From the NCBI GenBank assembly GCA_029259945.1, contig JAJDEF010000022.1, forward strand, positions 62,001-126,000: a stretch of 64,000 nt of DNA, in the 5' to 3' direction. The notes beneath the pieces were generated by a model. It saw only the letters and a list, made by a program, of their open reading frames with translations. It made no database searches and was not told the origin of the DNA. The position numbers and the translations under genes are program-made. The stretch comes from Planctomycetota bacterium (GTDB lineage Bacteria > Planctomycetota > Planctomycetia > Pirellulales > Lacipirellulaceae). Below, piece after piece: positions 1-64,000 of this stretch. Positions within the stretch are counted from its first letter, which is position 1. The number at the start of each line of letters is the position of its first letter.

Positions 1-577
1 AAAAGGTATCCCAATTGACCAGTCGTTTGCCGCGATATATGTTGCCGTCTTTGAACAGCTTAAAAAACGTCTCGCGGACGGCGCGGGCACATTGATCGTT
101 GAGCGTAAACTGCGTTCGTTGCCAATCGCAACTCGCCCCCAACTGTTTGAGTTGCCCAAGGATGCGCTTTTCGTATTGCTCTTTCCACTCCCAGATGCGA
201 TCGACCAGCTTTTCGCGGCCCAGATCGTGTCGCGAAAGCTTTTCTTCTTCGAGCAATCGCCGCTCGACCACCGCCTGCGTGGCGATGCCTGCATGGTCGG
301 TGCCCGGCATCCACAAAACATTAAACCCCTGCATCCGCTTCATGCGGCAAAGAATATCTTGCAGCGTGTTGTTGAGCGCATGCCCCAAATGCAAAGCACC
401 GGTGACATTCGGTGGTGGAATAACAATCGTAAACGGCGGTTTTTCCGACTCAGGATCCGCATGAAAATAGCCCCGCTCCTCCCAAAAGGGGTACCACCTC
501 TGCTGCGCAGCAGCGTGGTCGTAGTGCGAGGGGAGCGAAGAGAGGTCAGTGGTCGGAGGTCGGAGATCGGTGGACAT
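1..577 (-). CDS. valS: Valyl-tRNA synthetase, N-terminal part (runs off window)
   Basis: Class I aminoacyl-tRNA synthetase that charges tRNA-Val in the cytoplasm. Only the first roughly 190 codons are here; the gene continues past base 1. Reading the minus strand from the ATG at 577 gives a continuous frame. It contains the class I signature PPPNVTGALHLGHAL (HIGH motif as HLGH) around residues 50-64, followed by WMPGTDHAGIATQ, both typical of ValS. The first residues (STDLRPPTTDLSSLPS) are translated from a short CCTCCGAC repeat, so the true N-terminus could lie slightly inside at the next good start, but none is obvious. It lies about 175 bp downstream of cimA on the same strand and could be co-transcribed with it. 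Identity is secure; the exact start is less so. Confidence 0.93.
   Translation of the reverse strand, partial: MSTDLRPPTTDLSSLPSHYDHAAAQQRWYPFWEERGYFHADPESEKPPFTIVIPPPNVTGALHLGHALNNTLQDILCRMKRMQGFNVLWMPGTDHAGIATQAVVERRLLEEEKLSRHDLGREKLVDRIWEWKEQYEKRILGQLKQLGASCDWQRTQFTLNDQCARAVRETFFKLFKDGNIYRGKRLVNWDTF
552..565. repeat. CCTCCGAC simple repeat, inverted copy
   Basis: About two units of a CGACCTC heptamer, read on the minus strand, forming the first codons of valS. A longer tandem copy in the opposite orientation lies at 764-791, so the two flank the valS-cimA spacer as an inverted pair. Confidence 0.6.
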
Positions 578-641
578 TTTTTATTTTTATTGGGAACGTG
601 TTAGATATTTGAAAAAAAGTAACATTGTAGTCGTCTGGAAT

Positions 642-712
642 AGCCTCACGCAAAGGCGCAGAACTCTTTTACTTGACTTTTCTCTGCCGTCTCCGCGTCT
701 CTGCGAGAGTCC
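642..712. repeat. Intergenic inverted repeat (GCAAAGGCGCAGA / TCTCTGCGAGAG type)
   Basis: The valS-cimA spacer holds an imperfect inverted repeat, with CACGCAAAGGCGCAGA near 646-661 and a CTCCGCGTCTCTGCGAG arm near 691-707. Its composition resembles the CTCTGTGG-type elements elsewhere in this window (14353, 33526, 54209). No coding capacity is apparent. It is probably a dispersed, non-autonomous intergenic repeat. Confidence 0.5.
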
Positions 713-751
713 TACTTTCTTTAACGTGTGAAAGCCGGGATAAAGCGGTTT

Positions 752-2344
752 TCAGGAACTCCCCGACCTCCGACCTCCGACCTCCGACCCCTCTTCTTTA
801 CACAATTTGTACTCGATACTATCCACCAGAGCATTCCAACTGGCTTCGATGATGTTTTCGTGGACACCGACGGTGCCCCAATTGTCGTCGGCATCGCGGC
901 TTTCGATCACTACGCGAACACTGGCGGCAGTGGCCGCGTCGGAGTTGATGACCCGTACCTTGTAGTCGACCAACTGCATTTCGTTCAAGGTCGGAAAATG
1001 CCCATTCAACGCTTTTCGCAGTGCTGCATCCAAGGCATTGATCGGGCCATCCCCCTCAGCCACCTCGTGGCGAAGCTGGTCGTTCACCAAAAGCTTGACA
1101 GTTGCCTCGGTAATGGGCTGCCCACCACGATTCACGACGCTACTGTGATATTGCACCAGCTCGAAATGCGGTTGGAAGGTGCCGGCGGCGCGCTTCACCA
1201 GCAAATCGAACGAAGCCTCGGCCGCCTCGAATTGGTAACCACGATTTTCTAGATCCACTACCTGCTTGAGAATGCTATTCATCAGCTCTTTGTCGTGTTC
1301 AAGATTGTGCTTCGTGGCCATTGCGATGATGTTCGAGCGGCCCGACAATTCGCTGACCAGCACACGCCGTTCGTTCCCCACGGCCGCCGGTTCGATATGC
1401 TCGTAGCTAGAGGCTGCCTTCGCCACGGCATGAACATGCATGCCCCCTTTATGCGCAAACGCGCTCGGCCCAACAAACGGCTGGCCTGTGCGAAAGTGCA
1501 TGTTGGCAATCTCATAAACATAGCGAGAAAGCTCGGTGAGATGCTCGACACTCTTTCCGCCAAGTACCTCGTAGCCCTGCTTCTTGAGAGCAAGGTTCGC
1601 GATGACCGACACCAAGTCGGCATTGCCACAGCGTTCGCCGAACCCGTTGATCGTCCCTTGCACATGGACAGCCCCGGCATCCACCGAAGCCAACGTGTTG
1701 GCGATGGCTAGCTCACAGTCGTTATGCGTATGAATGCCCAGCGGACAGTCGACCTTGGACGCTGCCTCCTTGGTAAGTGCCGCTATTTCTTCGGGCAGGC
1801 TACCACCGTTGGTATCGCACATGACAAGGATCGACGCCCCCGCCTCGGCTGCGGCATGGATTGTCTTCGCAGCATATTCCGGATTCGCCTTCCAACCATC
1901 GAAAAAGTGCTCGGCATCGTAAATCACCTCGCGGCCTGCACCAACTAAGTAAGCAACCGTATCGCGAATCATCGCAAGATTTTCGTCGAGCGAAACGCCA
2001 AGCACCTCGGTCACATGAAAATCCGACGTCTTGCCAACAATGGTAATGACCGGGGCTTGCGAATCAAGCAGCGATTTCATGCCAAGGTCGTCTGCGGCTT
2101 TCATCCCTCGGCGTCGCGTCATGCCAAACGCACAGGCTTTACTGTTTTGCAAAGGCTTTTCAGCCAGCCGTTGAAAGAACTCTGCGTCTTTAGGATTCGA
2201 CAACGGGTAACCACCCTCGACAAAGTCGAAGCCCAGCTCGTCGAGCCGCCGTGCGATCAGCAGTTTGTCTTCCAGCGAAAAATTAACGCCTTCGCCTTGA
2301 GCACCATCGCGGAGCGTCGTGTCGTAAGTTTGGATACGGGACAT
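752..2344 (-). CDS. cimA: (R)-citramalate synthase / 2-isopropylmalate synthase family
   Basis: Condenses pyruvate with acetyl-CoA to citramalate, the entry step of the threonine-independent isoleucine route. The 530-residue protein starts MSRIQTYDTTLRDGAQGEG, the HMGL-like active-site motif in the form usual for CimA. It then has the metal-binding and catalytic stretch GIHTHNDCELAIANTLASVDAGA and QGTINGFGERCGN. A C-terminal LeuA-type allosteric dimerisation domain spans roughly residues 380-510. I chose the ATG at 2344 rather than the longer open frame to 2734, because the extension would run through a terminator and a leader peptide. The last codons (EEGSEVGGRRSGSS) come from a CGACCTC tandem repeat at 764-791. 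Regulation is probably by the attenuator just upstream. LeuA-type specificity cannot be excluded, but the N-terminus favours CimA. Confidence 0.9.
   Translation of the reverse strand: MSRIQTYDTTLRDGAQGEGVNFSLEDKLLIARRLDELGFDFVEGGYPLSNPKDAEFFQRLAEKPLQNSKACAFGMTRRRGMKAADDLGMKSLLDSQAPVITIVGKTSDFHVTEVLGVSLDENLAMIRDTVAYLVGAGREVIYDAEHFFDGWKANPEYAAKTIHAAAEAGASILVMCDTNGGSLPEEIAALTKEAASKVDCPLGIHTHNDCELAIANTLASVDAGAVHVQGTINGFGERCGNADLVSVIANLALKKQGYEVLGGKSVEHLTELSRYVYEIANMHFRTGQPFVGPSAFAHKGGMHVHAVAKAASSYEHIEPAAVGNERRVLVSELSGRSNIIAMATKHNLEHDKELMNSILKQVVDLENRGYQFEAAEASFDLLVKRAAGTFQPHFELVQYHSSVVNRGGQPITEATVKLLVNDQLRHEVAEGDGPINALDAALRKALNGHFPTLNEMQLVDYKVRVINSDAATAASVRVVIESRDADDNWGTVGVHENIIEASWNALVDSIEYKLCKEEGSEVGGRRSGSS
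764..791. repeat. CGACCTC tandem repeat
   Basis: Three exact CGACCTC units (764-784) plus a degenerate fourth. They overlap the 3' end of cimA, so they encode its terminal residues. They are inverted relative to the copy at 552-565. Confidence 0.75.
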
Positions 2345-2410
2345 TTGAGGGGTCGGGGTTAGGGGGAGGAATTTAGTTTGGCGCGAAGTAATCGCTATAG
2401 GCCTTTCCAA

Positions 2411-2448
2411 CAAAAAAAGCCCCGAAGCCTTTATGGGCCTCAGGGCTT
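2411..2448 (-). terminator. Intrinsic terminator of the cimA attenuator
   Basis: On the minus strand the 13-base arms 2448-2436 and 2429-2417 pair completely (two G-U pairs) around the six-base loop CAUAAA, followed by seven U residues (2418-2412). It sits between the Ile/Val-rich leader ORF and the cimA start codon, where the terminator stem (3:4) of an attenuator belongs. Confidence 0.88.
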
Positions 2449-2486
2449 GTATGTGTATCGGTGCAACCGAACTCCACCCTAAGGCC
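2436..2486 (-). promoter_or_regulatory. Antiterminator pairing competing with the terminator
   Basis: RNA bases GGCCUUAGGG (2486-2477) pair perfectly over 10 bp, one G-U, with CCCUGAGGCC (2445-2436). That second segment is the ascending arm of the terminator stem, so the two structures exclude each other. The upstream arm contains the UAG stop codon of the leader peptide. A ribosome reaching the stop would mask it and allow termination. A ribosome stalled on the earlier Ile/Val codons would leave it free and allow read-through. A small 5-bp hairpin (2500-2496 with 2490-2486) could act as the 1:2 pause hairpin. Confidence 0.8.
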
Positions 2487-2538
2487 GTCCGCTGGGGACG
2501 ATGCCAGCTACGATAATCGCAATAATACCGACGCCCAT
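2479..2538 (-). CDS. Ile/Val-rich leader peptide of the cimA attenuator
   Basis: A 19-codon ORF reads MGVGIIAIIVAGIVPSGRP, with five Ile and three Val, all within codons 3-14. It ends in UAG inside the antiterminator arm and lies directly upstream of the terminator and cimA. Family knowledge: the ilvGMEDA and ilvBN leader peptides of enterobacteria are likewise runs of Ile/Val/Leu codons placed just before a terminator. In-frame ATG codons at 2574 and 2604 would lengthen it to 31 or 41 residues (adding MITIPTLEPAMLAAL...). The 2604 start has an AGGT upstream, and no start has a strong ribosome binding site. The coding assignment is inferred from composition and placement. Confidence 0.72.
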   Translation of the reverse strand: MGVGIIAIIVAGIVPSGRP

Positions 2539-2877
2539 TGGCGTCGATTTCGCAATTCTCAAGGCAGCTAACATAGCGGGCTCTAGGGTTGGGATTGTAA
2601 TCATCAGTCTGGTTACCTGAGTCTAGCCGCCCATGGCTTGGCAAGCAAGCGGGACACCACGGGCCGGTTGGGCGTATTTCATCGGCAATAATAGGCATCG
2701 AGCGACGAATTAGCTGATGAAGGGCTTTTTCCAAGGGGCCTCACTGCGGTAGTCTTCAATGGGTGAGCTACGCTGTAAGGAGGCGGAATAGAGCAAATGG
2801 TTCGCGTGAGCCGATCAGGCTGAACTTTCAATTCACCACGGTCTAAGAAAAATCCAACTTTCATGGAGCAAATACCG

Positions 2878-4467
2878 ATGCCTACTATCTTTCTCATTGC
2901 CGGTGTTGTCTTGGCGGGGCTAATCATTGCTAGCTCGGCTCAGGTGCGATCGCTCCAACTTCGGATGGCTGCGGTCGGCGCAGCAGTGGTGGTCATGCTG
3001 ATTTTCTTTACGCTGGCTTCGTTTCAATACATTAGCCAAGACGCAACCGGCGTGGTCTCGAAGAGCATCGGTTTCAAGTCGTTACCGCCCGGAAAAATCA
3101 TCGCAACCGAGGGCGAAAAAGGTCCACAGGCTCGCATCTTGCCACCCGGTTGGCATCCCTGGTATTGGCCATTTATCTACAGCATCGAAAAAACACACGT
3201 GATCGAAATCGAACAAGGCACCGTGGGAATGATCACCGCTGCCGACGGTCAACCCTTGCCACCAGGGGCCACCTATGCCCCACCTTGGGAGCCAGGCACC
3301 GAGCGACAGATGGCTCAAGATGCAAAATACTTTCTCACTGTGGGCGGCGGCTACAAAGGCCCGCAAACTTCGGTACTCAAACCGGGTAAATATCGATTCA
3401 ACCCAAAACTCTACAAACTAGAGATCGCAGACATACTAACGATAAAAAAAGCCGAAGTCGGCGTGGTGAAGTCAAACGTCGGAGAAGCGCCAGGCACCGG
3501 TGCAGGAGATGCCGAAGTCGGAGTCCGTAAACTGGTAAATGTCGGTCAGCGAGGAATCTGGAAAACTCCGTTGGTTCCCGATCAATACTACGATTACAGC
3601 CACTCGAAGGCCTATCAGGTCACGACCATCTCGACTCGCAAGCAAATCGTACGTTTCACGGCTAGCAGTGACCAACAAACGATAGGTTCTTCTGGAGAAG
3701 AACGAGAAATCATGGTCCGCACCTCCGATGGTTTTACATTCCCGGTGGACGTGCGTATCGAGTATGAGATTCATCCGAATGATGCCCCCTTGTTGGTTGC
3801 CATCGTCAGCGATGACAAAGAGGGCTTGCGGAGTGTTATGAATTCGGTGGTCCGAGCAATTTTCCGAAACAATGCCGAAAGGGTCAAAGCACTCGACTAT
3901 GTCCAGCAGCGGTCGCAGCAGGAATCCGAGTCGATGAAAATGCTTAAAGAAGAAATGGGGAAATTCGGAGTCACCGTCACCGGCGTTCGCATCGGGGACG
4001 TAGGCAACGAGCAAACGCTGGGCGCGCTACTCAAAACACAAACCGATCGAGAAATCGCCTTGCAAGAGCAAGAGACGTTCAAAGAACAGCAACGAGCCGC
4101 TGAACAAAGAAAACAACTCACCAAAACCGAGCAAGAGGCCGAGGAAGAAAAACGCCTGGCAACGGCTGCTTACCAGGTGCAGATTGCCGAGAAGGAACGC
4201 GAACGGGTCATCATCGAGGCGCAAGCCGAAGCCGAAGCCGTGACGCTAAGAGCCGACGCGCAGGCAAAAGCTTACGAACAAATCGCCAAGCAAATCGGCA
4301 GTGGTAACGCGGCGCTTGTTGAAATCCTAAAAATTGTCGGCGACGGGGGAATCGAAATCACTCCAAAAGTGATGGTCATCGGACAAGGCAGTGGCCAGAG
4401 TGCAGAAACCACCGCACTGATCGGTACGATGCTAAACACCATGGTTCAAGATGCGCCAAAGAAGTAG
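2878..4467 (+). CDS. SPFH/band 7 domain membrane protein, flotillin-like
   Basis: SPFH proteins form large membrane-attached oligomeric assemblies that organise membrane microdomains or associated proteases. Two hydrophobic segments near the N-terminus (about residues 2-20 and 31-50) are followed by an SPFH domain region (GVVSKSIGFKSLPPG ... GWHPWYWPFIYSIEKTHVIEIEQGTVG). Next comes a long charged coiled coil (about 360-460, rich in EQ and KE), the repeat EAQAEAEAVTLRADAQAKAYEQ typical of flotillins, and a C-terminal Gly/Ser-rich oligomerisation end. The ATG at 2878 has GGAG nine bases upstream; an ATG at 2863 would add five residues. It is transcribed divergently from the cimA leader. The exact physiological partner is unknown. 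Confidence 0.85.
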   Translation: MPTIFLIAGVVLAGLIIASSAQVRSLQLRMAAVGAAVVVMLIFFTLASFQYISQDATGVVSKSIGFKSLPPGKIIATEGEKGPQARILPPGWHPWYWPFIYSIEKTHVIEIEQGTVGMITAADGQPLPPGATYAPPWEPGTERQMAQDAKYFLTVGGGYKGPQTSVLKPGKYRFNPKLYKLEIADILTIKKAEVGVVKSNVGEAPGTGAGDAEVGVRKLVNVGQRGIWKTPLVPDQYYDYSHSKAYQVTTISTRKQIVRFTASSDQQTIGSSGEEREIMVRTSDGFTFPVDVRIEYEIHPNDAPLLVAIVSDDKEGLRSVMNSVVRAIFRNNAERVKALDYVQQRSQQESESMKMLKEEMGKFGVTVTGVRIGDVGNEQTLGALLKTQTDREIALQEQETFKEQQRAAEQRKQLTKTEQEAEEEKRLATAAYQVQIAEKERERVIIEAQAEAEAVTLRADAQAKAYEQIAKQIGSGNAALVEILKIVGDGGIEITPKVMVIGQGSGQSAETTALIGTMLNTMVQDAPKK

Positions 4468-4480
4468 CAAAGCTTGAATG

Positions 4481-4510
4481 CCCCCCATAGCCCGGCCATC
4501 CTGGCCGGAA
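4481..4510 (+). repeat. 3'-end hairpin repeat, copy 1 (CCGGCCA-TCC-TGGCCGG)
   Basis: Thirteen bases after the SPFH stop codon comes CCCCCCATAGCC, then a perfect 7-bp stem (4492-4498 with 4502-4508) around loop TCC. A second copy follows prs at 35510. It is identical except for one base pair, exchanged G-C to A-T in both arms, which is compensatory change. Confidence 0.75.
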
Positions 4511-4591
4511 GCCCCGGAGCACGCGCACAAAAAACGCATGCTCAGCGGTCATCCGCATGATTCGTGGGCAAAAGAAGTTGCGAATATCGCA

Positions 4592-7366
4592 TCATGCGCT
4601 GTCGGCGTATTCTTCTTCCTCTTCTTCCCACTCTTCATCGTCTTCTAGCTCGGCCTCTTCTTCCTCCCATTCCTCTTCGTCTTCAGCGACTTCGCCCTCC
4701 TCAGCTTCGTCGTCCTCTTCCCACTCTTCGTCGTCTTCTAACTCGGCCGCCTCGTCGTCTTCCCACTCCTCTTCATCCTCAGCGGTTGCAGAGTCGTCGG
4801 CGCCTTGCTCATCATCCTCCCAAGGTGCCGAAGCAATTTCCTCCTCGTCTTCGAGGTCGCTGGGTTCATCGGTGCCTGGGATAATCTTGTTGGCACGTCG
4901 TGTTTTTGCTGGCACGGTGGCAGCGGTAACCGGGCTGTTTGAATCGACGGCATCCTCGCCATCACCGCTCATCGTTTCCCAGTCTTCAACCGAGATGGTG
5001 ACTTCGCGCGCCTGCGAGCCGTTGTACTCGCCCACGATGCCATCCTCGGCCATGTAGTCAATCAGTCGGGCTGCACGGCCGTAACCGATCCCTAGGCAGC
5101 GTTGCAGCAGCGAAACGCTGCCGCGTCGTTCACGCACCACCACGTCGACGGCAGCCTCATACAACTCATCGCGGTTCTTGAGATCGCCGGGCGCAGTGGT
5201 TTCTTGCTCATCCTTAGTTTTCAGCTCGATGAGCTCTTGAGCGAAGTGAGGCGCATCGGTGCCGACAAAGTCAACAACCCGCGTAATTTCATCGTCCGAG
5301 AGGAACGTACCTTGCCCGCGGAGCAACTGGCTGGTGCCAGGTGAGAGAAACAGCATGTCCCCGTTGCCTAGGAGCTTATCAGCACCCATTTCGTCAAGCA
5401 CCACGCGGCTGTCCGTTCGGCTCGCCACCTGGAAAGCGATACGTGCCGGCAAGTTCGACTTAATCAAACCCGTAATAACGTCGACCGTCGGTTTTTGTGT
5501 GGCGAGAATCAAATGGATGCCCACCGCCCGGCTCTTCTGCGCGAGGCGAATAATATGCTGCTCGACATCTTTGCCCGCCGTCATCATCAAGTCAGCCAAT
5601 TCGTCGGCCACGATGACAATAAACGGCAATTGCTTGGGAATGGTTTCCCACTCGGCCTCGCTTTTCGGCACGATTCGGTCGCGAAGTTCCTCCTCGCCCA
5701 ATTGATTGAAGACGCTGACATGGCGCACACCAGCCCGCGCGAGCAGTTGATAGCGATCCTCCATCTTGTCGACAGCCCAAGACAAAATCGCCTCAGCCTT
5801 CTTCATATCGGTGACCACTGGGTGCATCAGGTGAGGCAGCTTGCTGTAGCCGCTGAGCTCGACCATCTTGGGATCGATCATCAGCATGCGCACTTCGTCC
5901 GGCCCGCGGCTCATCAACATCGAGATGATAATCGAGTTCAAACAAACACTCTTGCCCGTGCCGGTGCGTCCCGCGATCAGCAAGTGGGGCAACGTCGTGA
6001 GGTCGACCACCAACGGGTTTCCAGAAACGTCTTTGCCCAGGTAGACGGGAATCTTCATCCGCTTCGCCCGACCGTTGGCCTCTTCGATGACGTCGCGGAT
6101 GCGAACCAATTGCCGGTTTTCGTTCGGCACTTCGATTCCGACCGTATTCTTGCCGGGGATGGGTGCCACAATGCGTACGCTGGGCACGCGCAAAGCGATG
6201 GCCAGATCGTCCGCCAGATTCGTAATTTTTGCCAGCCGAAGACCTGCCTCTAGCTGGACTTCGTATTGGGCGATCACCGGCCCAGTTTCGATTTCAACCA
6301 CTTGCACATTGAAGCCAAAGTTCTTGAAGGTTTTCTCCAGCACCTTCGCTTTGCGGCGGACCTCCCGTTCGTGTTCTTCGTAGCAAACCTCTTCGGACTC
6401 TAGCAGCAGATCGAGCGAGGGTAATTCATAATCATCGTTGGCGTGGAGGTGCGAGTGGTCGGCGGCTTCGAGCTGGTCGATAATCGCTTCACGCTCGCTC
6501 TTTGCCGGCTTTTTCTTGCGTTTAAGGCTCAGTGCCGACGACAACTTGCTTTTCAGCGGTTTGGCGTCCGCAAGCTTTTTCGCCTCCTCTTCCTCCTGTT
6601 TAGAATTTGGGGTACGAACCTTCAGCGATGGTGCTTCGCTTTCTACCGCCTCGTCTTCTTCCTCCCATTCGCCGTCTTCCCACTCCTCGCCATCTTCGAG
6701 TTCATCGTCTTCGTATTCGTACTCATATTCGTCCTCCTCTTCCTCACCGGGCTCACTTTCTAAGTCGGTTTCAGGACGTTTTCGACGGCGGATGGGATGG
6801 CCAAAGTGACCCACCGACATCAATCCGTGGCCTGAGAAAGTAGTAACGACGGCAAGAGCTCGAAAAACGTAATAGTCCGTCGATAAGAGTAACCCCGCCA
6901 ACAGGACGCTAATCGCCAGAATATATGCCCCGACCGTAGCAAAGTGCGTCTCAAGCAGCGCATGCCCCATTGCACCCAAATAGCCACCAGCACCAATGAT
7001 GGGGCCAGGACTGGTGTGAGGTAATGCCAATGCCGCGAGCGTGGCAATCGCGACGAGCGAGGCAACCCAGCCGACCGCCCGCAGCAGAGGTTGATCGACC
7101 TCACCTCGCCAAAGCAAGACCATCGATAAGCCGGCAAGCGAAACAACGAGATAGTAGGCACCGATGCCAATACTTTCGAACAGCGAGTGCGCAGCATACG
7201 CTCCAATCGGCCCACAGGCGTTATGATACTCGGTCTGTGGGGGATCGATAAGCGTGCTGGGTGGATCGCCGGCATCAAACGTTACCAGCGAAATCGCTAG
7301 CAACACGGTGACGACCAACAGCACGAGTGCGAAGAGATCAAATCTCAGATTACGATTTTCGAACAT
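4592..7366 (-). CDS. ftsK: DNA translocase FtsK/SpoIIIE with acidic C-terminal tail
   Basis: Septum-associated, ATP-driven DNA pump that clears chromosome ends during division. The 924-residue protein has about four or five membrane helices in its first 180 residues, then a very acidic linker (about 195-240, Glu/Asp/Tyr). The alpha/beta RecA-like motor follows, with Walker A AGRTGTGKSVCLN near 461-473 and Walker B FIVIVADELADLM near 575-587. A gamma winged-helix domain (about 730-795, QRCLGIGYGRAARLIDYM) normally reads KOPS sites. After gamma the chain continues for about 110 residues, ending in repeats of DDEEWEE and EEEEWEE, which is not usual for FtsK. The start ATG follows a plain upstream region. 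Function is secure; the role of the tail is unknown. Confidence 0.95.
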   Translation of the reverse strand: MFENRNLRFDLFALVLLVVTVLLAISLVTFDAGDPPSTLIDPPQTEYHNACGPIGAYAAHSLFESIGIGAYYLVVSLAGLSMVLLWRGEVDQPLLRAVGWVASLVAIATLAALALPHTSPGPIIGAGGYLGAMGHALLETHFATVGAYILAISVLLAGLLLSTDYYVFRALAVVTTFSGHGLMSVGHFGHPIRRRKRPETDLESEPGEEEEDEYEYEYEDDELEDGEEWEDGEWEEEDEAVESEAPSLKVRTPNSKQEEEEAKKLADAKPLKSKLSSALSLKRKKKPAKSEREAIIDQLEAADHSHLHANDDYELPSLDLLLESEEVCYEEHEREVRRKAKVLEKTFKNFGFNVQVVEIETGPVIAQYEVQLEAGLRLAKITNLADDLAIALRVPSVRIVAPIPGKNTVGIEVPNENRQLVRIRDVIEEANGRAKRMKIPVYLGKDVSGNPLVVDLTTLPHLLIAGRTGTGKSVCLNSIIISMLMSRGPDEVRMLMIDPKMVELSGYSKLPHLMHPVVTDMKKAEAILSWAVDKMEDRYQLLARAGVRHVSVFNQLGEEELRDRIVPKSEAEWETIPKQLPFIVIVADELADLMMTAGKDVEQHIIRLAQKSRAVGIHLILATQKPTVDVITGLIKSNLPARIAFQVASRTDSRVVLDEMGADKLLGNGDMLFLSPGTSQLLRGQGTFLSDDEITRVVDFVGTDAPHFAQELIELKTKDEQETTAPGDLKNRDELYEAAVDVVVRERRGSVSLLQRCLGIGYGRAARLIDYMAEDGIVGEYNGSQAREVTISVEDWETMSGDGEDAVDSNSPVTAATVPAKTRRANKIIPGTDEPSDLEDEEEIASAPWEDDEQGADDSATAEDEEEWEDDEAAELEDDEEWEEDDEAEEGEVAEDEEEWEEEEAELEDDEEWEEEEEEYADSA

Positions 7367-7815
7367 GGATGCTCAAAACGACCTCTGTTAGTTCGTCCGC
7401 GTCGCCCTCATGGCTTCACGCGAACCGATCGCAGGGCTCATCCGTGCCCAAAATTGTATTTCCCTAATTGTCCGTCCTAGTGCTTCGACAACTCATAGAA
7501 TTAGAGCTGACAAAGCACTCGGTGTCTCACAGCACAAAACGAGCGCAGCATGTGCGCATGTAAAGCACCGTTCTTGGTTTTCGACCAAACGCTACGCCCC
7601 GATCCAACCTACCAAAGCTGCGCGCCAACGTTTACCTGCCCCGAACGATTCGCACGATCAACCTCGCTAGGCACAATCGTCACGATGCAATCTGAAACGG
7701 CAGTAGATAGTGAAAGGAGTCGCCCAACATCACGACGGAATCTGCCTGGGGTTTGTTCGCGATTTCTGGGAAGAGTTTGCAAGAACCCCGCAAGTGAGGC
7801 AAGTTACGCGGATTG
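7367..7815. other. Intergenic region, no gene seen
   Basis: About 450 bp between the start of ftsK and the end of truB, both on the minus strand. The only open frames (for example 7410-7670 plus) have no recognisable motif, start context or codon pattern. The ftsK promoter presumably lies here. No clear hairpin terminator for truB was found. Confidence 0.6.
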
Positions 7816-8685
7816 TTAGGAGGAGGGGAAATTTCGAATCGGCCCCAAAATCCCTGGCTGTTTCTCTCGCAAGAGAGCAACGAGATTTCCTTGGCTGTCG
7901 AGGGCTGCTATTTCTATGTCGGAATGTGTGGTGCCCACTTCAATCGTTCGTCCATTGCGGATTTCCTCGATTTGCTGTTGCGAGAGAGTCATGGTCGGTA
8001 AATGGCTTACCGCACACCGAGCCGGGTGCAAATAGGTAACGATTTCTTCGTGGCTTAGCTGTTCAAGCGTCAAGCCATCTTCGACCTGAAAAGGTCCGAT
8101 CGCCGTCCGCGTTAAGCCAGACATCACGGCGGCTGTGCCCAACGAATGGGCCAGATCGCGTCCTAAGCTACGTACATAGGTGCCGCTGCCACAGCAAATC
8201 TTCATTTCTAGTTCTGGATACTCATACGCGATGACTTCCAACTCGTAGATTTGAACGGGGCGGGGCGGGAGTTCGACCTCTTGCCCACGGCGAGCTAGCT
8301 GGTAGGCCCGTTGACCGTTGATCTTGAGTGCCGAGTAAGCAGGAGGAATTTGCTGTATACTCCCGATGAACTTTGGCAGGTTCGCTTCGATATCGGCAAG
8401 CGTCGGTATCGAGGGCGAGTCGAGTTCGGTAATCTCAGTCTCGGTGTCATCACTAGGACTCGCTTGGCCGAGATGGAAGATAGCGTGGTACTGCTTCGGC
8501 ATTGCCTGGACATAGGAGATGAGTCGAGTGGCAGGGCCTAGGCAGACAATCAAGACCCCGGTGGCAAGCGGATCGAGGGTGCCCGCGTGTCCTGCCTTGG
8601 CAGGTTTTACCAGCCGCTGGACTCGATTCACCACGTCACGCGAGGTCTGTCCTGCGGGTTTGTTGATGTTTAGAATACCGAACAT
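7816..8685 (-). CDS. truB: tRNA pseudouridine-55 synthase
   Basis: Converts U55 in the T-loop of tRNAs to pseudouridine. The 289-residue product begins MFGILNINKPAGQTSRDVV, the conserved TruB N-terminus. It has the catalytic motif GHAGTLDPLATGVL with the nucleophile Asp38, then the YHAIFHLGQASPSDDTE segment. The motif CGSGTYVRSLGRDL (substrate binding) is present in the middle. The C-terminal portion is short and PUA-like at most. It is divergent from rsmG, with only 73 bp between the start codons. Confidence 0.95.
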   Translation of the reverse strand: MFGILNINKPAGQTSRDVVNRVQRLVKPAKAGHAGTLDPLATGVLIVCLGPATRLISYVQAMPKQYHAIFHLGQASPSDDTETEITELDSPSIPTLADIEANLPKFIGSIQQIPPAYSALKINGQRAYQLARRGQEVELPPRPVQIYELEVIAYEYPELEMKICCGSGTYVRSLGRDLAHSLGTAAVMSGLTRTAIGPFQVEDGLTLEQLSHEEIVTYLHPARCAVSHLPTMTLSQQQIEEIRNGRTIEVGTTHSDIEIAALDSQGNLVALLREKQPGILGPIRNFPSS

Positions 8686-8758
8686 AGAAACAGATTTTGG
8701 TGTGAGAACAAGAAACTACATACAGACTATTTCAACACTCTATTGAAAGAGAAGCTCA

Positions 8759-9457
8759 TTGGCTACCGACAGAACACCTCAAACCAACGGCCTGAACCCC
8801 GAAGCTTTGCGCGCCGTGATGGACGAGATACTCACCGATAGCAAAACCAAACTGGGGGAAGAGCAGATTGCGCTATTAGACCGCTATCGAGAGGCCCTCT
8901 GGCAGAAAAACGAACAGCTCAATCTTACTCGTCACACGACGCTCGAAAAGTTTGTCAGCCGCGATCTGGTAGATAGCCTGGAGCTGGCGAAGCTACTAAA
9001 ACCGAAAGAGCGAATTCTGGACGTGGGTACCGGGGGAGGTGTGCCAGGGCTGATTTTAGCGATTTGCCGACCAGACTTGCGTGTAAGCGTTTGTGAGTCG
9101 ACCCAAAAGAAGGCTCGGGCGGTGCAGTCGATCGTCGAAGAATTGCAGTTGCCGGTGCAAGTCTTCGCTTGCCGGGCAGAGGAGGTGTTACAGCTAAAAA
9201 CCTTTGACACCTTAGTGGCGCGAGCCGTGGCGGCAATGTCGAAGATTCTGTTTTGGGTGCAACCTCATTGGGATGCGTTTGATCGATTACTCCTTATCAA
9301 AGGCCCTCGCTGGGTTGAAGAACGCGGCGAAGCACGTCATCGAGGACTACTGAAACAGCTTGAATTGCGCAAAGTTGCTACCTATCCCACACTAGGAAAT
9401 GATTTTGAGAGCGTTATTTTGAATGTACGTCAGGCAAGCTCGGCGAACCAGCAGTAG
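8759..9457 (+). CDS. rsmG: 16S rRNA m7G527 methyltransferase
   Basis: SAM-dependent methylation of G527 in 16S rRNA. The 232-residue protein has the family hallmarks NEQLNLTRHTTLEKFVSRDLVDSLEL, then SAM motif I ILDVGTGGGVPGLILAI, and LVARAVAAMSKIL later. The predicted start is TTG at 8759 (MATDRTPQ) with a purine-rich AAAGAGAAG upstream. The first downstream ATG (8819) would remove residues before the helix usually present. rsmG is commonly paired with mnmG or parA genes, but not here. Confidence 0.94.
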   Translation: MATDRTPQTNGLNPEALRAVMDEILTDSKTKLGEEQIALLDRYREALWQKNEQLNLTRHTTLEKFVSRDLVDSLELAKLLKPKERILDVGTGGGVPGLILAICRPDLRVSVCESTQKKARAVQSIVEELQLPVQVFACRAEEVLQLKTFDTLVARAVAAMSKILFWVQPHWDAFDRLLLIKGPRWVEERGEARHRGLLKQLELRKVATYPTLGNDFESVILNVRQASSANQQ

Positions 9458-9576
9458 CATGATGAACGACTCGTATTTTCTCGCCATAAGAACTAGACGA
9501 AGCCATCTGTTGCCGGATAGACTTGACGGAGTAATTTTAGACAATCCACGGACACAGAGTACAATGGAGATTTATC

Positions 9577-9948
9577 GTGGCCGAAGAAAAAACGGAAGCA
9601 GCGAACGAAGAAGCTGACGCTAAAGGTTCGATTGGTGGCAAGGTTGGCCAACAGCAAGAACAGGCAAATCGAGTTCATGTCGACGATTCTGGCGCCACAT
9701 GCTCCTATGCAAATTTCTGCCGGGTCACCGGCACTCCCGAAGAGTTGATCATCGATTTTGGACTCAATGCCCAACCGTTTGGTGTTCCGACCGAACCCGT
9801 GAAAATTTCACAGCGAATTGTGACCAACTACTACACTGCCAAGCGGATGCTGCATGCTTTGCATCTGTCGGTGCAGCGTCACGAGCAGGCGTTTGGTGTG
9901 CTAGAAACCGACGTACAGAAACGCGTAGTTGGCAAGCCACAAGCATAA
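9577..9948 (+). CDS. DUF3467 family protein
   Basis: A 123-residue cytoplasmic protein of unknown function. After a charged Ala/Glu-rich N-terminal stretch comes the compact DUF3467-like core (about 35-110): YANFCRVTGTPEELIIDFGLNAQPFG, then VKISQRIVTNYYTAKRMLHALHLSVQRHE. The start is GTG at 9577 with GGAG at a normal distance. Homologues are short proteins that often start with a strand reading YSNF or YANF. No enzymatic motif is visible. The family assignment rests on pattern recognition of this core. Confidence 0.8.
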   Translation: MAEEKTEAANEEADAKGSIGGKVGQQQEQANRVHVDDSGATCSYANFCRVTGTPEELIIDFGLNAQPFGVPTEPVKISQRIVTNYYTAKRMLHALHLSVQRHEQAFGVLETDVQKRVVGKPQA

Positions 9949-9969
9949 CGATCGCAAGTTGCTGTCGCC

Positions 9970-10308
9970 CTAAATCCCTTGGCTTAGCTGACGGCTACGT
10001 TCCATGGCATCTTCGGCGAGTTTGATGTAATCCATGTTGTTAGTGCCAGCGTAAGCCCGCTGGAACGTAACACTCAGGGCGGTGTAGCTGAACGGGTCGT
10101 CAGGCTCTAGTTCAGCAGCCCGCTGAGCGTGTTTGATCGCCTCTTCGTGGTTTTCTAGACGCTGCTGAACGACAGCCAGGGCCGAGTGCGCAAGGGCGTA
10201 ATTCTCGTCGAGCGCGAGTGCTTCGTTAAACTTGACAACCGCTTCTTCAAGCTTGCCAGCGTCTTTGAGACGGTCGGCTTCGTCATAAATGGCGACTACG
10301 TCGGACAT
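9970..10308 (-). CDS. Small tetratricopeptide repeat protein
   Basis: A 112-residue soluble protein made of about two and a half TPR units: AIYDEADRLKDAGKLEEAVVKFNEALALDENYALAHSALA and a second unit continuing EEAIKHAQRAAELEPDDPFSYTALS. TPRs mediate protein-protein contacts. No signal peptide or other domain is present. The ATG at 10308 is preceded by a good GGAGGAGAG ribosome binding site, so this is a genuine, probably well-translated gene. It is convergent with the DUF3467 gene (21 bp apart). The partner is unknown. Confidence 0.85.
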   Translation of the reverse strand: MSDVVAIYDEADRLKDAGKLEEAVVKFNEALALDENYALAHSALAVVQQRLENHEEAIKHAQRAAELEPDDPFSYTALSVTFQRAYAGTNNMDYIKLAEDAMERSRQLSQGI

Positions 10309-10616
10309 GGTTATGCTCTCCTCCAGAAATCCCTGCTAGCTAGTGTAGCCGGGCTTCTTTGCTGCTGATCTTGGTTTGAGTGGTCGAAAACGCGAGTCTA
10401 ACGCACGCTAGCACGGTTCGCACAGGGGGTAGCAGTTGTTAGCCCAAGTAATTGGGGCGATTTAGTGCAATTCGACCCTCAAACGTTAAGCCCATACAAA
10501 CGGATTAACCGATAACATCGCTAGCGGAGTTTCCCGTTCCGCGGACAACTCGACGACTGCATGAGCCTCTTCTACCCGGCTGGCTGGTGTAAGTTGCACT
10601 CCCATGAGGATCCACC
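10309..10616. other. Divergent intergenic region
   Basis: About 308 bp between the divergent TPR gene and lpxA. It presumably holds both promoters. I see no RNA gene, strong hairpin or plausible ORF in it. Confidence 0.5.
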
Positions 10617-11483
10617 GTGACTATCCACTCGACTGCGATTGTAAGTTCTCAGGCAGAAATTGGCGCTGAGGTAGAAATCGGCCCTTATTGCATTGTCGAG
10701 GCAGGAACGCAAATTGGAGATGGGTGTCGACTGGTTGCGCATGTGAATATTCGTGAAGGCACCTCACTCGGCTCGGAGACCATCGTTTGCGAAGGGGCAG
10801 TGTTGGGTGGGTTGCCACAACATCTCAACGCCCCTGCCAATCCAGGCACTTTGGTCATCGGTGCCCGAAATACCGTACGCGAGCATGTAACGATTCATCG
10901 CTCAATGACAGCGGGTAAGGCCACCCAAATTGGCGACAATTGTCTGCTGATGGTGGGTTGTCATGTGGCCCACGATTGTTGCCTGGGGAATGAAGTGATT
11001 CTCACCAACGGGGTGATGCTAGGTGGTCACATCCAGGTTGGCGATCGGGCATGCTTCGGAGGCAATGCCGCGGTGCATCAGTTCACTCGGGTAGGTCGCT
11101 TGGCCATGGTGGGGGGTTGCACCAAGGTGGTGCAGGATGTGCCGCCATTTATGCTCACCGACGGCACAACGGCATTTATTATTGGGCTCAACAAAGTAGG
11201 CTTACGCCGTGCTGGTTTCGATCGCAATAATATCGCCGAATTGAAGGCCGCTTATCGATTAATCTATCGCGAAGGATTGCCCTTTCAGGAAATGATATCG
11301 GCCTTGGAAGAGCAATTTCCCGTAGGCGTTGCGGGCGAGTTTGCTGAGTTCTTTCGCAATGGTCGTCGTGGGTTTGTTCAAGAACGCCGAAGCCCACCAC
11401 GAGCGGCACTGCGCGTGCATCCAGCGGTAGATGAACTCGAGGATCACGAAGAGACTACCGAAGTGAGTAGGTTGATAGGGTGA
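10617..11483 (+). CDS. lpxA: UDP-N-acetylglucosamine O-acyltransferase
   Basis: First step of lipid A synthesis: transfer of a 3-hydroxyacyl chain from ACP to UDP-GlcNAc. Residues 1-190 are hexapeptide repeats forming a left-handed beta helix (AEIGAEVEIGPYCIVEAGTQIG ...). The catalytic histidine is His119 in GCHVAHDC, matching E. coli His125. HQFTRVGRLAMVGGCTKVVQDVPP and the C-terminal helical part (GLRRAGFDRNNIAELKAAYRLIYREG) are typical of LpxA. The start is GTG at 10617 with GAGGA upstream. At 288 residues it is slightly longer than usual because of a charged C-terminal tail. Its presence implies an LPS-type outer membrane. Confidence 0.95.
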   Translation: MTIHSTAIVSSQAEIGAEVEIGPYCIVEAGTQIGDGCRLVAHVNIREGTSLGSETIVCEGAVLGGLPQHLNAPANPGTLVIGARNTVREHVTIHRSMTAGKATQIGDNCLLMVGCHVAHDCCLGNEVILTNGVMLGGHIQVGDRACFGGNAAVHQFTRVGRLAMVGGCTKVVQDVPPFMLTDGTTAFIIGLNKVGLRRAGFDRNNIAELKAAYRLIYREGLPFQEMISALEEQFPVGVAGEFAEFFRNGRRGFVQERRSPPRAALRVHPAVDELEDHEETTEVSRLIG

Positions 11484-11582
11484 CTAGTGTGCGATTTTTG
11501 ATGGTTGATCTGTAAAAGCACTATACCACGTCCTGGATAGGTTATCTCACAGAAGAGCCTCTTCATTCGCTGCATCTAAAAT

Positions 11583-11613
11583 AATCCTTTCCGGGCATTG
11601 CCCGGAAAGGATT
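11583..11613. terminator. Bidirectional hairpin terminator
   Basis: A perfect 14-bp stem, AATCCTTTCCGGGC (11583-11596) with GCCCGGAAAGGATT (11600-11613), around loop ATT. It has T-rich tails on both sides and lies between the convergent ends of lpxA and the PEP-CTERM gene. Confidence 0.85.
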
Positions 11614-11650
11614 TTCGCACAGCTAAGAGTACTTTTCATGAGTGGGGAGA

Positions 11651-12808
11651 TCACTTGAAAAGTCTGTTCGCCCGCCCGCGTGGCCTACGCCCTCGACCCA
11701 TCAACACCAACCCCGAGATCAGGAGGAGCCCAGCGCTCGATGGCTCGGGGACTGCGGCAGCCGCGTCCACCACTGCAGCCACCATGTTGGCGGAAATGAA
11801 ATTGCCCAAGTAGCTAGTTCCGTTCCCATCCACGTCGGTTGGGTCGGTGATATCGTGACCGAGGAAATCGAAATCCGGTTCGTTTTCAGCGGTCACCGGG
11901 CCGATGTACTCGAAGAATTCGTATCGGCGAACGATCAGCTTATCCGAATCTTGAAGTGGGTCTACCTTCACCTTTGGGGGTTTACCCCCTTCGAGCAATT
12001 CCCATTCGGTCTCGAGCTCTGCGACATCTTCGGGCACGATGACGTTGCCCGAATTCAGGTCTTCGAGCAAAATTTGCATTTCTTCTGGGGTGCCGGGCGC
12101 AAAATCCGATCCGAATTTTACCTTAAAGACTTTCATCCACGTCGAGTCAGGTCTTTGAACAACCACTTCGACGGGCTCCGGAACCTCAATCTCGATCTCT
12201 AGAGCCGCCCCGCCACCATTGCCTGGGTTATAGTTCCAGACAGGGCCGGGTATTGTCTCGGGCATGGTGCCGATTCTCTCGTACGTTCCATTGTTGTCGT
12301 TGAGCCAGAAGAACCGCTTTGCCGTTGGCTGGGCGTTTCCTTTGATCCAGAAGCCGAAGTGCTCGCACCCTTCGGTATTTACGCAGGTATGCCCATTGGT
12401 ATTGATCGGATTGATAACGGGCGACAAAGAGCCGTTGTTGACAACTGGGTTAAAGTTGTATCCCTTGAACGTAATTCGCGTGCCAGCAAAGCTGCCCAGC
12501 GTGTCGTTGTACTCGACAATCGTTTTGATGTCATAGTGCGAAGGGTAGGTGCCTCCGATGTCGGACGAGTGAACACCTTCGAGTTCAATTTCTGCGCCCT
12601 CGGTTGGTTCCGGGGGTTCGCCCGGGTCAGTGGTGGGGTAGGTGTCGAAGTTAGAAAGGGTCCCGGTGATGGGAGATGCATGAGCGGTTGCAACGCCCAG
12701 TGCCACAGCAAGTACCACCAACACCACGCCGCACTGCAACCTTGGGAGTGAACTGATCAAGGACCAGCCAGACTTCCAACAACGTGTTGCGTACAATGAC
12801 GTATTCAT
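11651..12808 (-). CDS. PEP-CTERM sorted secreted protein
   Basis: Exported 385-residue protein. The start ATG at 12808 has a strong AAGGAGA eight bases upstream. A signal peptide (about residues 27-43, VVLVVLAVALGVATAHA) precedes a beta-rich, acidic, Pro-rich body without cysteine-based or catalytic motifs I recognise. The C-terminus has VPEPSSAGLLLISGLVLMG followed by an Arg cluster (GRGRRPRGR), the tripartite PEP-CTERM signal. Family knowledge: such tails are processed by an exosortase and often accompany exopolysaccharide production; no exosortase is in this window. A second PEP-CTERM gene lies at 26179. Specific function unknown. Confidence 0.85.
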   Translation of the reverse strand: MNTSLYATRCWKSGWSLISSLPRLQCGVVLVVLAVALGVATAHASPITGTLSNFDTYPTTDPGEPPEPTEGAEIELEGVHSSDIGGTYPSHYDIKTIVEYNDTLGSFAGTRITFKGYNFNPVVNNGSLSPVINPINTNGHTCVNTEGCEHFGFWIKGNAQPTAKRFFWLNDNNGTYERIGTMPETIPGPVWNYNPGNGGGAALEIEIEVPEPVEVVVQRPDSTWMKVFKVKFGSDFAPGTPEEMQILLEDLNSGNVIVPEDVAELETEWELLEGGKPPKVKVDPLQDSDKLIVRRYEFFEYIGPVTAENEPDFDFLGHDITDPTDVDGNGTSYLGNFISANMVAAVVDAAAAVPEPSSAGLLLISGLVLMGRGRRPRGRANRLFK

Positions 12809-13074
12809 TATTCTCTTCTCCTTGTTGATGTACTCCTTTGTGAATCTAACGCTGTACGCGAAGGAGCGACTCGCCACAGTGCCTCATCTTTCGGTCCCGG
12901 CCGACGTTGTCTGAATAACCTTTGCCAATACACCTTTCTCTAAACAGGAGAGTCAGATCGCACGGCTTGAGCCGCCACGAAAAGTCAAAGAATGATAAAG
13001 GTGGGGGATTGCATGCAATCCGGGTGAGCCGAGAACGACTTCGAGAAACACGACTTTGCACTGCTTCTGCGAGC

Positions 13075-14208
13075 CTAACTGCGTAGCGATTGGCTCATGC
13101 CGGAGGCGACGGGCAGAAAGATGAGAATGGGCAGCCAAGCTGCCAGCGTAGGGCGTAACAGATGAAGGCCCCCGAGTGATTGGCAAGCGAGTGTCACGAC
13201 CGAAAACACCACAACAACCAGCAAGCAGAGGCCAATCGAGAGAAATACGTTTCGATTACGCCGTGAAAACATCAGCGGTAGCCCAAGCATCAACAGCGTG
13301 GCATCGGCGACCGGTTGAGTGAGTCGCGAGTGAACGGCAACCCGCACGTCGGCCCCCAGTTCGGTGCTCGGGCGGCTAAGTTCCGTAATCAATTCGCCCG
13401 TCGAAGCGTAATGCCGCCAACTCGAACCACCGGCTAGCAGTTCAAACGGAACTTGAGAAACGACAAAGGCTTGCCCTGGTTCAAGCCAAGTAGCATCGCG
13501 AGGGGTGATGACAACCGGCTCGTTGTCAAAGTACAGCGAGGCGAGGCGGTCGATCCTTCGAGGCGTCGAAACTCCGTCGAGCAAGTAACCAGCCGCGTGC
13601 TCTGCGTTGGCCGTTTGGTAGTACGCATTCTCGGCGACCAACTGTTTGTCATATTGTGCTAAGTGACTGGGCAGGATGAAGGCCGGTTCAAGAATGCGTC
13701 GTTCAAGGGCAAAAGTTTTTTGCCCACCAATGAGAATATCAGTGCGCCCATCAAAACGGGGTTCAAGATCGCGGGATTCGGTACCACCCAAATCGCTCGT
13801 ATCTCTCGATAACTCGTCGCGAAGGTGCGGGATGATCAATTCTCGATTCGCGACGCCCAGCAGACTGACTGCTATCGTCGCAAAGATAAGTGGTTTGACA
13901 ACGCGAAATTTCGAAATACCTGCTGCCAACATGGCGGTCAACTCTTCGTGTCGTTGAAGCCAAGTGGCGGTAAAGATCGCCGAAATCATGGCTAGGATGC
14001 CGCTCGAACGATCAAAGAAACTCAAAGAGCGATAGGCATAGTATTCGCTAAGTACACCCAGCAGAGAGCCTTGCTTTTTCGCATAGCTCGAAAATTGATC
14101 GAGGTGACCAAAAGCGTCGATCACGATGTAAAGACCCATCATGCTGACAAAACAGATCGCAAATACCTGGACGTATTGTCGCAGGAGGTAGCGGTCAAGA
14201 ATCGTCAT
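13075..14208 (-). CDS. LptF/LptG family permease (YjgP/YjgQ)
   Basis: Inner-membrane permease of the type that, with LptB, extracts LPS toward the outer membrane. The 377-residue protein starts MTILDRYLLRQYVQVFAIC, the standard N-terminus of the family. Three N-terminal membrane helices, a periplasmic beta-rich domain (about 120-270) and three C-terminal helices (TQPVADATLLMLGLPLMF, then VFLSIGLCLLVVVVFSV, then WLPILIFLPVASGM) fit YjgP/YjgQ. I chose the ATG at 14208; the longer frame to 14328 lacks family support. Whether it is LptF or LptG cannot be told from one copy. Confidence 0.88.
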   Translation of the reverse strand: MTILDRYLLRQYVQVFAICFVSMMGLYIVIDAFGHLDQFSSYAKKQGSLLGVLSEYYAYRSLSFFDRSSGILAMISAIFTATWLQRHEELTAMLAAGISKFRVVKPLIFATIAVSLLGVANRELIIPHLRDELSRDTSDLGGTESRDLEPRFDGRTDILIGGQKTFALERRILEPAFILPSHLAQYDKQLVAENAYYQTANAEHAAGYLLDGVSTPRRIDRLASLYFDNEPVVITPRDATWLEPGQAFVVSQVPFELLAGGSSWRHYASTGELITELSRPSTELGADVRVAVHSRLTQPVADATLLMLGLPLMFSRRNRNVFLSIGLCLLVVVVFSVVTLACQSLGGLHLLRPTLAAWLPILIFLPVASGMSQSLRS

Positions 14209-14352
14209 GACGGGCAAGCCAGTGAGTGAAGAAGCGAGATAGCTGGGCGGGGAGAGTACCGAACGAGGATTACCACGGTCAAGAGAAGACCGAATGCGTA
14301 ATAGAACTATAAAAATCGGCCCACTCAATCAAAAAACAGGCATAAAGAATCG

Positions 14353-14434
14353 CCACAGGGGACACAGAGCAGCACGGAGTGCCTAAAAAATCTTTGCTCC
14401 GTGTTCTCTGTGGTTAAACAAATTGGTGTTTATT
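14353..14434. repeat. CTCTGTGG-type intergenic inverted repeat, copy A
   Basis: CCACAGGGGACACAGAGCAGC near the left end pairs imperfectly with GCTCCGTGTTCTCTGTGG near the right end. The element ends with TTGGTGTTTATTT. A closely similar element lies at 33526-33625, and shorter relatives sit near 20270, 20925, 34471 and 54209. Confidence 0.7.
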
Positions 14435-14519
14435 TCGGGTAGTTGCGACTTTTCTGAAAATCATCGGGTAAACTGCGTGTACTCGAAGCAGCTTGTGCTA
14501 GCACCAATGGGTATCTGCC

Positions 14520-15272
14520 ATGGCAACAGTCAGTAAAGGTTGGTTGCGGCAGGCGGGCACCTGCATGCTCGACCTGCTGTTTCCGTCCAGTTGTCTCGCA
14601 TGCGATGCCGAGATCGAAAAAGTCGCCGATGGGGCAGATCTGTGTGAGCCATGTCGTAGTCAGTTGACCTGCAGCACCGGACCTGTCTGCAAGCAATGTG
14701 CGAGTCGAGTACCAGAAATCCCCGGGGACGTTGCCGAATGTGGACATTGCCGTGAAGATAAGCTCCGGTTTGATCGAGCGCTCGCGTGGGGCCAATACGA
14801 GGGCTTACTACGCGAATTACTGATGAAGATGAAGGGAGATCGGAGCGAACGGATGGCGCGGATGTTTAGTCGAATGTTGTTAGCCGAATTCAGTGAACAG
14901 CTTACGGCAGACAAATTCGATGCCGTGGTGGCGGTGCCGATGCACCCGTGGCGCCGGTTCAAGCGGGGAACCAACTCGCCCGCCGTGATGGCAAAGACCC
15001 TCGGTCACCAGTTGGGGGTACCGTTTTTAAGGCGCCCCTTGGCTCGCCGTAACTCCTTTACCCAAAAGGGTTTAACTCGCACAGCAAGATTTCGTTCTAT
15101 GCGAAACGAGATTTGGTCCAGAGCGGGCTATCATTTAGGGGCGTTTCGCGTGCTGCTGATCGACGATATCCTCACGACCGGTGCCACCTGTAGCGAAGCC
15201 GCTCGAGCGCTGAAGCAAGCGGGAGCTGCGGAAGTGACTGTGTTGGTCGTCGGCCGGACGTCGACGAACTAG
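14520..15272 (+). CDS. ComF family phosphoribosyltransferase-like protein
   Basis: A 250-residue ComF/GntX-type protein. The N-terminus has two CxxC pairs around residues 22-85 (CLAC ... CEPC and CKQC ... CGHC), a zinc-ribbon pattern. The C-terminal half is a type I phosphoribosyltransferase fold with VLLIDDILTTGATCSEAARAL, the PRPP-binding loop. In naturally competent bacteria ComF is involved in DNA uptake. In others the role is unproven, so competence is only a possibility here. It is a single gene, downstream of repeat copy A. Confidence 0.88.
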   Translation: MATVSKGWLRQAGTCMLDLLFPSSCLACDAEIEKVADGADLCEPCRSQLTCSTGPVCKQCASRVPEIPGDVAECGHCREDKLRFDRALAWGQYEGLLRELLMKMKGDRSERMARMFSRMLLAEFSEQLTADKFDAVVAVPMHPWRRFKRGTNSPAVMAKTLGHQLGVPFLRRPLARRNSFTQKGLTRTARFRSMRNEIWSRAGYHLGAFRVLLIDDILTTGATCSEAARALKQAGAAEVTVLVVGRTSTN

Positions 15273-15351
15273 GGCTTCAAACCGCCCAACCGCCCACTAG
15301 GGCAAGCCATGCTGCTTATCAAGCAGCTCACAAATCGCAGAATAGCTGACC

Positions 15352-16284
15352 ATGGATGTTCCTGAATTACCAACTGGCAAGAAACGAGGTGCGCTCGATC
15401 CCTTTCGTCGAGCCGTGCTTGGTGGGCTCGCCGTACTGTTGCCGCCCCTGCTAACCATTGTGATTTTTCTATGGGTTGGCAATACGGTTACCAACTACCT
15501 ACTCGAGCCGATGGAATCGGGCGCTCGCCGTTTGTTGGTCGGCCATTTTCAAACCTGGATTCACTCTTCCGAGGATATCCCACCGGCTCAGATTCGTGAT
15601 GGCCAAGAAGAAAACTTCACCCGGCCTTATCAAAAAACTGAAGATGGCCAGCTAGTTCGATCCGAGATGTTTGATTTCGTGCGAGGCGAGATCAATGGTC
15701 CGATGCCTGGCAACGCAAACGAGGTGGTCGAGGTTTATGTCGAGCGGAAATTCCTGCGCCGACACATTGTGATTCCAATCTTTCTCTGCGTCTTCCTGCT
15801 GGTGCTCTATTTGCTCGGGAAATTCCTGGCGGCAGGCATGGGCCGGTTCTTTTGGATGCAGATCGAGCGAGTCATCAATCGACTCCCACTCGTTCGCAAT
15901 GTCTATTCCTCGGTCAAGCAAGTCACCGATTTCTTGTTTACCGAACGCGAGATCGAGTATACCCGTGTAGTGGCCGTCGAGTATCCGCGTAAAGGCATTT
16001 GGACAATCGCGATGGTCACGGGCGAAAGCTTACTCGACATTCGCTGCGCCGCCAACGAACCGGTGTTGTCCATTTTAGTCCCCACGTCGCCTATGCCCTT
16101 TACCGGGTTCACCGTGACGGTGAAAAAAAGCGAAACCATCGACCTGAATCTCACCATCGATCAGGCATTTCAGTTCATCGTAAGCTGCGGCGTGGTGGTG
16201 CCTCCACAACAAATGACGCAAGCACTGGCCGACCGCGAGCGAGCAGGTAACAATCCCGCACTCACGTCGCCAAGCCACGAATAG
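15352..16284 (+). CDS. DUF502 family membrane protein
   Basis: A 310-residue integral membrane protein. Two hydrophobic helices (about 24-45, GGLAVLLPPLLTIVIFLWVG, and about 140-160, HIVIPIFLCVFLLVLYLLGKF) flank a region of unknown function. After them come the DUF502 signature elements RLPLVRNVYSSVKQVTDF and VAVEYPRKGIWTIAMVTG, and a C-terminal LVPTSPMPFTGFTVTV stretch. The biochemical role is unknown. The ATG at 15352 is the only plausible start. It is convergent with sppA, with a five-base gap. Confidence 0.85.
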   Translation: MDVPELPTGKKRGALDPFRRAVLGGLAVLLPPLLTIVIFLWVGNTVTNYLLEPMESGARRLLVGHFQTWIHSSEDIPPAQIRDGQEENFTRPYQKTEDGQLVRSEMFDFVRGEINGPMPGNANEVVEVYVERKFLRRHIVIPIFLCVFLLVLYLLGKFLAAGMGRFFWMQIERVINRLPLVRNVYSSVKQVTDFLFTEREIEYTRVVAVEYPRKGIWTIAMVTGESLLDIRCAANEPVLSILVPTSPMPFTGFTVTVKKSETIDLNLTIDQAFQFIVSCGVVVPPQQMTQALADRERAGNNPALTSPSHE

Positions 16285-16289
16285 CACTG

Positions 16290-18149
16290 CTATTTAATCT
16301 CAACCCAAAACGGCATCATCAACGTCACCGGCTCTCGCATCACTTGTTGCCATTGAACCGCACGTCGCAAGGGTTCACCCAGTTCGGGCGCTAGGTGCAT
16401 TACCGCACCGAGAATTTTTGCTTCACGCTCTGCTTCCAAGTCGGCTCCAAAAAACGATTCCAACGGATTCTCAGGTTCTGGAAGAATCATAAGATCCACC
16501 TCTTCATCCGCCTCGAGACCCGCCAGTTGCTTGGCGGCTTGAACGGCATCTTTTAGCGTCCCAAGTTCGTCAACCAACCCATTGCGATTGGCATCGCGGC
16601 CCGTATAAATCTGGCCACCAGCAAGCGACTCCAACTTTTCAAGCGGCATCTTCCGGCCTTTGGCCGCCTTGCTCGTAAACAAGCGATAGATATCTTGCAT
16701 CATTTGGCGAACGACTTTTCGTTCGCTTTGGCTAAATTTTTCGGTGCTCGAAAACAAACCGCTATTTTCACCTCGGCTAATGACATCGGTCGACATGCCA
16801 ATCTTTTTGTAAAGTCCCCCGAAGACGATTTTTCCGCCAACCACGCCGATCGATCCAGTAATCGTCCCCGGCTCGGCAATAATTTGGTCGGCCCCCATCG
16901 CGATGTAATACCCACCACTGGCAGCCACATCACCCATGCTTGCAACGATCGGAATGTCGAGAGCCTGGGTTGCTCGCCAAATCAAATCGCTCGCCAAAGC
17001 CGAACCACCTGGGCTGTTAATCCGCAACACAATGGCCTTCACGTCTTTGTCGTTGGCCGCCTCTTCGAGAGCCTCGACGATTGTCTCAGACCCGATGGTC
17101 GAGCTCCCCCAGGCGTTACTCTCGCTTTTGCCCGACATAATCGGACCCACTGCGTAAATAATCGCTACCTTGGCCCCTTTCGACTTCTTACCACCCGAGC
17201 CACTACCAACCATGGCCTGAAACAACTTGATCATGCCCATCGGCCCCGAAAAATCGGTGTCGATGTCCTTCTTGCCATAGTTCACCACATAAACCAAATC
17301 ATCTGCCTGATATTGTTTAGTGAGTTGCGCACGGTACTCGTCCGCGTAGGCAATGCGATCTATCAAACCTGCCTTCTTCGCTTCGGTGGTGGTCAGCAAT
17401 CCGCGGTCGACAATCGCGCGCACCTCGTCAATCTTCAACTGACGGTCAGCGGCAACCGTCGAGACCAACTGGTCGAAAAGATCGTCGACCATCGCGGTTC
17501 GATTGATGCGTACCGGCTCGCTCATACTGTTGCGAGTAAGCGGTTCAGCCGCCCCTTTGTAGGCGCCAACATGCATCATGTCGGCCTCAAGCCCCAGCAT
17601 GTCTAGCATGTCTTTCAGATACGAAAACTCGGCTCGAACCCCAGGCAAAAGTATCACCCCTGCCTCAGGCATCACGATCTCGTCGCAAGCTGCAGCGAGC
17701 AAATACTGAGTGCCCCTCGCCGATTCCATCACCGCATGCACCTTTTTGCCTGCGGCTCGAATGCGGGCGATCGCCGCACGCAGCTCGTTGAGCTTGCCAC
17801 GCGGAATTCTCATGGGGCGAATCTCGAGCACGACGCCTGCAATCTTTTTATCCTGGGCAGCCTTATCGAGTCGTAGGATCGTCTTGCGTAGATCGATACC
17901 CAAATCGCCAAAAAACGACATCTGGCCGGGCGACTCCGGCAACTCCCCCTGAATCTTGAGATAAGCTAAACGCACCTTGTTCTGCTCAACGGCTTCTTCG
18001 GTAGCTTCCGATTCTTCGCCCGCTTCTGCTGTGCTCGATTCGACAGTGGTCTGCTCGGAGGTGACCTCGTCTGCCCATGTTTGCAAAGCCGGCAGACTCA
18101 CCAAAACCATTGCTAGCATTGCTGGCCAATATTCTAGGAACTTACGCAT
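16290..18149 (-). CDS. sppA: Signal peptide peptidase SppA, 67-kDa type
   Basis: Membrane-anchored serine protease that degrades cleaved signal peptides. The 619-residue protein has an N-terminal signal/anchor (about 8-26), an acidic linker and two ClpP-like domains. The first carries the general base lysine in MHVGAYKGAAEPLTR (E. coli Lys209 equivalent). The second carries the nucleophile serine in GDVAASGGYYIAMGAD. This is the long, tandem-domain form. The start ATG has GAGGG upstream. It is divergent from the SPOR-like gene at 18435. Confidence 0.93.
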   Translation of the reverse strand: MRKFLEYWPAMLAMVLVSLPALQTWADEVTSEQTTVESSTAEAGEESEATEEAVEQNKVRLAYLKIQGELPESPGQMSFFGDLGIDLRKTILRLDKAAQDKKIAGVVLEIRPMRIPRGKLNELRAAIARIRAAGKKVHAVMESARGTQYLLAAACDEIVMPEAGVILLPGVRAEFSYLKDMLDMLGLEADMMHVGAYKGAAEPLTRNSMSEPVRINRTAMVDDLFDQLVSTVAADRQLKIDEVRAIVDRGLLTTTEAKKAGLIDRIAYADEYRAQLTKQYQADDLVYVVNYGKKDIDTDFSGPMGMIKLFQAMVGSGSGGKKSKGAKVAIIYAVGPIMSGKSESNAWGSSTIGSETIVEALEEAANDKDVKAIVLRINSPGGSALASDLIWRATQALDIPIVASMGDVAASGGYYIAMGADQIIAEPGTITGSIGVVGGKIVFGGLYKKIGMSTDVISRGENSGLFSSTEKFSQSERKVVRQMMQDIYRLFTSKAAKGRKMPLEKLESLAGGQIYTGRDANRNGLVDELGTLKDAVQAAKQLAGLEADEEVDLMILPEPENPLESFFGADLEAEREAKILGAVMHLAPELGEPLRRAVQWQQVMREPVTLMMPFWVEIK

Positions 18150-18434
18150 TTTCTATCCCTCACTGCTAAATGATGGTTCATCGCTGGAAGTTAAAATTAG
18201 ACAGCAACCCACCCCAGCAAGACGAATGTGGCTTGTCGTAATCATACTGGCAGTTCGCACATTGAAGAGAAATATCGCCCAAAAAATCTCCGTCTAGACG
18301 TGTAGGGGGCGTGCAGCGACAGCGAAACGCACCATCCGGCCTAGCTAGCCTTGAGCCCTTTTGCTACTTTTCCGCCGTCCTCAGGGCACCCCCCGCTCCC
18401 TGTTATCAAATTCTTTCTGTGGAGACCCCCAGCC

Positions 18435-19637
18435 ATGCAACGCTTATGGCTTACGATTCCGACCCTGTTCTTACTATTCGCCAGCGCACTTCCCACTGAA
18501 GCGGCTCGGCCACTGTGGCAAAAAATTGCTCCAAAAAAGCAACTACCGGCCGATCCAAATGGCGATTATACGCTCACCGAAGAAAACGGCCCGTGGCTCG
18601 TCCTCGCCGCTTCGTTCAATGGCGAGGAAGCAGAACGCGAAGCCCGAGATCTCGTGTTAGAGCTACGCAGGGGATACGGATTGCCTGCCTACTACTACGG
18701 CATGACTTTCCAAATGGAAGCCGCAAACCCAGGTCGTGGGCTCGACCAGTATGGCTCAAAAATCCGACGTCGTTACCAACGCGGCAATCATGTTCGCGAA
18801 CATGCGGTTCTTGTCGGAGAATTCCCATCGCTCGACGACCCAACAGCTCAAAAACTACTCAAACGAATTAAGCAACTTCAACCCGAGGCCCTCGCCACCG
18901 AAGAAGGCGAGTCGACTTCGCAAAGTCTGGCAAAAATCAGACAGTTGCAAAACTATGTGCGCGAAAAAATCGGCAACGACACCCAAAAAGGTCCGATGAG
19001 CCACGCATTTTTAACCCGCAACCCCTTGTTGCCCAAAGAGTATTTTGTGCCGCAAGGCGTCGACGATGACATTGCCAAATGGAACGAGAAGCTGGAGTAC
19101 TCGCTCATGAAATGTCCGGGCAAGTTCTCCATTCGGGTAGCAACTTTCCGAGGACGCAGTTCCTTGAGAAAGGCGACCGATGAAATTAAGGAGGAAGGCA
19201 TCCGAAAAGCCACCAACGATGAGCCCTTGGTCGTTGCCGGACGCAATGCGCACCTGATGACGGTCGCCTTGCGCGAAAAGGGCTGGGAAGCCTACGAATT
19301 CCACGACCGACACGAAAGCTACGTCGCGATTGGCTCGTTCAGCAAAGGCCGTACCCTTGCCGATGGCAGCATCGTCATCAATAACGACAATGCAATGATC
19401 ATTGCCAACACCTTCGGCGCCAGCTCGCCAAACAACACACTGAATCGCCCTGCCCCCCAAGACCAGAGGCTTGAACAAGAGCGAAAACAACAGTTTAATA
19501 GCCTCTTCGCCAATGGCATGGGCCAGGTCGCCGAGGGTTTCCATCCCAAACGCTTTGTCGGCATGCCGCTCGATATTTATCCCAAGCCCGTTCGTGTCCC
19601 TCGACGATCGATCAGTTCGGTCTACGCCCGAAAATGA
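18435..19637 (+). CDS. Secreted protein with two SPOR-like segments
   Basis: A 400-residue exported protein starting MQRLWLTIPTLFLLFASALP with signal-peptide character, cleavage probably near ALPTEAA. Two stretches resemble SPOR (septal peptidoglycan-binding) domains: WLVLAASFNGEEAEREARDLV... with GLPAYYYGM, near 55-105, and FSIRVATFRGRSSLRKA... with AHLMTVALREKGWEAYEF and YVAIGSF, near 230-300. Between them is a charged helical part. No enzymatic motif is seen. The ATG at 18435 has GGAG nine bases upstream, while a longer frame from 18351 is unsupported. Its stop overlaps the rdgB start by four bases (ATGA), so the two are translationally coupled. The SPOR reading is an inference. Confidence 0.65.
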   Translation: MQRLWLTIPTLFLLFASALPTEAARPLWQKIAPKKQLPADPNGDYTLTEENGPWLVLAASFNGEEAEREARDLVLELRRGYGLPAYYYGMTFQMEAANPGRGLDQYGSKIRRRYQRGNHVREHAVLVGEFPSLDDPTAQKLLKRIKQLQPEALATEEGESTSQSLAKIRQLQNYVREKIGNDTQKGPMSHAFLTRNPLLPKEYFVPQGVDDDIAKWNEKLEYSLMKCPGKFSIRVATFRGRSSLRKATDEIKEEGIRKATNDEPLVVAGRNAHLMTVALREKGWEAYEFHDRHESYVAIGSFSKGRTLADGSIVINNDNAMIIANTFGASSPNNTLNRPAPQDQRLEQERKQQFNSLFANGMGQVAEGFHPKRFVGMPLDIYPKPVRVPRRSISSVYARK

Positions 19638-20263
19638 CAACCACCGCGCCGCTTCTTGTCATCGGAACCACCAATCTTGCCAAAGGCCGCGAACTCGCGG
19701 AGTTACTCGAGCCTTTTGGCTTTCGAGTGCAAACCCTCCAAGAGTTTCCCTCCGCCCTCGACGTCGTCGAAGATGGCGACACCTTTGCCGCCAATGCGCA
19801 AACCAAGGCCAGCCAACAAGCCATCCACCTTGGCCATTGGGTTTTAGCCGATGATAGTGGCCTGGGAGTCGAGGCACTGAACGGACGTCCCGGCATCTAT
19901 TCGGCACGCTACTCGGGCGAAAACGCGACTGACGAGGCAAACAACGACCGTCTACTCGCCGATCTAGCCAACACGCCCGCAGAAAAACGAGACGCCCGAT
20001 ACTATTGCCATGTCGCGGTCGCCGACCCCAAGGGAGAAATTCGCGCCGAAAGTTCTGGCATATGCCGCGGAAGAATCCGCACCGAGCGCGCCGGCACTAA
20101 CGGCTTCGGCTACGATCCGCTGTTTGAAATTGTCGAATACCACCGCACCTTCGGCGAACTCGGCCCCAGTGTCAAAGAAGCCCTTAGTCACCGTGCACGG
20201 GCCATGCGAGCAATTGTCCCCAAACTAGTCGCCCTAGCCAACACCGGTGCCATGAACGCCTAG
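19634..20263 (+). CDS. rdgB: Non-canonical purine NTP pyrophosphatase (RdgB/HAM1)
   Basis: Hydrolyses dITP, XTP and ITP to monophosphates, preventing their incorporation into DNA. The 209-residue protein has the substrate and metal motifs GTTNLAKGRELAELL (residues about 12-26), FAANAQTKASQQA, VLADDSGLGVEALNGRPGIYSARY and the C-terminal GTNGFGYDPLF and LSHRARAM. The start overlaps the previous stop (ATGA). Length and motifs are complete. Confidence 0.95.
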   Translation: MTTTAPLLVIGTTNLAKGRELAELLEPFGFRVQTLQEFPSALDVVEDGDTFAANAQTKASQQAIHLGHWVLADDSGLGVEALNGRPGIYSARYSGENATDEANNDRLLADLANTPAEKRDARYYCHVAVADPKGEIRAESSGICRGRIRTERAGTNGFGYDPLFEIVEYHRTFGELGPSVKEALSHRARAMRAIVPKLVALANTGAMNA

Positions 20264-20321
20264 CATTTGCGTTTATCTGTGTTCATCTGTGGTTCCAATT
20301 ACCTCGATTTGCTTAGCAGGT

Positions 20322-20816
20322 CTAACCATTCGGAAACTGCCGGCAATACTCATACAGCGTCATCGCCGTGGCGGTGGCCACGTTATAGCTAAACGGCATT
20401 CCCCACACCGGAATTTCGACCACATCGTCCAAATGTTCCAGCAATTCGGGCGTCAGCCCGGTCCGTTCGTTGCCAATCACCAACGCCGTCTTGCGTACGA
20501 ACTCATACTCGTGCAAGTTCGTCGAATCGGTCGTTTGTTCGAGCCCCACCAGCCGATAGCCCTGTTTTCGAAGTTCGACGAGCACAGGCGGCAACGTACG
20601 GTGAGTTTCGATTTGCAGCGAATCTGCCCCGTCACGAGCAATACGCCGATCGAGCTTCGCGGTCCCCGTACACAAAATCCGCTCCAATCCGCAACAACTG
20701 GCCGCCCGAGCGATCCGCGATAAATTCACATTACTCCGCAAGGGCGCACAAACTACAAGCAACTCCCGCGGCTGGGCAAGCTCCTGCGGTGGTTTATGTC
20801 GTTGATGCTCAAACAA
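20322..20816 (-). CDS. SpoU/TrmH family RNA 2'-O-methyltransferase
   Basis: A 164-residue trefoil-knot SAM methyltransferase. Motif 1 is NVNLSRIARAASCCGLERI, motif 2 is ALVIGNERTGLTPELL, and motif 3 is EIPVWGMPFSYNVATATAMTLYEY, all in the usual order. The N-terminal substrate-binding extension of TrmH/RlmB is absent, so this is a minimal catalytic domain like TrmL. Its RNA target cannot be read from the sequence. It is convergent with rdgB. Confidence 0.88.
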   Translation of the reverse strand: MFEHQRHKPPQELAQPRELLVVCAPLRSNVNLSRIARAASCCGLERILCTGTAKLDRRIARDGADSLQIETHRTLPPVLVELRKQGYRLVGLEQTTDSTNLHEYEFVRKTALVIGNERTGLTPELLEHLDDVVEIPVWGMPFSYNVATATAMTLYEYCRQFPNG

Positions 20817-20958
20817 CCCAGCAATCTCCTTTGAATCAAAAGCTCGTAGACGTTAAGCTGGTAGACAATTCAGTTGGAACTTCACTTGGCGAAGTCCCTT
20901 TATCTGTCCACCATAAATAAACCCACTCCGTGTCTCCGTGGTGAACACAAAAATAATA

Positions 20959-22851
20959 ATGCCCTCCAACTCACGAAACCTGACCGCTTCGATCCTCGTT
21001 CTCGCGATTCTTGCCGGCGCGACCAAGGCACTGTTTTTCAATACCAGCCTACCGCCTGCCGACTTCACGTTTGTCAACGAAACCGAAATCAAAAGCCTCG
21101 ATCCGGCCATCGTCACCGGCCACCCTGAAAACCGCATCATCAACGCCGTCTTCGAAGGCCTCACCAAACTCCACCCAGAAACTCTCGAACCCATCCCCGG
21201 ACTCGCCAAAAACTGGGAAGTCTCCGACGACCTGCTCACCTATACCTTTCACCTACGCGAAGAAGCACGATGGTCGGACGGCACCCCAGTTACCGCCCAC
21301 GACATTCACTACTCAATGCGCCGTTTCCTAGGCCCACGCACGGCTGCCGAATACGCTTATCAAGCATGGTACATCAAGAATGCTCACAACTACAGCCTCG
21401 GCGCCAAGGGTCTCCAAGTCGGCGACGCGGTCGAGGTCGAACTCAATCTTCCGATCGAGGCAACGAATACGCGACGCGGAAAAATCTTGCGCGGAAAATT
21501 ACTCTCGGTCGAGCAAGAAAAAAAAAGCAGCGACCAACGCGTATTCGTTGTCGAAATCGACGGCAAATCCATCCACTATCAACCCACCGACGACGAATCG
21601 GCTGCCCAAAACGACCCGCCTAAAAACACGCATTGGTGCAGGCAAATACTGTTAGACTTTCGCCAAGTGGGCATCAAAGTTCTCGATCCGCTCACACTAC
21701 GCATCACGCTCGAAAATCCCACCCCCTACTTCCTCGACTTGATGGGCTTCTATCCACTCTTTCCCGTCAATCAAAAATGCGTCGAAACCCACGGCTCGCC
21801 CCAATGGGCCAAGCCCGAAAACATTGTCACCAACGGACCGTACCGCGTTGAATTCCGACGCATCCGCGACCGTATCCGCCTTCGAAAAAGCGACACCTAC
21901 TGGAATCGCGATACGATACAACTCAACGTCATCGACGCCCTCTCGGTCGACGCGGTCACCACCTCGTTAAACATGTATATGACCGGCATTGCCGATTGGG
22001 TGACCGAAGCGCCAGGCCCCACATTGCGAATCTTGCGTAACCAACAGCCGCCTAGAAACGATCTTAACCCGTCCCCCTTCCTTAGCACCTACTTCTATCT
22101 TCTCAACACGACCCGCAAACCACTCGACGACATTCGCGTCCGACGCGCGTTGGCCCTCGCCCTCGATCGCGAAGAAATCACCTCTAAAATTCTCGCCGCC
22201 GGCGAAGTCCCCGCGCTAGGGCTCGTACCACCCGGAATCACCGGATACCACCCACAACAAACCACAGCCAACGACCCTGAGGAAGCTCGCCGCCTGCTAG
22301 CCGAAGCTGGCTACCCCGAAGGAAAGGGCTTTCCGCGTTTAGATATCCTTTACAACACCCATGAAATGCACCAAACCATTGCCGAAGTGATTCGCAAACA
22401 GTGGCAACGCGAATTGGGCATCTCGATCTCCACACGCAACGAAGAATGGGCCACTTTCCTCGCCAGTCAACGGCAGATGCAATACAACATCAGTCGTCGC
22501 GGCTGGATCGGCGACTATGCCGACCCCAACACGTTTCTCGACATGTTCGTCACCGGCAGCGAGCAAAACAGCACCGGCTGGAACAACGCGGAATACGACC
22601 GGCTGATCGCTGCTGCAGGAAAAGAGTCCAACGAAAAAGCTCGTATGGAATTTTTTCAGCAGGCCGAAAAAATCCTGCTCGACGAGCTACCCATTCTGCC
22701 CATCTACTTCTATACCTCGAAAAATCTCGTCAAACCTTATGTCCGCGGTTTTTACAACAACGTCCAAGACTTTCACCCCCTGTGGGCCCTTTGGATCGAC
22801 CGCGACTCCGACGAACCCAACGAATTCATGAGTACGAAAGGGCAGCCGTGA
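20959..22851 (+). CDS. Peptide/oligopeptide ABC transporter substrate-binding protein
   Basis: Family 5 (OppA/DppA-type) periplasmic binding protein of 630 residues. It has an N-terminal hydrophobic export segment (about 8-27) without a lipobox. Typical parts are SLDPAIVTGHPENRIINAVFEGLTK, WSDGTPVTAHDIHYSMRRF, NGPYR, RRALALALDREEI and DYADPNTFLDMF. Residues about 145-232 are an insertion that reads like a small beta-barrel (VGDAVEVELNL, KILRGKLLSVEQE, VFVVEIDGK), unusual for the family. I start at ATG 20959, because the upstream GTG codons (20938, 20941) lie in a CTCCGTG repeat. The stop overlaps the next gene's GTG start by four bases. The ligand is unknown. Confidence 0.88.
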   Translation: MPSNSRNLTASILVLAILAGATKALFFNTSLPPADFTFVNETEIKSLDPAIVTGHPENRIINAVFEGLTKLHPETLEPIPGLAKNWEVSDDLLTYTFHLREEARWSDGTPVTAHDIHYSMRRFLGPRTAAEYAYQAWYIKNAHNYSLGAKGLQVGDAVEVELNLPIEATNTRRGKILRGKLLSVEQEKKSSDQRVFVVEIDGKSIHYQPTDDESAAQNDPPKNTHWCRQILLDFRQVGIKVLDPLTLRITLENPTPYFLDLMGFYPLFPVNQKCVETHGSPQWAKPENIVTNGPYRVEFRRIRDRIRLRKSDTYWNRDTIQLNVIDALSVDAVTTSLNMYMTGIADWVTEAPGPTLRILRNQQPPRNDLNPSPFLSTYFYLLNTTRKPLDDIRVRRALALALDREEITSKILAAGEVPALGLVPPGITGYHPQQTTANDPEEARRLLAEAGYPEGKGFPRLDILYNTHEMHQTIAEVIRKQWQRELGISISTRNEEWATFLASQRQMQYNISRRGWIGDYADPNTFLDMFVTGSEQNSTGWNNAEYDRLIAAAGKESNEKARMEFFQQAEKILLDELPILPIYFYTSKNLVKPYVRGFYNNVQDFHPLWALWIDRDSDEPNEFMSTKGQP

Positions 22852-23765
22852 TCCCGTTTTGTTTCAAACGACTTCTATGGATGCTGCTCACTCTGTGGGT
22901 CGTCTTCACGCTCTCGTTCTTTCTAATGCGGGCCGTCCCAGGCGGACCGTTCGACAGCGAACGAGTACTTGAGCCAGAAATCGAACGTCTACTCAAAAAA
23001 CGCTATAACCTCGACAAAAGCCTCTTCGAACAATACCGAATCGAACTCGGCAATTACGCGCGGGGCGATTTTGGCCATAGCTTCAAACTCACCGACTACA
23101 CCGTCAACGAGGTGATCGCCCAAGGGCTGCCCATCTCGGTCACGCTCGGTACGTTTGCCTTGGTCTTTGCCCTCGTCCTGGGGCTACTCGCGGGAATTGT
23201 CTCCGCCGTTTCACGCGGTGGCTGGGCAGACTTCACGTTGATGCTCATCGCCACCACAGGCGTCGCGCTGCCCAACTTTGTCATCGCAGGCATCTGCATC
23301 ATCTTGTTTGTTTTCATGATCCCAATTTTCCCAGCCGCCGGATGGGGAAACTTTGACCAACTCATTTTGCCCGCCTTTTGCTTGGGGGCCCCCTACGCGG
23401 CCTATGTAGCCCGCATCGCTCGCACCAGCATGCTCGATGTGTTGTCGCAAGATCATATTCGCACCGCCCGGGCCAAAGGCGTGGGCCCGGTGCGCGTGGT
23501 GGTCGTCCACGCGCTACGCGGCGCCATGCTGCCGGTCGTCTCATTCCTAGGCCCGGCAGTGGCCGGCATTCTGACCGGCTCCTTGGTCGTCGAACAGGTA
23601 TTCGCCATCCCAGGCATGGGTTCTCACTTTGTTCAGGCAGCCATCGCTCGCGACTACACCCTAGCGATGGGCCTCGTCATGCTTTACACCGTCCTGCTCT
23701 TTTCGATGAACTGGATAGTCGACCTCTCTTATTCGGTACTCGACCCCCGTGTGAAATTGAACTAA
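22848..23765 (+). CDS. ABC transporter permease, OppB/DppB type
   Basis: Inner-membrane permease of 305 residues with about six helices. It starts with GTG at 22848, overlapping the binding-protein stop (GTGA). The N-terminus FKRLLWMLLTLWVVFTLSFF followed by RAVPGGPFD is the standard OppB opening. The EAA-type loop is RTARAKGVGPVRVVVVHALRGAMLPVVSFLG. A longer frame back to 22401 is only an overlap with the upstream gene. Confidence 0.92.
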   Translation: MIPFCFKRLLWMLLTLWVVFTLSFFLMRAVPGGPFDSERVLEPEIERLLKKRYNLDKSLFEQYRIELGNYARGDFGHSFKLTDYTVNEVIAQGLPISVTLGTFALVFALVLGLLAGIVSAVSRGGWADFTLMLIATTGVALPNFVIAGICIILFVFMIPIFPAAGWGNFDQLILPAFCLGAPYAAYVARIARTSMLDVLSQDHIRTARAKGVGPVRVVVVHALRGAMLPVVSFLGPAVAGILTGSLVVEQVFAIPGMGSHFVQAAIARDYTLAMGLVMLYTVLLFSMNWIVDLSYSVLDPRVKLN

Positions 23766-23787
23766 CTCTCAAAGGAAAAGACAACCC

Positions 23788-25062
23788 TTGTCCATCGACG
23801 GTGCCAACACGAAAAAAACCGCCCCGCAAGCAGGTGTCTCGCTCACCCAGGATGCCTGGCGACGCTTGCGCCGCAATCGGGTGGCCATGCTCTCGTTGAT
23901 CACGCTAGTCCTCATCACACTCCTTGCGTTTATCACACCGCTCTTGCCCCTGCAGGCACCCGACTTCACCCAGACCTCGATCCAATATGCCGAACCCACC
24001 GCCTCGCCCTTCTGGCTAACTACCTTTGAACTCAATACCGAAAGCATCAGCAACACGCCCACCGCTGTTGCCAAGCTAAAGGCCGAAGTCCCCATTTTAG
24101 AAACCGCGTTTGCCGCTGCCAAAAGTAAGTTACAGCAGGCCAAGGCCAATCTCACCGTCGACGAACCAACCACGCTGCAACAACAACACGACGACGCCAA
24201 AGCGGCCCTACGGCAAAAACACGCCGAGATTCACGACACCATCCAACAACCCTACCGACAACTCGGCTTCGCAAACCTCGGTTGGCTAAGTCGAAACATG
24301 GTGCAGCTACGCTATGCGATGTTCAGCAACCGTAGCCTCAACTCGTTCTGCGGCCGCGACGTCCTTGGCCGCGATCTACTCTCCCGTCTGTTTTGGGGCG
24401 CAAGAATCTCTCTCATCGTGGGGTTAGTCGCCACCATCGTTTCGCTTGTAATCGGCGTCACCTACGGAGCCGTTTCCGGTTATCTCGGCGGATGGGTCGA
24501 CGATGCCATGATGCGGCTGGTTGACGTGATGTACTCGATTCCATTCATCTTCGTCGTTATTTTCTTACTCACCATCTTGGGCGAAGAAAGCGTCGCCGAC
24601 GAGCTCGCCTATTGGGGCATCAGTCGAATCACGATTTTCTTTTTCGTCGTCGGAGCCATCTATTGGCTCACCATGGCCCGCGTCGTCCGTGGCCAGGTTA
24701 TCTCGCTCAAAACCGAACTATTCATCGAATCCGCCCGTTCGCTCGGTGCCGGCCGCGCGCGGATCATTGCCTTCCACCTATTGCCCAATCTATTCAGCGT
24801 GGTGCTGGTCTACCTCACGCTCACCATACCCCGCGTCATGCTCTTCGAAGCCTTCCTCTCGTTCTTGGGCCTAGGTGTCGAACCCCCCGACGTCTCTTGG
24901 GGCCTGCTCGCCAACGAAGGCATCAAGGTAATCACCCCCGTAAAAATCTACTGGTGGCTCATCCTCTTCCCTAGCCTAGCACTCGGCACCACGCTACTCG
25001 CCCTCAACTTCTTCGGCGACGGCCTCCGCGACGCTCTCGACCCAAGATTACGGGATGAGTAG
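23788..25062 (+). CDS. ABC transporter permease, OppC/DppC type, with coiled-coil insert
   Basis: Second permease (424 residues) of the importer. It starts at TTG 23788 with AAAGGAAAAG upstream. After the first helix (about 34-54) comes a charged insert (about 86-150, rich in Ala/Lys/Gln heptads such as AAAKSKLQQAKANL and ALRQKHAEIHDTI) before the conserved GRDVLGRDLLSRLFWGARISL. OppC proteins normally have only a short periplasmic loop there. The EAA loop ESARSLGAGRARIIAFHLLPN is intact. No ATP-binding subunit (OppD/OppF) follows. Confidence 0.9.
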   Translation: MSIDGANTKKTAPQAGVSLTQDAWRRLRRNRVAMLSLITLVLITLLAFITPLLPLQAPDFTQTSIQYAEPTASPFWLTTFELNTESISNTPTAVAKLKAEVPILETAFAAAKSKLQQAKANLTVDEPTTLQQQHDDAKAALRQKHAEIHDTIQQPYRQLGFANLGWLSRNMVQLRYAMFSNRSLNSFCGRDVLGRDLLSRLFWGARISLIVGLVATIVSLVIGVTYGAVSGYLGGWVDDAMMRLVDVMYSIPFIFVVIFLLTILGEESVADELAYWGISRITIFFFVVGAIYWLTMARVVRGQVISLKTELFIESARSLGAGRARIIAFHLLPNLFSVVLVYLTLTIPRVMLFEAFLSFLGLGVEPPDVSWGLLANEGIKVITPVKIYWWLILFPSLALGTTLLALNFFGDGLRDALDPRLRDE

Positions 25063-25277
25063 ACCCACACTACACCGCGCGCGGTTTCGCCATCCATTTT
25101 CGCGGTCATTCGCGGGCCAACATAGCGATCCGTCGAACCTAGCGGGGATCAAAAACCTTGATAACCGGCTATTAATCACCTAGACTCCGTCAATCCGGCC
25201 AAGGGTGTGATTCGCACACCGGGCAATTTCTTTTCGATGCTAGATCACTTTTATTGTCCCTGGACGAACTTGGTTTT

Positions 25278-26066
25278 ATGAACGATCGATCGCAAGCACA
25301 GCAGCAGCCTTCTGGAGAGAGTTTCTCGGGAATTGCGGGGGTCTACGATAAGTATCGTGTCGGTTACCCAGACGCCGCCGCTCAAAAGATCCTCGAAGGG
25401 TTTGACGTGCCTGCACAGGTCGCAGACATCGGGTGTGGCACCGGCATGGCCAGTCGTGTTTTGGCCGTACACGGCGCTTCGGTCATTGGGATTGAACCCA
25501 ACCCCGACATGATCGAGCAGGCTCAGCAATCAAGTACTTCGTTGGCAGACCGCCTTGAGTACAGGGTCGGATCGGGCGAAGAAACCGGCTTGGAGTCCGC
25601 TTCGGTCGACGTGGTGCTCTGCGCCCAGTCTTATCAGTGGTTTGATTCAGAGCGTGCATTGCCTGAATTTCACCGGATCCTTCGACCCGCAGGACGGCTA
25701 GTCTTGATGTGGAATGACAAGTCGGATACCGATCCCTTTACCGTGGCCTTCTCCCGTATTCTTAAAAAGGCGCAAGCGCTGGCCAAACGCACGAGTCAGT
25801 GGCAGAAGCGAAATGACTCGAGAGACCCAAGCCAGGCCGGACTTTTCGAGAACGTCCGCAAGTGGAGCGTTACGAATCCCCAACCGCTTGACCTAGAAGG
25901 TGTGTTGGGCCGCGCCCGCAGCGCGTCGTTCTTTCCGAAAATCGGAGACGAACGAGACGAACTCGAGCAACAGTTGCAATCGCTGTACGAACAGCACGCC
26001 AGCGATGGCCTCGTCTTGCTCCAACACGACACCGACCTCACCCTCGCAGACCGCGTCGGGGAATAG
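25278..26066 (+). CDS. Class I SAM-dependent methyltransferase
   Basis: A 262-residue soluble methyltransferase. Motif I is VADIGCGTGMASRVLAVHGASVIGIEPNPDMI, and the post-I and IV regions include SADVVLCAQSYQWFD-like sequence (read SVDVVLCAQSYQWFD) and ILRPAGRLVLMWND. This is the methyltransferase type 11 pattern. The substrate is unknown. I use ATG 25278; TTG at 25254 would add eight residues. The upstream gap of about 215 bp separates it from the transporter, so it is probably not part of that operon. Confidence 0.85.
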   Translation: MNDRSQAQQQPSGESFSGIAGVYDKYRVGYPDAAAQKILEGFDVPAQVADIGCGTGMASRVLAVHGASVIGIEPNPDMIEQAQQSSTSLADRLEYRVGSGEETGLESASVDVVLCAQSYQWFDSERALPEFHRILRPAGRLVLMWNDKSDTDPFTVAFSRILKKAQALAKRTSQWQKRNDSRDPSQAGLFENVRKWSVTNPQPLDLEGVLGRARSASFFPKIGDERDELEQQLQSLYEQHASDGLVLLQHDTDLTLADRVGE

Positions 26067-26081
26067 GTCACTCCTGAAATC

Positions 26082-26156
26082 GTAGGGTGGGCAGTCCTAG
26101 CGGCGCAGCTTGACAAGCCGCACCACCCAACGATGCCGCCGACAGGTTCACCCACC
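26082..26156. repeat. GTAGGGTGGG...CACCCACC repeat, copy 1
   Basis: An inverted-repeat element between two convergent genes. It begins GTAGGGTGGGCAGTC and ends GACAGGTTCACCCACC. The same two ends, with a much shorter middle, recur at 56038-56076. Confidence 0.6.
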
Positions 26157-26178
26157 GAAGTGAAACTTGCATCTCACC

Positions 26179-27054
26179 TCAAAACACCCGGCGACCACAC
26201 AATCCCAACGCCATCAGACCAACCAACAGCACAGCCGATGAGGGTTCAGGAACCACCGCCGCCGCGGTCGTGATCGTAAGCACGGGAGCAGCAGTCGTCG
26301 AACCGCTTGACGAGACCACGTCCGTCAATCCAAAGACATACTCATAAGGATCAATGGCAGGTGGCGCGAGGGCACCGATCGGCCCCGGATCAAAGGTGAC
26401 CAATCGGGCCGTCACGATAAAGATATCGCCAGCTCCTATGGTCGAGCCTAAGTCGGGAATCGAGCCCGGCAGCGAGATACTGTAAGTATCGGCAGGCGTC
26501 GCGCTGCCTGGCCCATCAATTCCAAAACCACCGTAAGGGGTGCTTGTACCAAAACTGCTCCAGATAGCATCGGGTGGTATCGCAAAGAGGTCGGGATCCA
26601 AAATTTCGGCAGGAGTAAAAATAGTGGAACTGAAGTCCACAATTTCAACATCGCCAGTAAAGTTCGCCAGCGCGCTGGTGCCACCCGGCAAGAGTTCCAG
26701 ATCGATCGTCACGTCGGTAATCTCATCGCCCGCTGGAATACTGGCGGCGATACCCGCCATGTCGAAAAAGAAAAACGCCCGTCGCTCGGGAGTCGTAAAA
26801 CCGGTCGAGACAGGCGTGCTTGTCGTGCGACCCAAAAAGTAGTTTTGAAACGTGGGGTCGTTGTCGGGTGGGATGGTGGGCGGATAACTCAAGGGTGCAT
26901 CATCGGCAGGAGTGTAGAGGCCGTAGAAAGCACCGACCTGACCTGCACCGGCACTCGTATCGACCGTAACTACCGCCGCGCTGGAATATGGCGCTGACAC
27001 GAGAAGAAAAAAACAAACCAACGAAAAGACTAAACACCGCGTCACAACACTCAT
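26179..27054 (-). CDS. PEP-CTERM sorted secreted protein
   Basis: A 291-residue exported protein. The N-terminal signal peptide (LVFSLVCFFLLVSAPYSSAA) is followed by a beta-rich body resembling DNRLRE-type or lectin-like surface modules (TFQNYFLGRTTSTPVS ... FFFFDMAGIAASIPAGDEITDVTIDLEL). The C-terminus has VPEPSSAVLLVGLMALGLCGRRVF, a full PEP-CTERM signal. The ATG has GGGGAGA upstream. No catalytic residues are identifiable. It is probably anchored or released at the cell surface through an exosortase encoded elsewhere. Confidence 0.85.
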   Translation of the reverse strand: MSVVTRCLVFSLVCFFLLVSAPYSSAAVVTVDTSAGAGQVGAFYGLYTPADDAPLSYPPTIPPDNDPTFQNYFLGRTTSTPVSTGFTTPERRAFFFFDMAGIAASIPAGDEITDVTIDLELLPGGTSALANFTGDVEIVDFSSTIFTPAEILDPDLFAIPPDAIWSSFGTSTPYGGFGIDGPGSATPADTYSISLPGSIPDLGSTIGAGDIFIVTARLVTFDPGPIGALAPPAIDPYEYVFGLTDVVSSSGSTTAAPVLTITTAAAVVPEPSSAVLLVGLMALGLCGRRVF

Positions 27055-27409
27055 GAGCTTCTCCCCATAGAAACAAACAAGAACCGGCCGGACAACGAAA
27101 TGCCGTCACCCGAACCCTCGCCGCATTCTAGCCTGATAAACGCACCTCATGCGAGCACTTTTCACCCGAAAATCCATCTTTCCCCAGATTTCCCATTTTG
27201 GGCCTAGATTGTCTGAATTCTCGCCTTGGAACTTTCATTTTCGTATCGTGTTGACGTGCTGCCACTTACGAAAATTCAACCGACCCTCGGCTCCTGGCTC
27301 CGCAATCTGAGCATCTGATATAACCGGCTGCTCAATAGTGTAGTACACTTGTCATATTCCTTCGTTTCAACAAGTATTCTTTCCTACTCCTAGCGAAAAG
27401 GAATTAGTC
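27055..27409. other. Divergent intergenic region with palindrome AGTGTA-G-TACACT
   Basis: About 355 bp between the PEP-CTERM gene and the small membrane protein gene. A 13-base palindrome (27337-27349) lies 60 bp before the start at 27410 and could be an operator. TTGACG at 27251 is a possible -35 element. Nothing else is recognisable. Confidence 0.4.
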
Positions 27410-27880
27410 ATGTCTCGAGTAATTTCATTCTTGATTCTCATATTGACCATTGTTGTGGGCATCACACTTTCTTCAAATTTACCGCTGGCGTATTTCTTCG
27501 ATCCACTCTCTTTAGCATTTGTTATTGGGATTGTCTTCGGAGGTGTAGCTTTTAGCTATGGTCCTTCTTTGGCTTTCAGAGTGTTCTTCCCCTTTGGCCT
27601 AGCTCGATTAGCGGCTGACCCAAAGCAGCGTCATACATATTTGAGAGCGCTACGTCGGTCATCTCATTTATCGTATGGAGCAGGTATCGTTAACTTGCTG
27701 ATTGCCGGCATTATAATACTTCCGAACATGTCCGATCCGTCGCAGGCCGGCTCCGGTCTCGCCGTTGCGCTGCTATGCCCTCTGTACAGCGTAATCCTGG
27801 CAGGCTTCCTCTTTGATGGAATCAGAGATGCCGTTGAGCAGCACTCCGGAGATCAGTGCACAGCCATACTCGGTGCTTAA
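27410..27880 (+). CDS. Small integral membrane protein, MotA-like N-terminus
   Basis: A 156-residue protein with about four hydrophobic segments (2-25, 33-50, 89-107, 117-137). The start, with AAAGGA upstream, is convincing. The stretch FFDPLSLAFVIGIVFGGVAFSYG resembles the FxDxPSLxxVxGGT region at the N-terminus of MotA, and a charged cytoplasmic loop follows (RLAADPKQRHTYLRALRRSSH). It is too short for a complete MotA/TolQ/ExbB protein and lacks their conserved C-terminal helices. Function unknown; the similarity is by eye only. Its base composition is more AT-rich than its neighbours. Confidence 0.6.
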   Translation: MSRVISFLILILTIVVGITLSSNLPLAYFFDPLSLAFVIGIVFGGVAFSYGPSLAFRVFFPFGLARLAADPKQRHTYLRALRRSSHLSYGAGIVNLLIAGIIILPNMSDPSQAGSGLAVALLCPLYSVILAGFLFDGIRDAVEQHSGDQCTAILGA

Positions 27881-27996
27881 CAAGTAAGATAATTCAGGGG
27901 TGGCACCAACAGTCGTTCGGAAATGGACGTCGCCATCTAACAGATGTAACTCCAACGATTACCGGTGTGCATAGCACAGGAGACAACCCCCAGCCC

Positions 27997-29388
27997 TCAA
28001 CGCCCAACAGGTTGCAACAACTCAAGCACTGCCGAAACAAACGTCGTCACGCCGGTCGTAATCGTTGCGGCAGGGTCGGGGTAAAATTTGGGCGAGTGCA
28101 ACGAGGGCGGCTCGACCCCCTGCTGCTTGAACTCGTCTAAGCGACTTTGGCTGACCGCCCCTAGTTTGAGCATCAATATCGGCACGCCTTCGCGACCAAT
28201 ACGCCCGAAATCTTCACCCCCCATCGAGGGTTGCACTTCCTTGACATTGGCCGCGCCAAGAGCTTGGCGAATCGACGGCACCACCCGGTCGGTGAGTTCC
28301 GGGTCGTTAAACAACGAAGGTGTCCCTTCGGTGGTCGAAATTTTAGGCTCCGGCGCATCGGCACTCGCTCCCGCGGCAAGGGCCTTTCGACGTATCGCGG
28401 CGATCAACTGCTTGCGCACCTTAGGGCTATAACTACGCACCGTCAGTTGCAAGTGACACGTGTCGCCAATGATATTGTGCTTCGTTCCCCCATGAATCGA
28501 ACCGACGGTAATCACCGCCGGCTCGATGGGGTTCACTTCACGGCTAACAATCGTCTGCAAGTCGATCACCAATTTCGCAGCAATCACCACTGGATCGACC
28601 GTCGCATGCGGATAGGCACCATGACCACCCCGGCCGCGCACCTCGATATCGACGCTATCAACATTCGCCTGCGCGTAACCGGCACGGTAGCCCACCGTTC
28701 CCGCAGCCGTATCTGCCGCCACGTGCATCGCCAACGCAAAATCGGGACGGGCAAATCGACGCAACAACCCGTCGGCAATCATCGCCTTCGCCCCGGCTCC
28801 CCGCTCTTCGGCAGGTTGAAAGATCGCCACCAGCGTACCCTGCCACAAATCTCGATGGGCGGACAAATAGCGTACCGTGCCCACCAGATTGGTCATGTGC
28901 ATGTCATGGCCACAGGCATGCGCTACGCCAACCGTCACCCCCCGTTCGTCACGAACTTTCAACTGCGAGGCGTAGTCCAAGCCCGTTTCTTCAACCACCG
29001 GCAGCGCATCCATGTCCGCTCGCAACAGCAGCGTTTTTCCTGTGCCATTTTCAAGTACTCCCACCACGCCGTGGCCACCCACCTGAGCCGTCACCTCGAA
29101 ACCGACTTCACGCAAAATGCCGGCCATCCGCGCCGCGGTTTTTTCTTCTTGAAACGAAAGCTCCGGCGATTGATGCAGATCTTTGTAAAGCTGGGTAAGA
29201 TGTGGCGTTTCACCTGCAATCCAATCTTGCAGCGGATCGGCAAAAACCGTGGTTATGCTACACGCTACAATTCCAATGGCACCAACAACATCGAACCATC
29301 GGCAACGCTTACTGCGCTGAAGTCGAAAAAAAACAGCGCCAAATCTCTTGGCCAACCGACACCCCTTTGCTAAACTTACGGCATACAT
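27997..29388 (-). CDS. M20 family metallo-amidohydrolase
   Basis: Zinc-dependent amidohydrolase of the IAA-amino acid/hippurate hydrolase type, 463 residues. Motifs in order: LHQSPELSFQEEKTA, LLLRADMDALPV, VAHACGHDMHM (metal Cys/His), FQPAEERGAGAKAMI (metal Glu), the dimerisation part RGRGGHGAYPHATVDP, and SMGGEDFGR near the C-terminus. An N-terminal hydrophobic segment (about 33-50) after a basic stretch suggests export or membrane anchoring, uncommon for cytosolic M20 enzymes. The start at 29388 gives a long 30-residue n-region. The substrate is unknown. Confidence 0.87.
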   Translation of the reverse strand: MYAVSLAKGCRLAKRFGAVFFRLQRSKRCRWFDVVGAIGIVACSITTVFADPLQDWIAGETPHLTQLYKDLHQSPELSFQEEKTAARMAGILREVGFEVTAQVGGHGVVGVLENGTGKTLLLRADMDALPVVEETGLDYASQLKVRDERGVTVGVAHACGHDMHMTNLVGTVRYLSAHRDLWQGTLVAIFQPAEERGAGAKAMIADGLLRRFARPDFALAMHVAADTAAGTVGYRAGYAQANVDSVDIEVRGRGGHGAYPHATVDPVVIAAKLVIDLQTIVSREVNPIEPAVITVGSIHGGTKHNIIGDTCHLQLTVRSYSPKVRKQLIAAIRRKALAAGASADAPEPKISTTEGTPSLFNDPELTDRVVPSIRQALGAANVKEVQPSMGGEDFGRIGREGVPILMLKLGAVSQSRLDEFKQQGVEPPSLHSPKFYPDPAATITTGVTTFVSAVLELLQPVGR

Positions 29389-29406
29389 AGTACAGTTCTC
29401 ATTATT

Positions 29407-29441
29407 AAGCCGCTGCGAATGTCATCCGTTCGCAACGGCTT
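29407..29441. terminator. Hairpin between terC and the M20 gene
   Basis: A 13-bp stem with one mismatch (29407-29419 with 29429-29441) and a nine-base loop. The T-rich tail (TTTATTTTT) is on the plus-strand side; the minus side has only TTAATAAT. It lies in the leader of the M20 gene and downstream of terC. It could terminate terC weakly or be an attenuator-like hairpin. Confidence 0.5.
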
Positions 29442-29464
29442 TTATTTTTGCGCCGAGGCCATCC

Positions 29465-30259
29465 TCATGCCGAGCGCTGCATTTCTTCGGCACGCTGGGC
29501 AAGCAGCTTCTTTCGATAACGACTCTGAACCAGATCGACCGCCACCAACACGGCAATGGTAAAGTAAAACGTGCTCTTCGCCATTTGCTCGACATGATAG
29601 TCAAACAAAGCCAAATGCGACAAATGCCCCCCCTCGCCCAACAGCATCATGCCTACGATCAGCAAGATAAACAGACCCAACACTTCGTACATTCGATTGC
29701 GCTTTAGAAACTCAGCGACGTGATCGGCAAGCCAGATCATCATGACACCACTCAGAACGATCGCCACAACCATGATCGAAATACTCTTGGTCAACGCCAT
29801 GGCCGAAAGAATCGAGTCGAACGAAAACACAAGGTTCATCAGCACGATCCAAAAAATGATGCCGGCCACCGATTTTTTGCGATGGTTGCCTATGCCCTGC
29901 CCCACGTCATCGATAGCGAGCATGTGCGTGATCTCTTTGACCGCAGTATAGATAATAAAGACGCCGCCGACCAAAGTAATTAGGCTGTGCAGCGTAAATT
30001 CACCGGTCAACACCCCCTCGAAATCCAGACCGAATAGCGGGGCCTGAACTTTATCGATAAGTGTCATCACGCCGAACAACAGAACAATACGCAGCCCAAT
30101 CGCCAGCCCAATCCCCATTCGGCGCACATACTGCTGCCGATCTGCAGGGGCCCGCTTCGACTCAATCGAAATATAGAGCAAATTATCAAACCCCAAGACC
30201 GCCTGTAGAATTACGAGCATCCCCAAAGTGCTTAAACCAGCAACGGTAAACAGTTCCAT
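29465..30259 (-). CDS. TerC family integral membrane protein
   Basis: A 264-residue polytopic protein with about seven helices. Signature parts are LQAVLGFDNLLYISI with its acidic residue in the first helix, VFSFDSILSAMALT, and NRMYEVLGLFILLIVGMMLLGEGGHL. TerC-type proteins are implicated in metal (Mn2+) export or tellurite resistance. The mapped substrate here is unknown. The start ATG is at 30259. It is probably monocistronic. Confidence 0.88.
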   Translation of the reverse strand: MELFTVAGLSTLGMLVILQAVLGFDNLLYISIESKRAPADRQQYVRRMGIGLAIGLRIVLLFGVMTLIDKVQAPLFGLDFEGVLTGEFTLHSLITLVGGVFIIYTAVKEITHMLAIDDVGQGIGNHRKKSVAGIIFWIVLMNLVFSFDSILSAMALTKSISIMVVAIVLSGVMMIWLADHVAEFLKRNRMYEVLGLFILLIVGMMLLGEGGHLSHLALFDYHVEQMAKSTFYFTIAVLVAVDLVQSRYRKKLLAQRAEEMQRSA

Positions 30260-30325
30260 GAAATTTTGCCGATCAAGAAAAGATGACGTTGTCAGATCGT
30301 AGCCGATTTTAATTCGTCACTCGCA

Positions 30326-31243
30326 CTAACCCTGTGCACCCAAGAGCCAAGCCAACACGCCCTTTTGCACATGCATGCGATTCCCCGCCTGCTGTACGAT
30401 CACGCTATTCGGCCCATCAAGTACTTCGTCGGTCACTTCTTCGCCCCGTTTGGCCGGCAGACAATGCATAAACAAGGCGTCCGCAGGGGCCGTGTCCATC
30501 AGCTTTTTATGCACTTGATAGTCAGCAAAGTCGCGGCGTCGCTGTTCCTGCTCACTCTCTTGCCCCATGCTCACCCAAACGTCGGTGTAAACGGCCGAAG
30601 CGCCTTGCACGGCCTCGACTGGATCATCGGTGACCGTAATTTTCATGGTGGGACATTGCTCGTTGAGCGAATCCAGAAATTCGCTAGGAAATTGATGCCC
30701 TGTCGGCGAGGCAATCGAAAACTCAACCCCCAGTCGTCCACAGGCAAGCGCTAAGCTCGTCGCGACGTTATTCGCATCACCCACCCAAGCTAGCTTGGTC
30801 CCATCCAACGAACCAAAACGCTCCTGAATCGTGTACAAATCGGCCAGCGCCTGGCAGGGGTGGGCCAAGTCGGTCAAACCGTTGATCACCGAACACGTAG
30901 CATGTTCAGCGACCTGCTCCACCGTCTTGTGCTCCATGCAACGCATGACAATCACATCGACAAATTCGCACAGCACGCGCGTAAAATCGTCGACTCGCTC
31001 GCGTTTACCAAAGCCAACATCCTCTCCCAGCATCAGGCTACTGCCGCCCAAATGCGACATGCCCGCCTGAAAGCTCACCCGCGTTCGTAGCGACGGCTTT
31101 TCAAACACCAACGCCATCACCCGCCCCGGCAGCAGCGGCTCGCGGATGCCTTGTTGCAATTTTGCTTTAATATCCGCGGTCAGCGCAAAAATCCGTCGAA
31201 TTTCGTCCGACGTCACGTCTTCGAGGGTTAAGAGATGTCGCAT
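30326..31243 (-). CDS. argF: Ornithine carbamoyltransferase
   Basis: Converts ornithine and carbamoyl phosphate to citrulline in arginine biosynthesis. The 305-residue enzyme has the carbamoyl-phosphate loop [15 protein letters not shown] (SLRTR form of STRTR) near 48-62, [23 protein letters not shown] and the ornithine-binding [11 protein letters not shown] near 265-275. Its ATG lies 16 bases inside the end of argD, so translation is coupled to it. Confidence 0.95.
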
Positions 31244-32442
31244 GTGTAATCTCGCAATACGCTAATCAAAATGTCACAACCCGTGGCCAACTCGTCGTCG
31301 GTCAGCGTTAACGCCGGCAGCAATCGAATGACGTTGCCCTGGGTACAGTTCACCAACAGGCCTTTGCTTAAGCATTGCCCAACCACTGCGGTCGCATCGA
31401 CGCTCAACTCAATGCCAATCATCAAGCCGCAAATTCGCAAGTCGACAACAAACGGTAACTCCTCGACCAACGGCGCCAACCGCTCTCGGAATGCTTCCGA
31501 GAGTTGCACCCCACGCTCTAACAAGCCCTGCTCTTCGATCATCTCAATCGTGGCAATCCCTGCACGCGCCGCCAACGGATTCCCGCCAAACGTCGCGGCG
31601 TGCATCCCAGGCCGCAAACTCGCGGCAACTTCCTTCGTCGCCAACATCGCGGCCCCGGCAACTCCCCCGCACAAACTCTTCGCCAACGTCATGATATCGG
31701 GCTCGAAGCCAAAATGCTGATAAGCAAACCATTTGCCCGTCCGCCCGCAACCGGCCTGCACCTCGTCGAAGATCAACAACAATCCATGTTCGTCGGCCAA
31801 TTCGCGAAGACCTTGCAAAAAACCTTCGGGGGGCAAGCGAACTCCTCCCTCACCCTGAATCGGCTCGACCATGATCGCCGCCGTCTCGTCGTCGATTTTT
31901 TCTCGCACCGCTTCCAAATCGCCAAACGGAGCATAAACAAACCCCGGCACCATCGGACCGATATCTTCGTGATACTTCGGCTGAGCTGTCGCGGTCACCG
32001 CGGCATAAGTACGCCCATGAAATCCGCCCTCAAAAGTAATGATCTTATATCGCCCCGCCGGCGTATGCAGACGCGATAGCTTAATCGCCGCTTCGTTGGC
32101 CTCGGCGCCCGAATTACAGAAAAACGCCTGCCCACCAAAACTCCGCTCACTCAGCAATTTTGCCCAGCGACCTTGTGCCTCCGTGTGCCAGGTATTCGGA
32201 ACATGTATCAGTTGGGCCACTTGCTCTTGTACCGCTTTCACAATCGGTGCGGGACAATGCCCTAGCAGATTACAGCCCCAGCCAGGAAAGAAATCCAAAT
32301 AGCGGTTGCCCTGTTCATCCCATACCTGCGAGCCCTCGCCGCGTACCAGCGCAATCGGGAACCGCCCGTAGTTCGGAATCACATATTCCTTGAACAGTTG
32401 GGCAACCTCTTCCGACATCTGGCGGTTAGTGGCAGTAGTCAC
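31228..32442 (-). CDS. argD: Acetylornithine aminotransferase
   Basis: PLP enzyme making N-acetylornithine. The 404-residue protein carries [27 protein letters not shown] sequence ([15 protein letters not shown]), [20 protein letters not shown] and the PLP lysine in [11 protein letters not shown]. The start is GTG at 32442 with AAGGAG nine bases upstream. It overlaps argF by 16 bases. It may also act as succinyldiaminopimelate transaminase, as in other bacteria. Confidence 0.94.
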
Positions 32443-32502
32443 GTCCTACGACTCCTTCGAGAAAGGTTAAAACGGCAACACCCGTCTATGACAGGGCCAA
32501 CA

Positions 32503-33393
32503 TTACCCGGGTTCACCGACGATTTCAGTTCCCACCCCTTGATTCGTATAAATCTCCAGCAGCAGCGAATGCCGCAAACGACCATCAATAATATGCACTT
32601 TCCTCACGCCACGATTCAACGTCTCTAAGCACGCTTGCACCTTGGGGATCATACCCGATTCGATCTGCCCACCCTCGATCAATTCCTCCGCTTTTGCAGC
32701 CGAGAGCGAATGAATCAGCGAATCCGGATCCTCTTTATCCTGTCGCACGCCGTTCACATCGCTCAGAAAAATCAACTTCTCCGCCCCCACCGCCTGGGCC
32801 ACCGCCGTCGCCGCCGTGTCGGCGTTGACGTTTAATCGTTCACCCGATTCCGACTCACACATCGAAGGTATCACCGGCACCTGCCCGGCATAGGTCAAGT
32901 TGTCGAGTGCCTCGCGGTCGACGCGCGTCACCTCGCCCACAAATCCAAGATCGACAGGCTTACCATCACCATCCTTCAGCTTCAGCCGTTCGCCAAAGAG
33001 CACGTTGTTATTCATGCCCGAAAAATTCAACGGCATGGCCCGCCCGCCAAAGTCCTCGATCCGCTCGGCGATCGTCTCATTCACCGTCCCCGCCAGCACA
33101 CGTTCAACAATCTCACGGATCGCTTCGTCAGTGAAACGACGCCCCTGGATAAATCGCGGCTCGATCTGCGCCGCCGCCATTTCACGACTAATCGCAGCCC
33201 CGCCACCATGCACCACAATCGGTCGCATGCCGACCGTCTCCATAAACACAATGTCGACCAGCAAGTGCCGCAAGGCCTCGGGGTCTTCCATCACACTGCC
33301 GCCCAGCTTGATGACGGTCACCTTATCCCGAAATTGGCGAATCCATCCCATCGCCTCGATCAGGACGTCGGCTTTTTGTATGGCTTTTTCCAA
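32503..33393 (-). CDS. argB: Acetylglutamate kinase
   Basis: Phosphorylates N-acetylglutamate, the second step of arginine synthesis. The 296-residue amino acid kinase has [53 protein letters not shown] and the C-terminal GGIRKV-like region (read [11 protein letters not shown]). The start is TTG at 33393 with AGGAAG upstream. It is first in the argB-argD-argF run, separated from argD by a 60-bp gap. Confidence 0.95.
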
Positions 33394-33525
33394 GGCAAGC
33401 TTCCTTTGCTGGGTTTTATCGAATTCCGCATTTTAGCGCTTCCAGCCACCCGGCGAAAGAGCCCCGGAGCCGCTACCAAGGAAACTGCAAATTCACCCAC
33501 ACAACCAAAGCAGGAGAAAAGGATT

Positions 33526-33625
33526 ACCACAGAGGACACAGAGCAGCATAGAGTGCCTAGAAAAAAGCTTTTCTCTGTGTTCTCCGTGTCCTCTGTGGTT
33601 CAATTTGTAGGTGTTTATTTTAGCC
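33526..33625. repeat. CTCTGTGG-type intergenic inverted repeat, copy B
   Basis: Nearly the same element as at 14353. ACCACAGAGGACACAGAG (33526 on) pairs with CTCCGTGTCCTCTGTGGT (to about 33599), with an internal arm around TAGAAAAAAGCTTTTCT, and GTAGGTGTTTATTTT follows. It occupies most of the argB-glmU intergenic region, which otherwise holds no gene. Confidence 0.75.
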
Positions 33626-33702
33626 AGCATCAGGTTTGTAATTCACTTGCCGAACTCTGTAGACCCTTGGCAGCTCCTGCCCCTTCATGGCAAGATGGCA
33701 CC

Positions 33703-34467
33703 ATGAACACAAAACATGCCCCCTCGCCAACGATGGCCATTGTTCTCGCTGCCGGCAAAGGAACTCGGATGGAATCCGAGCTTCCGAAGGTGCTGGTCCC
33801 CGTCTCCGGACGCCCCATGATCCGCTACGTCATCGACGCACTGGCCACTGCCGGAGTCAACCGAATCGTTGCCGTCGTCGGCTATCGGGCCGATTTGGTG
33901 CGGGCCGAGCTTGCAAGCGAGCCCGGCATCGAGTTTGCCGAACAACTCGAACAACGTGGCACCGGCCACGCGGTCATGATGTGCCGAAAACAACTCGAAG
34001 ACCATCAAGGCCCGGTACTGGTCGTCACCGGCGACTCGCCCATGCTGCAATCCAGCTCGGTCATCAAGCTACTCGATCTCTTTAAGCAGCAATCCGCCGC
34101 CTGTCTCCTGGGCACCGTCGAAAACGAAAACCCCACCGGCTATGGCCGCATTGTTCGAGACGACGCCGGCAACTTCCAGGCTATCGTCGAAGAAAAAGAT
34201 GCCACCGACGCTCAACGCGCCATCCGCGAAATCAACCCAAGCACCTACGTTTTCGACTCCCAAGAACTACTGGCCGCTTTAGATCAACTGACCGACAACA
34301 ACGCTCAAGGCGAGTACTACATCACCGACTGCCCCGGGCTGATGCTAGCCGCCGGCAAAAAAGTGAGCGCCGAAGCCGCCCTCCAACCCTGCGAAGCCCT
34401 GAGCATCAATAGCATGGCCGACCTACAACGCATCGAAGAAGAACTACAACAAATCGCAGCCCAATAA
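33703..34467 (+). CDS. UDP-N-acetylglucosamine pyrophosphorylase domain protein (GlmU N-terminal type)
   Basis: Nucleotidyltransferase of 254 residues. The uridylyltransferase signature AAGKGTRMESELPKVLVPVSGRPM lies near 15-38. Then come EQRGTGHAVMMC, VVTGDSPML, NPTGYGRIVRDD, EEKDA and NPSTYVFDS, as in GlmU. The C-terminal left-handed beta-helix acetyltransferase domain of bifunctional GlmU is missing, so the acetylation step would need another protein. I start at ATG 33703; the frame to 33208 is spurious. The next gene is prs, as in the gcaD-prs order of Firmicutes. Confidence 0.87.
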   Translation: MNTKHAPSPTMAIVLAAGKGTRMESELPKVLVPVSGRPMIRYVIDALATAGVNRIVAVVGYRADLVRAELASEPGIEFAEQLEQRGTGHAVMMCRKQLEDHQGPVLVVTGDSPMLQSSSVIKLLDLFKQQSAACLLGTVENENPTGYGRIVRDDAGNFQAIVEEKDATDAQRAIREINPSTYVFDSQELLAALDQLTDNNAQGEYYITDCPGLMLAAGKKVSAEAALQPCEALSINSMADLQRIEEELQQIAAQ

Positions 34468-34543
34468 TTTTTTTCCTCTGTGGTTAAGTCCAACAGCAAG
34501 GCCTTATTTACTACGCGACCTCCTACGAAAAAAACGAGATTTC

Positions 34544-35488
34544 ATGTCCGACTTAATGCTCTTTAGCGGCAACGCCAACCCCGAACTCAGCAATCGCATT
34601 GCCGAATATCTTGGCGTACCGCTCAGCAAGATCGCTCTCTCCACCTTTCCCGACGGCGAAATCTCCTGCAAAATCGAAGAAGACATTCGCGGCCGGGACA
34701 TCTACCTCATCCAGCCGACCTGCCCGCCGGTCAACGACAATTTGATGCAGCTGTTGGTGATGATCGACAGTTGCAAACGCGCAAGCGCCGAACGCGTCAC
34801 CGCCGTCATGCCCTATTTCGGCTACGCACGCCAAGACCGCAAAGACGAAGGACGCGTGCCCATCACCGCCAAGATGGTCGCCAACCTTATCGCCCGTGCC
34901 GGTGCCGATCGCGTACTTACCATGGACCTACACGCCGCCCAAATTCAAGGCTTTTTCGACGTCCCCGTCGATCACCTCTACGCCGCCCCGGTTCTCAACG
35001 AACATTTTCTCTCACTAAACATCCCCAGCGAAGAGCTAGTGATTGCCAGCCCCGACGAAGGAAGCATCAAGCGAGCACTCGGCCACGTCAAACGCCTCGG
35101 CGGCGAAGTCGCCATCATCGACAAACGGCGTACCAGCGCCGAAGAAACCGTGCAAGCCAATGTCATCGGCGCCCCGGTTAAAGATAAAATCGTGCTGATG
35201 TTCGACGACATGATTAGCACCGCCGGCTCCATCTGCGGTGCCGCCAAGGTTTTACACAGCCTCGGCGCTCGAGAAATCCATGTCGCCACGACCCACGCCG
35301 TCCTCTGCGGCCCAGCCGTCCAACGGCTCGAAGCCGCCAACCTAGCCAGCATCGTCTGCACCGACTCGATCCCTCTGACCGACGAGCAGATTTTGCCCCA
35401 AACCAAGGTTCTCACCATCGCCCACCTCCTGGGCGAAGCCGTCAAACGCATCCACCGCAACGAATCCATCAGCCGCCTCTTCCGCTAG
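34544..35488 (+). CDS. prs: Ribose-phosphate pyrophosphokinase
   Basis: Makes PRPP from ribose 5-phosphate and ATP. The 314-residue enzyme has FPDGEISCKIEEDIRGRDIYLIQP, YFGYARQDRKDEGRVPITAKMVANL, VLTMDLHAAQIQGFFDVPVDHL and the PRPP loop VLMFDDMISTAGSICGAA. It is complete. The 76-bp gap to glmU contains a piece of the CTCTGTGG repeat (34471-34490). A hairpin repeat follows its stop. Confidence 0.96.
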   Translation: MSDLMLFSGNANPELSNRIAEYLGVPLSKIALSTFPDGEISCKIEEDIRGRDIYLIQPTCPPVNDNLMQLLVMIDSCKRASAERVTAVMPYFGYARQDRKDEGRVPITAKMVANLIARAGADRVLTMDLHAAQIQGFFDVPVDHLYAAPVLNEHFLSLNIPSEELVIASPDEGSIKRALGHVKRLGGEVAIIDKRRTSAEETVQANVIGAPVKDKIVLMFDDMISTAGSICGAAKVLHSLGAREIHVATTHAVLCGPAVQRLEAANLASIVCTDSIPLTDEQILPQTKVLTIAHLLGEAVKRIHRNESISRLFR

Positions 35489-35509
35489 CACGCCTACTAC
35501 GCACGCTTC

Positions 35510-35539
35510 CCCCCCATAGCCCGACCATCCTGGTCGGAA
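35510..35539 (+). repeat. 3'-end hairpin repeat, copy 2 (CCGACCA-TCC-TGGTCGG)
   Basis: Twenty-one bases after the prs stop: CCCCCCATAGC, then a perfect 7-bp stem (35521-35527 with 35531-35537) around loop TCC, then GAAA. It differs from copy 1 at 4481 by one base in each arm, preserving the pair (G-C to A-T). Confidence 0.75.
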
Positions 35540-35583
35540 AACGCTTTGCCCCCCCTGTTTCCTCGACGCCGGGTGCCGCTGTC

Positions 35584-35637
35584 TGGCTTGCCCAGCAGTG
35601 CGATGCGGGTACCAGGGTTCCACTGCTGGACAAGCCA
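35584..35637. repeat. Long inverted repeat TGGCTTG...CAGCAGTG
   Basis: Seventeen-base arms TGGCTTGCCCAGCAGTG (35584-35600) and CACTGCTGGACAAGCCA (35621-35637) pair with one mismatch around a 20-base loop. It is probably a dispersed intergenic element rather than a terminator, since no T tract follows. Confidence 0.6.
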
Positions 35638-35665
35638 GCCAGTGCCACCCATGTTGTACCCACTT

Positions 35666-35706
35666 TTTCAGATCAACAATCAAAAATCCCACATCAAACA
35701 TCCCCA
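35666..35706. repeat. ATCAACAATCAAAAATC direct repeat, copy 1
   Basis: AGATCAACAATCAAAAATCC followed by CACATCAAACATCCCCA. Near-identical copies lie at 37054-37095 and 37562-37593, all in the spacers around the Cys-rich protein gene. The stretch between prs and that gene (about 450 bp) is otherwise non-coding. Confidence 0.75.
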
Positions 35707-35940
35707 ACGATACTGCTAGCAAAGCACACGGCTCTCTTCCGGTTACGTAAGATATCTCGGTCATGGGCATCAATGTTGAGTCGTGCCCAATTTAAGGGCG
35801 AAACAACCATTACGACTTTTACCGTTTAGTGGGGTGATGCTGCTGAGCTATTTCACCTAGCCGCAGCCCCCCTGTTTTTTTTGTATTCAATTCCAAAGAA
35901 TTGAAACAGGGTACGCTGGGCAACAAGGAGGCCCAATCTC

Positions 35941-36858
35941 ATGAAACTACGAATTACTCTACAGGCGGCGGTTTACTGCACAGCCCTGCTGAGCGTTCCA
36001 TTCGCAAATGCCGCGGATGTTGACTTCACCCGTGCAGAGCAGCGTCTTTCCGATCTGGAATTACGCGTCGACAACTTAGAGTTGGCTGGTAACTCGGTAG
36101 GCTTAGCCGGATTCAACAGTTGTGATGACACTTGTGCCGGCGGCTGCGATTCGTGTAGCGATGGCTGCGATTCGTGCTGCTCCAGCAATAGCTGCAAGTC
36201 GAGCTGTGGCGGAAGTTGCTGCTGGTTGCGCCCATGTCCCACGGCACAATTCGACGCCGAATTGCTGCTATTTGCCGTTCATGATTCGGAAGCAGATCCA
36301 GGCGATACACAGGACGACTTCAACGCCGGCCTACGCCTCACCTACACCAAGGTAAATGAGCAAGGGCGGATATTCCGAGTCCGCTATTTCAATTTCGGCT
36401 CCACGTTGGAAGGCGGTGGAAATCGTATTGAGATGGAAGAGGTCGACGCCGAAATTGGTCGCCGGTTCACTTTGGGCGGCGGCTTAAAGGGCGAAGTCAC
36501 CGCGGGTGTCCGCTATGCCGCATTCAACGAACGCGGAGAACTCGACTACGACACCAGCTTTGGGCCTTTAGTGGGTGTACAGCTTCGAGGCCGCAAGTTT
36601 GCCCGTGGCACATCGTACGCCAGCCTGCGTCAATCGTGGCAATTTGGAGATGCCAGTGACAACGGAGCTGCTGATTTGCCTGGAACGTTCAACATCACCG
36701 AGGTACAAATCGGCCTCGAATGGCGCCACCCTGTCCGCATGGGCACCCTGGTCCTGCGATCCGCAGTCGAAGCCCAATACTGGGCCGGCGTGGGTGAATC
36801 CGACACCGAGGATTATGGCCTCATCGGCTCGTCCAGCAGCTTTGGTCTCGCCTATTAA
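35941..36858 (+). CDS. Cys-rich outer-membrane beta-barrel-like protein
   Basis: A 305-residue exported protein starting at an ATG with AAGGAGG upstream. It has a signal peptide (about 1-25, ending ANAAD) and a short heptad-like helix (FTRAEQRLSDLELRVDNLEL). A segment with 12 cysteines within about 40 residues follows (near 60-99, pattern CxxxCxxxCxxCxxxCxxCC...). Then come alternating-residue strands ending in SFGLAY with a C-terminal aromatic, as in beta barrels (FDAELLLFAVHD, FRVRYFNFGS, GVRYAAFNERGELDYD, LRSAVEAQYWAGVG). This is a secreted planctomycete-type protein, function unknown. Cysteines may crosslink it at the cell surface. A strong terminator follows. Confidence 0.75.
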   Translation: MKLRITLQAAVYCTALLSVPFANAADVDFTRAEQRLSDLELRVDNLELAGNSVGLAGFNSCDDTCAGGCDSCSDGCDSCCSSNSCKSSCGGSCCWLRPCPTAQFDAELLLFAVHDSEADPGDTQDDFNAGLRLTYTKVNEQGRIFRVRYFNFGSTLEGGGNRIEMEEVDAEIGRRFTLGGGLKGEVTAGVRYAAFNERGELDYDTSFGPLVGVQLRGRKFARGTSYASLRQSWQFGDASDNGAADLPGTFNITEVQIGLEWRHPVRMGTLVLRSAVEAQYWAGVGESDTEDYGLIGSSSSFGLAY

Positions 36859-36903
36859 CACCCTTTAGTCGGACGGCTTCCAACCGTCAAAAATCACGCC
36901 TCG

Positions 36904-36942
36904 AGTGTGCCAGCGATCCTTCTTCGCTGGCACACTTTTTTT
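36904..36942 (+). terminator. Strong intrinsic terminator
   Basis: Perfect 13-bp stem AGTGTGCCAGCGA (36904-36916) with TCGCTGGCACACT (36924-36936), a seven-base loop and a T7 tract including the last stem base. It lies 45 bp after the Cys-rich protein gene. Confidence 0.93.
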
Positions 36943-37053
36943 ATGGAGTCACAGTAGGACGTACACATCGGGTTGCCCCGCAACCAAGATCCGAAAAGCG
37001 GCAAGAAGCATCTTCTGTGCGATAACCTATTATCTAGGACGGGGTGTTTGTGC

Positions 37054-37095
37054 TTTTCAGATCAACAATCAAAAATCTCACATCAAACATCCCCA
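37054..37095. repeat. ATCAACAATCAAAAATC direct repeat, copy 2
   Basis: Same 35-40 base element as at 35666, differing by one base (CTCACATC instead of CCCACATC) in the shared part. Confidence 0.75.
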
Positions 37096-37155
37096 CCCCC
37101 GGCCAAAAGTATCGATGGCACGCCACCCACCATTCCACGACAATATTCTGGGTGC

Positions 37156-37180
37156 CATGCTCCACGCTCGCGTGGGCATG
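37156..37180. repeat. Hairpin CATGC-T-CCACGC-TC-GCGTGGGCATG
   Basis: An 11-bp stem with one bulged T and a two-base loop in the long spacer before rplY. No T tract follows. It is probably a dispersed palindromic element. Confidence 0.6.
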
Positions 37181-37269
37181 TCTGGGCAGTCACTACAAGA
37201 AACCAAAAAATTAGCGAGTATTAGCGCAAACCAGCGGTTTACTTTCCTGATAATAAAGTCACGCCAAAT

Positions 37270-37496
37270 GGACAAAATACGACAAAACCCCATCGAATTT
37301 TGACCAAGCAAATTTCACCAAAGCCCGGCGATTGCAGAATCCGCAGCATGCCAAAGTGGACAAAACCCAAGAGTTTTGTCCGCCAAATCCCCAAACAGCC
37401 CTATTCGTGCCAAAACTCACCTCAAAAAAAACATGAAACCACTACAAACGAAGGCTCAACCATCGAAAAAAGCAAAGAGTTTTGTCCATTTTGTCC
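37270..37496. repeat. Cluster of GGACAAAA/TTTTGTCC motifs
   Basis: Exact copies of GGACAAAA or its complement at 37270, 37358, 37374, 37480 and 37489, with related GACAAAA at 37281 and 37509. Two of them form a perfect 9-bp hairpin (37358-37366 with 37373-37381). The cluster lies in the 880-bp spacer upstream of rplY, which contains no convincing gene. Confidence 0.6.
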
Positions 37497-37561
37497 TCCA
37501 ACCCCCTGACAAAACTCGCTCCCCTCTGACCCCTCAACTCCGACCTCCCCCCCCCACACAT

Positions 37562-37593
37562 TAACAATCATAAATCCCACATCAAACATCCCC
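37562..37593. repeat. ATCAACAATCAAAAATC direct repeat, copy 3
   Basis: A shorter and more diverged copy (TAACAATCATAAATCC then CACATCAAACATCCCC) of the element at 35666 and 37054. Confidence 0.65.
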
Positions 37594-37738
37594 CTTGGGG
37601 TTGAAATTCAGACCAAATCAGAGAGAATCGGGAGTTTGCAGGTTCCCAGCGGCCTGCGACCCTAATGAGTCCACCTATCGATCACCCGCTGCGGCTAGCT
37701 TTACCGTCTGTCGGATGATCGATCGTCGAGGTTAAACA

Positions 37739-38368
37739 ATGTCGGAAGTGCTTGAAGTCTCGCCGCGTGAACAACACGGCAAAGCGAATAACCGCCGTCT
37801 ACGGATCAGTGGGCTGCTGCCTGCGATTCTTTACGGCCATGGCGAGGGGTCTGTCAGCCTTTCGATTCCCGCCGATCAGATGGAAGCATCGCTCCGCCAC
37901 GGCGCGAAAGTGGTCCAACTTAAGGGTGCTGCCAAAGGCCAGGCACTGTTGCAGGAGATTCAATGGGATACGTTCCAGCAGCATGTTCTGCACGTCGACC
38001 TTTTGCGCGTTGATGCCCACGACCGCATCAAAGTGGTCGTGCCGATCGTCCTGCGTGGCGAAGCCCCAGGGCTAAACGAAGGAGGCGTGATCGATCTCGT
38101 GCTACGCGAAATTGAGATCGAAACAGCGCCTTCCAGCGTGCCCGAAGCCCTCCACCTAACTGCCAAAGAGCTACACCTAGGCGGATCGCTCAAAGCCTCT
38201 GACATCGAAGACCTCCCTGAAGGCGCCCTATTTGTAGGCGACGCAGAGGCTCTCATTGTCCAATGCGTAGAGCCAACGGTTGTTCCAGATGAGGACGAAG
38301 ATGCCGTCGCTGGTAGCGTCGAGCCTGAGGTCATCGGAGAGAAGGACGAAGAAAAAGCTGCTGAATAG
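37739..38368 (+). CDS. rplY: 50S ribosomal protein bL25, long (CTC) form
   Basis: 5S rRNA-binding ribosomal protein. The 209-residue protein has the bL25 N-terminal domain (REQHGKANNRRLRISGLLPAILYGHG ... VLHVDLLRVDAHDRIKVVVPIVLRGEAPG) and the second beta domain of the CTC form, then an acidic tail (DEDEDAVAGSVEPEVIGEKDEEKAAE). Its position after glmU-prs and before pth matches the gcaD-prs-ctc-pth arrangement of other bacteria, except for the inserted Cys-rich gene and repeats. Confidence 0.93.
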   Translation: MSEVLEVSPREQHGKANNRRLRISGLLPAILYGHGEGSVSLSIPADQMEASLRHGAKVVQLKGAAKGQALLQEIQWDTFQQHVLHVDLLRVDAHDRIKVVVPIVLRGEAPGLNEGGVIDLVLREIEIETAPSSVPEALHLTAKELHLGGSLKASDIEDLPEGALFVGDAEALIVQCVEPTVVPDEDEDAVAGSVEPEVIGEKDEEKAAE

Positions 38369-38383
38369 GTGTTCGATACACAG

Positions 38384-38959
38384 ATGAAATTAGTTGTCGG
38401 TTTAGGAAACCCTGGGAGAAAATACGAAGAGACTCGACACAACATTGGATTCGAGGTGATCCGTGGTTTGGCCACGCGCCACCATGCAGACTCCGCCCGG
38501 GCGAAGTTCGACGGCGAGCTGCAGGAGTGCCACATTCAAGGAACACGAACCCTGCTGCTCATGCCGCATACGTTCATGAACCTCAGTGGCCGAAGCGTTC
38601 GCCAAGCGTTTGATTTTTACAAAATCACCCTCGGAAACGTGTTGCTGGTCTGCGACGACTTTAACCTAGCTCTAGGTACCATAAGACTGCGAGCCGGTGG
38701 AAGTCACGGAGGCCAGAAAGGATTGGCCGACACCATTGGCCAACTAGGGTCTGATGAGTTTGCCCGCCTACGGGTGGGTATCGGTCCGGTACCCGATCGT
38801 TGGGATCCAGCCGAATTTGTACTAGGAAAGTTTGCCAAGGCAGAACAATCGACCGTCGAGTCTCAAATTATTCAAACCTGCAATGCAATAGAAACATGGA
38901 TCGGTGATGGTATCGATCGAGCAATGAATCAATACAATGGCAGCCAGCTAGGCAACTAG
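38384..38959 (+). CDS. pth: Peptidyl-tRNA hydrolase
   Basis: Releases tRNA from stalled peptidyl-tRNA. The start ATG at 38384 gives the canonical MKLVVGLGNPGRKYEETRHN with catalytic His19. FMNLSGRSVRQAFDFYKI, VCDDFNLALGTIRLRAGGSHGGQKGL and FARLRVGIGPVPDRWDPAEFVLGKF follow. A GTG at 38369, right after the rplY stop, would add five residues. Length (191) is normal. It is probably co-transcribed with rplY. Confidence 0.95.
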   Translation: MKLVVGLGNPGRKYEETRHNIGFEVIRGLATRHHADSARAKFDGELQECHIQGTRTLLLMPHTFMNLSGRSVRQAFDFYKITLGNVLLVCDDFNLALGTIRLRAGGSHGGQKGLADTIGQLGSDEFARLRVGIGPVPDRWDPAEFVLGKFAKAEQSTVESQIIQTCNAIETWIGDGIDRAMNQYNGSQLGN

Positions 38960-38981
38960 CCAACACTGCCCGGCCGTTGGC
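38959..38981 (+). promoter_or_regulatory. Hairpin upstream of rpsF
   Basis: GCCAAC (38959-38964) pairs with GTTGGC (38976-38981) around an 11-base loop containing CCCGGCC. It overlaps the last base of the pth stop codon and lies about 40 bases before rpsF. It has no T tract. It might be an S6:S18-binding leader (those have a CCG in a loop or bulge), but this is speculative. Confidence 0.3.
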
Positions 38982-39021
38982 CACGAAGGTTACATTTTCA
39001 TCGGATTAAGTTTTGGGAGAT

Positions 39022-39450
39022 ATGGTTTTGGCAGATAACAGTTCAGACGGCAGAACAGCAGTCTACGAAGGGATGTTCATTTTTGACGCCAATCGTTTTG
39101 CTCGCGATCATGAAAGCTTGCCTCGTGACATTGCTACTTTCATTGAAGAAGCCGGGGGCAAAGTCGAAGTGAGTCGGCTGTGGGAAGAACGTCGCCTTGC
39201 CTATCCGATCAAAGGCCATCGCAAGGGTGCCTATTGGATTACCTACTTCCAATTCCCAACATCCAAAGTCGGCGAACTCACCCGGCTGTGCGATCTGAAA
39301 GAAGGGATCCTCCGGCAGCTATTTGTCCGTTTGCCAGAGAGCTTGGTCGAGCCCATTATCAGCCACGCCAAGGGCGAGACGGCCGCTTCCGAAGAAACCG
39401 AAACTGCCGCGGTGGCCGAGAGTGCTGCTGCCGAAGTCACAGCGGGCTAA
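39022..39450 (+). CDS. rpsF: 30S ribosomal protein bS6
   Basis: Small-subunit protein that binds with bS18. The S6 fold is visible: YEGMFIFDANRFARDHESLPRDIATFIEEAGGKVEVSRLWEERRLAYPIKGHRKGAYWITYFQF. An Ala/Glu-rich C-terminal tail is typical of longer bS6 forms. The ATG at 39022 has GGGAG only two bases upstream, whereas TTG at 39028 (MADNSS...) has it at an ideal eight bases, so the true start may be 39028. The usual partner gene rpsR is not adjacent. Confidence 0.93.
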   Translation: MVLADNSSDGRTAVYEGMFIFDANRFARDHESLPRDIATFIEEAGGKVEVSRLWEERRLAYPIKGHRKGAYWITYFQFPTSKVGELTRLCDLKEGILRQLFVRLPESLVEPIISHAKGETAASEETETAAVAESAAAEVTAG

Positions 39451-39599
39451 CGGGTTGATTAAATAACGCATAAACTACCAATCGTTGTACTTTTTGATTC
39501 CAGTTTGGTAGACTCAAAGGGTACATCCGTACATCATCGCGGCGTACTCACGCCCACCATTAGGCAACTAGATCGTCTGGAAAAAAGGGAGACAAAAGC

Positions 39600-40064
39600 A
39601 TGGCAAGCTACAATCGAGTCGTGCTACTCGGCAATCTCACACGTGATCCCGAATTGCGGTACATCGGCAGTGGGACAGCGGTCTCTGATATCGGCTTGGC
39701 GATCAACGACCGCGTAAAACGCAATAACGAGTGGGTCGAAGAAACCACGTTTGTTGATGTCACCTTGTGGGGACGTACTGCAGAGGTGGCGAACGAGTAT
39801 CTCAGCAAAGGCTCATCCGTATTGATCGAAGGACGCCTCAAGCTAGATACTTGGGAGAAAGACGGTCAAAAACGTTCCAAGCTCAAAGTCGTCGGCGAGA
39901 AAATGCAGATGGTTGGCGGGCGCGGCGGCGGATCTCAAGGAGGCGGCAGCGGTGGACGTAGCAGTTCCTACCAAAGCCAAGACCAGTCAGCCAGCGGCCA
40001 ACCGGAATACAGCCAATCCGCTCCTGCTCCCTCGATGCCTCCGAACGACGAAATTCCGTTCTAA
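39600..40064 (+). CDS. ssb: Single-stranded DNA-binding protein
   Basis: Homotetrameric ssDNA-binding protein. The 154-residue product starts [21 protein letters not shown] (OB fold through about residue 105). Then comes a Gly/Ser/Gln-rich linker and the acidic protein-interaction tip ending DEIPF. GGGAG lies at normal spacing upstream. It is between rpsF and rplI, as in many bacteria. Confidence 0.96.
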
Positions 40065-40118
40065 TTCACTATACCCAACAAAAGCTTTCAACACTTTCAG
40101 TTACCCGGCGTTTAATCG

Positions 40119-40655
40119 ATGAAAACAAAATCAAAACGACAGAGCAGACAATCCGATTTCCGAAGTCATCGGCTTCCTAAAGGCCCTAACGGTGGTATTG
40201 AACTGCTGCTGATTCACCATGTCGAAGACCTTGGAGAACAAGGCGACGTGGTCGAAGTACGCCCCGGATTCGCCAACAACTACCTGCTGCCCCAAGGGCT
40301 GGCGACCTTTGCGTCCGATCACCACAAGCGAATGATCGAGAAGCACCGCGAAAAGCTTCAAGCCATCGAAAAGTCGCACCAAGCCGACCTTCGCAAGCAG
40401 GCTGCCGAGATTGCCAAGCAGAGTATCACGATCGAAGCCAACGCCACCGACGATGGGCATCTCTACGGCAGCGTGGGTGCTCCAGAAATCGTTGCCAGCC
40501 TAAAGAAGAACAATATCCACCTACAGATCGACCAAATCCGTCTCGAAGGTGTGCTAAAAGAACTTGGCCTTTATACCGTGAAGTTCCACCTTTCGAGCGA
40601 AGTGGAAGGCGAACTCAAGGTCTGGGTCGTGCCAGAGATTGGTAGCGGAGAGTAG
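40119..40655 (+). CDS. rplI: 50S ribosomal protein bL9 with N-terminal extension
   Basis: Ribosomal protein bL9. The normal N-terminal domain begins at IELLLIHHVEDLGEQGDVVEVRPGFANNYLLPQGLA (about residue 27). A connecting helix and the C-terminal domain (VGAPEIVASLKKNNIHLQIDQIRLEGVLKELGLYTVKFHL) follow. Ahead of it are about 26 basic residues (KTKSKRQSRQSDFRSHRLPKG) that most bL9 proteins lack. ATG 40119 is the only ATG start before the domain, so the extension may be real. Confidence 0.92.
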   Translation: MKTKSKRQSRQSDFRSHRLPKGPNGGIELLLIHHVEDLGEQGDVVEVRPGFANNYLLPQGLATFASDHHKRMIEKHREKLQAIEKSHQADLRKQAAEIAKQSITIEANATDDGHLYGSVGAPEIVASLKKNNIHLQIDQIRLEGVLKELGLYTVKFHLSSEVEGELKVWVVPEIGSGE

Positions 40656-40743
40656 CGGTTCGCAGCGGAAGTAGCAAAACGTGAATAGTTGCGCGAACGC
40701 AAAGGGATTAGGCAGCTTTCGGTAAAGATGGAGCGAGACTCTC

Positions 40744-42183
40744 GTGGCAACTGACGGAGAATATCGATCGTCGTCCACTCCCCCTTCACGAGGCTCGAAG
40801 CCGCTCTCTATCGATCGCCAACTTCCTCGTAACCTCGAAGCCGAAAAAGCGGTTTTAGGCAGTATTCTATTACTGCCAGAAGTTTTCGACGAAGTCGCGC
40901 TGATCATCCGCCCGAACGATTTCTACGACGATGCCAATCAAATCCTGTTCCAGCACCTGCTGCAAATGCACGATGCAGGGATTCAGATTGACCCGATGTT
41001 GCTGGTCGAACGCCTTCGTTCAGCCGACCAATACGAAAAAATTGGCGGCGCTGCCTACTTAGCAGAAATCGGTGGTCAAGTCCCCACGGCTGCCCACGCC
41101 GAGTATTACGCTCGCATTGTCGCTGAAAAAGCGGTCCTGCGGAAACTGATCCACGCAAGCACCGACATTCTCAAGGATGCCTACGACCCAACTGCCGACT
41201 CGCGCGAAATGTTGAGCAAAGCCGAAGAAAAAGTTTTCAGCATTCTTGAATCTCGCGGCACCGGCAACCTAAATACCATCGGCGATGTGTTGCAGGAATC
41301 GCTCGACCGCATCGATGCTCGGATGGACCAGCAACATGCTTTTGGTGGTTTGGAGACAGGCTTCGACGATTTCGACCAGCTCACTGGCGGCTTACAAAAC
41401 TCCGAGCTGATCATTCTTGCCGCTCGCCCCAGTATGGGTAAAACCGCGATGGCTATGAACATCGCTGAACATGCGGTGCTCAAAGTCCAAGCACCGGTGC
41501 TGTTTGTGAGCTTAGAAATGTCCGCCTTAGAATTAGGCGACCGACTGCTTTGCTCAGTCGCCGAAGTCAACGGCCATCGACTCCGCAACGGATCGATTAC
41601 CCAAGACGAACGCCGTCAGTTAGTTCAGTCGGCCGCAGAGATTAGCCAAGCGCCGCTGTTTATCGATGATTCACCATCACGCACCATGACCGAAATTGCA
41701 GCGAATGCACGTCGCCTCAAACGACGCGAAGGCTTGGCCTTAATCGTGATCGACTACCTCCAATTGATCGATCCCGACAACCCACGCGACCCACGCCAGG
41801 AACAAGTCGCTAAGATTGCCCGACGTCTAAAAGGTGTCGCCCGCGAGTTAGAAGTACCCGTGTTGTGTCTTGCCCAGTTAAACCGACAGGTGGAAGCCAC
41901 TCGCGACAACAAACCTCAACTCAGCCACCTGCGCGAGTCGGGTGCCATCGAGCAAGACGCCGACGTCGTGATGTTTGTCCATCGCGAGGAATACTTTCAA
42001 ACCAACGAAGCCGACCGAGAGCAGGTTCGTGGTGAGGCCGACCTCTTAATTCGCAAACAAAGAAATGGCCCCACGGGCGATATCAAACTTGCTTGGCATC
42101 ACGAGTTTACTCGCTTCCGCAATTTCTCTCAAAAGCCTTATGCCGAGTTTGAAGCCTTCGATTCTGGTACTGCAAATTTCTAA
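40744..42183 (+). CDS. dnaB: Replicative DNA helicase DnaB
   Basis: Hexameric replication-fork helicase, 479 residues. The N-terminal domain (RNLEAEKAVLGSILLLPEVFDEVA) is followed by a RecA-like motor with Walker A ARPSMGKTAMAMN near 222-234, LIVIDYLQLI, and the C-terminal LAQLNRQVEAT and LRESGAIEQDADVVMFVHR. No intein is present. The start is GTG at 40744 with GGAG upstream. It is the last gene of the rpsF-ssb-rplI-dnaB run. Confidence 0.96.
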   Translation: MATDGEYRSSSTPPSRGSKPLSIDRQLPRNLEAEKAVLGSILLLPEVFDEVALIIRPNDFYDDANQILFQHLLQMHDAGIQIDPMLLVERLRSADQYEKIGGAAYLAEIGGQVPTAAHAEYYARIVAEKAVLRKLIHASTDILKDAYDPTADSREMLSKAEEKVFSILESRGTGNLNTIGDVLQESLDRIDARMDQQHAFGGLETGFDDFDQLTGGLQNSELIILAARPSMGKTAMAMNIAEHAVLKVQAPVLFVSLEMSALELGDRLLCSVAEVNGHRLRNGSITQDERRQLVQSAAEISQAPLFIDDSPSRTMTEIAANARRLKRREGLALIVIDYLQLIDPDNPRDPRQEQVAKIARRLKGVARELEVPVLCLAQLNRQVEATRDNKPQLSHLRESGAIEQDADVVMFVHREEYFQTNEADREQVRGEADLLIRKQRNGPTGDIKLAWHHEFTRFRNFSQKPYAEFEAFDSGTANF

Positions 42184-42428
42184 AATCGCACTGCTATCAA
42201 CCAGTTTCTGCTAGCAAAACCAAATCCGATTTCCTGCGGTATCTCTTTGTTTCTACAAAGATAGATCGATTCGCACTCAAAACGTGTTGCCCCTGACGAA
42301 CTCATCTTGCTAGTTCGCGTGGCATACGCTATTTCTTCCCGCCTTGTTTCGCTCTGATCGTGCGCGGTTTTTCAGCGTTCGCATCAGCCATTGTGTGCTT
42401 TTCCCGAATATACGGCATCCATTCGCCC

Positions 42429-45400
42429 ATGCACTTCTCTGACCTTTCTATTCGACAGATGGCGCGAACCCTGTTCGTGACTGCTCTCCTCGTGGTTGCT
42501 GTGTGGGGAACGATTCTGCTCAGACCACCGGCGCATGCTGAGGAAGAACTACCCGCCCCATCCGAAACGACCCAGGTAGAACTGGTTACCGAAGTCCGAA
42601 TCGTCGGCAACGCCACGATAACGGCAACGAAGGTATCGAATCACATAAACACCCATATCGGCCGTCCTTTTGATCGAACGGTTGTCCAACAAGATGTGCG
42701 GCGTTTAGCCACCTTAGGGTGGTTTGTCGACGTAAAAGCACTTTACGAAACGACTCCCGAAGGACGAGTTGTCATCTACCAAGTGGTCGAGCGTCCTACC
42801 ATTCGCTGGATTACTTATCTGGGTAACGAGGAGGTTCCGGATAAGAAACTGAATAAGGAAACCGGCCTAAAAACAGGCGGATCTGTCGACCCTTACGCGG
42901 TCGCAGAAGGGCGGCGAAAGATTCGAGAATACTACCAGGGGCGTGGCTTCAATAATGTTCAAGTCACCATTCTCGAAGGCACAAAACCGACCGATCAAGG
43001 GATTGTCTACCTGATCAACGAAGGCACCGCACAGAAAGTGTGGACGGTGGATTTCGTGGGCAACGAGTTTGTCAGCGATGGTCGACTGAAAACGCTCATC
43101 AAAACAAAGCCTCCGACGCTCAAGCTTTTCAAAGGCTATGTGAATCGCCAGCAAATCAATCAAGATGTCGACCAACTCACAGCCTACTACCGTTCGTTTG
43201 GGTTCTTTCAAGCCAAGGTGAGCCGGAAACTTGATTACAACAAGAAAGGCGACTGGGTTAATCTCACGTTTGTGATCTCCGAAGGCCTGCGATACAAGAT
43301 TCGCAACGTGAAATTTATGGGGAATACGAAGTTCGAACCCATTGCCCTGGCTGCCGCCGCAAAGATGACGGTCGGACAGTCGTTTGAACAAAGCAAGGTT
43401 CAGCAAGATACCCTTTGGCTGCAAGAGCTTTATGGGAGCCACGGCTACGTATTTGCGGACGTGCGTCCAGAGCCTGTTTTTCAACGGGAGCCGGGCGAGC
43501 TCGATTTGATCTATCATATCGATGAAGGCGAACAATTCCGCGTGGGTAAAATCATCGTTCATATCGGCGGTGAAAACCCACATACCCGAGTCCAAACGGC
43601 TCTCAATCGGATGACACTAAGGCCGGGCGACATCATGGACATTCGCGAATTGAAGGCGAGCGAACGTCGCTTAGCTGCAAGTAGCCTGTTCCATACCGAT
43701 GCCGCGACTGGCGTACGTCCCAAAATCACCTACCGAATTCCAGACGGAACCGATCCGGAATTTGCCAGAGCGCCACGTCGACGCGGTTCGAATAACAGTT
43801 CTCCTTCGCCTGGGCCTCAAGGTTCAGGCATGCGTGGCCAAAGTCCAGACAACCTAGGGCCACGTGTACTTCCGCCGCCCAAGATGCCGACCCAAGGCGA
43901 GATGAACGTTCATGTCCAGTGCGACGACTATCAGCACTATCAACGTTGGGTCGATGGCCAAACGGCTCCTGGCTCTGCATCGTCGCCGAACCAATCACTA
44001 CCAGAAGCTACGCCCAACTCCGATCAGCCAGAGCTTATTATTCGCGGGCAAAGTCCAGATAGGCCTTCTGCAAGCGGCTCCTCGAAAACCCCGTGGTGGG
44101 CATCTCGACCATCACAGCGTCCAACCAACGCTTACCAGAATATTCGAGGACAAAGCCCAGCCGTTCAAAACCCGGCCTACAACGGATTAAACAACGGGAA
44201 TACAAACCCTTCGCCTTATGGTGGTACCTCCGTCGGCGCTACCGGACCATCAGCCAAAGCGCCGATTGCTCCGGGAGGCATCCAACCGGTTCAATATTCT
44301 GAATCCATTCCACCTCCCGCTGGTTCGATTGGCCCAACACCCGGCTTTACTGCCAATCCAGTACCCGGATACCAACTGTTTCCCGACGGTCGTTTCGGCT
44401 TGCCCGGTCAACCTTATCCACAGCAAACCGTGGATATTATCTTTGATGGTCAAGAAACCCAAACGGGACGATTGATGCTCGGCGTAGGCGTGAATTCCGA
44501 TGCGGGCATCGTAGGTAATATCGTACTCGACGAACGCAATTTCGACTGGCGACGTTGGCCGCGAAACTTCGAAGATGTGCGAAACGGCACCGCATTGCGT
44601 GGTGCAGGGCAGCGATTTCGCATTGATGCCTCGCCCGGTAGCGAAGTCAACCGATACTTAGTGAGCTTTCAAGAGCCCTATCTGTTCGATACTCCCATTA
44701 GCTTCGGCCTAAGCGGTTCGTTCTTCGACCGCCGCTTTCGTGACTGGGACGAAGAACGGGTGGGTGGTCGTGTCTCGTTTGGCTATCAATGGATCGAACA
44801 CGATTTGTCGGCAACCGTGTCGTATCGGGGAGAGAGCGTCAGGGTTAGCAACGCACCCTCAGCTGCTGTCGTTCCAGCAATTGCAGAGGCGCTCGGCAGC
44901 AATGCCCTTCACGGATTTAAGCTAAGTGTCACCAACGACACTCGCGATAGCTCGTTTTTGCCCACCCAAGGTCACTATTTAGAAGTGTCGGGGGAACAAG
45001 TGATTGGCACGTTCGATTACCCGCGTATAGCCGCCGATTTTCGACAGTATTTCTTATTGCGAGAGCGTCCCGACCATTCGGGTAGACACGTACTAAGTTT
45101 GTCCACCAACGTTGCCTATTCCGGAACGCAGACTCCTATCTACGAACATTACTTTGCAGGCGGTTTTTCAACGCTTCGTGGTTTCGATTTTCGCGGGGCA
45201 TCGCCAATCGATGTGCCAACCGGGGCAGAGTTGGGCGGTGAATTCCAATGGCTCAACTCCGTGCAATATCTATTCCCCATCACCGCCGATGAGATGCTAC
45301 ATGGCGTGGTGTTTTGCGACTTTGGTACGGTGGAAGAAAACGTCACCATCAAAGACTTCCGCATCGCACCGGGTGTCGGCTTGCGGGTAAGCGTCCCTGC

Positions 45401-45503
45401 GATGGGCCCGGCGCCAATCGCGCTCGATTTTGCTTGGGCCGTCGATCATGCTGACTTTGACGATCGCGAAGTCTTCAGCTTTAGCATGGGATTCAGCCGA
45501 TAA
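42429..45503 (+). CDS. bamA: Outer-membrane assembly factor BamA (Omp85) with large insert
   Basis: Inserts beta-barrel proteins into the outer membrane. An N-terminal signal peptide (MARTLFVTALLVVAVWG... ending AHA) is followed by five POTRA domains (about 48-445) and a C-terminal 16-strand barrel (about 670-1024). The barrel has the conserved LRGFDFRGASP loop and a terminal aromatic-rich strand (VFSFSMGFSR). Between residues about 447 and 665 lies a Pro/Ser/Asn/Gln-rich segment with three RGQSP repeats. It separates the last strand of POTRA5 (TVDIIFDGQETQTG) from the rest of that domain. Starts at 42429 or 42459 (MARTL...) both work. The insert is unusual. Confidence 0.9.
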   Translation: MHFSDLSIRQMARTLFVTALLVVAVWGTILLRPPAHAEEELPAPSETTQVELVTEVRIVGNATITATKVSNHINTHIGRPFDRTVVQQDVRRLATLGWFVDVKALYETTPEGRVVIYQVVERPTIRWITYLGNEEVPDKKLNKETGLKTGGSVDPYAVAEGRRKIREYYQGRGFNNVQVTILEGTKPTDQGIVYLINEGTAQKVWTVDFVGNEFVSDGRLKTLIKTKPPTLKLFKGYVNRQQINQDVDQLTAYYRSFGFFQAKVSRKLDYNKKGDWVNLTFVISEGLRYKIRNVKFMGNTKFEPIALAAAAKMTVGQSFEQSKVQQDTLWLQELYGSHGYVFADVRPEPVFQREPGELDLIYHIDEGEQFRVGKIIVHIGGENPHTRVQTALNRMTLRPGDIMDIRELKASERRLAASSLFHTDAATGVRPKITYRIPDGTDPEFARAPRRRGSNNSSPSPGPQGSGMRGQSPDNLGPRVLPPPKMPTQGEMNVHVQCDDYQHYQRWVDGQTAPGSASSPNQSLPEATPNSDQPELIIRGQSPDRPSASGSSKTPWWASRPSQRPTNAYQNIRGQSPAVQNPAYNGLNNGNTNPSPYGGTSVGATGPSAKAPIAPGGIQPVQYSESIPPPAGSIGPTPGFTANPVPGYQLFPDGRFGLPGQPYPQQTVDIIFDGQETQTGRLMLGVGVNSDAGIVGNIVLDERNFDWRRWPRNFEDVRNGTALRGAGQRFRIDASPGSEVNRYLVSFQEPYLFDTPISFGLSGSFFDRRFRDWDEERVGGRVSFGYQWIEHDLSATVSYRGESVRVSNAPSAAVVPAIAEALGSNALHGFKLSVTNDTRDSSFLPTQGHYLEVSGEQVIGTFDYPRIAADFRQYFLLRERPDHSGRHVLSLSTNVAYSGTQTPIYEHYFAGGFSTLRGFDFRGASPIDVPTGAELGGEFQWLNSVQYLFPITADEMLHGVVFCDFGTVEENVTIKDFRIAPGVGLRVSVPAMGPAPIALDFAWAVDHADFDDREVFSFSMGFSR

Positions 45504-45523
45504 CGCCATCTGACCGCAGCCAA

Positions 45524-45823
45524 CTACTCTGCTGGTTGGGCACAGGGACAATCTGACGGGCCCCTAGTAGCTGAGGATGCGTTGAATCGCCCACGATAGT
45601 AGTCGAAGTGGTAGGGATAGGGTCTCTGATACCACGTGCCTGAATATGCGTGTCCATAGGAGCTACCCCCATACGAAGGCCCCACAGGCCCCGGATGCCC
45701 CCAACCTGCATAGCGAGCCCCGTGGCGATGACGCTGGTAGGTAGGCAGCTCTCCTTGTGCGAAACTGGTGGGGCCACTCACAAAAACAGCCAGAGCACAG
45801 AGAAGACCAAAAAATAGTCGCAT
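45524..45823 (-). CDS. Small secreted Tyr/Gly/His-rich protein
   Basis: A 99-residue protein. MRLFFGLLCALAVFVSGPTS is a clear signal peptide with cleavage near SFAQ-GE. The mature part is rich in Tyr, Gly, His and Pro (YQRHRHGARYAGWGHPG, GSSYGHAYSG), with a CPC near the end. No family is recognised. I start at the ATG 45823 because the longer frame to 45994 adds a non-secreted N-terminus. It is convergent with bamA, 20 bp away. Expression is unproven. Confidence 0.6.
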   Translation of the reverse strand: MRLFFGLLCALAVFVSGPTSFAQGELPTYQRHRHGARYAGWGHPGPVGPSYGGSSYGHAYSGTWYQRPYPYHFDYYRGRFNASSATRGPSDCPCAQPAE

Positions 45824-46025
45824 GACAAGAAAACGATAGAAAGGGCTGGGTAGTAAGGGTTCCGGCGAACAATCCCATACTAGGCAGGCAGCTTGTGCCC
45901 AGTCAATCAAATCTCGCAGGAAAGTGGCGTCTCTTCGCCTTCCCAGACGGAAAAATGTGCAAAGTTTGCCGCGAAAATTGAGGCCCTCCAACAAGTGACG
46001 TCTGTGCGTTAGAATACGCGATTAG

Positions 46026-47780
<1,755 letters not shown>

Positions 47781-47803
47781 CCTTAGAATTTTTGGGTAGA
47801 AAT

Positions 47804-48199
47804 ATGAGCGACGATAAAAAAATTATTATCGACGAGGACTGGAAAAGCCAAGTCGCCGCCGAGAGAGAAACGCTTGCCAAAGAAGCAGACGCTCCAGAGT
47901 CTAGCGAGCCGCAGGGCCCAGTGGGTGAAATGCCACCCGCCTCATTCGAAATGCTTCTAACGACCTTCGCCACCGAAGCCATGATGGCGATGGGGCAGTT
48001 TCCTAACCCGGTTACTCAGGAAATCACCTATAGCCCCGAGCATGCGCGCTATGCCATCGACATGCTGAAAATGCTCGAAGAAAAAACCAAGGGGAATCTC
48101 AACGAAGGCGAAGAGACAATGCTGACCGATTTGCTGCACCAATTACGAATGCTATTCGTATCGGCGCAGTCAGCACCTCCCACTCCTCCAGAAAAATAA
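47804..48199 (+). CDS. DUF1844 family protein
   Basis: A 131-residue cytoplasmic protein. The conserved part is ASFEMLLTTFATEAMMAMGQFPNPVTQEITYSPEHARYAIDMLKMLEEKTKGNLNEGEETML, typical of DUF1844, with an acidic N-terminus. The ATG at 47804 is 23 bp after pyrG, so it may be co-transcribed. Biochemical role unknown. Confidence 0.85.
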   Translation: MSDDKKIIIDEDWKSQVAAERETLAKEADAPESSEPQGPVGEMPPASFEMLLTTFATEAMMAMGQFPNPVTQEITYSPEHARYAIDMLKMLEEKTKGNLNEGEETMLTDLLHQLRMLFVSAQSAPPTPPEK

Positions 48200-48238
48200 C
48201 ACGGCGCACTCCCCTTCTCAATCTAGCTGTGTCCTTCT

Positions 48239-49705
48239 TTGGGGAATGGTCCCATCGCCTCTCCATCGTCGAACGAAATCCTCGAGCAAGTCTTTGGCCA
48301 CACTGCTTTTCGAGGCCAGCAACGGGCGGTTGTCGATCATGTGTTGTCGGGGCAGCATGCACTCGTGATCATGCCCACCGGCATGGGTAAATCGCTCTGT
48401 TATCAAATTCCTGCGTTGGTTCTTGCCAAAACCGACACGGGGGAACGACGCTGCCTGACGATCGTCATCTCTCCGCTCATCGCTCTGATGAAGGATCAAG
48501 TTGAAAGCTTGCAAGCCAAGGGCGTCGAGGCGATCTTCATCAATTCGTCGCTTTCGCGCAAACAGCGCGAAGACCGCTATGCTTCGATTGCCGCTGGCAG
48601 GCACGACCTGCTTTACATCACGCCCGAGCGATTCCGCAAACCCGATTTTCTCGACGTGCTGACGAAGCGCCGCATTGAATTACTTGCCATCGACGAGGCA
48701 CACTGCGTAAGCGAATGGGGCCACGATTTTCGCCCCGACTACACACGCCTCGACGAAATTCGGGATCTACTCGGCAACCCAACGACGATCGCCCTCACCG
48801 CGACGGCCACTCCGGCAGTCCAAGCCGACATCCTCAAGCAGCTTGGACTAGCCCAAGCACAAATGCCCCTGTTTCACGAAGGAATCAACCGTCCCAACCT
48901 CACGCTTTCGGTCGAGCAAGTCTGGGGCGACGACGAAAAAATCGCTCGCATCTGCGAAGCGACTCACCAAGATTTGCTCGGCGGCAGCGGCATTGTCTAT
49001 TTCACGCTTATCAAAACACTGACCGAGTTCAGCGATCGGCTCACCAACCAGGGAATCGAGCATACTTGCTACCACGGCACCTTGGAACGCGGCGAACGTC
49101 GGCGTGTTCAAGAAGCCTTTATGCAAGGCGATACGCCCATCGTTCTGGCGACCAACGCTTTCGGTATGGGGATCGATAAACAGGACATTCGGTTTGTCCT
49201 TCACGCCGACGTTCCCGGCTCACTCGAGTCCTATTACCAAGAGATTGGTCGAGCTGGCCGCGATGGCCTCCCCGCCGAGTGCGTACTGCTTTACGACGAG
49301 CACGACCTCACCACGCAAATGCGGTTTATTGAATCAAATAATCCCAACGCAGAATTCTACCATCGGGTCTACGACCTCTTGGCGCGCAACCAAGAGCAAG
49401 TCGACGCGTACGGCATGGAATGGGTCGAGGAAAAAATCTATGGCCGCAAGTCGCACGATTTCCGTTTAGAAACCGTGCTTTCGATGCTAAGTCGTTACGG
49501 AGTGATCGAACGGGGCGAAAACGATGGCCCACTGTGTGTCCTCACCAACCTGCCTCCGGCCCTCACCGACCAAGCTCGCCTCGACCAAAAGCTGCAACGC
49601 GACCGGCAAAAACTTTATACGCTGGTCGAATACGCCAAATGCTCCGACGATCGCATGGCGTTTATCCACAGCTACTTTGGTTTGCCTTATACGGTAAATG
49701 AGTAA
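48239..49705 (+). CDS. RecQ family ATP-dependent DNA helicase, short form
   Basis: SF2 3'-5' helicase with all core motifs: Walker A MPTGMGKSLCYQ, VISPLIALMKDQ, DEAH box LAIDEAHCVSEWGHDFRPDY, ALTATATP, and motif VI YYQEIGRAGRDG. The protein stops at residue 488 shortly after YFGLPYTVNE. RecQ normally continues there into the zinc-binding cysteines, winged helix and HRDC domain. Only one Cys (YAKCSDD) remains. The start is TTG at 48239, with no nearby alternative. It could be a truncated RecQ or a short RecQ-like subfamily. Confidence 0.87.
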   Translation: MGNGPIASPSSNEILEQVFGHTAFRGQQRAVVDHVLSGQHALVIMPTGMGKSLCYQIPALVLAKTDTGERRCLTIVISPLIALMKDQVESLQAKGVEAIFINSSLSRKQREDRYASIAAGRHDLLYITPERFRKPDFLDVLTKRRIELLAIDEAHCVSEWGHDFRPDYTRLDEIRDLLGNPTTIALTATATPAVQADILKQLGLAQAQMPLFHEGINRPNLTLSVEQVWGDDEKIARICEATHQDLLGGSGIVYFTLIKTLTEFSDRLTNQGIEHTCYHGTLERGERRRVQEAFMQGDTPIVLATNAFGMGIDKQDIRFVLHADVPGSLESYYQEIGRAGRDGLPAECVLLYDEHDLTTQMRFIESNNPNAEFYHRVYDLLARNQEQVDAYGMEWVEEKIYGRKSHDFRLETVLSMLSRYGVIERGENDGPLCVLTNLPPALTDQARLDQKLQRDRQKLYTLVEYAKCSDDRMAFIHSYFGLPYTVNE

Positions 49706-49791
49706 GAAACCCCTGTTTTTTATGCTCCGAGTGCCCCTGTAGTGAATCCGAGTTGGGGAACTTATTCTTGAGCGACCCTAACAGGAGCAAG

Positions 49792-50151
49792 TCAGTCAGG
49801 CAAACCTTGTTCAAGGTCCTTTCGCTTCCCAATTCTGTAAGCGTCTACAACTCCAATGACCCAACAGAGAATTAGCAACCAAAAAACAAGCGTAAATAGG
49901 AGGCTCTCCGAAGTTGCAGATGCCTGAGCGGCTGCGCTCGAAAGGGTACTCATATCAATAGCCGCACCCTCCGACTCAATCTTTTCCATGAGGGTAAGGG
50001 CATCTTGTACAGTTTTCACTACAACAATGGACATGCAGATCAAAACTGTAAGTAGGATGACAACACCACGTTGATAGTGTTTGAGAACAATCTGACCCAG
50101 ACCTGGAAATACCAAACCTGACCAGAACACTCCCTTCAATGCGTTTTTCAT
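49792..50151 (-). CDS. Small membrane protein with FPGLGQ motif
   Basis: A 119-residue protein with two or three helices (about 5-25, 30-48, 84-106). The first region, GLVFPGLGQIVLKHYQRGVVILL, resembles the N-terminal motif of several small membrane protein families of unknown function. A polar, Ala/Ser-rich loop joins the helices, and the C-terminus is basic. The ATG has AGGAAAAC upstream. No function can be assigned. Confidence 0.65.
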   Translation of the reverse strand: MKNALKGVFWSGLVFPGLGQIVLKHYQRGVVILLTVLICMSIVVVKTVQDALTLMEKIESEGAAIDMSTLSSAAAQASATSESLLFTLVFWLLILCWVIGVVDAYRIGKRKDLEQGLPD

Positions 50152-50218
50152 GATGTTTTCCTACGACACCTCATACTATCTGTCAAAAACATCTGACGAT
50201 GGTCCTACCGAACTCATT

Positions 50219-50431
50219 TCATGAGGCCCATTCGGTATGGAGTTCACGTTGATTCTGCGCACAGTCACGAAGATACAGGTTGATCAGGCTTTGATAGGGA
50301 ATCCCCGTCTTTTTTGCCATGTCCTTGAAGTACTGAATCACATCGGGACCTAGCCGAATAGTGACGCTCTTCTTCAGCTTCTTAGCGTAGGGGTTAGGAC
50401 GGGATTCGGAAAAATCGTACTCGGTTTTCAT
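50219..50431 (-). CDS. brnA: BrnA family antitoxin
   Basis: A 70-residue antitoxin. A C-terminal ribbon-helix-helix-like part (KKSVTIRLGPDVIQYFKDMAKKTGIPYQSLINLYLRD) matches BrnA. It neutralises the RNase toxin BrnT and represses the operon. Its start overlaps the brnT stop by four bases, with order toxin first, the usual BrnTA order. Confidence 0.85.
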   Translation of the reverse strand: MKTEYDFSESRPNPYAKKLKKSVTIRLGPDVIQYFKDMAKKTGIPYQSLINLYLRDCAQNQRELHTEWAS

Positions 50432-50712
50432 TTGCGAAACTCCCTGTATTGGACGGCCTCCGGCTTGGTTGCCTTTCTTGCAGAAACGATGCGAATGACT
50501 TCATCGTTTTCGCGATAGCAGTGACAGACAACAATGAGATGCGGCGTCGTGGACACGCCCAATAATATGAACCTGTCCTCGTCGTCAGAATGTTTGTGAT
50601 CGTAGATGATGCGGGCGAACTCGTCACAAAAAACGGTCACGGCCTCTTCAAAAGAGACGCCGTGTTTTTTCTTGTTGGAGGCGGCCTTCGCATCATCCCA
50701 TTTAAATCGCAT
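50428..50712 (-). CDS. brnT: BrnT family ribonuclease toxin
   Basis: A toxin of 94 residues from ATG 50712 (MRFKWDD). BrnT signatures: FKWDDAKAASNKKKHGVSFEEAVTVF, RFILLGVSTTPHLIVVCHCYRENDEVIRIVSARKATK. Family knowledge: BrnT is a RelE-like RNase that halts translation. A TTG at 50718 would add two residues. It is transcribed with brnA from a recognisable promoter. Confidence 0.9.
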   Translation of the reverse strand: MRFKWDDAKAASNKKKHGVSFEEAVTVFCDEFARIIYDHKHSDDEDRFILLGVSTTPHLIVVCHCYRENDEVIRIVSARKATKPEAVQYREFRK

Positions 50713-50721
50713 ATGCAATAC

Positions 50722-50749
50722 ATTGTATGTACAATAAGCATGGCGTCAA
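50722..50749 (-). promoter_or_regulatory. brnTA promoter with overlapping palindromic operator
   Basis: On the minus strand TTGACG (50749-50744), a 16-base spacer and TACAAT (50727-50722) form a good sigma-70-type promoter. A palindrome, ATTGTA-TG-TACAAT (50722-50735), covers the -10 box. It is a likely BrnA binding site, so autoregulation is plausible. The distance to the ATG (9 bases) implies a very short leader. Confidence 0.65.
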
Positions 50750-50789
50750 CGTGATTTCTGACCGATTCCCAAGCCAAGGAGTGGCAGAA

Positions 50790-51647
50790 CTAAGCTCGTG
50801 TCAGCCGGTGAAAACGCTCTTTTAAGTCCAGCGCCACAGACCCCGGCTTGCCGGTGCCTATTTCGCAGCTATCGACCTTCACCACAGGAATCACCTCTGC
50901 AGCGGTACCGGTCAAAAAGCATTCGTCTGCCTCGTAAACGTCTTGCTTGCTTAGCGCAATTTCTTGCACCTCGATACCCGCCTCACGGGCTAGTTCGATC
51001 ACCGCATCGCGTGTGATGCCTTCTAAGATGCCTGCTTCCGACGGCGGCGTGAGCAAAACCCCGTTGCGAACAAGAAATAGGTTATCCCCCGTACACTCAG
51101 CCACCTCTCCCTTGTGGTTGAGCATCAATGCCTCGATGCACCCCGCTTCTAGCCCTTCGATTTTTGCCAGTATGTTGTTCAGATAATTCAACGACTTAAT
51201 CCGCGGACTCAGAGCGGCAGGGTGGTTGCGAATCACACTCGACGTAATAATCTCGAGCCCTTGCTCATAAAGCTCTTGAGGGTACAACGCGATTGCATCG
51301 GCAATAATAATTATCTGAGGATTGCTGCAACGATTCGGATCGAGCCCGAGAGTGCCAGCACCGCGAGTTACCACGGCACGGATGTAGCCATCATCAATTC
51401 CATTTTTTGAAACAGAGAGGTCAATTGCTTTGCCCATCTCTGTTTGGGATATCGGAATTTCGAGGCTGATCGCCTCTGCTGACTCAAAGAGGCGACGCAC
51501 ATGGGCTTCCAGACGAAATACTTTCCCGCCATAACTGCGCAACCCCTCGAAGACCCCATCGCCATAAAGCAGGCCGTGATCGAAGACGCTCACCGTCGCT
51601 TCTTCCTGAGGAACAAAGCGCCCATTGATATAAACTTGTCGCGACAT
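50790..51647 (-). CDS. ilvE: Branched-chain amino acid aminotransferase
   Basis: Class IV PLP aminotransferase that makes Ile, Leu and Val from their keto acids. The 285-residue protein has SVFDHGLLYGDGVFEGLRSY, the PLP lysine in RIKSLNYLNNILAKIE, EALMLNHKGEVAECTGDNLFLV and DECFLTGTAAEVIPV. D-amino acid or 4-amino-4-deoxychorismate enzymes share the fold, but the overall pattern fits IlvE best. It is monocistronic, downstream of nothing related. Confidence 0.88.
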   Translation of the reverse strand: MSRQVYINGRFVPQEEATVSVFDHGLLYGDGVFEGLRSYGGKVFRLEAHVRRLFESAEAISLEIPISQTEMGKAIDLSVSKNGIDDGYIRAVVTRGAGTLGLDPNRCSNPQIIIIADAIALYPQELYEQGLEIITSSVIRNHPAALSPRIKSLNYLNNILAKIEGLEAGCIEALMLNHKGEVAECTGDNLFLVRNGVLLTPPSEAGILEGITRDAVIELAREAGIEVQEIALSKQDVYEADECFLTGTAAEVIPVVKVDSCEIGTGKPGSVALDLKERFHRLTRA

Positions 51648-51734
51648 GAGGATAATCGTTACTGAAGTCCAAGAAGGATAGCCAGGAATGGCAGGTTACT
51701 AATGGTTAAAATCTTTGCTCTGCGAAAAGATTGC

Positions 51735-51810
51735 AATAGCCACAAAAATCACAAAAAGTTGATTAGAACATGTCATCTCTTTCGTGATTTTTGTGTTTTT
51801 CGTGGCTATT
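51735..51810. repeat. Inverted repeat AATAGCCACAAAAATCAC...
   Basis: AATAGCCACAAAAATCACAA (51735 on) pairs with TGATTTTTGTGTTTTTCGTGGCTATT (to 51810) with small bulges. It lies between ilvE and lolD, overlapping the lolD 3' end by a few bases. It is another short intergenic inverted repeat of unknown role. Confidence 0.65.
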
Positions 51811-52600
51811 CTTCTCTGGATTCAACCTGAATACGGCCTTCCACCAGTCGCACCACGCGATCCGCCTGCTCCGCAATCCAGGGGTCATGCGTCACCATGA
51901 CTATAGTGAGCTTTTCCCGGCGATTCAACTCTCGCAGCATCTCCATAATCTGTTCACCTGTCGCACGATCGAGATTTCCCGTCGGCTCGTCGGCCAACAA
52001 CACGCGTGGCTTGGCAAGCAGCGCCCGGGCTATTGCCGCCCGCTGCATCTCGCCTCCCGACAATTCGCGGGGCTTATGCTTCATTCGGTGAGACATCCCC
52101 ACCAGGTCCAAAAGCTCTTTCGCTCGTTCTCGATAATGCTTCCGCTTCATCCAGTAGCCAAGCGTGCTCTCAGCAATCAGCGCGGGGGCAAGCACATTTT
52201 CCAGCGTCGAGAACTCTGGTAGCAGATGATAAAACTGGAAAATCATCCCAAAGTGTTGGTTACGCAATAGGTCACGACTTCGGCTTGGCAGATTATCGAT
52301 CCGATTGCCTTCGAAATGCACTTCACCAGCATCTGGCTGGTCTAGCGTCCCCAACAGGTGCAACAATGTACTTTTACCGCAACCGCTTTGCCCCACAATC
52401 GACAAAAACTCGCCCCGGTTGACCGTCAAATCAATCCCCTGCAGCACGGGAATCCCCAACTCTCCTTTGCGATAGCTCTTAAATAGCCCATGCGTGGTCA
52501 TGTGCGGAGAACTCGCCTCGATTGCACAGTCCTCTTGCCCTTGAGAAGCCGCCCGCAAAGCTTCAAGCGTTGCTGAAATAGGTTCTTGCAATCTACTCAT
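51806..52600 (-). CDS. ABC transporter ATP-binding protein, LolD type
   Basis: ATPase of the LolD/MacB-type group, 264 residues, with an unusual N-terminal extension of about 33 residues before MTTHGLFKSYRKGELGIPVLQGIDL. Walker A is VGQSGCGKSTLLHLLGTL, Q-loop FQFYHLLPEFSTLENV, signature LSGGEMQRAAIARALL, Walker B VLLADEPTGNLD. It overlaps the permease stop by eight bases. With that permease it probably moves lipoproteins or another lipid-linked substrate from the inner membrane. Confidence 0.88.
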   Translation of the reverse strand: MSRLQEPISATLEALRAASQGQEDCAIEASSPHMTTHGLFKSYRKGELGIPVLQGIDLTVNRGEFLSIVGQSGCGKSTLLHLLGTLDQPDAGEVHFEGNRIDNLPSRSRDLLRNQHFGMIFQFYHLLPEFSTLENVLAPALIAESTLGYWMKRKHYRERAKELLDLVGMSHRMKHKPRELSGGEMQRAAIARALLAKPRVLLADEPTGNLDRATGEQIMEMLRELNRREKLTIVMVTHDPWIAEQADRVVRLVEGRIQVESREE

Positions 52601-54134
52601 AACGTAGCGCTCTCACAGGATGAAGTCGGGCGGCTCGCAAGGCGGGCATGACACTGGCCAAAACGGCAATGACCACGGCACCCGCACAAATCCAAGTGAC
52701 CGTAAACGGATCGACGATCGTCGGAATTTTATAGAAATAGTAAACCGACGGGTCGAACACCGGTGTTCCTGTCAATTCACCTAACAGATTCGCAATCTCG
52801 TTAATGTAAGTGACAAACAGCAATCCTAATGCCGAGCCCACACCAGCCCCGACCAGCCCCAAACTCAGGCCATAGCCGAGGAAAATCCCCATCACGCCAC
52901 GGCCCGAAGCCCCCAACGATTTGAGAATCCCTATGTCGCGAGTCTTCTCGATCACAATCATGTAAAAGATGGCCAAGATACCGAAACCGGCAACGGCGAT
53001 GATCATAAACAACAACACGTTGAGCACCGCCGTTTCCATCTGCACCGCGGCAAGCAACGGCCCCTGTTTATCTCGCCAAGTCAAAATGCGATAAAACTGC
53101 CCAGGAAAATGCTCGCGAAGCTGATCGCGCACTGCGGCCGCATCGGCCCCAGGCTGTAGTTTGATTTGAATAGCCGTGAACTTGCCAACTCCTGTCTCCG
53201 GATCAACCATGCCTCGACTTCGCTGCAACTCTTCTAACGGCACAAACATAAAGTTGGCGTCATACTCGCTCATCTTGCTCTCGTAGAGATCGACGACCGT
53301 ATAAAACTCGCTCACCAAATCGGGGGGCAACGAGGCCTTTGGAAAACCGACCCGAACATCGTCGCCCGGCAAAGCAAGAAAACGATCGGTGCCGTCCACC
53401 ATTCGGAAACTACACATGCCAATCCCTAATACAATCCCAGGGTGGGTATCAATCGCGGGATCAAAGTCGCGACCTTGTGATTCGCCATTGGCAGCCGCTT
53501 GCTGAGCAAATGGATCGACGACCCCATCTGTGTTTTGTTCGCTTTCTGGCTGAGGACCTGGCATCGCAGTAAGCAGTTCACGCTGTTTCTTGAGTCGCGC
53601 CTTATACCTCCGATAAAACCAGCCTGCGTGCTCCATTTGTGTTCGCGGTTTGACCTCTTCACCCGCGGGGGCTTGATGGTCGATTACGTCGTAGCCCCCA
53701 TTGCGGAGCTTGAATTCCAGCTTCTCGCGGTTGGCCGGGTGCTGAAGATAGTTGCCAAAATCACTCACCGAGGCATACGTCTCAGCATCAATCCCAACAA
53801 GCATGGCCTGCTGCGTAGAGATTTGCCCATTCAGTTCGATATACATCAGCGAGGGCACCACCACCGTCGGCGACATCCCGACAACCGTGTCGCCCGCAAT
53901 CTCTCTGATCTTGGCCATGTGGGCCGGCGCGTCAGAAACCCCATCCATCGAGGTGCTCTCGAAAATCAGGTCGCCCAACATCCCATTCATGCGGGCTTGC
54001 ATCTCGCTAGTAAACCCAGCCATGACGCTATTCACAACGATCATCGTCGCTACGCCAAGCATCACACTCACAATACAGATGAGCGCAATGTACCGCGTGC
54101 GAAGATACCGCCAACAAAGTAGCAATTTATACAT
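52593..54134 (-). CDS. ABC transporter permease, LolC/LolE-FtsX type
   Basis: A 513-residue permease starting MYKLLLCWRYLRTRYIALIC, as LolC/LolE do. Helix 1 is followed by a long periplasmic region (about 45-385) and three C-terminal helices in an FtsX domain (VLLFMIIAVAGFGILAIFYMIV ... ILKSLGASGRGVMGIFL ... ARLHPVRALRYE). The periplasmic region contains an extra charged, Gln-rich stretch (about 170-230) not needed for the core fold. I start at ATG 54134. It forms an operon with the ATPase gene. Confidence 0.87.
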   Translation of the reverse strand: MYKLLLCWRYLRTRYIALICIVSVMLGVATMIVVNSVMAGFTSEMQARMNGMLGDLIFESTSMDGVSDAPAHMAKIREIAGDTVVGMSPTVVVPSLMYIELNGQISTQQAMLVGIDAETYASVSDFGNYLQHPANREKLEFKLRNGGYDVIDHQAPAGEEVKPRTQMEHAGWFYRRYKARLKKQRELLTAMPGPQPESEQNTDGVVDPFAQQAAANGESQGRDFDPAIDTHPGIVLGIGMCSFRMVDGTDRFLALPGDDVRVGFPKASLPPDLVSEFYTVVDLYESKMSEYDANFMFVPLEELQRSRGMVDPETGVGKFTAIQIKLQPGADAAAVRDQLREHFPGQFYRILTWRDKQGPLLAAVQMETAVLNVLLFMIIAVAGFGILAIFYMIVIEKTRDIGILKSLGASGRGVMGIFLGYGLSLGLVGAGVGSALGLLFVTYINEIANLLGELTGTPVFDPSVYYFYKIPTIVDPFTVTWICAGAVVIAVLASVMPALRAARLHPVRALRYE

Positions 54135-54208
54135 AAGCCCGCCATCCTTGGCCAAGTTTTAGTTATCCAAATCAGAACTATCACAAGGAAAAAAAGAAGT
54201 CTATTTAG

Positions 54209-54266
54209 CCGCAGAGAACTTTGCTGTAGAAATTTTCCTCTGTGTTACTCTGCGCCCTCTGCGGTA
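54209..54266. repeat. CTCTGTGG-type inverted repeat, degenerate copy
   Basis: CCGCAGAG (54209-54216) pairs with CTCTGCGG (54257-54264), with CCTCTGTGTTACTCTGCG between. It is related to the elements at 14353 and 33526 and lies between the lolC-type gene and lysS. Confidence 0.6.
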
Positions 54267-54301
54267 ATTCTTTTATTACTACTACTTCTTTCGAAAAACA
54301 C

Positions 54302-55891
54302 TTACTTCGTTTCTGGTCGTAAAAGTGGAAACAGGATGACATCGCGTATCGATTGGGTGTTGGTGAGCAGCATCACCAGCCGATCGATTCCGATGCCCAA
54401 GCCGCCCGCTGGGGGCATTCCATAACGCAACGCCCGGATAAAATCGGTGTCCATCTTCGCCATTGAATCTTCTTCGTTCTGCCCTGCCAACTGCGTGCAG
54501 AACAGCTCTTCCTGCAAGTCGGGATCATTGAGTTCGGTATAGGCATTCGCGACTTCCATTCCTCGTACGAACAGTTCAAAGCGTTCAGCAATAGCCGGGT
54601 TATCCCGTTTCCGCTTCGTCAACGGGCAAATGCTACTTGGGTAGTCCATCACAAAAATTGGGCCTACCAACGCATCTTCCACCTTTGCCTCGAAAACATC
54701 ATTTTTCACCACGTCGGGATGCCGACCCTCGGTTTCGATTCCTAACGACGCCGCCAGCTTTGTAATCTCGCTTTCCGAAGAACCATCAACGCCTGCATGT
54801 TCTTGAAACAGCTCGTCGTAAGTCTTGCGCTCAAACGGCGGAGTAAAATCGACCGTCTCGCCCCCCCACTGCAATTGAAACGACTGCCCCGTCGCTTCGA
54901 TCGCATCACAGATACATTTCTCGGTGAGGTCCATCATCGAGCGATAGTCGCCATACGCCTGATAAACCTCGAGCATCGTGAACTCAGGGTTATGGCTCTG
55001 GTCGATCCCTTCATTGCGATAGACACGACCCATCTCATAAACACGCTCGATGCCACCGACCATCAAACGTTTAAGATGCAGTTCCAAGGCAATCCGCAAG
55101 GTCAGATCAATATCCAGCGCGTTGTGATGGGTAGAAAAAGGCCGAGCCGCAGCCCCACCAGCAATCGAATGCAACGTAGGCCCCTCGACTTCGACAAACC
55201 CTTGCGTGTTGAGCGTCTCACGAATCGAACGCACGATCTTGGTACGATCCAAAAATCGCGGCAGCATCCCCTCGGTGTGAATTAAGTCGAGATACCGTTG
55301 TCGTTGACGAAGCTCGGCATCTTGCAGCCCGCCATGCTTGTCTGGCGGCGTTTCAATCGACTTCGTTAGAAAATGAACCCGCTCGGCAAAAATCGAAAGC
55401 TCGCCCGTATTGCTACGACCAAGCATGCCATCTACGCCAACGATGTCACCCAGGTCAAGCTGTTCGACCACCGCCCAATCGTCGCCCACCTGCTTCTTGC
55501 CAATCATCAACTGGACGTCGCCCGTCATGTCGCGGATATCGACAAAGTGCAGCTTGCCTTTGTCGCGATGTAAGACGATTCGCCCCGCCGCCCGCACCTG
55601 CGGCCCAACCATGGCACCCTTGCCTTGATCTGCTTTCCATTGACGAAAATTAAAATCGTCGTCCACGCTTTCAAAGTCGGGCAAAGGCACGTCGGTGCCT
55701 TCCTCGGTGCGATAAACGATCTCGCCGGCTCGGGCGCGAATATCGCCAATCAAAATGCGATCATCAAACCGTCCGCCCCACGGGTCGACCCCCATTTCGA
55801 CCAGCCGTTTCATCTTCTCGCGTCGAGCCGCCTCCAGCACCGAGGGCGAATTTTCTTGGGTCTCGGAGGGCTCATTCATCAGGGTCGTCAT
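54302..55891 (-). CDS. lysS: Lysyl-tRNA synthetase, class II
   Basis: Charges tRNA-Lys, 529 residues. The N-terminal OB-fold anticodon domain (about 70-165) precedes the class II catalytic core. Motif 2 is VYRNEGIDQSHNPEFTMLEVY and motif 3 GGLGIGIDRLVMLL. A second ATG at 55879 would drop four residues. It is a complete gene. Confidence 0.96.
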   Translation of the reverse strand: MTTLMNEPSETQENSPSVLEAARREKMKRLVEMGVDPWGGRFDDRILIGDIRARAGEIVYRTEEGTDVPLPDFESVDDDFNFRQWKADQGKGAMVGPQVRAAGRIVLHRDKGKLHFVDIRDMTGDVQLMIGKKQVGDDWAVVEQLDLGDIVGVDGMLGRSNTGELSIFAERVHFLTKSIETPPDKHGGLQDAELRQRQRYLDLIHTEGMLPRFLDRTKIVRSIRETLNTQGFVEVEGPTLHSIAGGAAARPFSTHHNALDIDLTLRIALELHLKRLMVGGIERVYEMGRVYRNEGIDQSHNPEFTMLEVYQAYGDYRSMMDLTEKCICDAIEATGQSFQLQWGGETVDFTPPFERKTYDELFQEHAGVDGSSESEITKLAASLGIETEGRHPDVVKNDVFEAKVEDALVGPIFVMDYPSSICPLTKRKRDNPAIAERFELFVRGMEVANAYTELNDPDLQEELFCTQLAGQNEEDSMAKMDTDFIRALRYGMPPAGGLGIGIDRLVMLLTNTQSIRDVILFPLLRPETK

Positions 55892-56037
55892 TTTCAGGAA
55901 ACGGGTGGCTATAGGAGGTGGGAAATAAGTACGTTAAGAGAGGTAAAATCTAAGTGGATAGAGAACCCTGGTCAACGCCACCTACCCTTCTAGTCGCTCA
56001 GAAATTCGCTGCTAGCACAAATGGTGCCCAAAAAACC

Positions 56038-56076
56038 GTAGGGTAGGAGGTTCTGCCAAGGGCAGGTTCACCTACC
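56038..56076. repeat. GTAGGGTAGG...CACCTACC repeat, copy 2
   Basis: GTAGGGTAGGAGGTTCTGCC then GGGCAGGTTCACCTACC forms a hairpin overlapping the end of the phosphoesterase gene. Its ends match the element at 26082-26156. Confidence 0.6.
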
Positions 56077-56467
56077 TTGAAGAGCCTACGCTAAGCTGCC
56101 AATCGCTCCCATCACAAAACAGCGTCACCACCCCACAGAGTTCCCCGCCCGAAAGGTTGATTTCTAGCCCGGCATCGTCCTGACTCACCAGTTGATAAGA
56201 CCCCCGGTCGCAACGCGTGACCGTCCCCCGGTCACCAGAAATCTCGCCCTCGTATTCCAAATAGGCCAAACGATGGTCAGCAAGCCGAACGGCCTGTACA
56301 GTTGCCTCATCGCTTGCGGCTAAGCCAAGCACCTCGCCCCACGGCTTGGGCAATTCACGAACTTCCCAGGTGAGGAGCACGCCGCCCTGCTCGATCATAA
56401 AATCCCAATGACTGGGCTTTTGATAAGCGGGGGGGCATTCGTGGCGTAAGAGAACATAACGGAGCAT
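56072..56467 (-). CDS. Stand-alone LigD-type 3'-phosphoesterase domain protein
   Basis: A 131-residue protein that looks like the 3'-phosphoesterase (LigD_N) domain of bacterial NHEJ ligase LigD, without polymerase or ligase domains. Recognisable are VLLRHECPP...SHWDFMIEQGGVLLTWEV (His and Asp ligand residues), then ADHRLAYLEYEGEISGDRGTVTRCDRGSYQL. In LigD the motif is HxDxR; here Met replaces the Arg (HWDFM). No ku or ligase gene is nearby. It probably processes 3' ends, or is a divergent relative. Confidence 0.72.
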   Translation of the reverse strand: MLRYVLLRHECPPAYQKPSHWDFMIEQGGVLLTWEVRELPKPWGEVLGLAASDEATVQAVRLADHRLAYLEYEGEISGDRGTVTRCDRGSYQLVSQDDAGLEINLSGGELCGVVTLFCDGSDWQLSVGSSR

Positions 56468-56508
56468 GGCAGGGCCATTGTCGCACGAGAGGCTTGTCGC
56501 GACGAGCC

Positions 56509-58794
56509 TTAGCGACCAAGAATTGTGACCGACTTCACGTCTTTGATCGGAGTCGTCACGTTGCGGCTCGTGACCTCCGCGATAATGTTCCTCACCCCCT
56601 GCTGAGTCACGCTTACGGTGATAAGAAAATCGAGTTTCTCACCGGCTTGAATCTGGGCCACCGACTGGAAATGCAATTGGTTACCCAACAGTTGGACACT
56701 GGCGTTTGTAATCGAAGAAATATCCGGAGTAAGTTCCGGCGGAAAGGTCACAATCAACTTCACCTGTTCGTCGGGAATCGACGATTTATTGGCAACGACA
56801 ATCTGGTAGGTCGCTCGCTGGCCAGCTCGCACCGGATCGGCAAATGCCGTGATCCCCACCGCAAGTGTTCCGCCTCCCGGAGTGACCGACGGGACGACGT
56901 TGGCACCTCCTGCGTTGCCCGGCACGACATCTCTCAAGGGTCGAATTTCAAAGCAATGCTCATCGGCACGAGAAATGGTCCCCACAGCCGTCCCCGTCAC
57001 CGCAGAAACCTGCACCGTGCTACAAGATTGAGGGGTCTGCGCCACACACTGACACTGAACTTCGATCCGTTTGCTTGCGCCGACTTCTAATCGCGGAATG
57101 CGCCAAAGAAATCGATCACGCCCATCTCCCTGGTTAATTTTTTCGTATCCAGATTCGCTAGGAGTCGCTCGCAATGAAGTTGGATACTCGTCGAGAATCT
57201 CCAGCTGTGTCAAAGGCACCTCGCCCGTGTTGGTCACCACCAGCGTAAAAGGGGCTACCTCATTCACCGTCCGGCTTCGCGGCCCAGATTTTTCTACTGT
57301 CATACTTGCTTGTATTTGCGGAAGCGGTTGAATCACGTTCACACACGTCTGTTTCTGTGCCTGCGCCCCCTCGCGACAATTCACAGTCACCACATGGCAA
57401 AGATTCCCCGCCTGCAAAACACGAAGCTGAATGTTCTCTCGAATCGAAGTCCCGCCGGCAATCGTCCGCGAAATTGCCTTGCTAATCTCTTGGCTTCCTA
57501 ACGTGTCACCAGCATGGCTGAAGCCCCGGTCAAACCGATCGCTCAGCTCGACACCCGTTGCCTCGCCATTTCCCACATTTTTGATCACCACCTCGAAATT
57601 GGCGACATCACCGACCCGAGCTTCTGCCCCCCCGAAGATTTCTATTTCCAGTACAGGCTTACGATCGACAGCCGGCAATGCCGGCTGTTGAGGGGTTGTC
57701 GGAAAGGTGCTCGGTGGAAAGCCGCCAAGGTCATCCGGCGGCGGCAAGTAGGGCGTTCCCGAACCGCTCCAGCTAATCGTTGTCGTGCTTTTGCTGACAA
57801 CTAATCGCGGAGCATCGCTATCGCGATAGCGTTCGGGACGCACCAACTGGATATTGATTTGCGTCGTGTTACCACCTTCGCCAGTCGGCGTAACCTCAAT
57901 GCTCGCCGTGCCGGTAGTATCGGTTCGAACCTCGACCACTTGATCCGACGCCGACCCACGCAACGAACCACCGCCACCCGCCACCTCATACTGTACGATC
58001 CATCCCTCAAGCGGCGTGCCATCGGTTTGTCGTCGGAGTGTCGTGGTTAATACCTGCGAACCACCCGACGTCATCGACGTCGGCGGAAACGACCATTGAA
58101 CATCGATCCAATAAATCGTTGCCGTCGCGCGGCGTTGCGACCACGTCTCGATCTCCGGCGCTACCGCTGTTATATGACTGGTGCCCTCGACCGCCGACGT
58201 AATACTTGCCCAAGCCTCACCCGGCTCTACCTGAACATCATCGCTAACATCCTGCGTGCCACGAGTAATCAGCAGCGGCACTCGAGCCGTGTAACCGGTT
58301 GCATATTGGTTATCGATCTTCTTGGGCTGGTTCCAAGGCAGCCACGGTTTCTGAAGCCAACCTCGTCCGCCGAGCGAAACAAATTCTCCGGCACTCTCCC
58401 GAGCGATGAGCCAATTCACGCGAGCGTCTGTCAGCAAAAACTGTTCACGAGTACATAACCCCGCCTTCAATATCACTTCGCTCCCAACCGGAGCCAACAC
58501 CCGTTGCGGGGTAATGGACAGAGTATCTTGCGGCACCGGAGGCAAACCTACCGTGGTCGCGCCAATCACGGGCGACAACGTCGGCTGAGGAAACACCGGA
58601 TCGGTAAATACCGGCGCCACCTGGGCATTGCCAATCGTAGGGACGACAGGCTGTGCCCGCTGTTGCGGCCAAATAAACACCCGCTCGCCAGTGGGATCAA
58701 TCCGAGGCAGCCCTGCACACCCACCAATCACCACCGCGCAGACCGCGATTGCCGCAGAACGCCAGATTCGAGAGTGGGAGTGTGATGAGACCAT
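56509..58794 (-). CDS. DUF11-repeat lipoprotein
   Basis: A 761-residue envelope protein. The N-terminus has a lipobox (AVVIGGCAG, Cys near residue 26). The middle is beta-rich (Ig-like). The C-terminal half has at least three DUF11-like modules with the VTNTG/VKNVG pattern: FEVVIKNVGNGEATGVELSDRFD, FTLVVTNTGEVPLTQLEILDEYP, TYQIVVANKSSIPDEQVKLIVTFP. These modules occur in large planctomycete surface proteins. I start at ATG 58794; TTG at 58803 would add three residues. It is probably an outer-membrane or cell-wall structural protein. Confidence 0.8.
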   Translation of the reverse strand: MVSSHSHSRIWRSAAIAVCAVVIGGCAGLPRIDPTGERVFIWPQQRAQPVVPTIGNAQVAPVFTDPVFPQPTLSPVIGATTVGLPPVPQDTLSITPQRVLAPVGSEVILKAGLCTREQFLLTDARVNWLIARESAGEFVSLGGRGWLQKPWLPWNQPKKIDNQYATGYTARVPLLITRGTQDVSDDVQVEPGEAWASITSAVEGTSHITAVAPEIETWSQRRATATIYWIDVQWSFPPTSMTSGGSQVLTTTLRRQTDGTPLEGWIVQYEVAGGGGSLRGSASDQVVEVRTDTTGTASIEVTPTGEGGNTTQINIQLVRPERYRDSDAPRLVVSKSTTTISWSGSGTPYLPPPDDLGGFPPSTFPTTPQQPALPAVDRKPVLEIEIFGGAEARVGDVANFEVVIKNVGNGEATGVELSDRFDRGFSHAGDTLGSQEISKAISRTIAGGTSIRENIQLRVLQAGNLCHVVTVNCREGAQAQKQTCVNVIQPLPQIQASMTVEKSGPRSRTVNEVAPFTLVVTNTGEVPLTQLEILDEYPTSLRATPSESGYEKINQGDGRDRFLWRIPRLEVGASKRIEVQCQCVAQTPQSCSTVQVSAVTGTAVGTISRADEHCFEIRPLRDVVPGNAGGANVVPSVTPGGGTLAVGITAFADPVRAGQRATYQIVVANKSSIPDEQVKLIVTFPPELTPDISSITNASVQLLGNQLHFQSVAQIQAGEKLDFLITVSVTQQGVRNIIAEVTSRNVTTPIKDVKSVTILGR

Positions 58795-59285
58795 GGGAAC
58801 CAAGATTGTCCGAAGCTTGTTCAGTAGGGAGTTAATTTAGGCTAGTGGCAATTTTTGCCTGGTAAAATGTAACGCCTGGGAAAGAACGTGTTGCAAATAA
58901 ACAACACGAAGGGTGAGTTTTAGGCACGTTTGGGGCAGCTTTACGCGGACGATGCCGTTTGAACCGAATAGGAGGCCACCGTATCTCCCGATCTCACCCC
59001 AAAACCTGTGAGGAACTCGCCACGATAGATAGGCTATTTCTGCAATATCAAGCAAAGATCAGTAGCTGAAACCTCGACTTACCCCACCGAGATGCCAATA
59101 GCAGCCCCAACAGCCCCTTTCTGGGCATACTCTTTGCACTTCTTCTCTGCGAAAAACGCTGATTACCTTGCCTTAGCTCAACCCTCAAATTAAGATCAAA
59201 GTTGGCCCCGTTTACCCAGTTTGGCCCTTCTTGCCCAAACCAACGGCTCCCGGAACAGAGTTTATCCACGATTTCTGAGGTCATC
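58795..59285. other. Divergent intergenic region
   Basis: About 490 bp between the DUF11 lipoprotein and the DUF1598 gene. It contains no convincing ORF or RNA gene. A TTGGCCC direct repeat with a short GTTTGG/CCAAAC hairpin lies at about 59196-59245. It presumably holds both promoters. Confidence 0.45.
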
Positions 59286-60728
59286 ATGTTGTCACGTCTA
59301 CGTTCGTTCTTCTCAAGCCAGTCACCAAACGTGTCTTGCGCGCGTCTTGTCAGCACCACGTGCATCGCGATCTGCTTATCAGCCCTGTCAAGCACCTACG
59401 GCCAAGATGACGGTGACGGAGATGGTGACACAATTGGAGCCGGCTTCTCGTCCGGGGTTTCTGTCGATGCCGACGGAGTGCTGCGAGGACTCACCAAAAT
59501 CGATGCTTCGGGCCAATTGACAAAGCAACGAATCCAACAAGCATTGGCTCAACTCGACTCCGATATCGCAAAACCGAGCAAGCTTCGCAAGGTTTCACTC
59601 ACTCGCTTAGCTAGACTCATCAAAAAAGCAATCGACGAAGGACATGGCCCCGACGAAGCGATGAAGCATCTCGCCGGGCTAACTCGTATCGAGTACGTCT
59701 TCTTCTACCCAGATACTCAAGACATCGTCTTGGCAGGGCCCGCCGAAGCTTGGCTCGAATCCGACGCGGGTAGAATCGTGGGCATCGAGTCGGGGAAACC
59801 CATCCTTGAATTACAAGACCTCATCGTTGCGCTGCGAACCTTCCCTCCCAACAAAAAGTCGAGCCCACTCGTTTATTGCTCGATTGACGCGACGCCCGAG
59901 GGCCTCTCGCGTATGCAGCAGTTCCTCAGTGGGATGGGACGCCAAATCCACCCCAACGACGAACAGATTATTGTCGAAGGTCTCCGCGAAAGCCTGGGCC
60001 TGCAAGTCATCACCCTGGGAGGCATCCCCGCCAGCACACACTTCGCCCAAGTGATGGTCGAAGCAGACTACCGCATGAAACTCATCGGCATCGGACTCGA
60101 ACAGCCCCCTGTGCGAATGAAAAGCTACTTATCCCAAGCAAGCTTCGCCTCGATTGCACGCAACGCCATGTGCCGTTGGTGGTTTGTTCCCGATTATCAA
60201 CACATCAAAGTCTCTGACGATGCCACAGCCGCTCAGTTCGTGGGCAATGGTGTCAAACTCGTTGGCACCGACGAGCTCGTTGGGCCCGACGGAGTCCGAC
60301 AACAGGCCGGCCGCCAAAACCGTGCCAGCAAAAAGTTCACCCAAACCTTTAGCAACAAGTATGCTCAAATCGCCGAGCGGGCTCCCGTCTATGGACAACT
60401 TCGCAATTGTGTCGACATGCTGGTCGCTGCCGCTTTCATCCAAAAGTACGATCTCTACGGCCAAGCCGATTGGGATCTCAGCGTGCTCGGCGAGGAATCG
60501 ATCTACCCGGTCGAAACTTACAACGCTCCTCGTCAGGTTGAATCGGCTGTCAACAGCATGTGGAAGGGCAATCATCTTGCCACTCCCGTAGGAGGAGGGG
60601 TCGAAATCCGAGCGCAATTGGCCTTGGATGCCGACCATATTCTCGCGGACGAGGATGGCTCGCTACAATCCGCCAAAGATCAGACAGGTCTTGCCGACTT
60701 ACCCGCCGACAAGTGGTGGTGGGACTAA
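59286..60728 (+). CDS. DUF1598 family secreted protein
   Basis: A 480-residue exported protein. It has a signal peptide (LVSTTCIAICLSALSSTYG, about 20-38), then an acidic DGDGDGD stretch. The DUF1598-like body follows (GVSVDADGVLRGLTKIDASGQL..., LTRIEYVFFYPDTQDIVLAGPAEAW, and a C-terminal RWWFVPDYQHIKVSDDATAAQFVG). The family is known mainly from planctomycetes, with no established function. I start at ATG 59286; the frame to 59202 lacks a signal peptide start. The poly-glycine gene follows on the same strand, 84 bp on. Confidence 0.82.
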   Translation: MLSRLRSFFSSQSPNVSCARLVSTTCIAICLSALSSTYGQDDGDGDGDTIGAGFSSGVSVDADGVLRGLTKIDASGQLTKQRIQQALAQLDSDIAKPSKLRKVSLTRLARLIKKAIDEGHGPDEAMKHLAGLTRIEYVFFYPDTQDIVLAGPAEAWLESDAGRIVGIESGKPILELQDLIVALRTFPPNKKSSPLVYCSIDATPEGLSRMQQFLSGMGRQIHPNDEQIIVEGLRESLGLQVITLGGIPASTHFAQVMVEADYRMKLIGIGLEQPPVRMKSYLSQASFASIARNAMCRWWFVPDYQHIKVSDDATAAQFVGNGVKLVGTDELVGPDGVRQQAGRQNRASKKFTQTFSNKYAQIAERAPVYGQLRNCVDMLVAAAFIQKYDLYGQADWDLSVLGEESIYPVETYNAPRQVESAVNSMWKGNHLATPVGGGVEIRAQLALDADHILADEDGSLQSAKDQTGLADLPADKWWWD

Positions 60729-60811
60729 GGGTACAGTCTAATAACTCTGTGGAGCAAGCCCTCTGTGGCGTTCCTAGTGTGACTATCAATATTGAGAAAC
60801 GAATACGAAAA

Positions 60812-61651
60812 ATGAAAATGGCACAACAAACAATACGGTTGCTTCTGACGGTGATACTCGCAGGTGGAATTTTGTCGGGAACCGCCTCGGCGAAAGAATC
60901 TAACAATAACGCGACTGAAACGAGCAACGTAGAGTCCCTCGACATCTTCGATGCAATCAACGAAGGTCTGATCGACGTCAAGTTTATCGCACGCGACAGC
61001 ACCAAAGGCCGTTTGATTCTTACCAACAAAACCCAAGAGGAAGTCAACATCATCCTGCCCGAAGCATTTGCAGGCGTCCCCGTCGCTCTGCTACAGAGAG
61101 GTGGCGGAGGCGGAATAGGCGGTGGCGGGGGTGGAGGCGGGGGTGGTCAGCAAAGCACCGGCGGTGGTGGCGGAGGCGGAGGCGGCGGGGGCCGGTTCAG
61201 CATTGCACCAGAAAAAATTGCCCGAGTCGACGTACCGCTGATTTGCCTCGACCATGGACTCAAAGACCCTTCGTCGAGCAAACCTTACGAAATTCGACCC
61301 ATCGAAGATTTCGTCGACAACCCGGCTCTGATCGAAATCATCAAAGCCTATGCCAACGGCGAACTACCTTTCGCTGCCTCCCAAGCCGCCGTCTGGAACC
61401 TCAACAGCGGGGTGAGCTGGAATAATTTGGCCTCGAAGCTCACCGGCACTGTTCGGCAAGTCGTTCGAGAACCCTACTTCTCGACTGCCGAAATCCAAGC
61501 TGCCATGACAATCGTCTCACGGGCAGAAGTGATGACCGAAGGCCAAACGGTCGAACGCCGAAACTGGAAGCCAGCCGGCAAGACGGAACCCAGGCTAAAC
61601 AGGTCGTCAGAAGAAAAGCTGTACGAGCCTAACTTAGAAAACGATTCCTAA
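60812..61651 (+). CDS. Secreted protein with poly-glycine tract
   Basis: A 279-residue protein. The signal peptide IRLLLTVILAGGILSGTASA is followed by KESNNN. The N-terminal part (FDAINEGLIDVKFIARDSTKGRLILTNKTQEEVNIILPEAFAGVPVALL) looks like a small beta domain. Residues about 92-128 are nearly all Gly (GGGGG, with QQST in the middle), and the C-terminal part (ARVDVPLICLDHGLKDP...) is conserved-looking. Long Gly tracts are rare in enzymes and common in structural or surface proteins. I start at ATG 60812, since the frame to 60560 runs through the end of the previous gene. Unknown function. Confidence 0.7.
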   Translation: MKMAQQTIRLLLTVILAGGILSGTASAKESNNNATETSNVESLDIFDAINEGLIDVKFIARDSTKGRLILTNKTQEEVNIILPEAFAGVPVALLQRGGGGGIGGGGGGGGGGQQSTGGGGGGGGGGGRFSIAPEKIARVDVPLICLDHGLKDPSSSKPYEIRPIEDFVDNPALIEIIKAYANGELPFAASQAAVWNLNSGVSWNNLASKLTGTVRQVVREPYFSTAEIQAAMTIVSRAEVMTEGQTVERRNWKPAGKTEPRLNRSSEEKLYEPNLENDS

Positions 61652-61655
61652 CACA

Positions 61656-63335
61656 TCAAGCTGCTGACTTGGGTGTCTGACGCTGCGCGGCCAACAGTTG
61701 CTGGATCTCTTTCTGATACTCCAACTGTTGATGATGCCAACTCTTTTGGTCATTCTCATACTGCCGTTGTTGCTGATCAAGCTCCTTTTCGCGAGCAACC
61801 AACCGAGCCGCCCGAAGTTCGAGATCGCGTTCGCGACGTTCAACCCAACTCTCCAGTTCGCTGTGTTGTTGCTGAAATTGTTGATGCTGTTCGGCGAGCT
61901 CCACGCGAACAGTTTCCATTTCGCGACGACGAGCTTTCGCCCCTTCAGCCGCCAATTGAAAATGGTCTGCCAATCGTATTCGCACCTGGGCAATCGATCG
62001 CGAAAGCGTAGCCGGGGCGAGTGCCCCCTGTAATTGCAGCCACGTTTCTTCGGTCGCCAAACGCATTTCAAGAACTTCCCGTTGCGCTGCTCCCAGCTCC
62101 TCTTGCAATTGCTCGAGCGCCGCCTGTCGTTGTTCAAGCTCCCCTTCTCGCTGATCCAACTGAAAATGCCGTTGCGAGCGAGCGACCTTTTCAAGTTCCT
62201 CTTCGCTCTGTAGTTCCCGCCGCTCGCGAGTCACTTGATTCTCGAACGCCAGCTCTTGCCGCTCTAATTCTCGCTCTCTGTCAGCCAGTTGCACTTGCTG
62301 TTCTGCCAACAACGATTCTGCGTTCGAGAGATAAGCTTCGCGCACTTCAAACTCATTGGCCTTTTGTTGCAGCTCCACCATTTTCCGCTCGGTGATTCCG
62401 AGTCGTTCAAAACGCTCGACGGCGGTCTTGATTTCTTGCTCGCGAAATTTGAGTCGGCGTTCCCGTTCGGCTTGTTCAGCCAACAATAGTTCCTGCTCAA
62501 GAACCACCCGGTCGAACTCCGCTCGTCGCCATTCCGCTTCACTGGCCTGCTCGCCAAGTCGCTGCCCCCATTCTTTCAACTCCTCTTGGCGACGATCGAG
62601 TTCCTTGCTCGCCGAATTCATATTCTGGCTTCGCTGCTCAAGCGAAACCTGATTCCCGGTGCAAGTCTCTATCTGCTTATAGATTTCTGCCTCGCGCTCG
62701 TCGAGTTCCCGTTGGCGTTGCTCGTAATCCTGTTTGGCCTTTTCGCATTCTTCCTGTTTTGTTTGGCTGATCGCCGTTTGCAACTCTAGCTCATTCAGCT
62801 TGTCCTGAAGCTCTGACTGAGAAACCTCGAGCTCTGCTTGAAGCCTAGTCGCGTGTTGCTCGACCTCATCGAGGTGCTCAGCTCGCTCATTCAGCTTCAC
62901 CTGCTCAAACGAGCTATCCGTCCTCTGCCCACAATCCGAGAAATCCTTTTCTTGCTCGTTCAAACTCTGCTCGCGCTGGTCTAACTCGGTTTCTCGTTCA
63001 TCCAACCAAAGCCGAGCATTACGTATTCGCGTCTCGAACTCTGCCTCTTGCGAATTCAAACGAGCTTCGCGGCGATCTAACTCGCCTAGTTGCGACTGCA
63101 AGTGATCTGCCAAATTAGCTGCTTGTCGATCTAGCACCTCAGGCGCAGTCCCTGCCTCAAGAAGCGGCCTACCTCGATCTGCCGTAACACCCTCACCCGA
63201 AGCAGCAGCCACCAGCTCGCTTGATCCTTGAGCCACGGCTGCCCTCTGAACAGAATGGGCAGCATCAATACGTGTTTCGCGCAACAATGCGGCAGCCTGC
63301 TGCCCATCACGTTGGGTTGATTCTTCGTTTGCCAT
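61656..63335 (-). CDS. Long coiled-coil protein
   Basis: A 559-residue protein, nearly all charged helix: repeats of Glu, Gln, Arg, Leu (EQREQSLNEQEKDF, QRQRELDEREAEIYKQ, AEQAERERRLKFREQEI) over residues about 80-550, with no signal peptide or membrane segment. The start is ATG 63335 (MANEESTQRDG); the longer frame to 63473 passes through a hairpin repeat. It is convergent with the poly-Gly gene (four-base gap). It might be a cytoplasmic structural or scaffold protein; no family is recognised. Confidence 0.75.
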   Translation of the reverse strand: MANEESTQRDGQQAAALLRETRIDAAHSVQRAAVAQGSSELVAAASGEGVTADRGRPLLEAGTAPEVLDRQAANLADHLQSQLGELDRREARLNSQEAEFETRIRNARLWLDERETELDQREQSLNEQEKDFSDCGQRTDSSFEQVKLNERAEHLDEVEQHATRLQAELEVSQSELQDKLNELELQTAISQTKQEECEKAKQDYEQRQRELDEREAEIYKQIETCTGNQVSLEQRSQNMNSASKELDRRQEELKEWGQRLGEQASEAEWRRAEFDRVVLEQELLLAEQAERERRLKFREQEIKTAVERFERLGITERKMVELQQKANEFEVREAYLSNAESLLAEQQVQLADRERELERQELAFENQVTRERRELQSEEELEKVARSQRHFQLDQREGELEQRQAALEQLQEELGAAQREVLEMRLATEETWLQLQGALAPATLSRSIAQVRIRLADHFQLAAEGAKARRREMETVRVELAEQHQQFQQQHSELESWVERRERDLELRAARLVAREKELDQQQRQYENDQKSWHHQQLEYQKEIQQLLAAQRQTPKSAA

Positions 63336-63360
63336 GCTATCGCCCGCTATCGAGATGTTA

Positions 63361-63436
63361 GAAGCGGTTTCAAAACTCCAAAAACGCCTCCCACGGCCGG
63401 AAATTTCCGTGCCAAAAGTGAGTTTTTGAAACCGGC
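63361..63436. repeat. Nested inverted repeat (CGGTTTCAAAACTC ... GAGTTTTTGAAACCG)
   Basis: Outer arms CGGTTTCAAAACTC (63365-63378) and GAGTTTTTGAAACCG (63420-63434) with an inner CACGG/CCGTG pair (63392-63396, 63407-63411) form a long hairpin upstream of the coiled-coil gene. It is probably a dispersed element. Confidence 0.6.
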
Positions 63437-63589
63437 TGTAGAACTTTTTGAGCAATCCATACACCTTGCCCACAACGTCAAATCGGCAATTTCACGCCCC
63501 AAGTTGATCGTTTAGAAAAGTTTCGCTCAGAGCAAGCAACGCTAGCAATTAACTAGGAACCCAAGCAAAGATGGAGAAGATACAGCACG

Positions 63590-63619
63590 AAAAAAGCCCC
63601 ACCCGAAGGGTGAGGCTTT
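63590..63619 (-). terminator. Intrinsic terminator after trxA
   Basis: On the minus strand AAAGCCUCACCC (63619-63608) pairs with GGGUGGGGCUUU (63604-63593) around loop UUC, including one G-U, followed by a run of U. It lies 33 bp past the trxA stop. Confidence 0.9.
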
Positions 63620-63651
63620 CTAGAATTTTTCTTCGGCGACTTCCGCGGCGA

Positions 63652-63975
63652 TTAACCTTTGGCGGCGTCCAACGCCTCCTGCAGTCGAGCCTTCGGCTGA
63701 ATGCCTACGAAACGATCAACCACTTCGCCACCCTTGAATACCATCAAGGTGGGAATGCTGCTCACGCCATAGCTCTGTGCAGAATTTGGCGAATCATCGA
63801 TGTTTACTTTCGTCACCTTCGCCGATCCGTCATTCTCCCCCGACAATTCTTCGACCAGCGGTGCGATCTGCCGACAAGGACCACACCAAGGAGCCCAAAA
63901 GTCGACCAGTACCGGCTCGGCCGATTGCAGTACCTCAGCTTCAAAGTTCGAATCGTTAACTTCTTGTATGCCCAT
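63652..63975 (-). CDS. trxA: Thioredoxin
   Basis: Cytoplasmic disulfide reductase, 107 residues. Active site WCGPC (residues 30-34) in VLVDFWAPWCGPCRQIAPLVEEL, and the cis-Pro loop VSSIPTLMVFKGGEVVDRFVG. Full length. GGGAG lies upstream, followed by its own terminator. Confidence 0.96.
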   Translation of the reverse strand: MGIQEVNDSNFEAEVLQSAEPVLVDFWAPWCGPCRQIAPLVEELSGENDGSAKVTKVNIDDSPNSAQSYGVSSIPTLMVFKGGEVVDRFVGIQPKARLQEALDAAKG

Positions 63976-64000
63976 GATGGCGGATCTCCCTACATGGCAA

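Follow-up and report, generated by a model that had tools for sequence, protein, structure and literature searches.

A Predicted Isoleucine/Valine Leader-Peptide Attenuator Upstream of cimA and Its Sister Elements in Planctomycetota

Introduction

Does the region upstream of cimA, the citramalate synthase gene of a planctomycete, work as a ribosome-mediated transcription attenuator, and does it stand alone in its genome? In the enterobacterial ilvGMEDA, ilvBN, and leuABCD leader attenuators, a short leader ORF carries clustered Ile, Val, or Leu codons. Ribosome-mediated attenuation works only with coupled transcription and translation, and this coupling is disputed for planctomycetes. The region lies in a 64-kb stretch of DNA (the window, i.e., the whole stretch analyzed), in which a reading made from the letters alone (the sequence-only reading) had proposed a complete attenuator.

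That reading knew of no described cimA attenuator in a planctomycete. In agreement with it, neither a cimA attenuator nor any planctomycete amino acid attenuator was found among the papers listed by searches of the attenuation literature; the bacteria-wide attenuation paper of Lopatovskaya (2010) could contain one. The available portions of five articles (PMC4833913, PMC2864571, PMC1262725, PMC5287468, and PMC8567305) mention neither, and the portion of PMC4833913 with a count of short leader ORFs close to planctomycete genes names no such attenuator. As far as these searches go, what is new is not the mechanism, which is known, but where it occurs, what it targets, and how it is reused through swapped codons. 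If the interpretation given here is true, it would give Planctomycetota, for which the papers listed described none, a system of amino acid attenuation, and it would put attenuation on the citramalate route to isoleucine.

Results

Anatomy of the Region Upstream of cimA

The features of the region are, in the direction of cimA transcription:

2863 to 4467, plus strand: divergent neighbor, SPFH/Band 7 protein (PF01145, 56.2 bits)
2643 to 2648, minus strand: predicted -35 element TTGCTT (TTG conserved in the own sequence and four close relatives)
2620 to 2625, minus strand: predicted -10 element TAGACT (TAGACT, TAAACT, or TAAAAT in the own sequence and four close relatives)
2479 to 2574, minus strand: leader ORF MLAALRIAKSTPMGVGIIAIIVAGIVPSGRP with its stop codon, 31 codons, likely true start ATG 2574 (five-sequence alignment)
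2500 to 2526, minus strand: core regulatory codon run ATT ATT GCG ATT ATC GTA GCT GGC ATC (read from the sequence)
2477 to 2486, minus strand: antiterminator upstream arm GGCCTTAGGG, which pairs with 2445-2436 and holds the leader stop codon
2436 to 2445, minus strand: shared arm CCCTGAGGCC, both the antiterminator downstream arm and the core of the terminator 5' arm
2417 to 2448, minus strand: rho-independent terminator hairpin, 13 bp with a 6-nt loop (hairpin scan and 26-sequence alignment)
2412 to 2418, minus strand: T7 tract of the terminator (read from the sequence)
755 to 2344, minus strand: cimA, citramalate synthase, the predicted controlled gene, 530 aa, stop codon 752-754 (TIGR00977)

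The leader, both pairings, and the terminator all lie upstream of the cimA ATG at 2344 on the minus strand, where they had been placed. A mechanical ORF does extend cimA to TTG 2734, as had been cautioned, and its frame differs from that of the leader. The enzyme probably does not include this extension, since the TIGR00977 match (671.5 bits; cut-off 450) begins at residue 134 and runs to residue 648 of the 660-aa ORF. Citramalate synthase likely starts isoleucine synthesis in the host planctomycete. Because the neighboring gene is divergent, the terminator is not its own.

The sequence-only reading gave the leader as a 19-codon ORF (MGVGIIAIIVAGIVPSGRP and stop, 2538-2479, minus strand). That reading frame is present; its start is probably ATG 2574 and not ATG 2538. 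In an alignment of the own sequence (L001) with the close relatives L003, L004, L005, and L008, ATG 2574 was conserved in 5/5 sequences and ATG 2538 was replaced by TTG in L004, so the leader most likely has 31 codons. One GTC codon flanks the core run on each side. No strong Shine-Dalgarno sequence for the leader was apparent when the sequence was read by eye.

Transcripts starting downstream of 2448 had been named as evidence that would speak against an attenuator; a conserved promoter-like pair sits upstream of the leader instead. This pair (2648-2620; 17 nt between -35 and -10 in the own sequence) came from the alignment, as a scan with a generic consensus called no promoter, and it likely puts the RNA start near 2613.

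The proposed antiterminator was found as described: GGCCTTAGGG (2486-2477) pairs with CCCTGAGGCC (2445-2436) over 10 pairs, one of them G-U, and the leader stop codon TAG at 2481-2479 sits inside the upstream arm. The terminator, AAGCCCTGAGGCC with GGCTTCGGGGCTT (2448-2436 with 2429-2417), has the 13 pairs claimed for it, two of which are G-U, so that "perfect" was slightly too strong a word. Likewise, the T7 run (2418-2412) is present, with two of its Ts belonging to the stem.

Folding of the 136-nt region gave a z of -3.16, with 1/200 shuffles equally good. A scan for the combination of stop codon, I/V-rich frame, terminator, and antiterminator returned this element as the sole match on both strands of the 64-kb window and no match in 20 shuffled windows, a weak control since the shuffles had no terminator/stop combination.

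Spread of the Element Among Relatives

Homologues of cimA were gathered from 43 family genomes, 39 of which had one, and as the best 80 of 589 from genome contigs. In many of the upstream regions, a leader-blind hairpin search picked up terminators that follow the pattern CCCTGAGGCC...GGCCTCGGGG-T, and many also hold a frame whose end is the complementary GGCCTTAGGG. Alignment A1 was comprised of 26 of 34 candidates, chosen from loci picked for their hairpins; the less clean L008, L044, L045, L055, L056, L058, L117, and L119 were left out. Covariance model R1 was built from A1.

R1 matched in 43/43 family genomes at E values up to 1, with many of the weaker matches reading as plain terminators. 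Of the 39 family genomes with cimA, 27 had an R1 match ahead of the gene (E at most 3.6e-4); two of these matches were ~2 kb away, separated from cimA by another gene. Contigs ended near cimA in two further family genomes, leaving a denominator of 37. In 10/37 family genomes with enough upstream sequence, including Bythopirellula polymerisocia, there was no recognizable element before cimA, and a scan of 1.28-1.4 kb upstream of cimA in those ten revealed no terminator accompanied by an I/V-rich leader. Conservation in relatives, which had been put forward as a check, holds in this divided form: many relatives keep the element and ten family genomes are missing it. The relatives without a recognizable attenuator within ~1.3-1.4 kb of cimA were L009, L011, L013, L014, L019, L023, L028, L031, L115, and L116, of which four belong to the same genus.

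In the class Planctomycetia, R1 matched in 323/397 genomes at E values up to 0.1, plain terminators included. In the phylum sample, 24/149 genomes had a match at E values up to 1e-4, and 17 of these genomes were outside the class. Altogether, genomes across the Pirellulales carry the candidate element before cimA, as do members of the genus that includes Gemmata sp. IIL30 and some genomes from outside the class Planctomycetia.

Some loci had an unusual arrangement. At L284 and L285 (genomes G026 and G028), a putative membrane protein gene of ~650 codons lies between attenuator and cimA. At L286 (G213), a similar putative membrane protein carries a cimA-like N-terminus (MPRTQIHDAALRVGAQGEG), where the contig ends. 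In G037 (C215:12202-13878), the cimA match is split into two collinear parts (residues 3-262 and 263-522), ~117 bases apart and each listed with a 607-aa open frame; this is perhaps an in-frame insertion of ~39 codons.

Leader Codons and Downstream Genes

The gene downstream was classified by blastx at 81 loci, namely 80 of the class R1 matches listed (E 1.3e-11 to 7.0e-7; a subset of that listing) and the own genome's second match. In total, 55 loci preceded cimA, 19 preceded leuA, and six preceded DAHP synthase; one (L258) looked like a chance match. A further 20 class loci comprised 18 before cimA and two unclassified.

Over the last 16 codons of the leader, I+V exceeded L in 55/55 cimA leaders and L exceeded I+V in 19/19 leuA leaders, an enrichment that is partly selected because the frame at each locus was chosen for the most I/V or L. 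In a control, the stop codon was chosen by pairing energy alone, with no codon criterion. Four of 99 leaders had no terminator in the script and are absent from this control, as they are from the swap test, the stop-arm counts, and the ribosome model below; 1/95 gave no stop. The structure-only stop was identical to the earlier choice in 86/94 leaders. With it, I+V exceeded L in 68/76 cimA leaders (five opposite, three ties), and L exceeded I+V in 18/18 leuA leaders. The relatives therefore keep Ile/Val codons before cimA, as the sequence-only reading had suggested checking.

All ten DAHP synthase loci examined had an upstream frame with at least five F/W/Y in ten codons; this frame is the best at each locus, and second-best frames reach three to six F/W/Y. 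Citramalate synthase, leuA, and DAHP synthase each represent the entry step of a pathway. Outside the class, 14 of the 20 listed matches were fetched: two preceded cimA, two leuA, three DAHP synthase, and one an isoleucyl-tRNA synthetase-like gene, with six unassigned. The synthetase-like case (L283, G494:C31:143840-145900) had the leader MHKTTDSIAIIITSPKNR and stop, with matching arms, before a gene that reads as isoleucyl-tRNA synthetase. The Ile-rich stretch of the L283 leader is SIAIIITSPKNR, ending in its stop codon.

The own genome contained three elements, with Ile/Val codons before cimA, Leu codons before leuA, and Phe/Tyr/Trp codons before DAHP synthase. The leuA element (L151 300-760, G000:C34; R1 E 2.8e-10) has the leader MFIAPLLPLLLLLLPKGGN and stop, the same kind of arms, and a terminator; its protein matched TIGR00973 at 662.6 bits. 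The DAHP synthase element (L268 1170-1500, G000:C38) has the leader MDAVRNYFFWFSFTSARFFRSGAGTRGSV and stop, which contains YFFWFSF; its protein matched TIGR01361 at 393.6 bits. This locus was found by protein search, and its R1 match is weak (E 0.0077) and covers the hairpin part only. A possible GCGGTGC/GCACCGC antiterminator pairing was seen in the DAHP synthase leader. The sequence-only reading had described a single cimA attenuator. That element stands, and its scope is wider, with leuA and DAHP synthase sister elements in the own genome and in other planctomycetes; the candidate first noted has at least two counterparts in its genome, within a system that, judged from sequence, is spread over the phylum.

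Codon usage was counted in 80 cimA leaders (55 plus 26, less one duplicate). Ile codons in these leaders were AUU 223, AUC 82, and AUA 1, vs. AUU 396, AUC 1523, and AUA 20 in the CDS stretches of the same loci (odds ratio 10.5); in the 19 leuA leaders, CUA made up 29/131 Leu codons vs. 4/602 in their CDS. For these counts, too, the frame was the one chosen for the most I/V or L. Leaders prefer the minor codons AUU and CUA. A bias to minor or wobble-read codons is expected of a charged-tRNA sensor and is known for enterobacterial leaders. The maximum of I/V frequency fell on codons -8 to -6, counted from the stop (0.67, 0.66, and 0.51; 79 cimA leaders).

Several other matches and loci were read individually. 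The weak R1 matches in G000 C42 (E 0.0013), L163, and L167 were on reading other hairpins, and L271, L277, L278, L279, and L282 from the phylum search look like gene-end hairpins. L270 (G544:C87:17700-19650) is the strongest R1 match among those listed outside the class (E 1.3e-9); its arms GGACCTTAGGG and CCCTGAGGTC match, its leader MCLTVSSNLIKGGGP ends in a stop codon and is without a run of one amino acid, and the next ORF has 100 codons. Just upstream of the leuA leader in L159, L162, and L164, TTGACC is followed by a TATACT- or TATAGT-like hexamer, promoter-like by eye.

Covariation of the Two Helices

On the 26 sequences of A1, the terminator had 87.9% of cells paired and 5/13 pairs changed on both sides, and the antiterminator had 83.4% of cells paired and 4/11 pairs changed on both sides. 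Slid versions of either helix paired 22-70% of cells. The covariation score was higher than in all 500 shuffles for both helices; the counts of both-side changes were reached by 12 (terminator) and 41 (antiterminator) of 500 shuffles. Compensatory changes, proposed as a check on both stems, are thus seen in each.

In 77 cimA and 18 leuA leaders, the stop-codon arm was paired either with its own shared arm or with a shared arm taken from a different species. Own arms of the cimA leaders averaged -16.9 kcal/mol vs. -13.7 kcal/mol for swapped arms (sd 0.31), and own arms of the leuA leaders averaged -18.9 vs. -16.5 kcal/mol (sd 0.53), with 0/2000 permutations as good in either set; kinship makes these sd values too small and by itself does not favor true pairs. 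Single loci that beat shuffled arms by 2 sd numbered 43/77 for cimA and 14/18 for leuA. Leaders ending in UAG or UAA had CUGA-type shared arms (52 vs. 5), and those ending in UGA had UCAG-type shared arms (18 vs. 4), with 16/95 leaders unclassed (Fisher p 6e-10, rows not independent). The leader stop codon, too, tracks the terminator arm.

These results bear on the simplest alternative, a plain terminator with a chance hydrophobic ORF, in which the hairpin would serve to insulate cimA or to stop antisense or upstream transcripts and no amino acid is sensed. Terminator-like hairpins are common, and R1 also finds other, weaker hairpins (L152, L163, L167, L258, and six of the 14 phylum matches fetched). 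Against this stand the divergent orientation of the neighboring gene, the T tract on the cimA side only, the covariation of the stop-codon arm with the terminator arm, and leader codons that follow the downstream enzyme in 74/74 cimA and leuA loci (86/94 with the structure-only stop). A plain terminator is therefore very unlikely, even as the best surviving of the alternatives.

Ribosome Position and Proposed Mechanism

Ribosome spacing was modeled by letting the ribosome cover 13 nt, an assumed footprint counted from the first base of the A-site codon. With the ribosome on the last regulatory codon, an antiterminator of at least five pairs formed in 72/77 cimA and 18/18 leuA leaders; with the ribosome at the stop codon, it formed in 0/77 and 0/18. 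The remaining 5/77 cimA leaders did not form it in the model under the stalled ribosome. By this computation the spacing fits the claim that stalling frees the upstream arm and finishing the peptide masks it. For full-length RNA at equilibrium, the terminator outweighed the antiterminator (medians) in all three modeled states, including the stalled one, so the switch would have to be kinetic and decided during transcription. With no ribosome in the model the antiterminator still formed (median 9 pairs for cimA and 11.65 for leuA), and hence no protector hairpin is apparent.

A stalled ribosome might instead act on translation, by altering the folding near the cimA start or by reinitiating there, and pairing of the leader with the ribosome binding site of leuA has been proposed for actinobacteria (available portion of PMC1262725). 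The presence of a U-tract hairpin is no independent evidence on this point because the elements were found by it. Across A1 (26 sequences), anywhere from 37 to 234 nt separate the end of the hairpin from the cimA start, and the ~650-codon gene intervenes in G026 and G028; both points count against translational control and leave it slightly less probable still than the plain terminator. Least probable of all is a T-box or riboswitch, a leader RNA that binds tRNA or a metabolite, with an incidental ORF: same-pathway genes in Firmicutes are often under T-boxes, but the leader codons swap with the target gene, and an Rfam scan of positions 2000-3000 of the window gave no family at gathering score, T-box included, the one weak match being NsiR1 (23.3 bits vs. 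a gathering score of 39) at 2412-2469 over the hairpin.

The Ile/Val leader-peptide element before cimA thus very probably acts as a ribosome-mediated transcription attenuator, and the sequence tests support the reading from which the analysis began. What was observed directly is how the element is built, that many relatives keep it, that both helices covary, and that the leader codons agree with the pathway of the downstream enzyme. Leader ORFs with clustered end-product codons are present at the cimA, leuA, and DAHP synthase loci; terminator and antiterminator are mutually exclusive, share an arm, and show compensatory change; and ribosome position decides the pairing in computation under the assumed 13-nt footprint. 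The protector or pause hairpin (1:2) that forces termination without translation in strict trp/his-type attenuators is not apparent here.

In the proposed mechanism, transcription would begin near 2613 and a ribosome would trail the polymerase through the leader. When charged tRNA-Ile/Val is ample, the ribosome would arrive at the stop codon (2481-2479) and cover 2486-2477, the shared arm (2445-2436) would pair with 2429-2420, and transcription would terminate at the T tract (2418-2412). When charged tRNA-Ile/Val is scarce, the ribosome would stall on the AUU/AUC/GUN run and 2486-2477 would remain free, pair with 2445-2436 before the second arm of the terminator exists, and so allow cimA to be transcribed.

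Discussion

The planctomycete element resembles the enterobacterial ilvGMEDA, ilvBN, and leuABCD leaders in its clustered-codon leader ORF, its shared-arm terminator and antiterminator, and its use of minor codons (CUA in leu leaders). It differs from them in the gene controlled (citramalate synthase), in having no apparent protector hairpin and no Rfam match, and in a stop codon that lies inside the antiterminator arm and covaries with it. Also unlike the enterobacterial leaders, planctomycetes reuse similar arms for the Ile/Val, Leu, and aromatic pathways.

Actinobacterial ilvB leaders and the LEU element of leuA likewise place leader ORFs with Ile/Val/Leu runs before branched-chain genes. 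According to the available portion of PMC1262725, the ilvB leaders overlap the terminator and that of leuA takes part in a pseudoknot at the ribosome binding site of its gene, both unlike the planctomycete element. The same portion reports that codon mutations in the look-alike ilvB leader of Streptomyces coelicolor were without effect, which counts against an attenuation reading. The Corynebacterium ilvBNC attenuator is alike in having a leader region before a branched-chain operon, described in the portions available as a three-hairpin model (PMC11857589) and a conserved uORF (PMC10272879); it belongs to another phylum and another gene.

On balance, we lean toward a phylum-wide attenuation regulon in Planctomycetota, in which one RNA switch with swapped leader codons would serve Ile/Val (cimA, and isoleucyl-tRNA synthetase in one genome), Leu (leuA), and aromatic (DAHP synthase) synthesis, with transcription and translation coupled at these genes. 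Planctomycetes, and above all Gemmata, have been argued to separate transcription and translation in space (Gottshall et al., 2014, as cited in the available portion of PMC5287468), and the Gemmata nucleoid is said to be membrane-enclosed (available portion of PMC3440768). If the switch works as predicted in the genus to which Gemmata sp. IIL30 belongs, where the element is conserved, the ribosome must closely follow RNA polymerase there. The presence of the element in 17/19 genomes of this genus makes the dispute over coupling simply testable.

Gemmata sp. IIL30 itself carries the element (L081), on a contig that matches L183 of G240 at 100% identity over 3107 bases; G240 is therefore Gemmata sp. 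IIL30 or its twin. Each of the 17 genomes had exactly one R1 match, 17/17 of these matches preceded cimA, and 16 of the 17 cimA elements had at least six I/V in 16 codons of the best frame.
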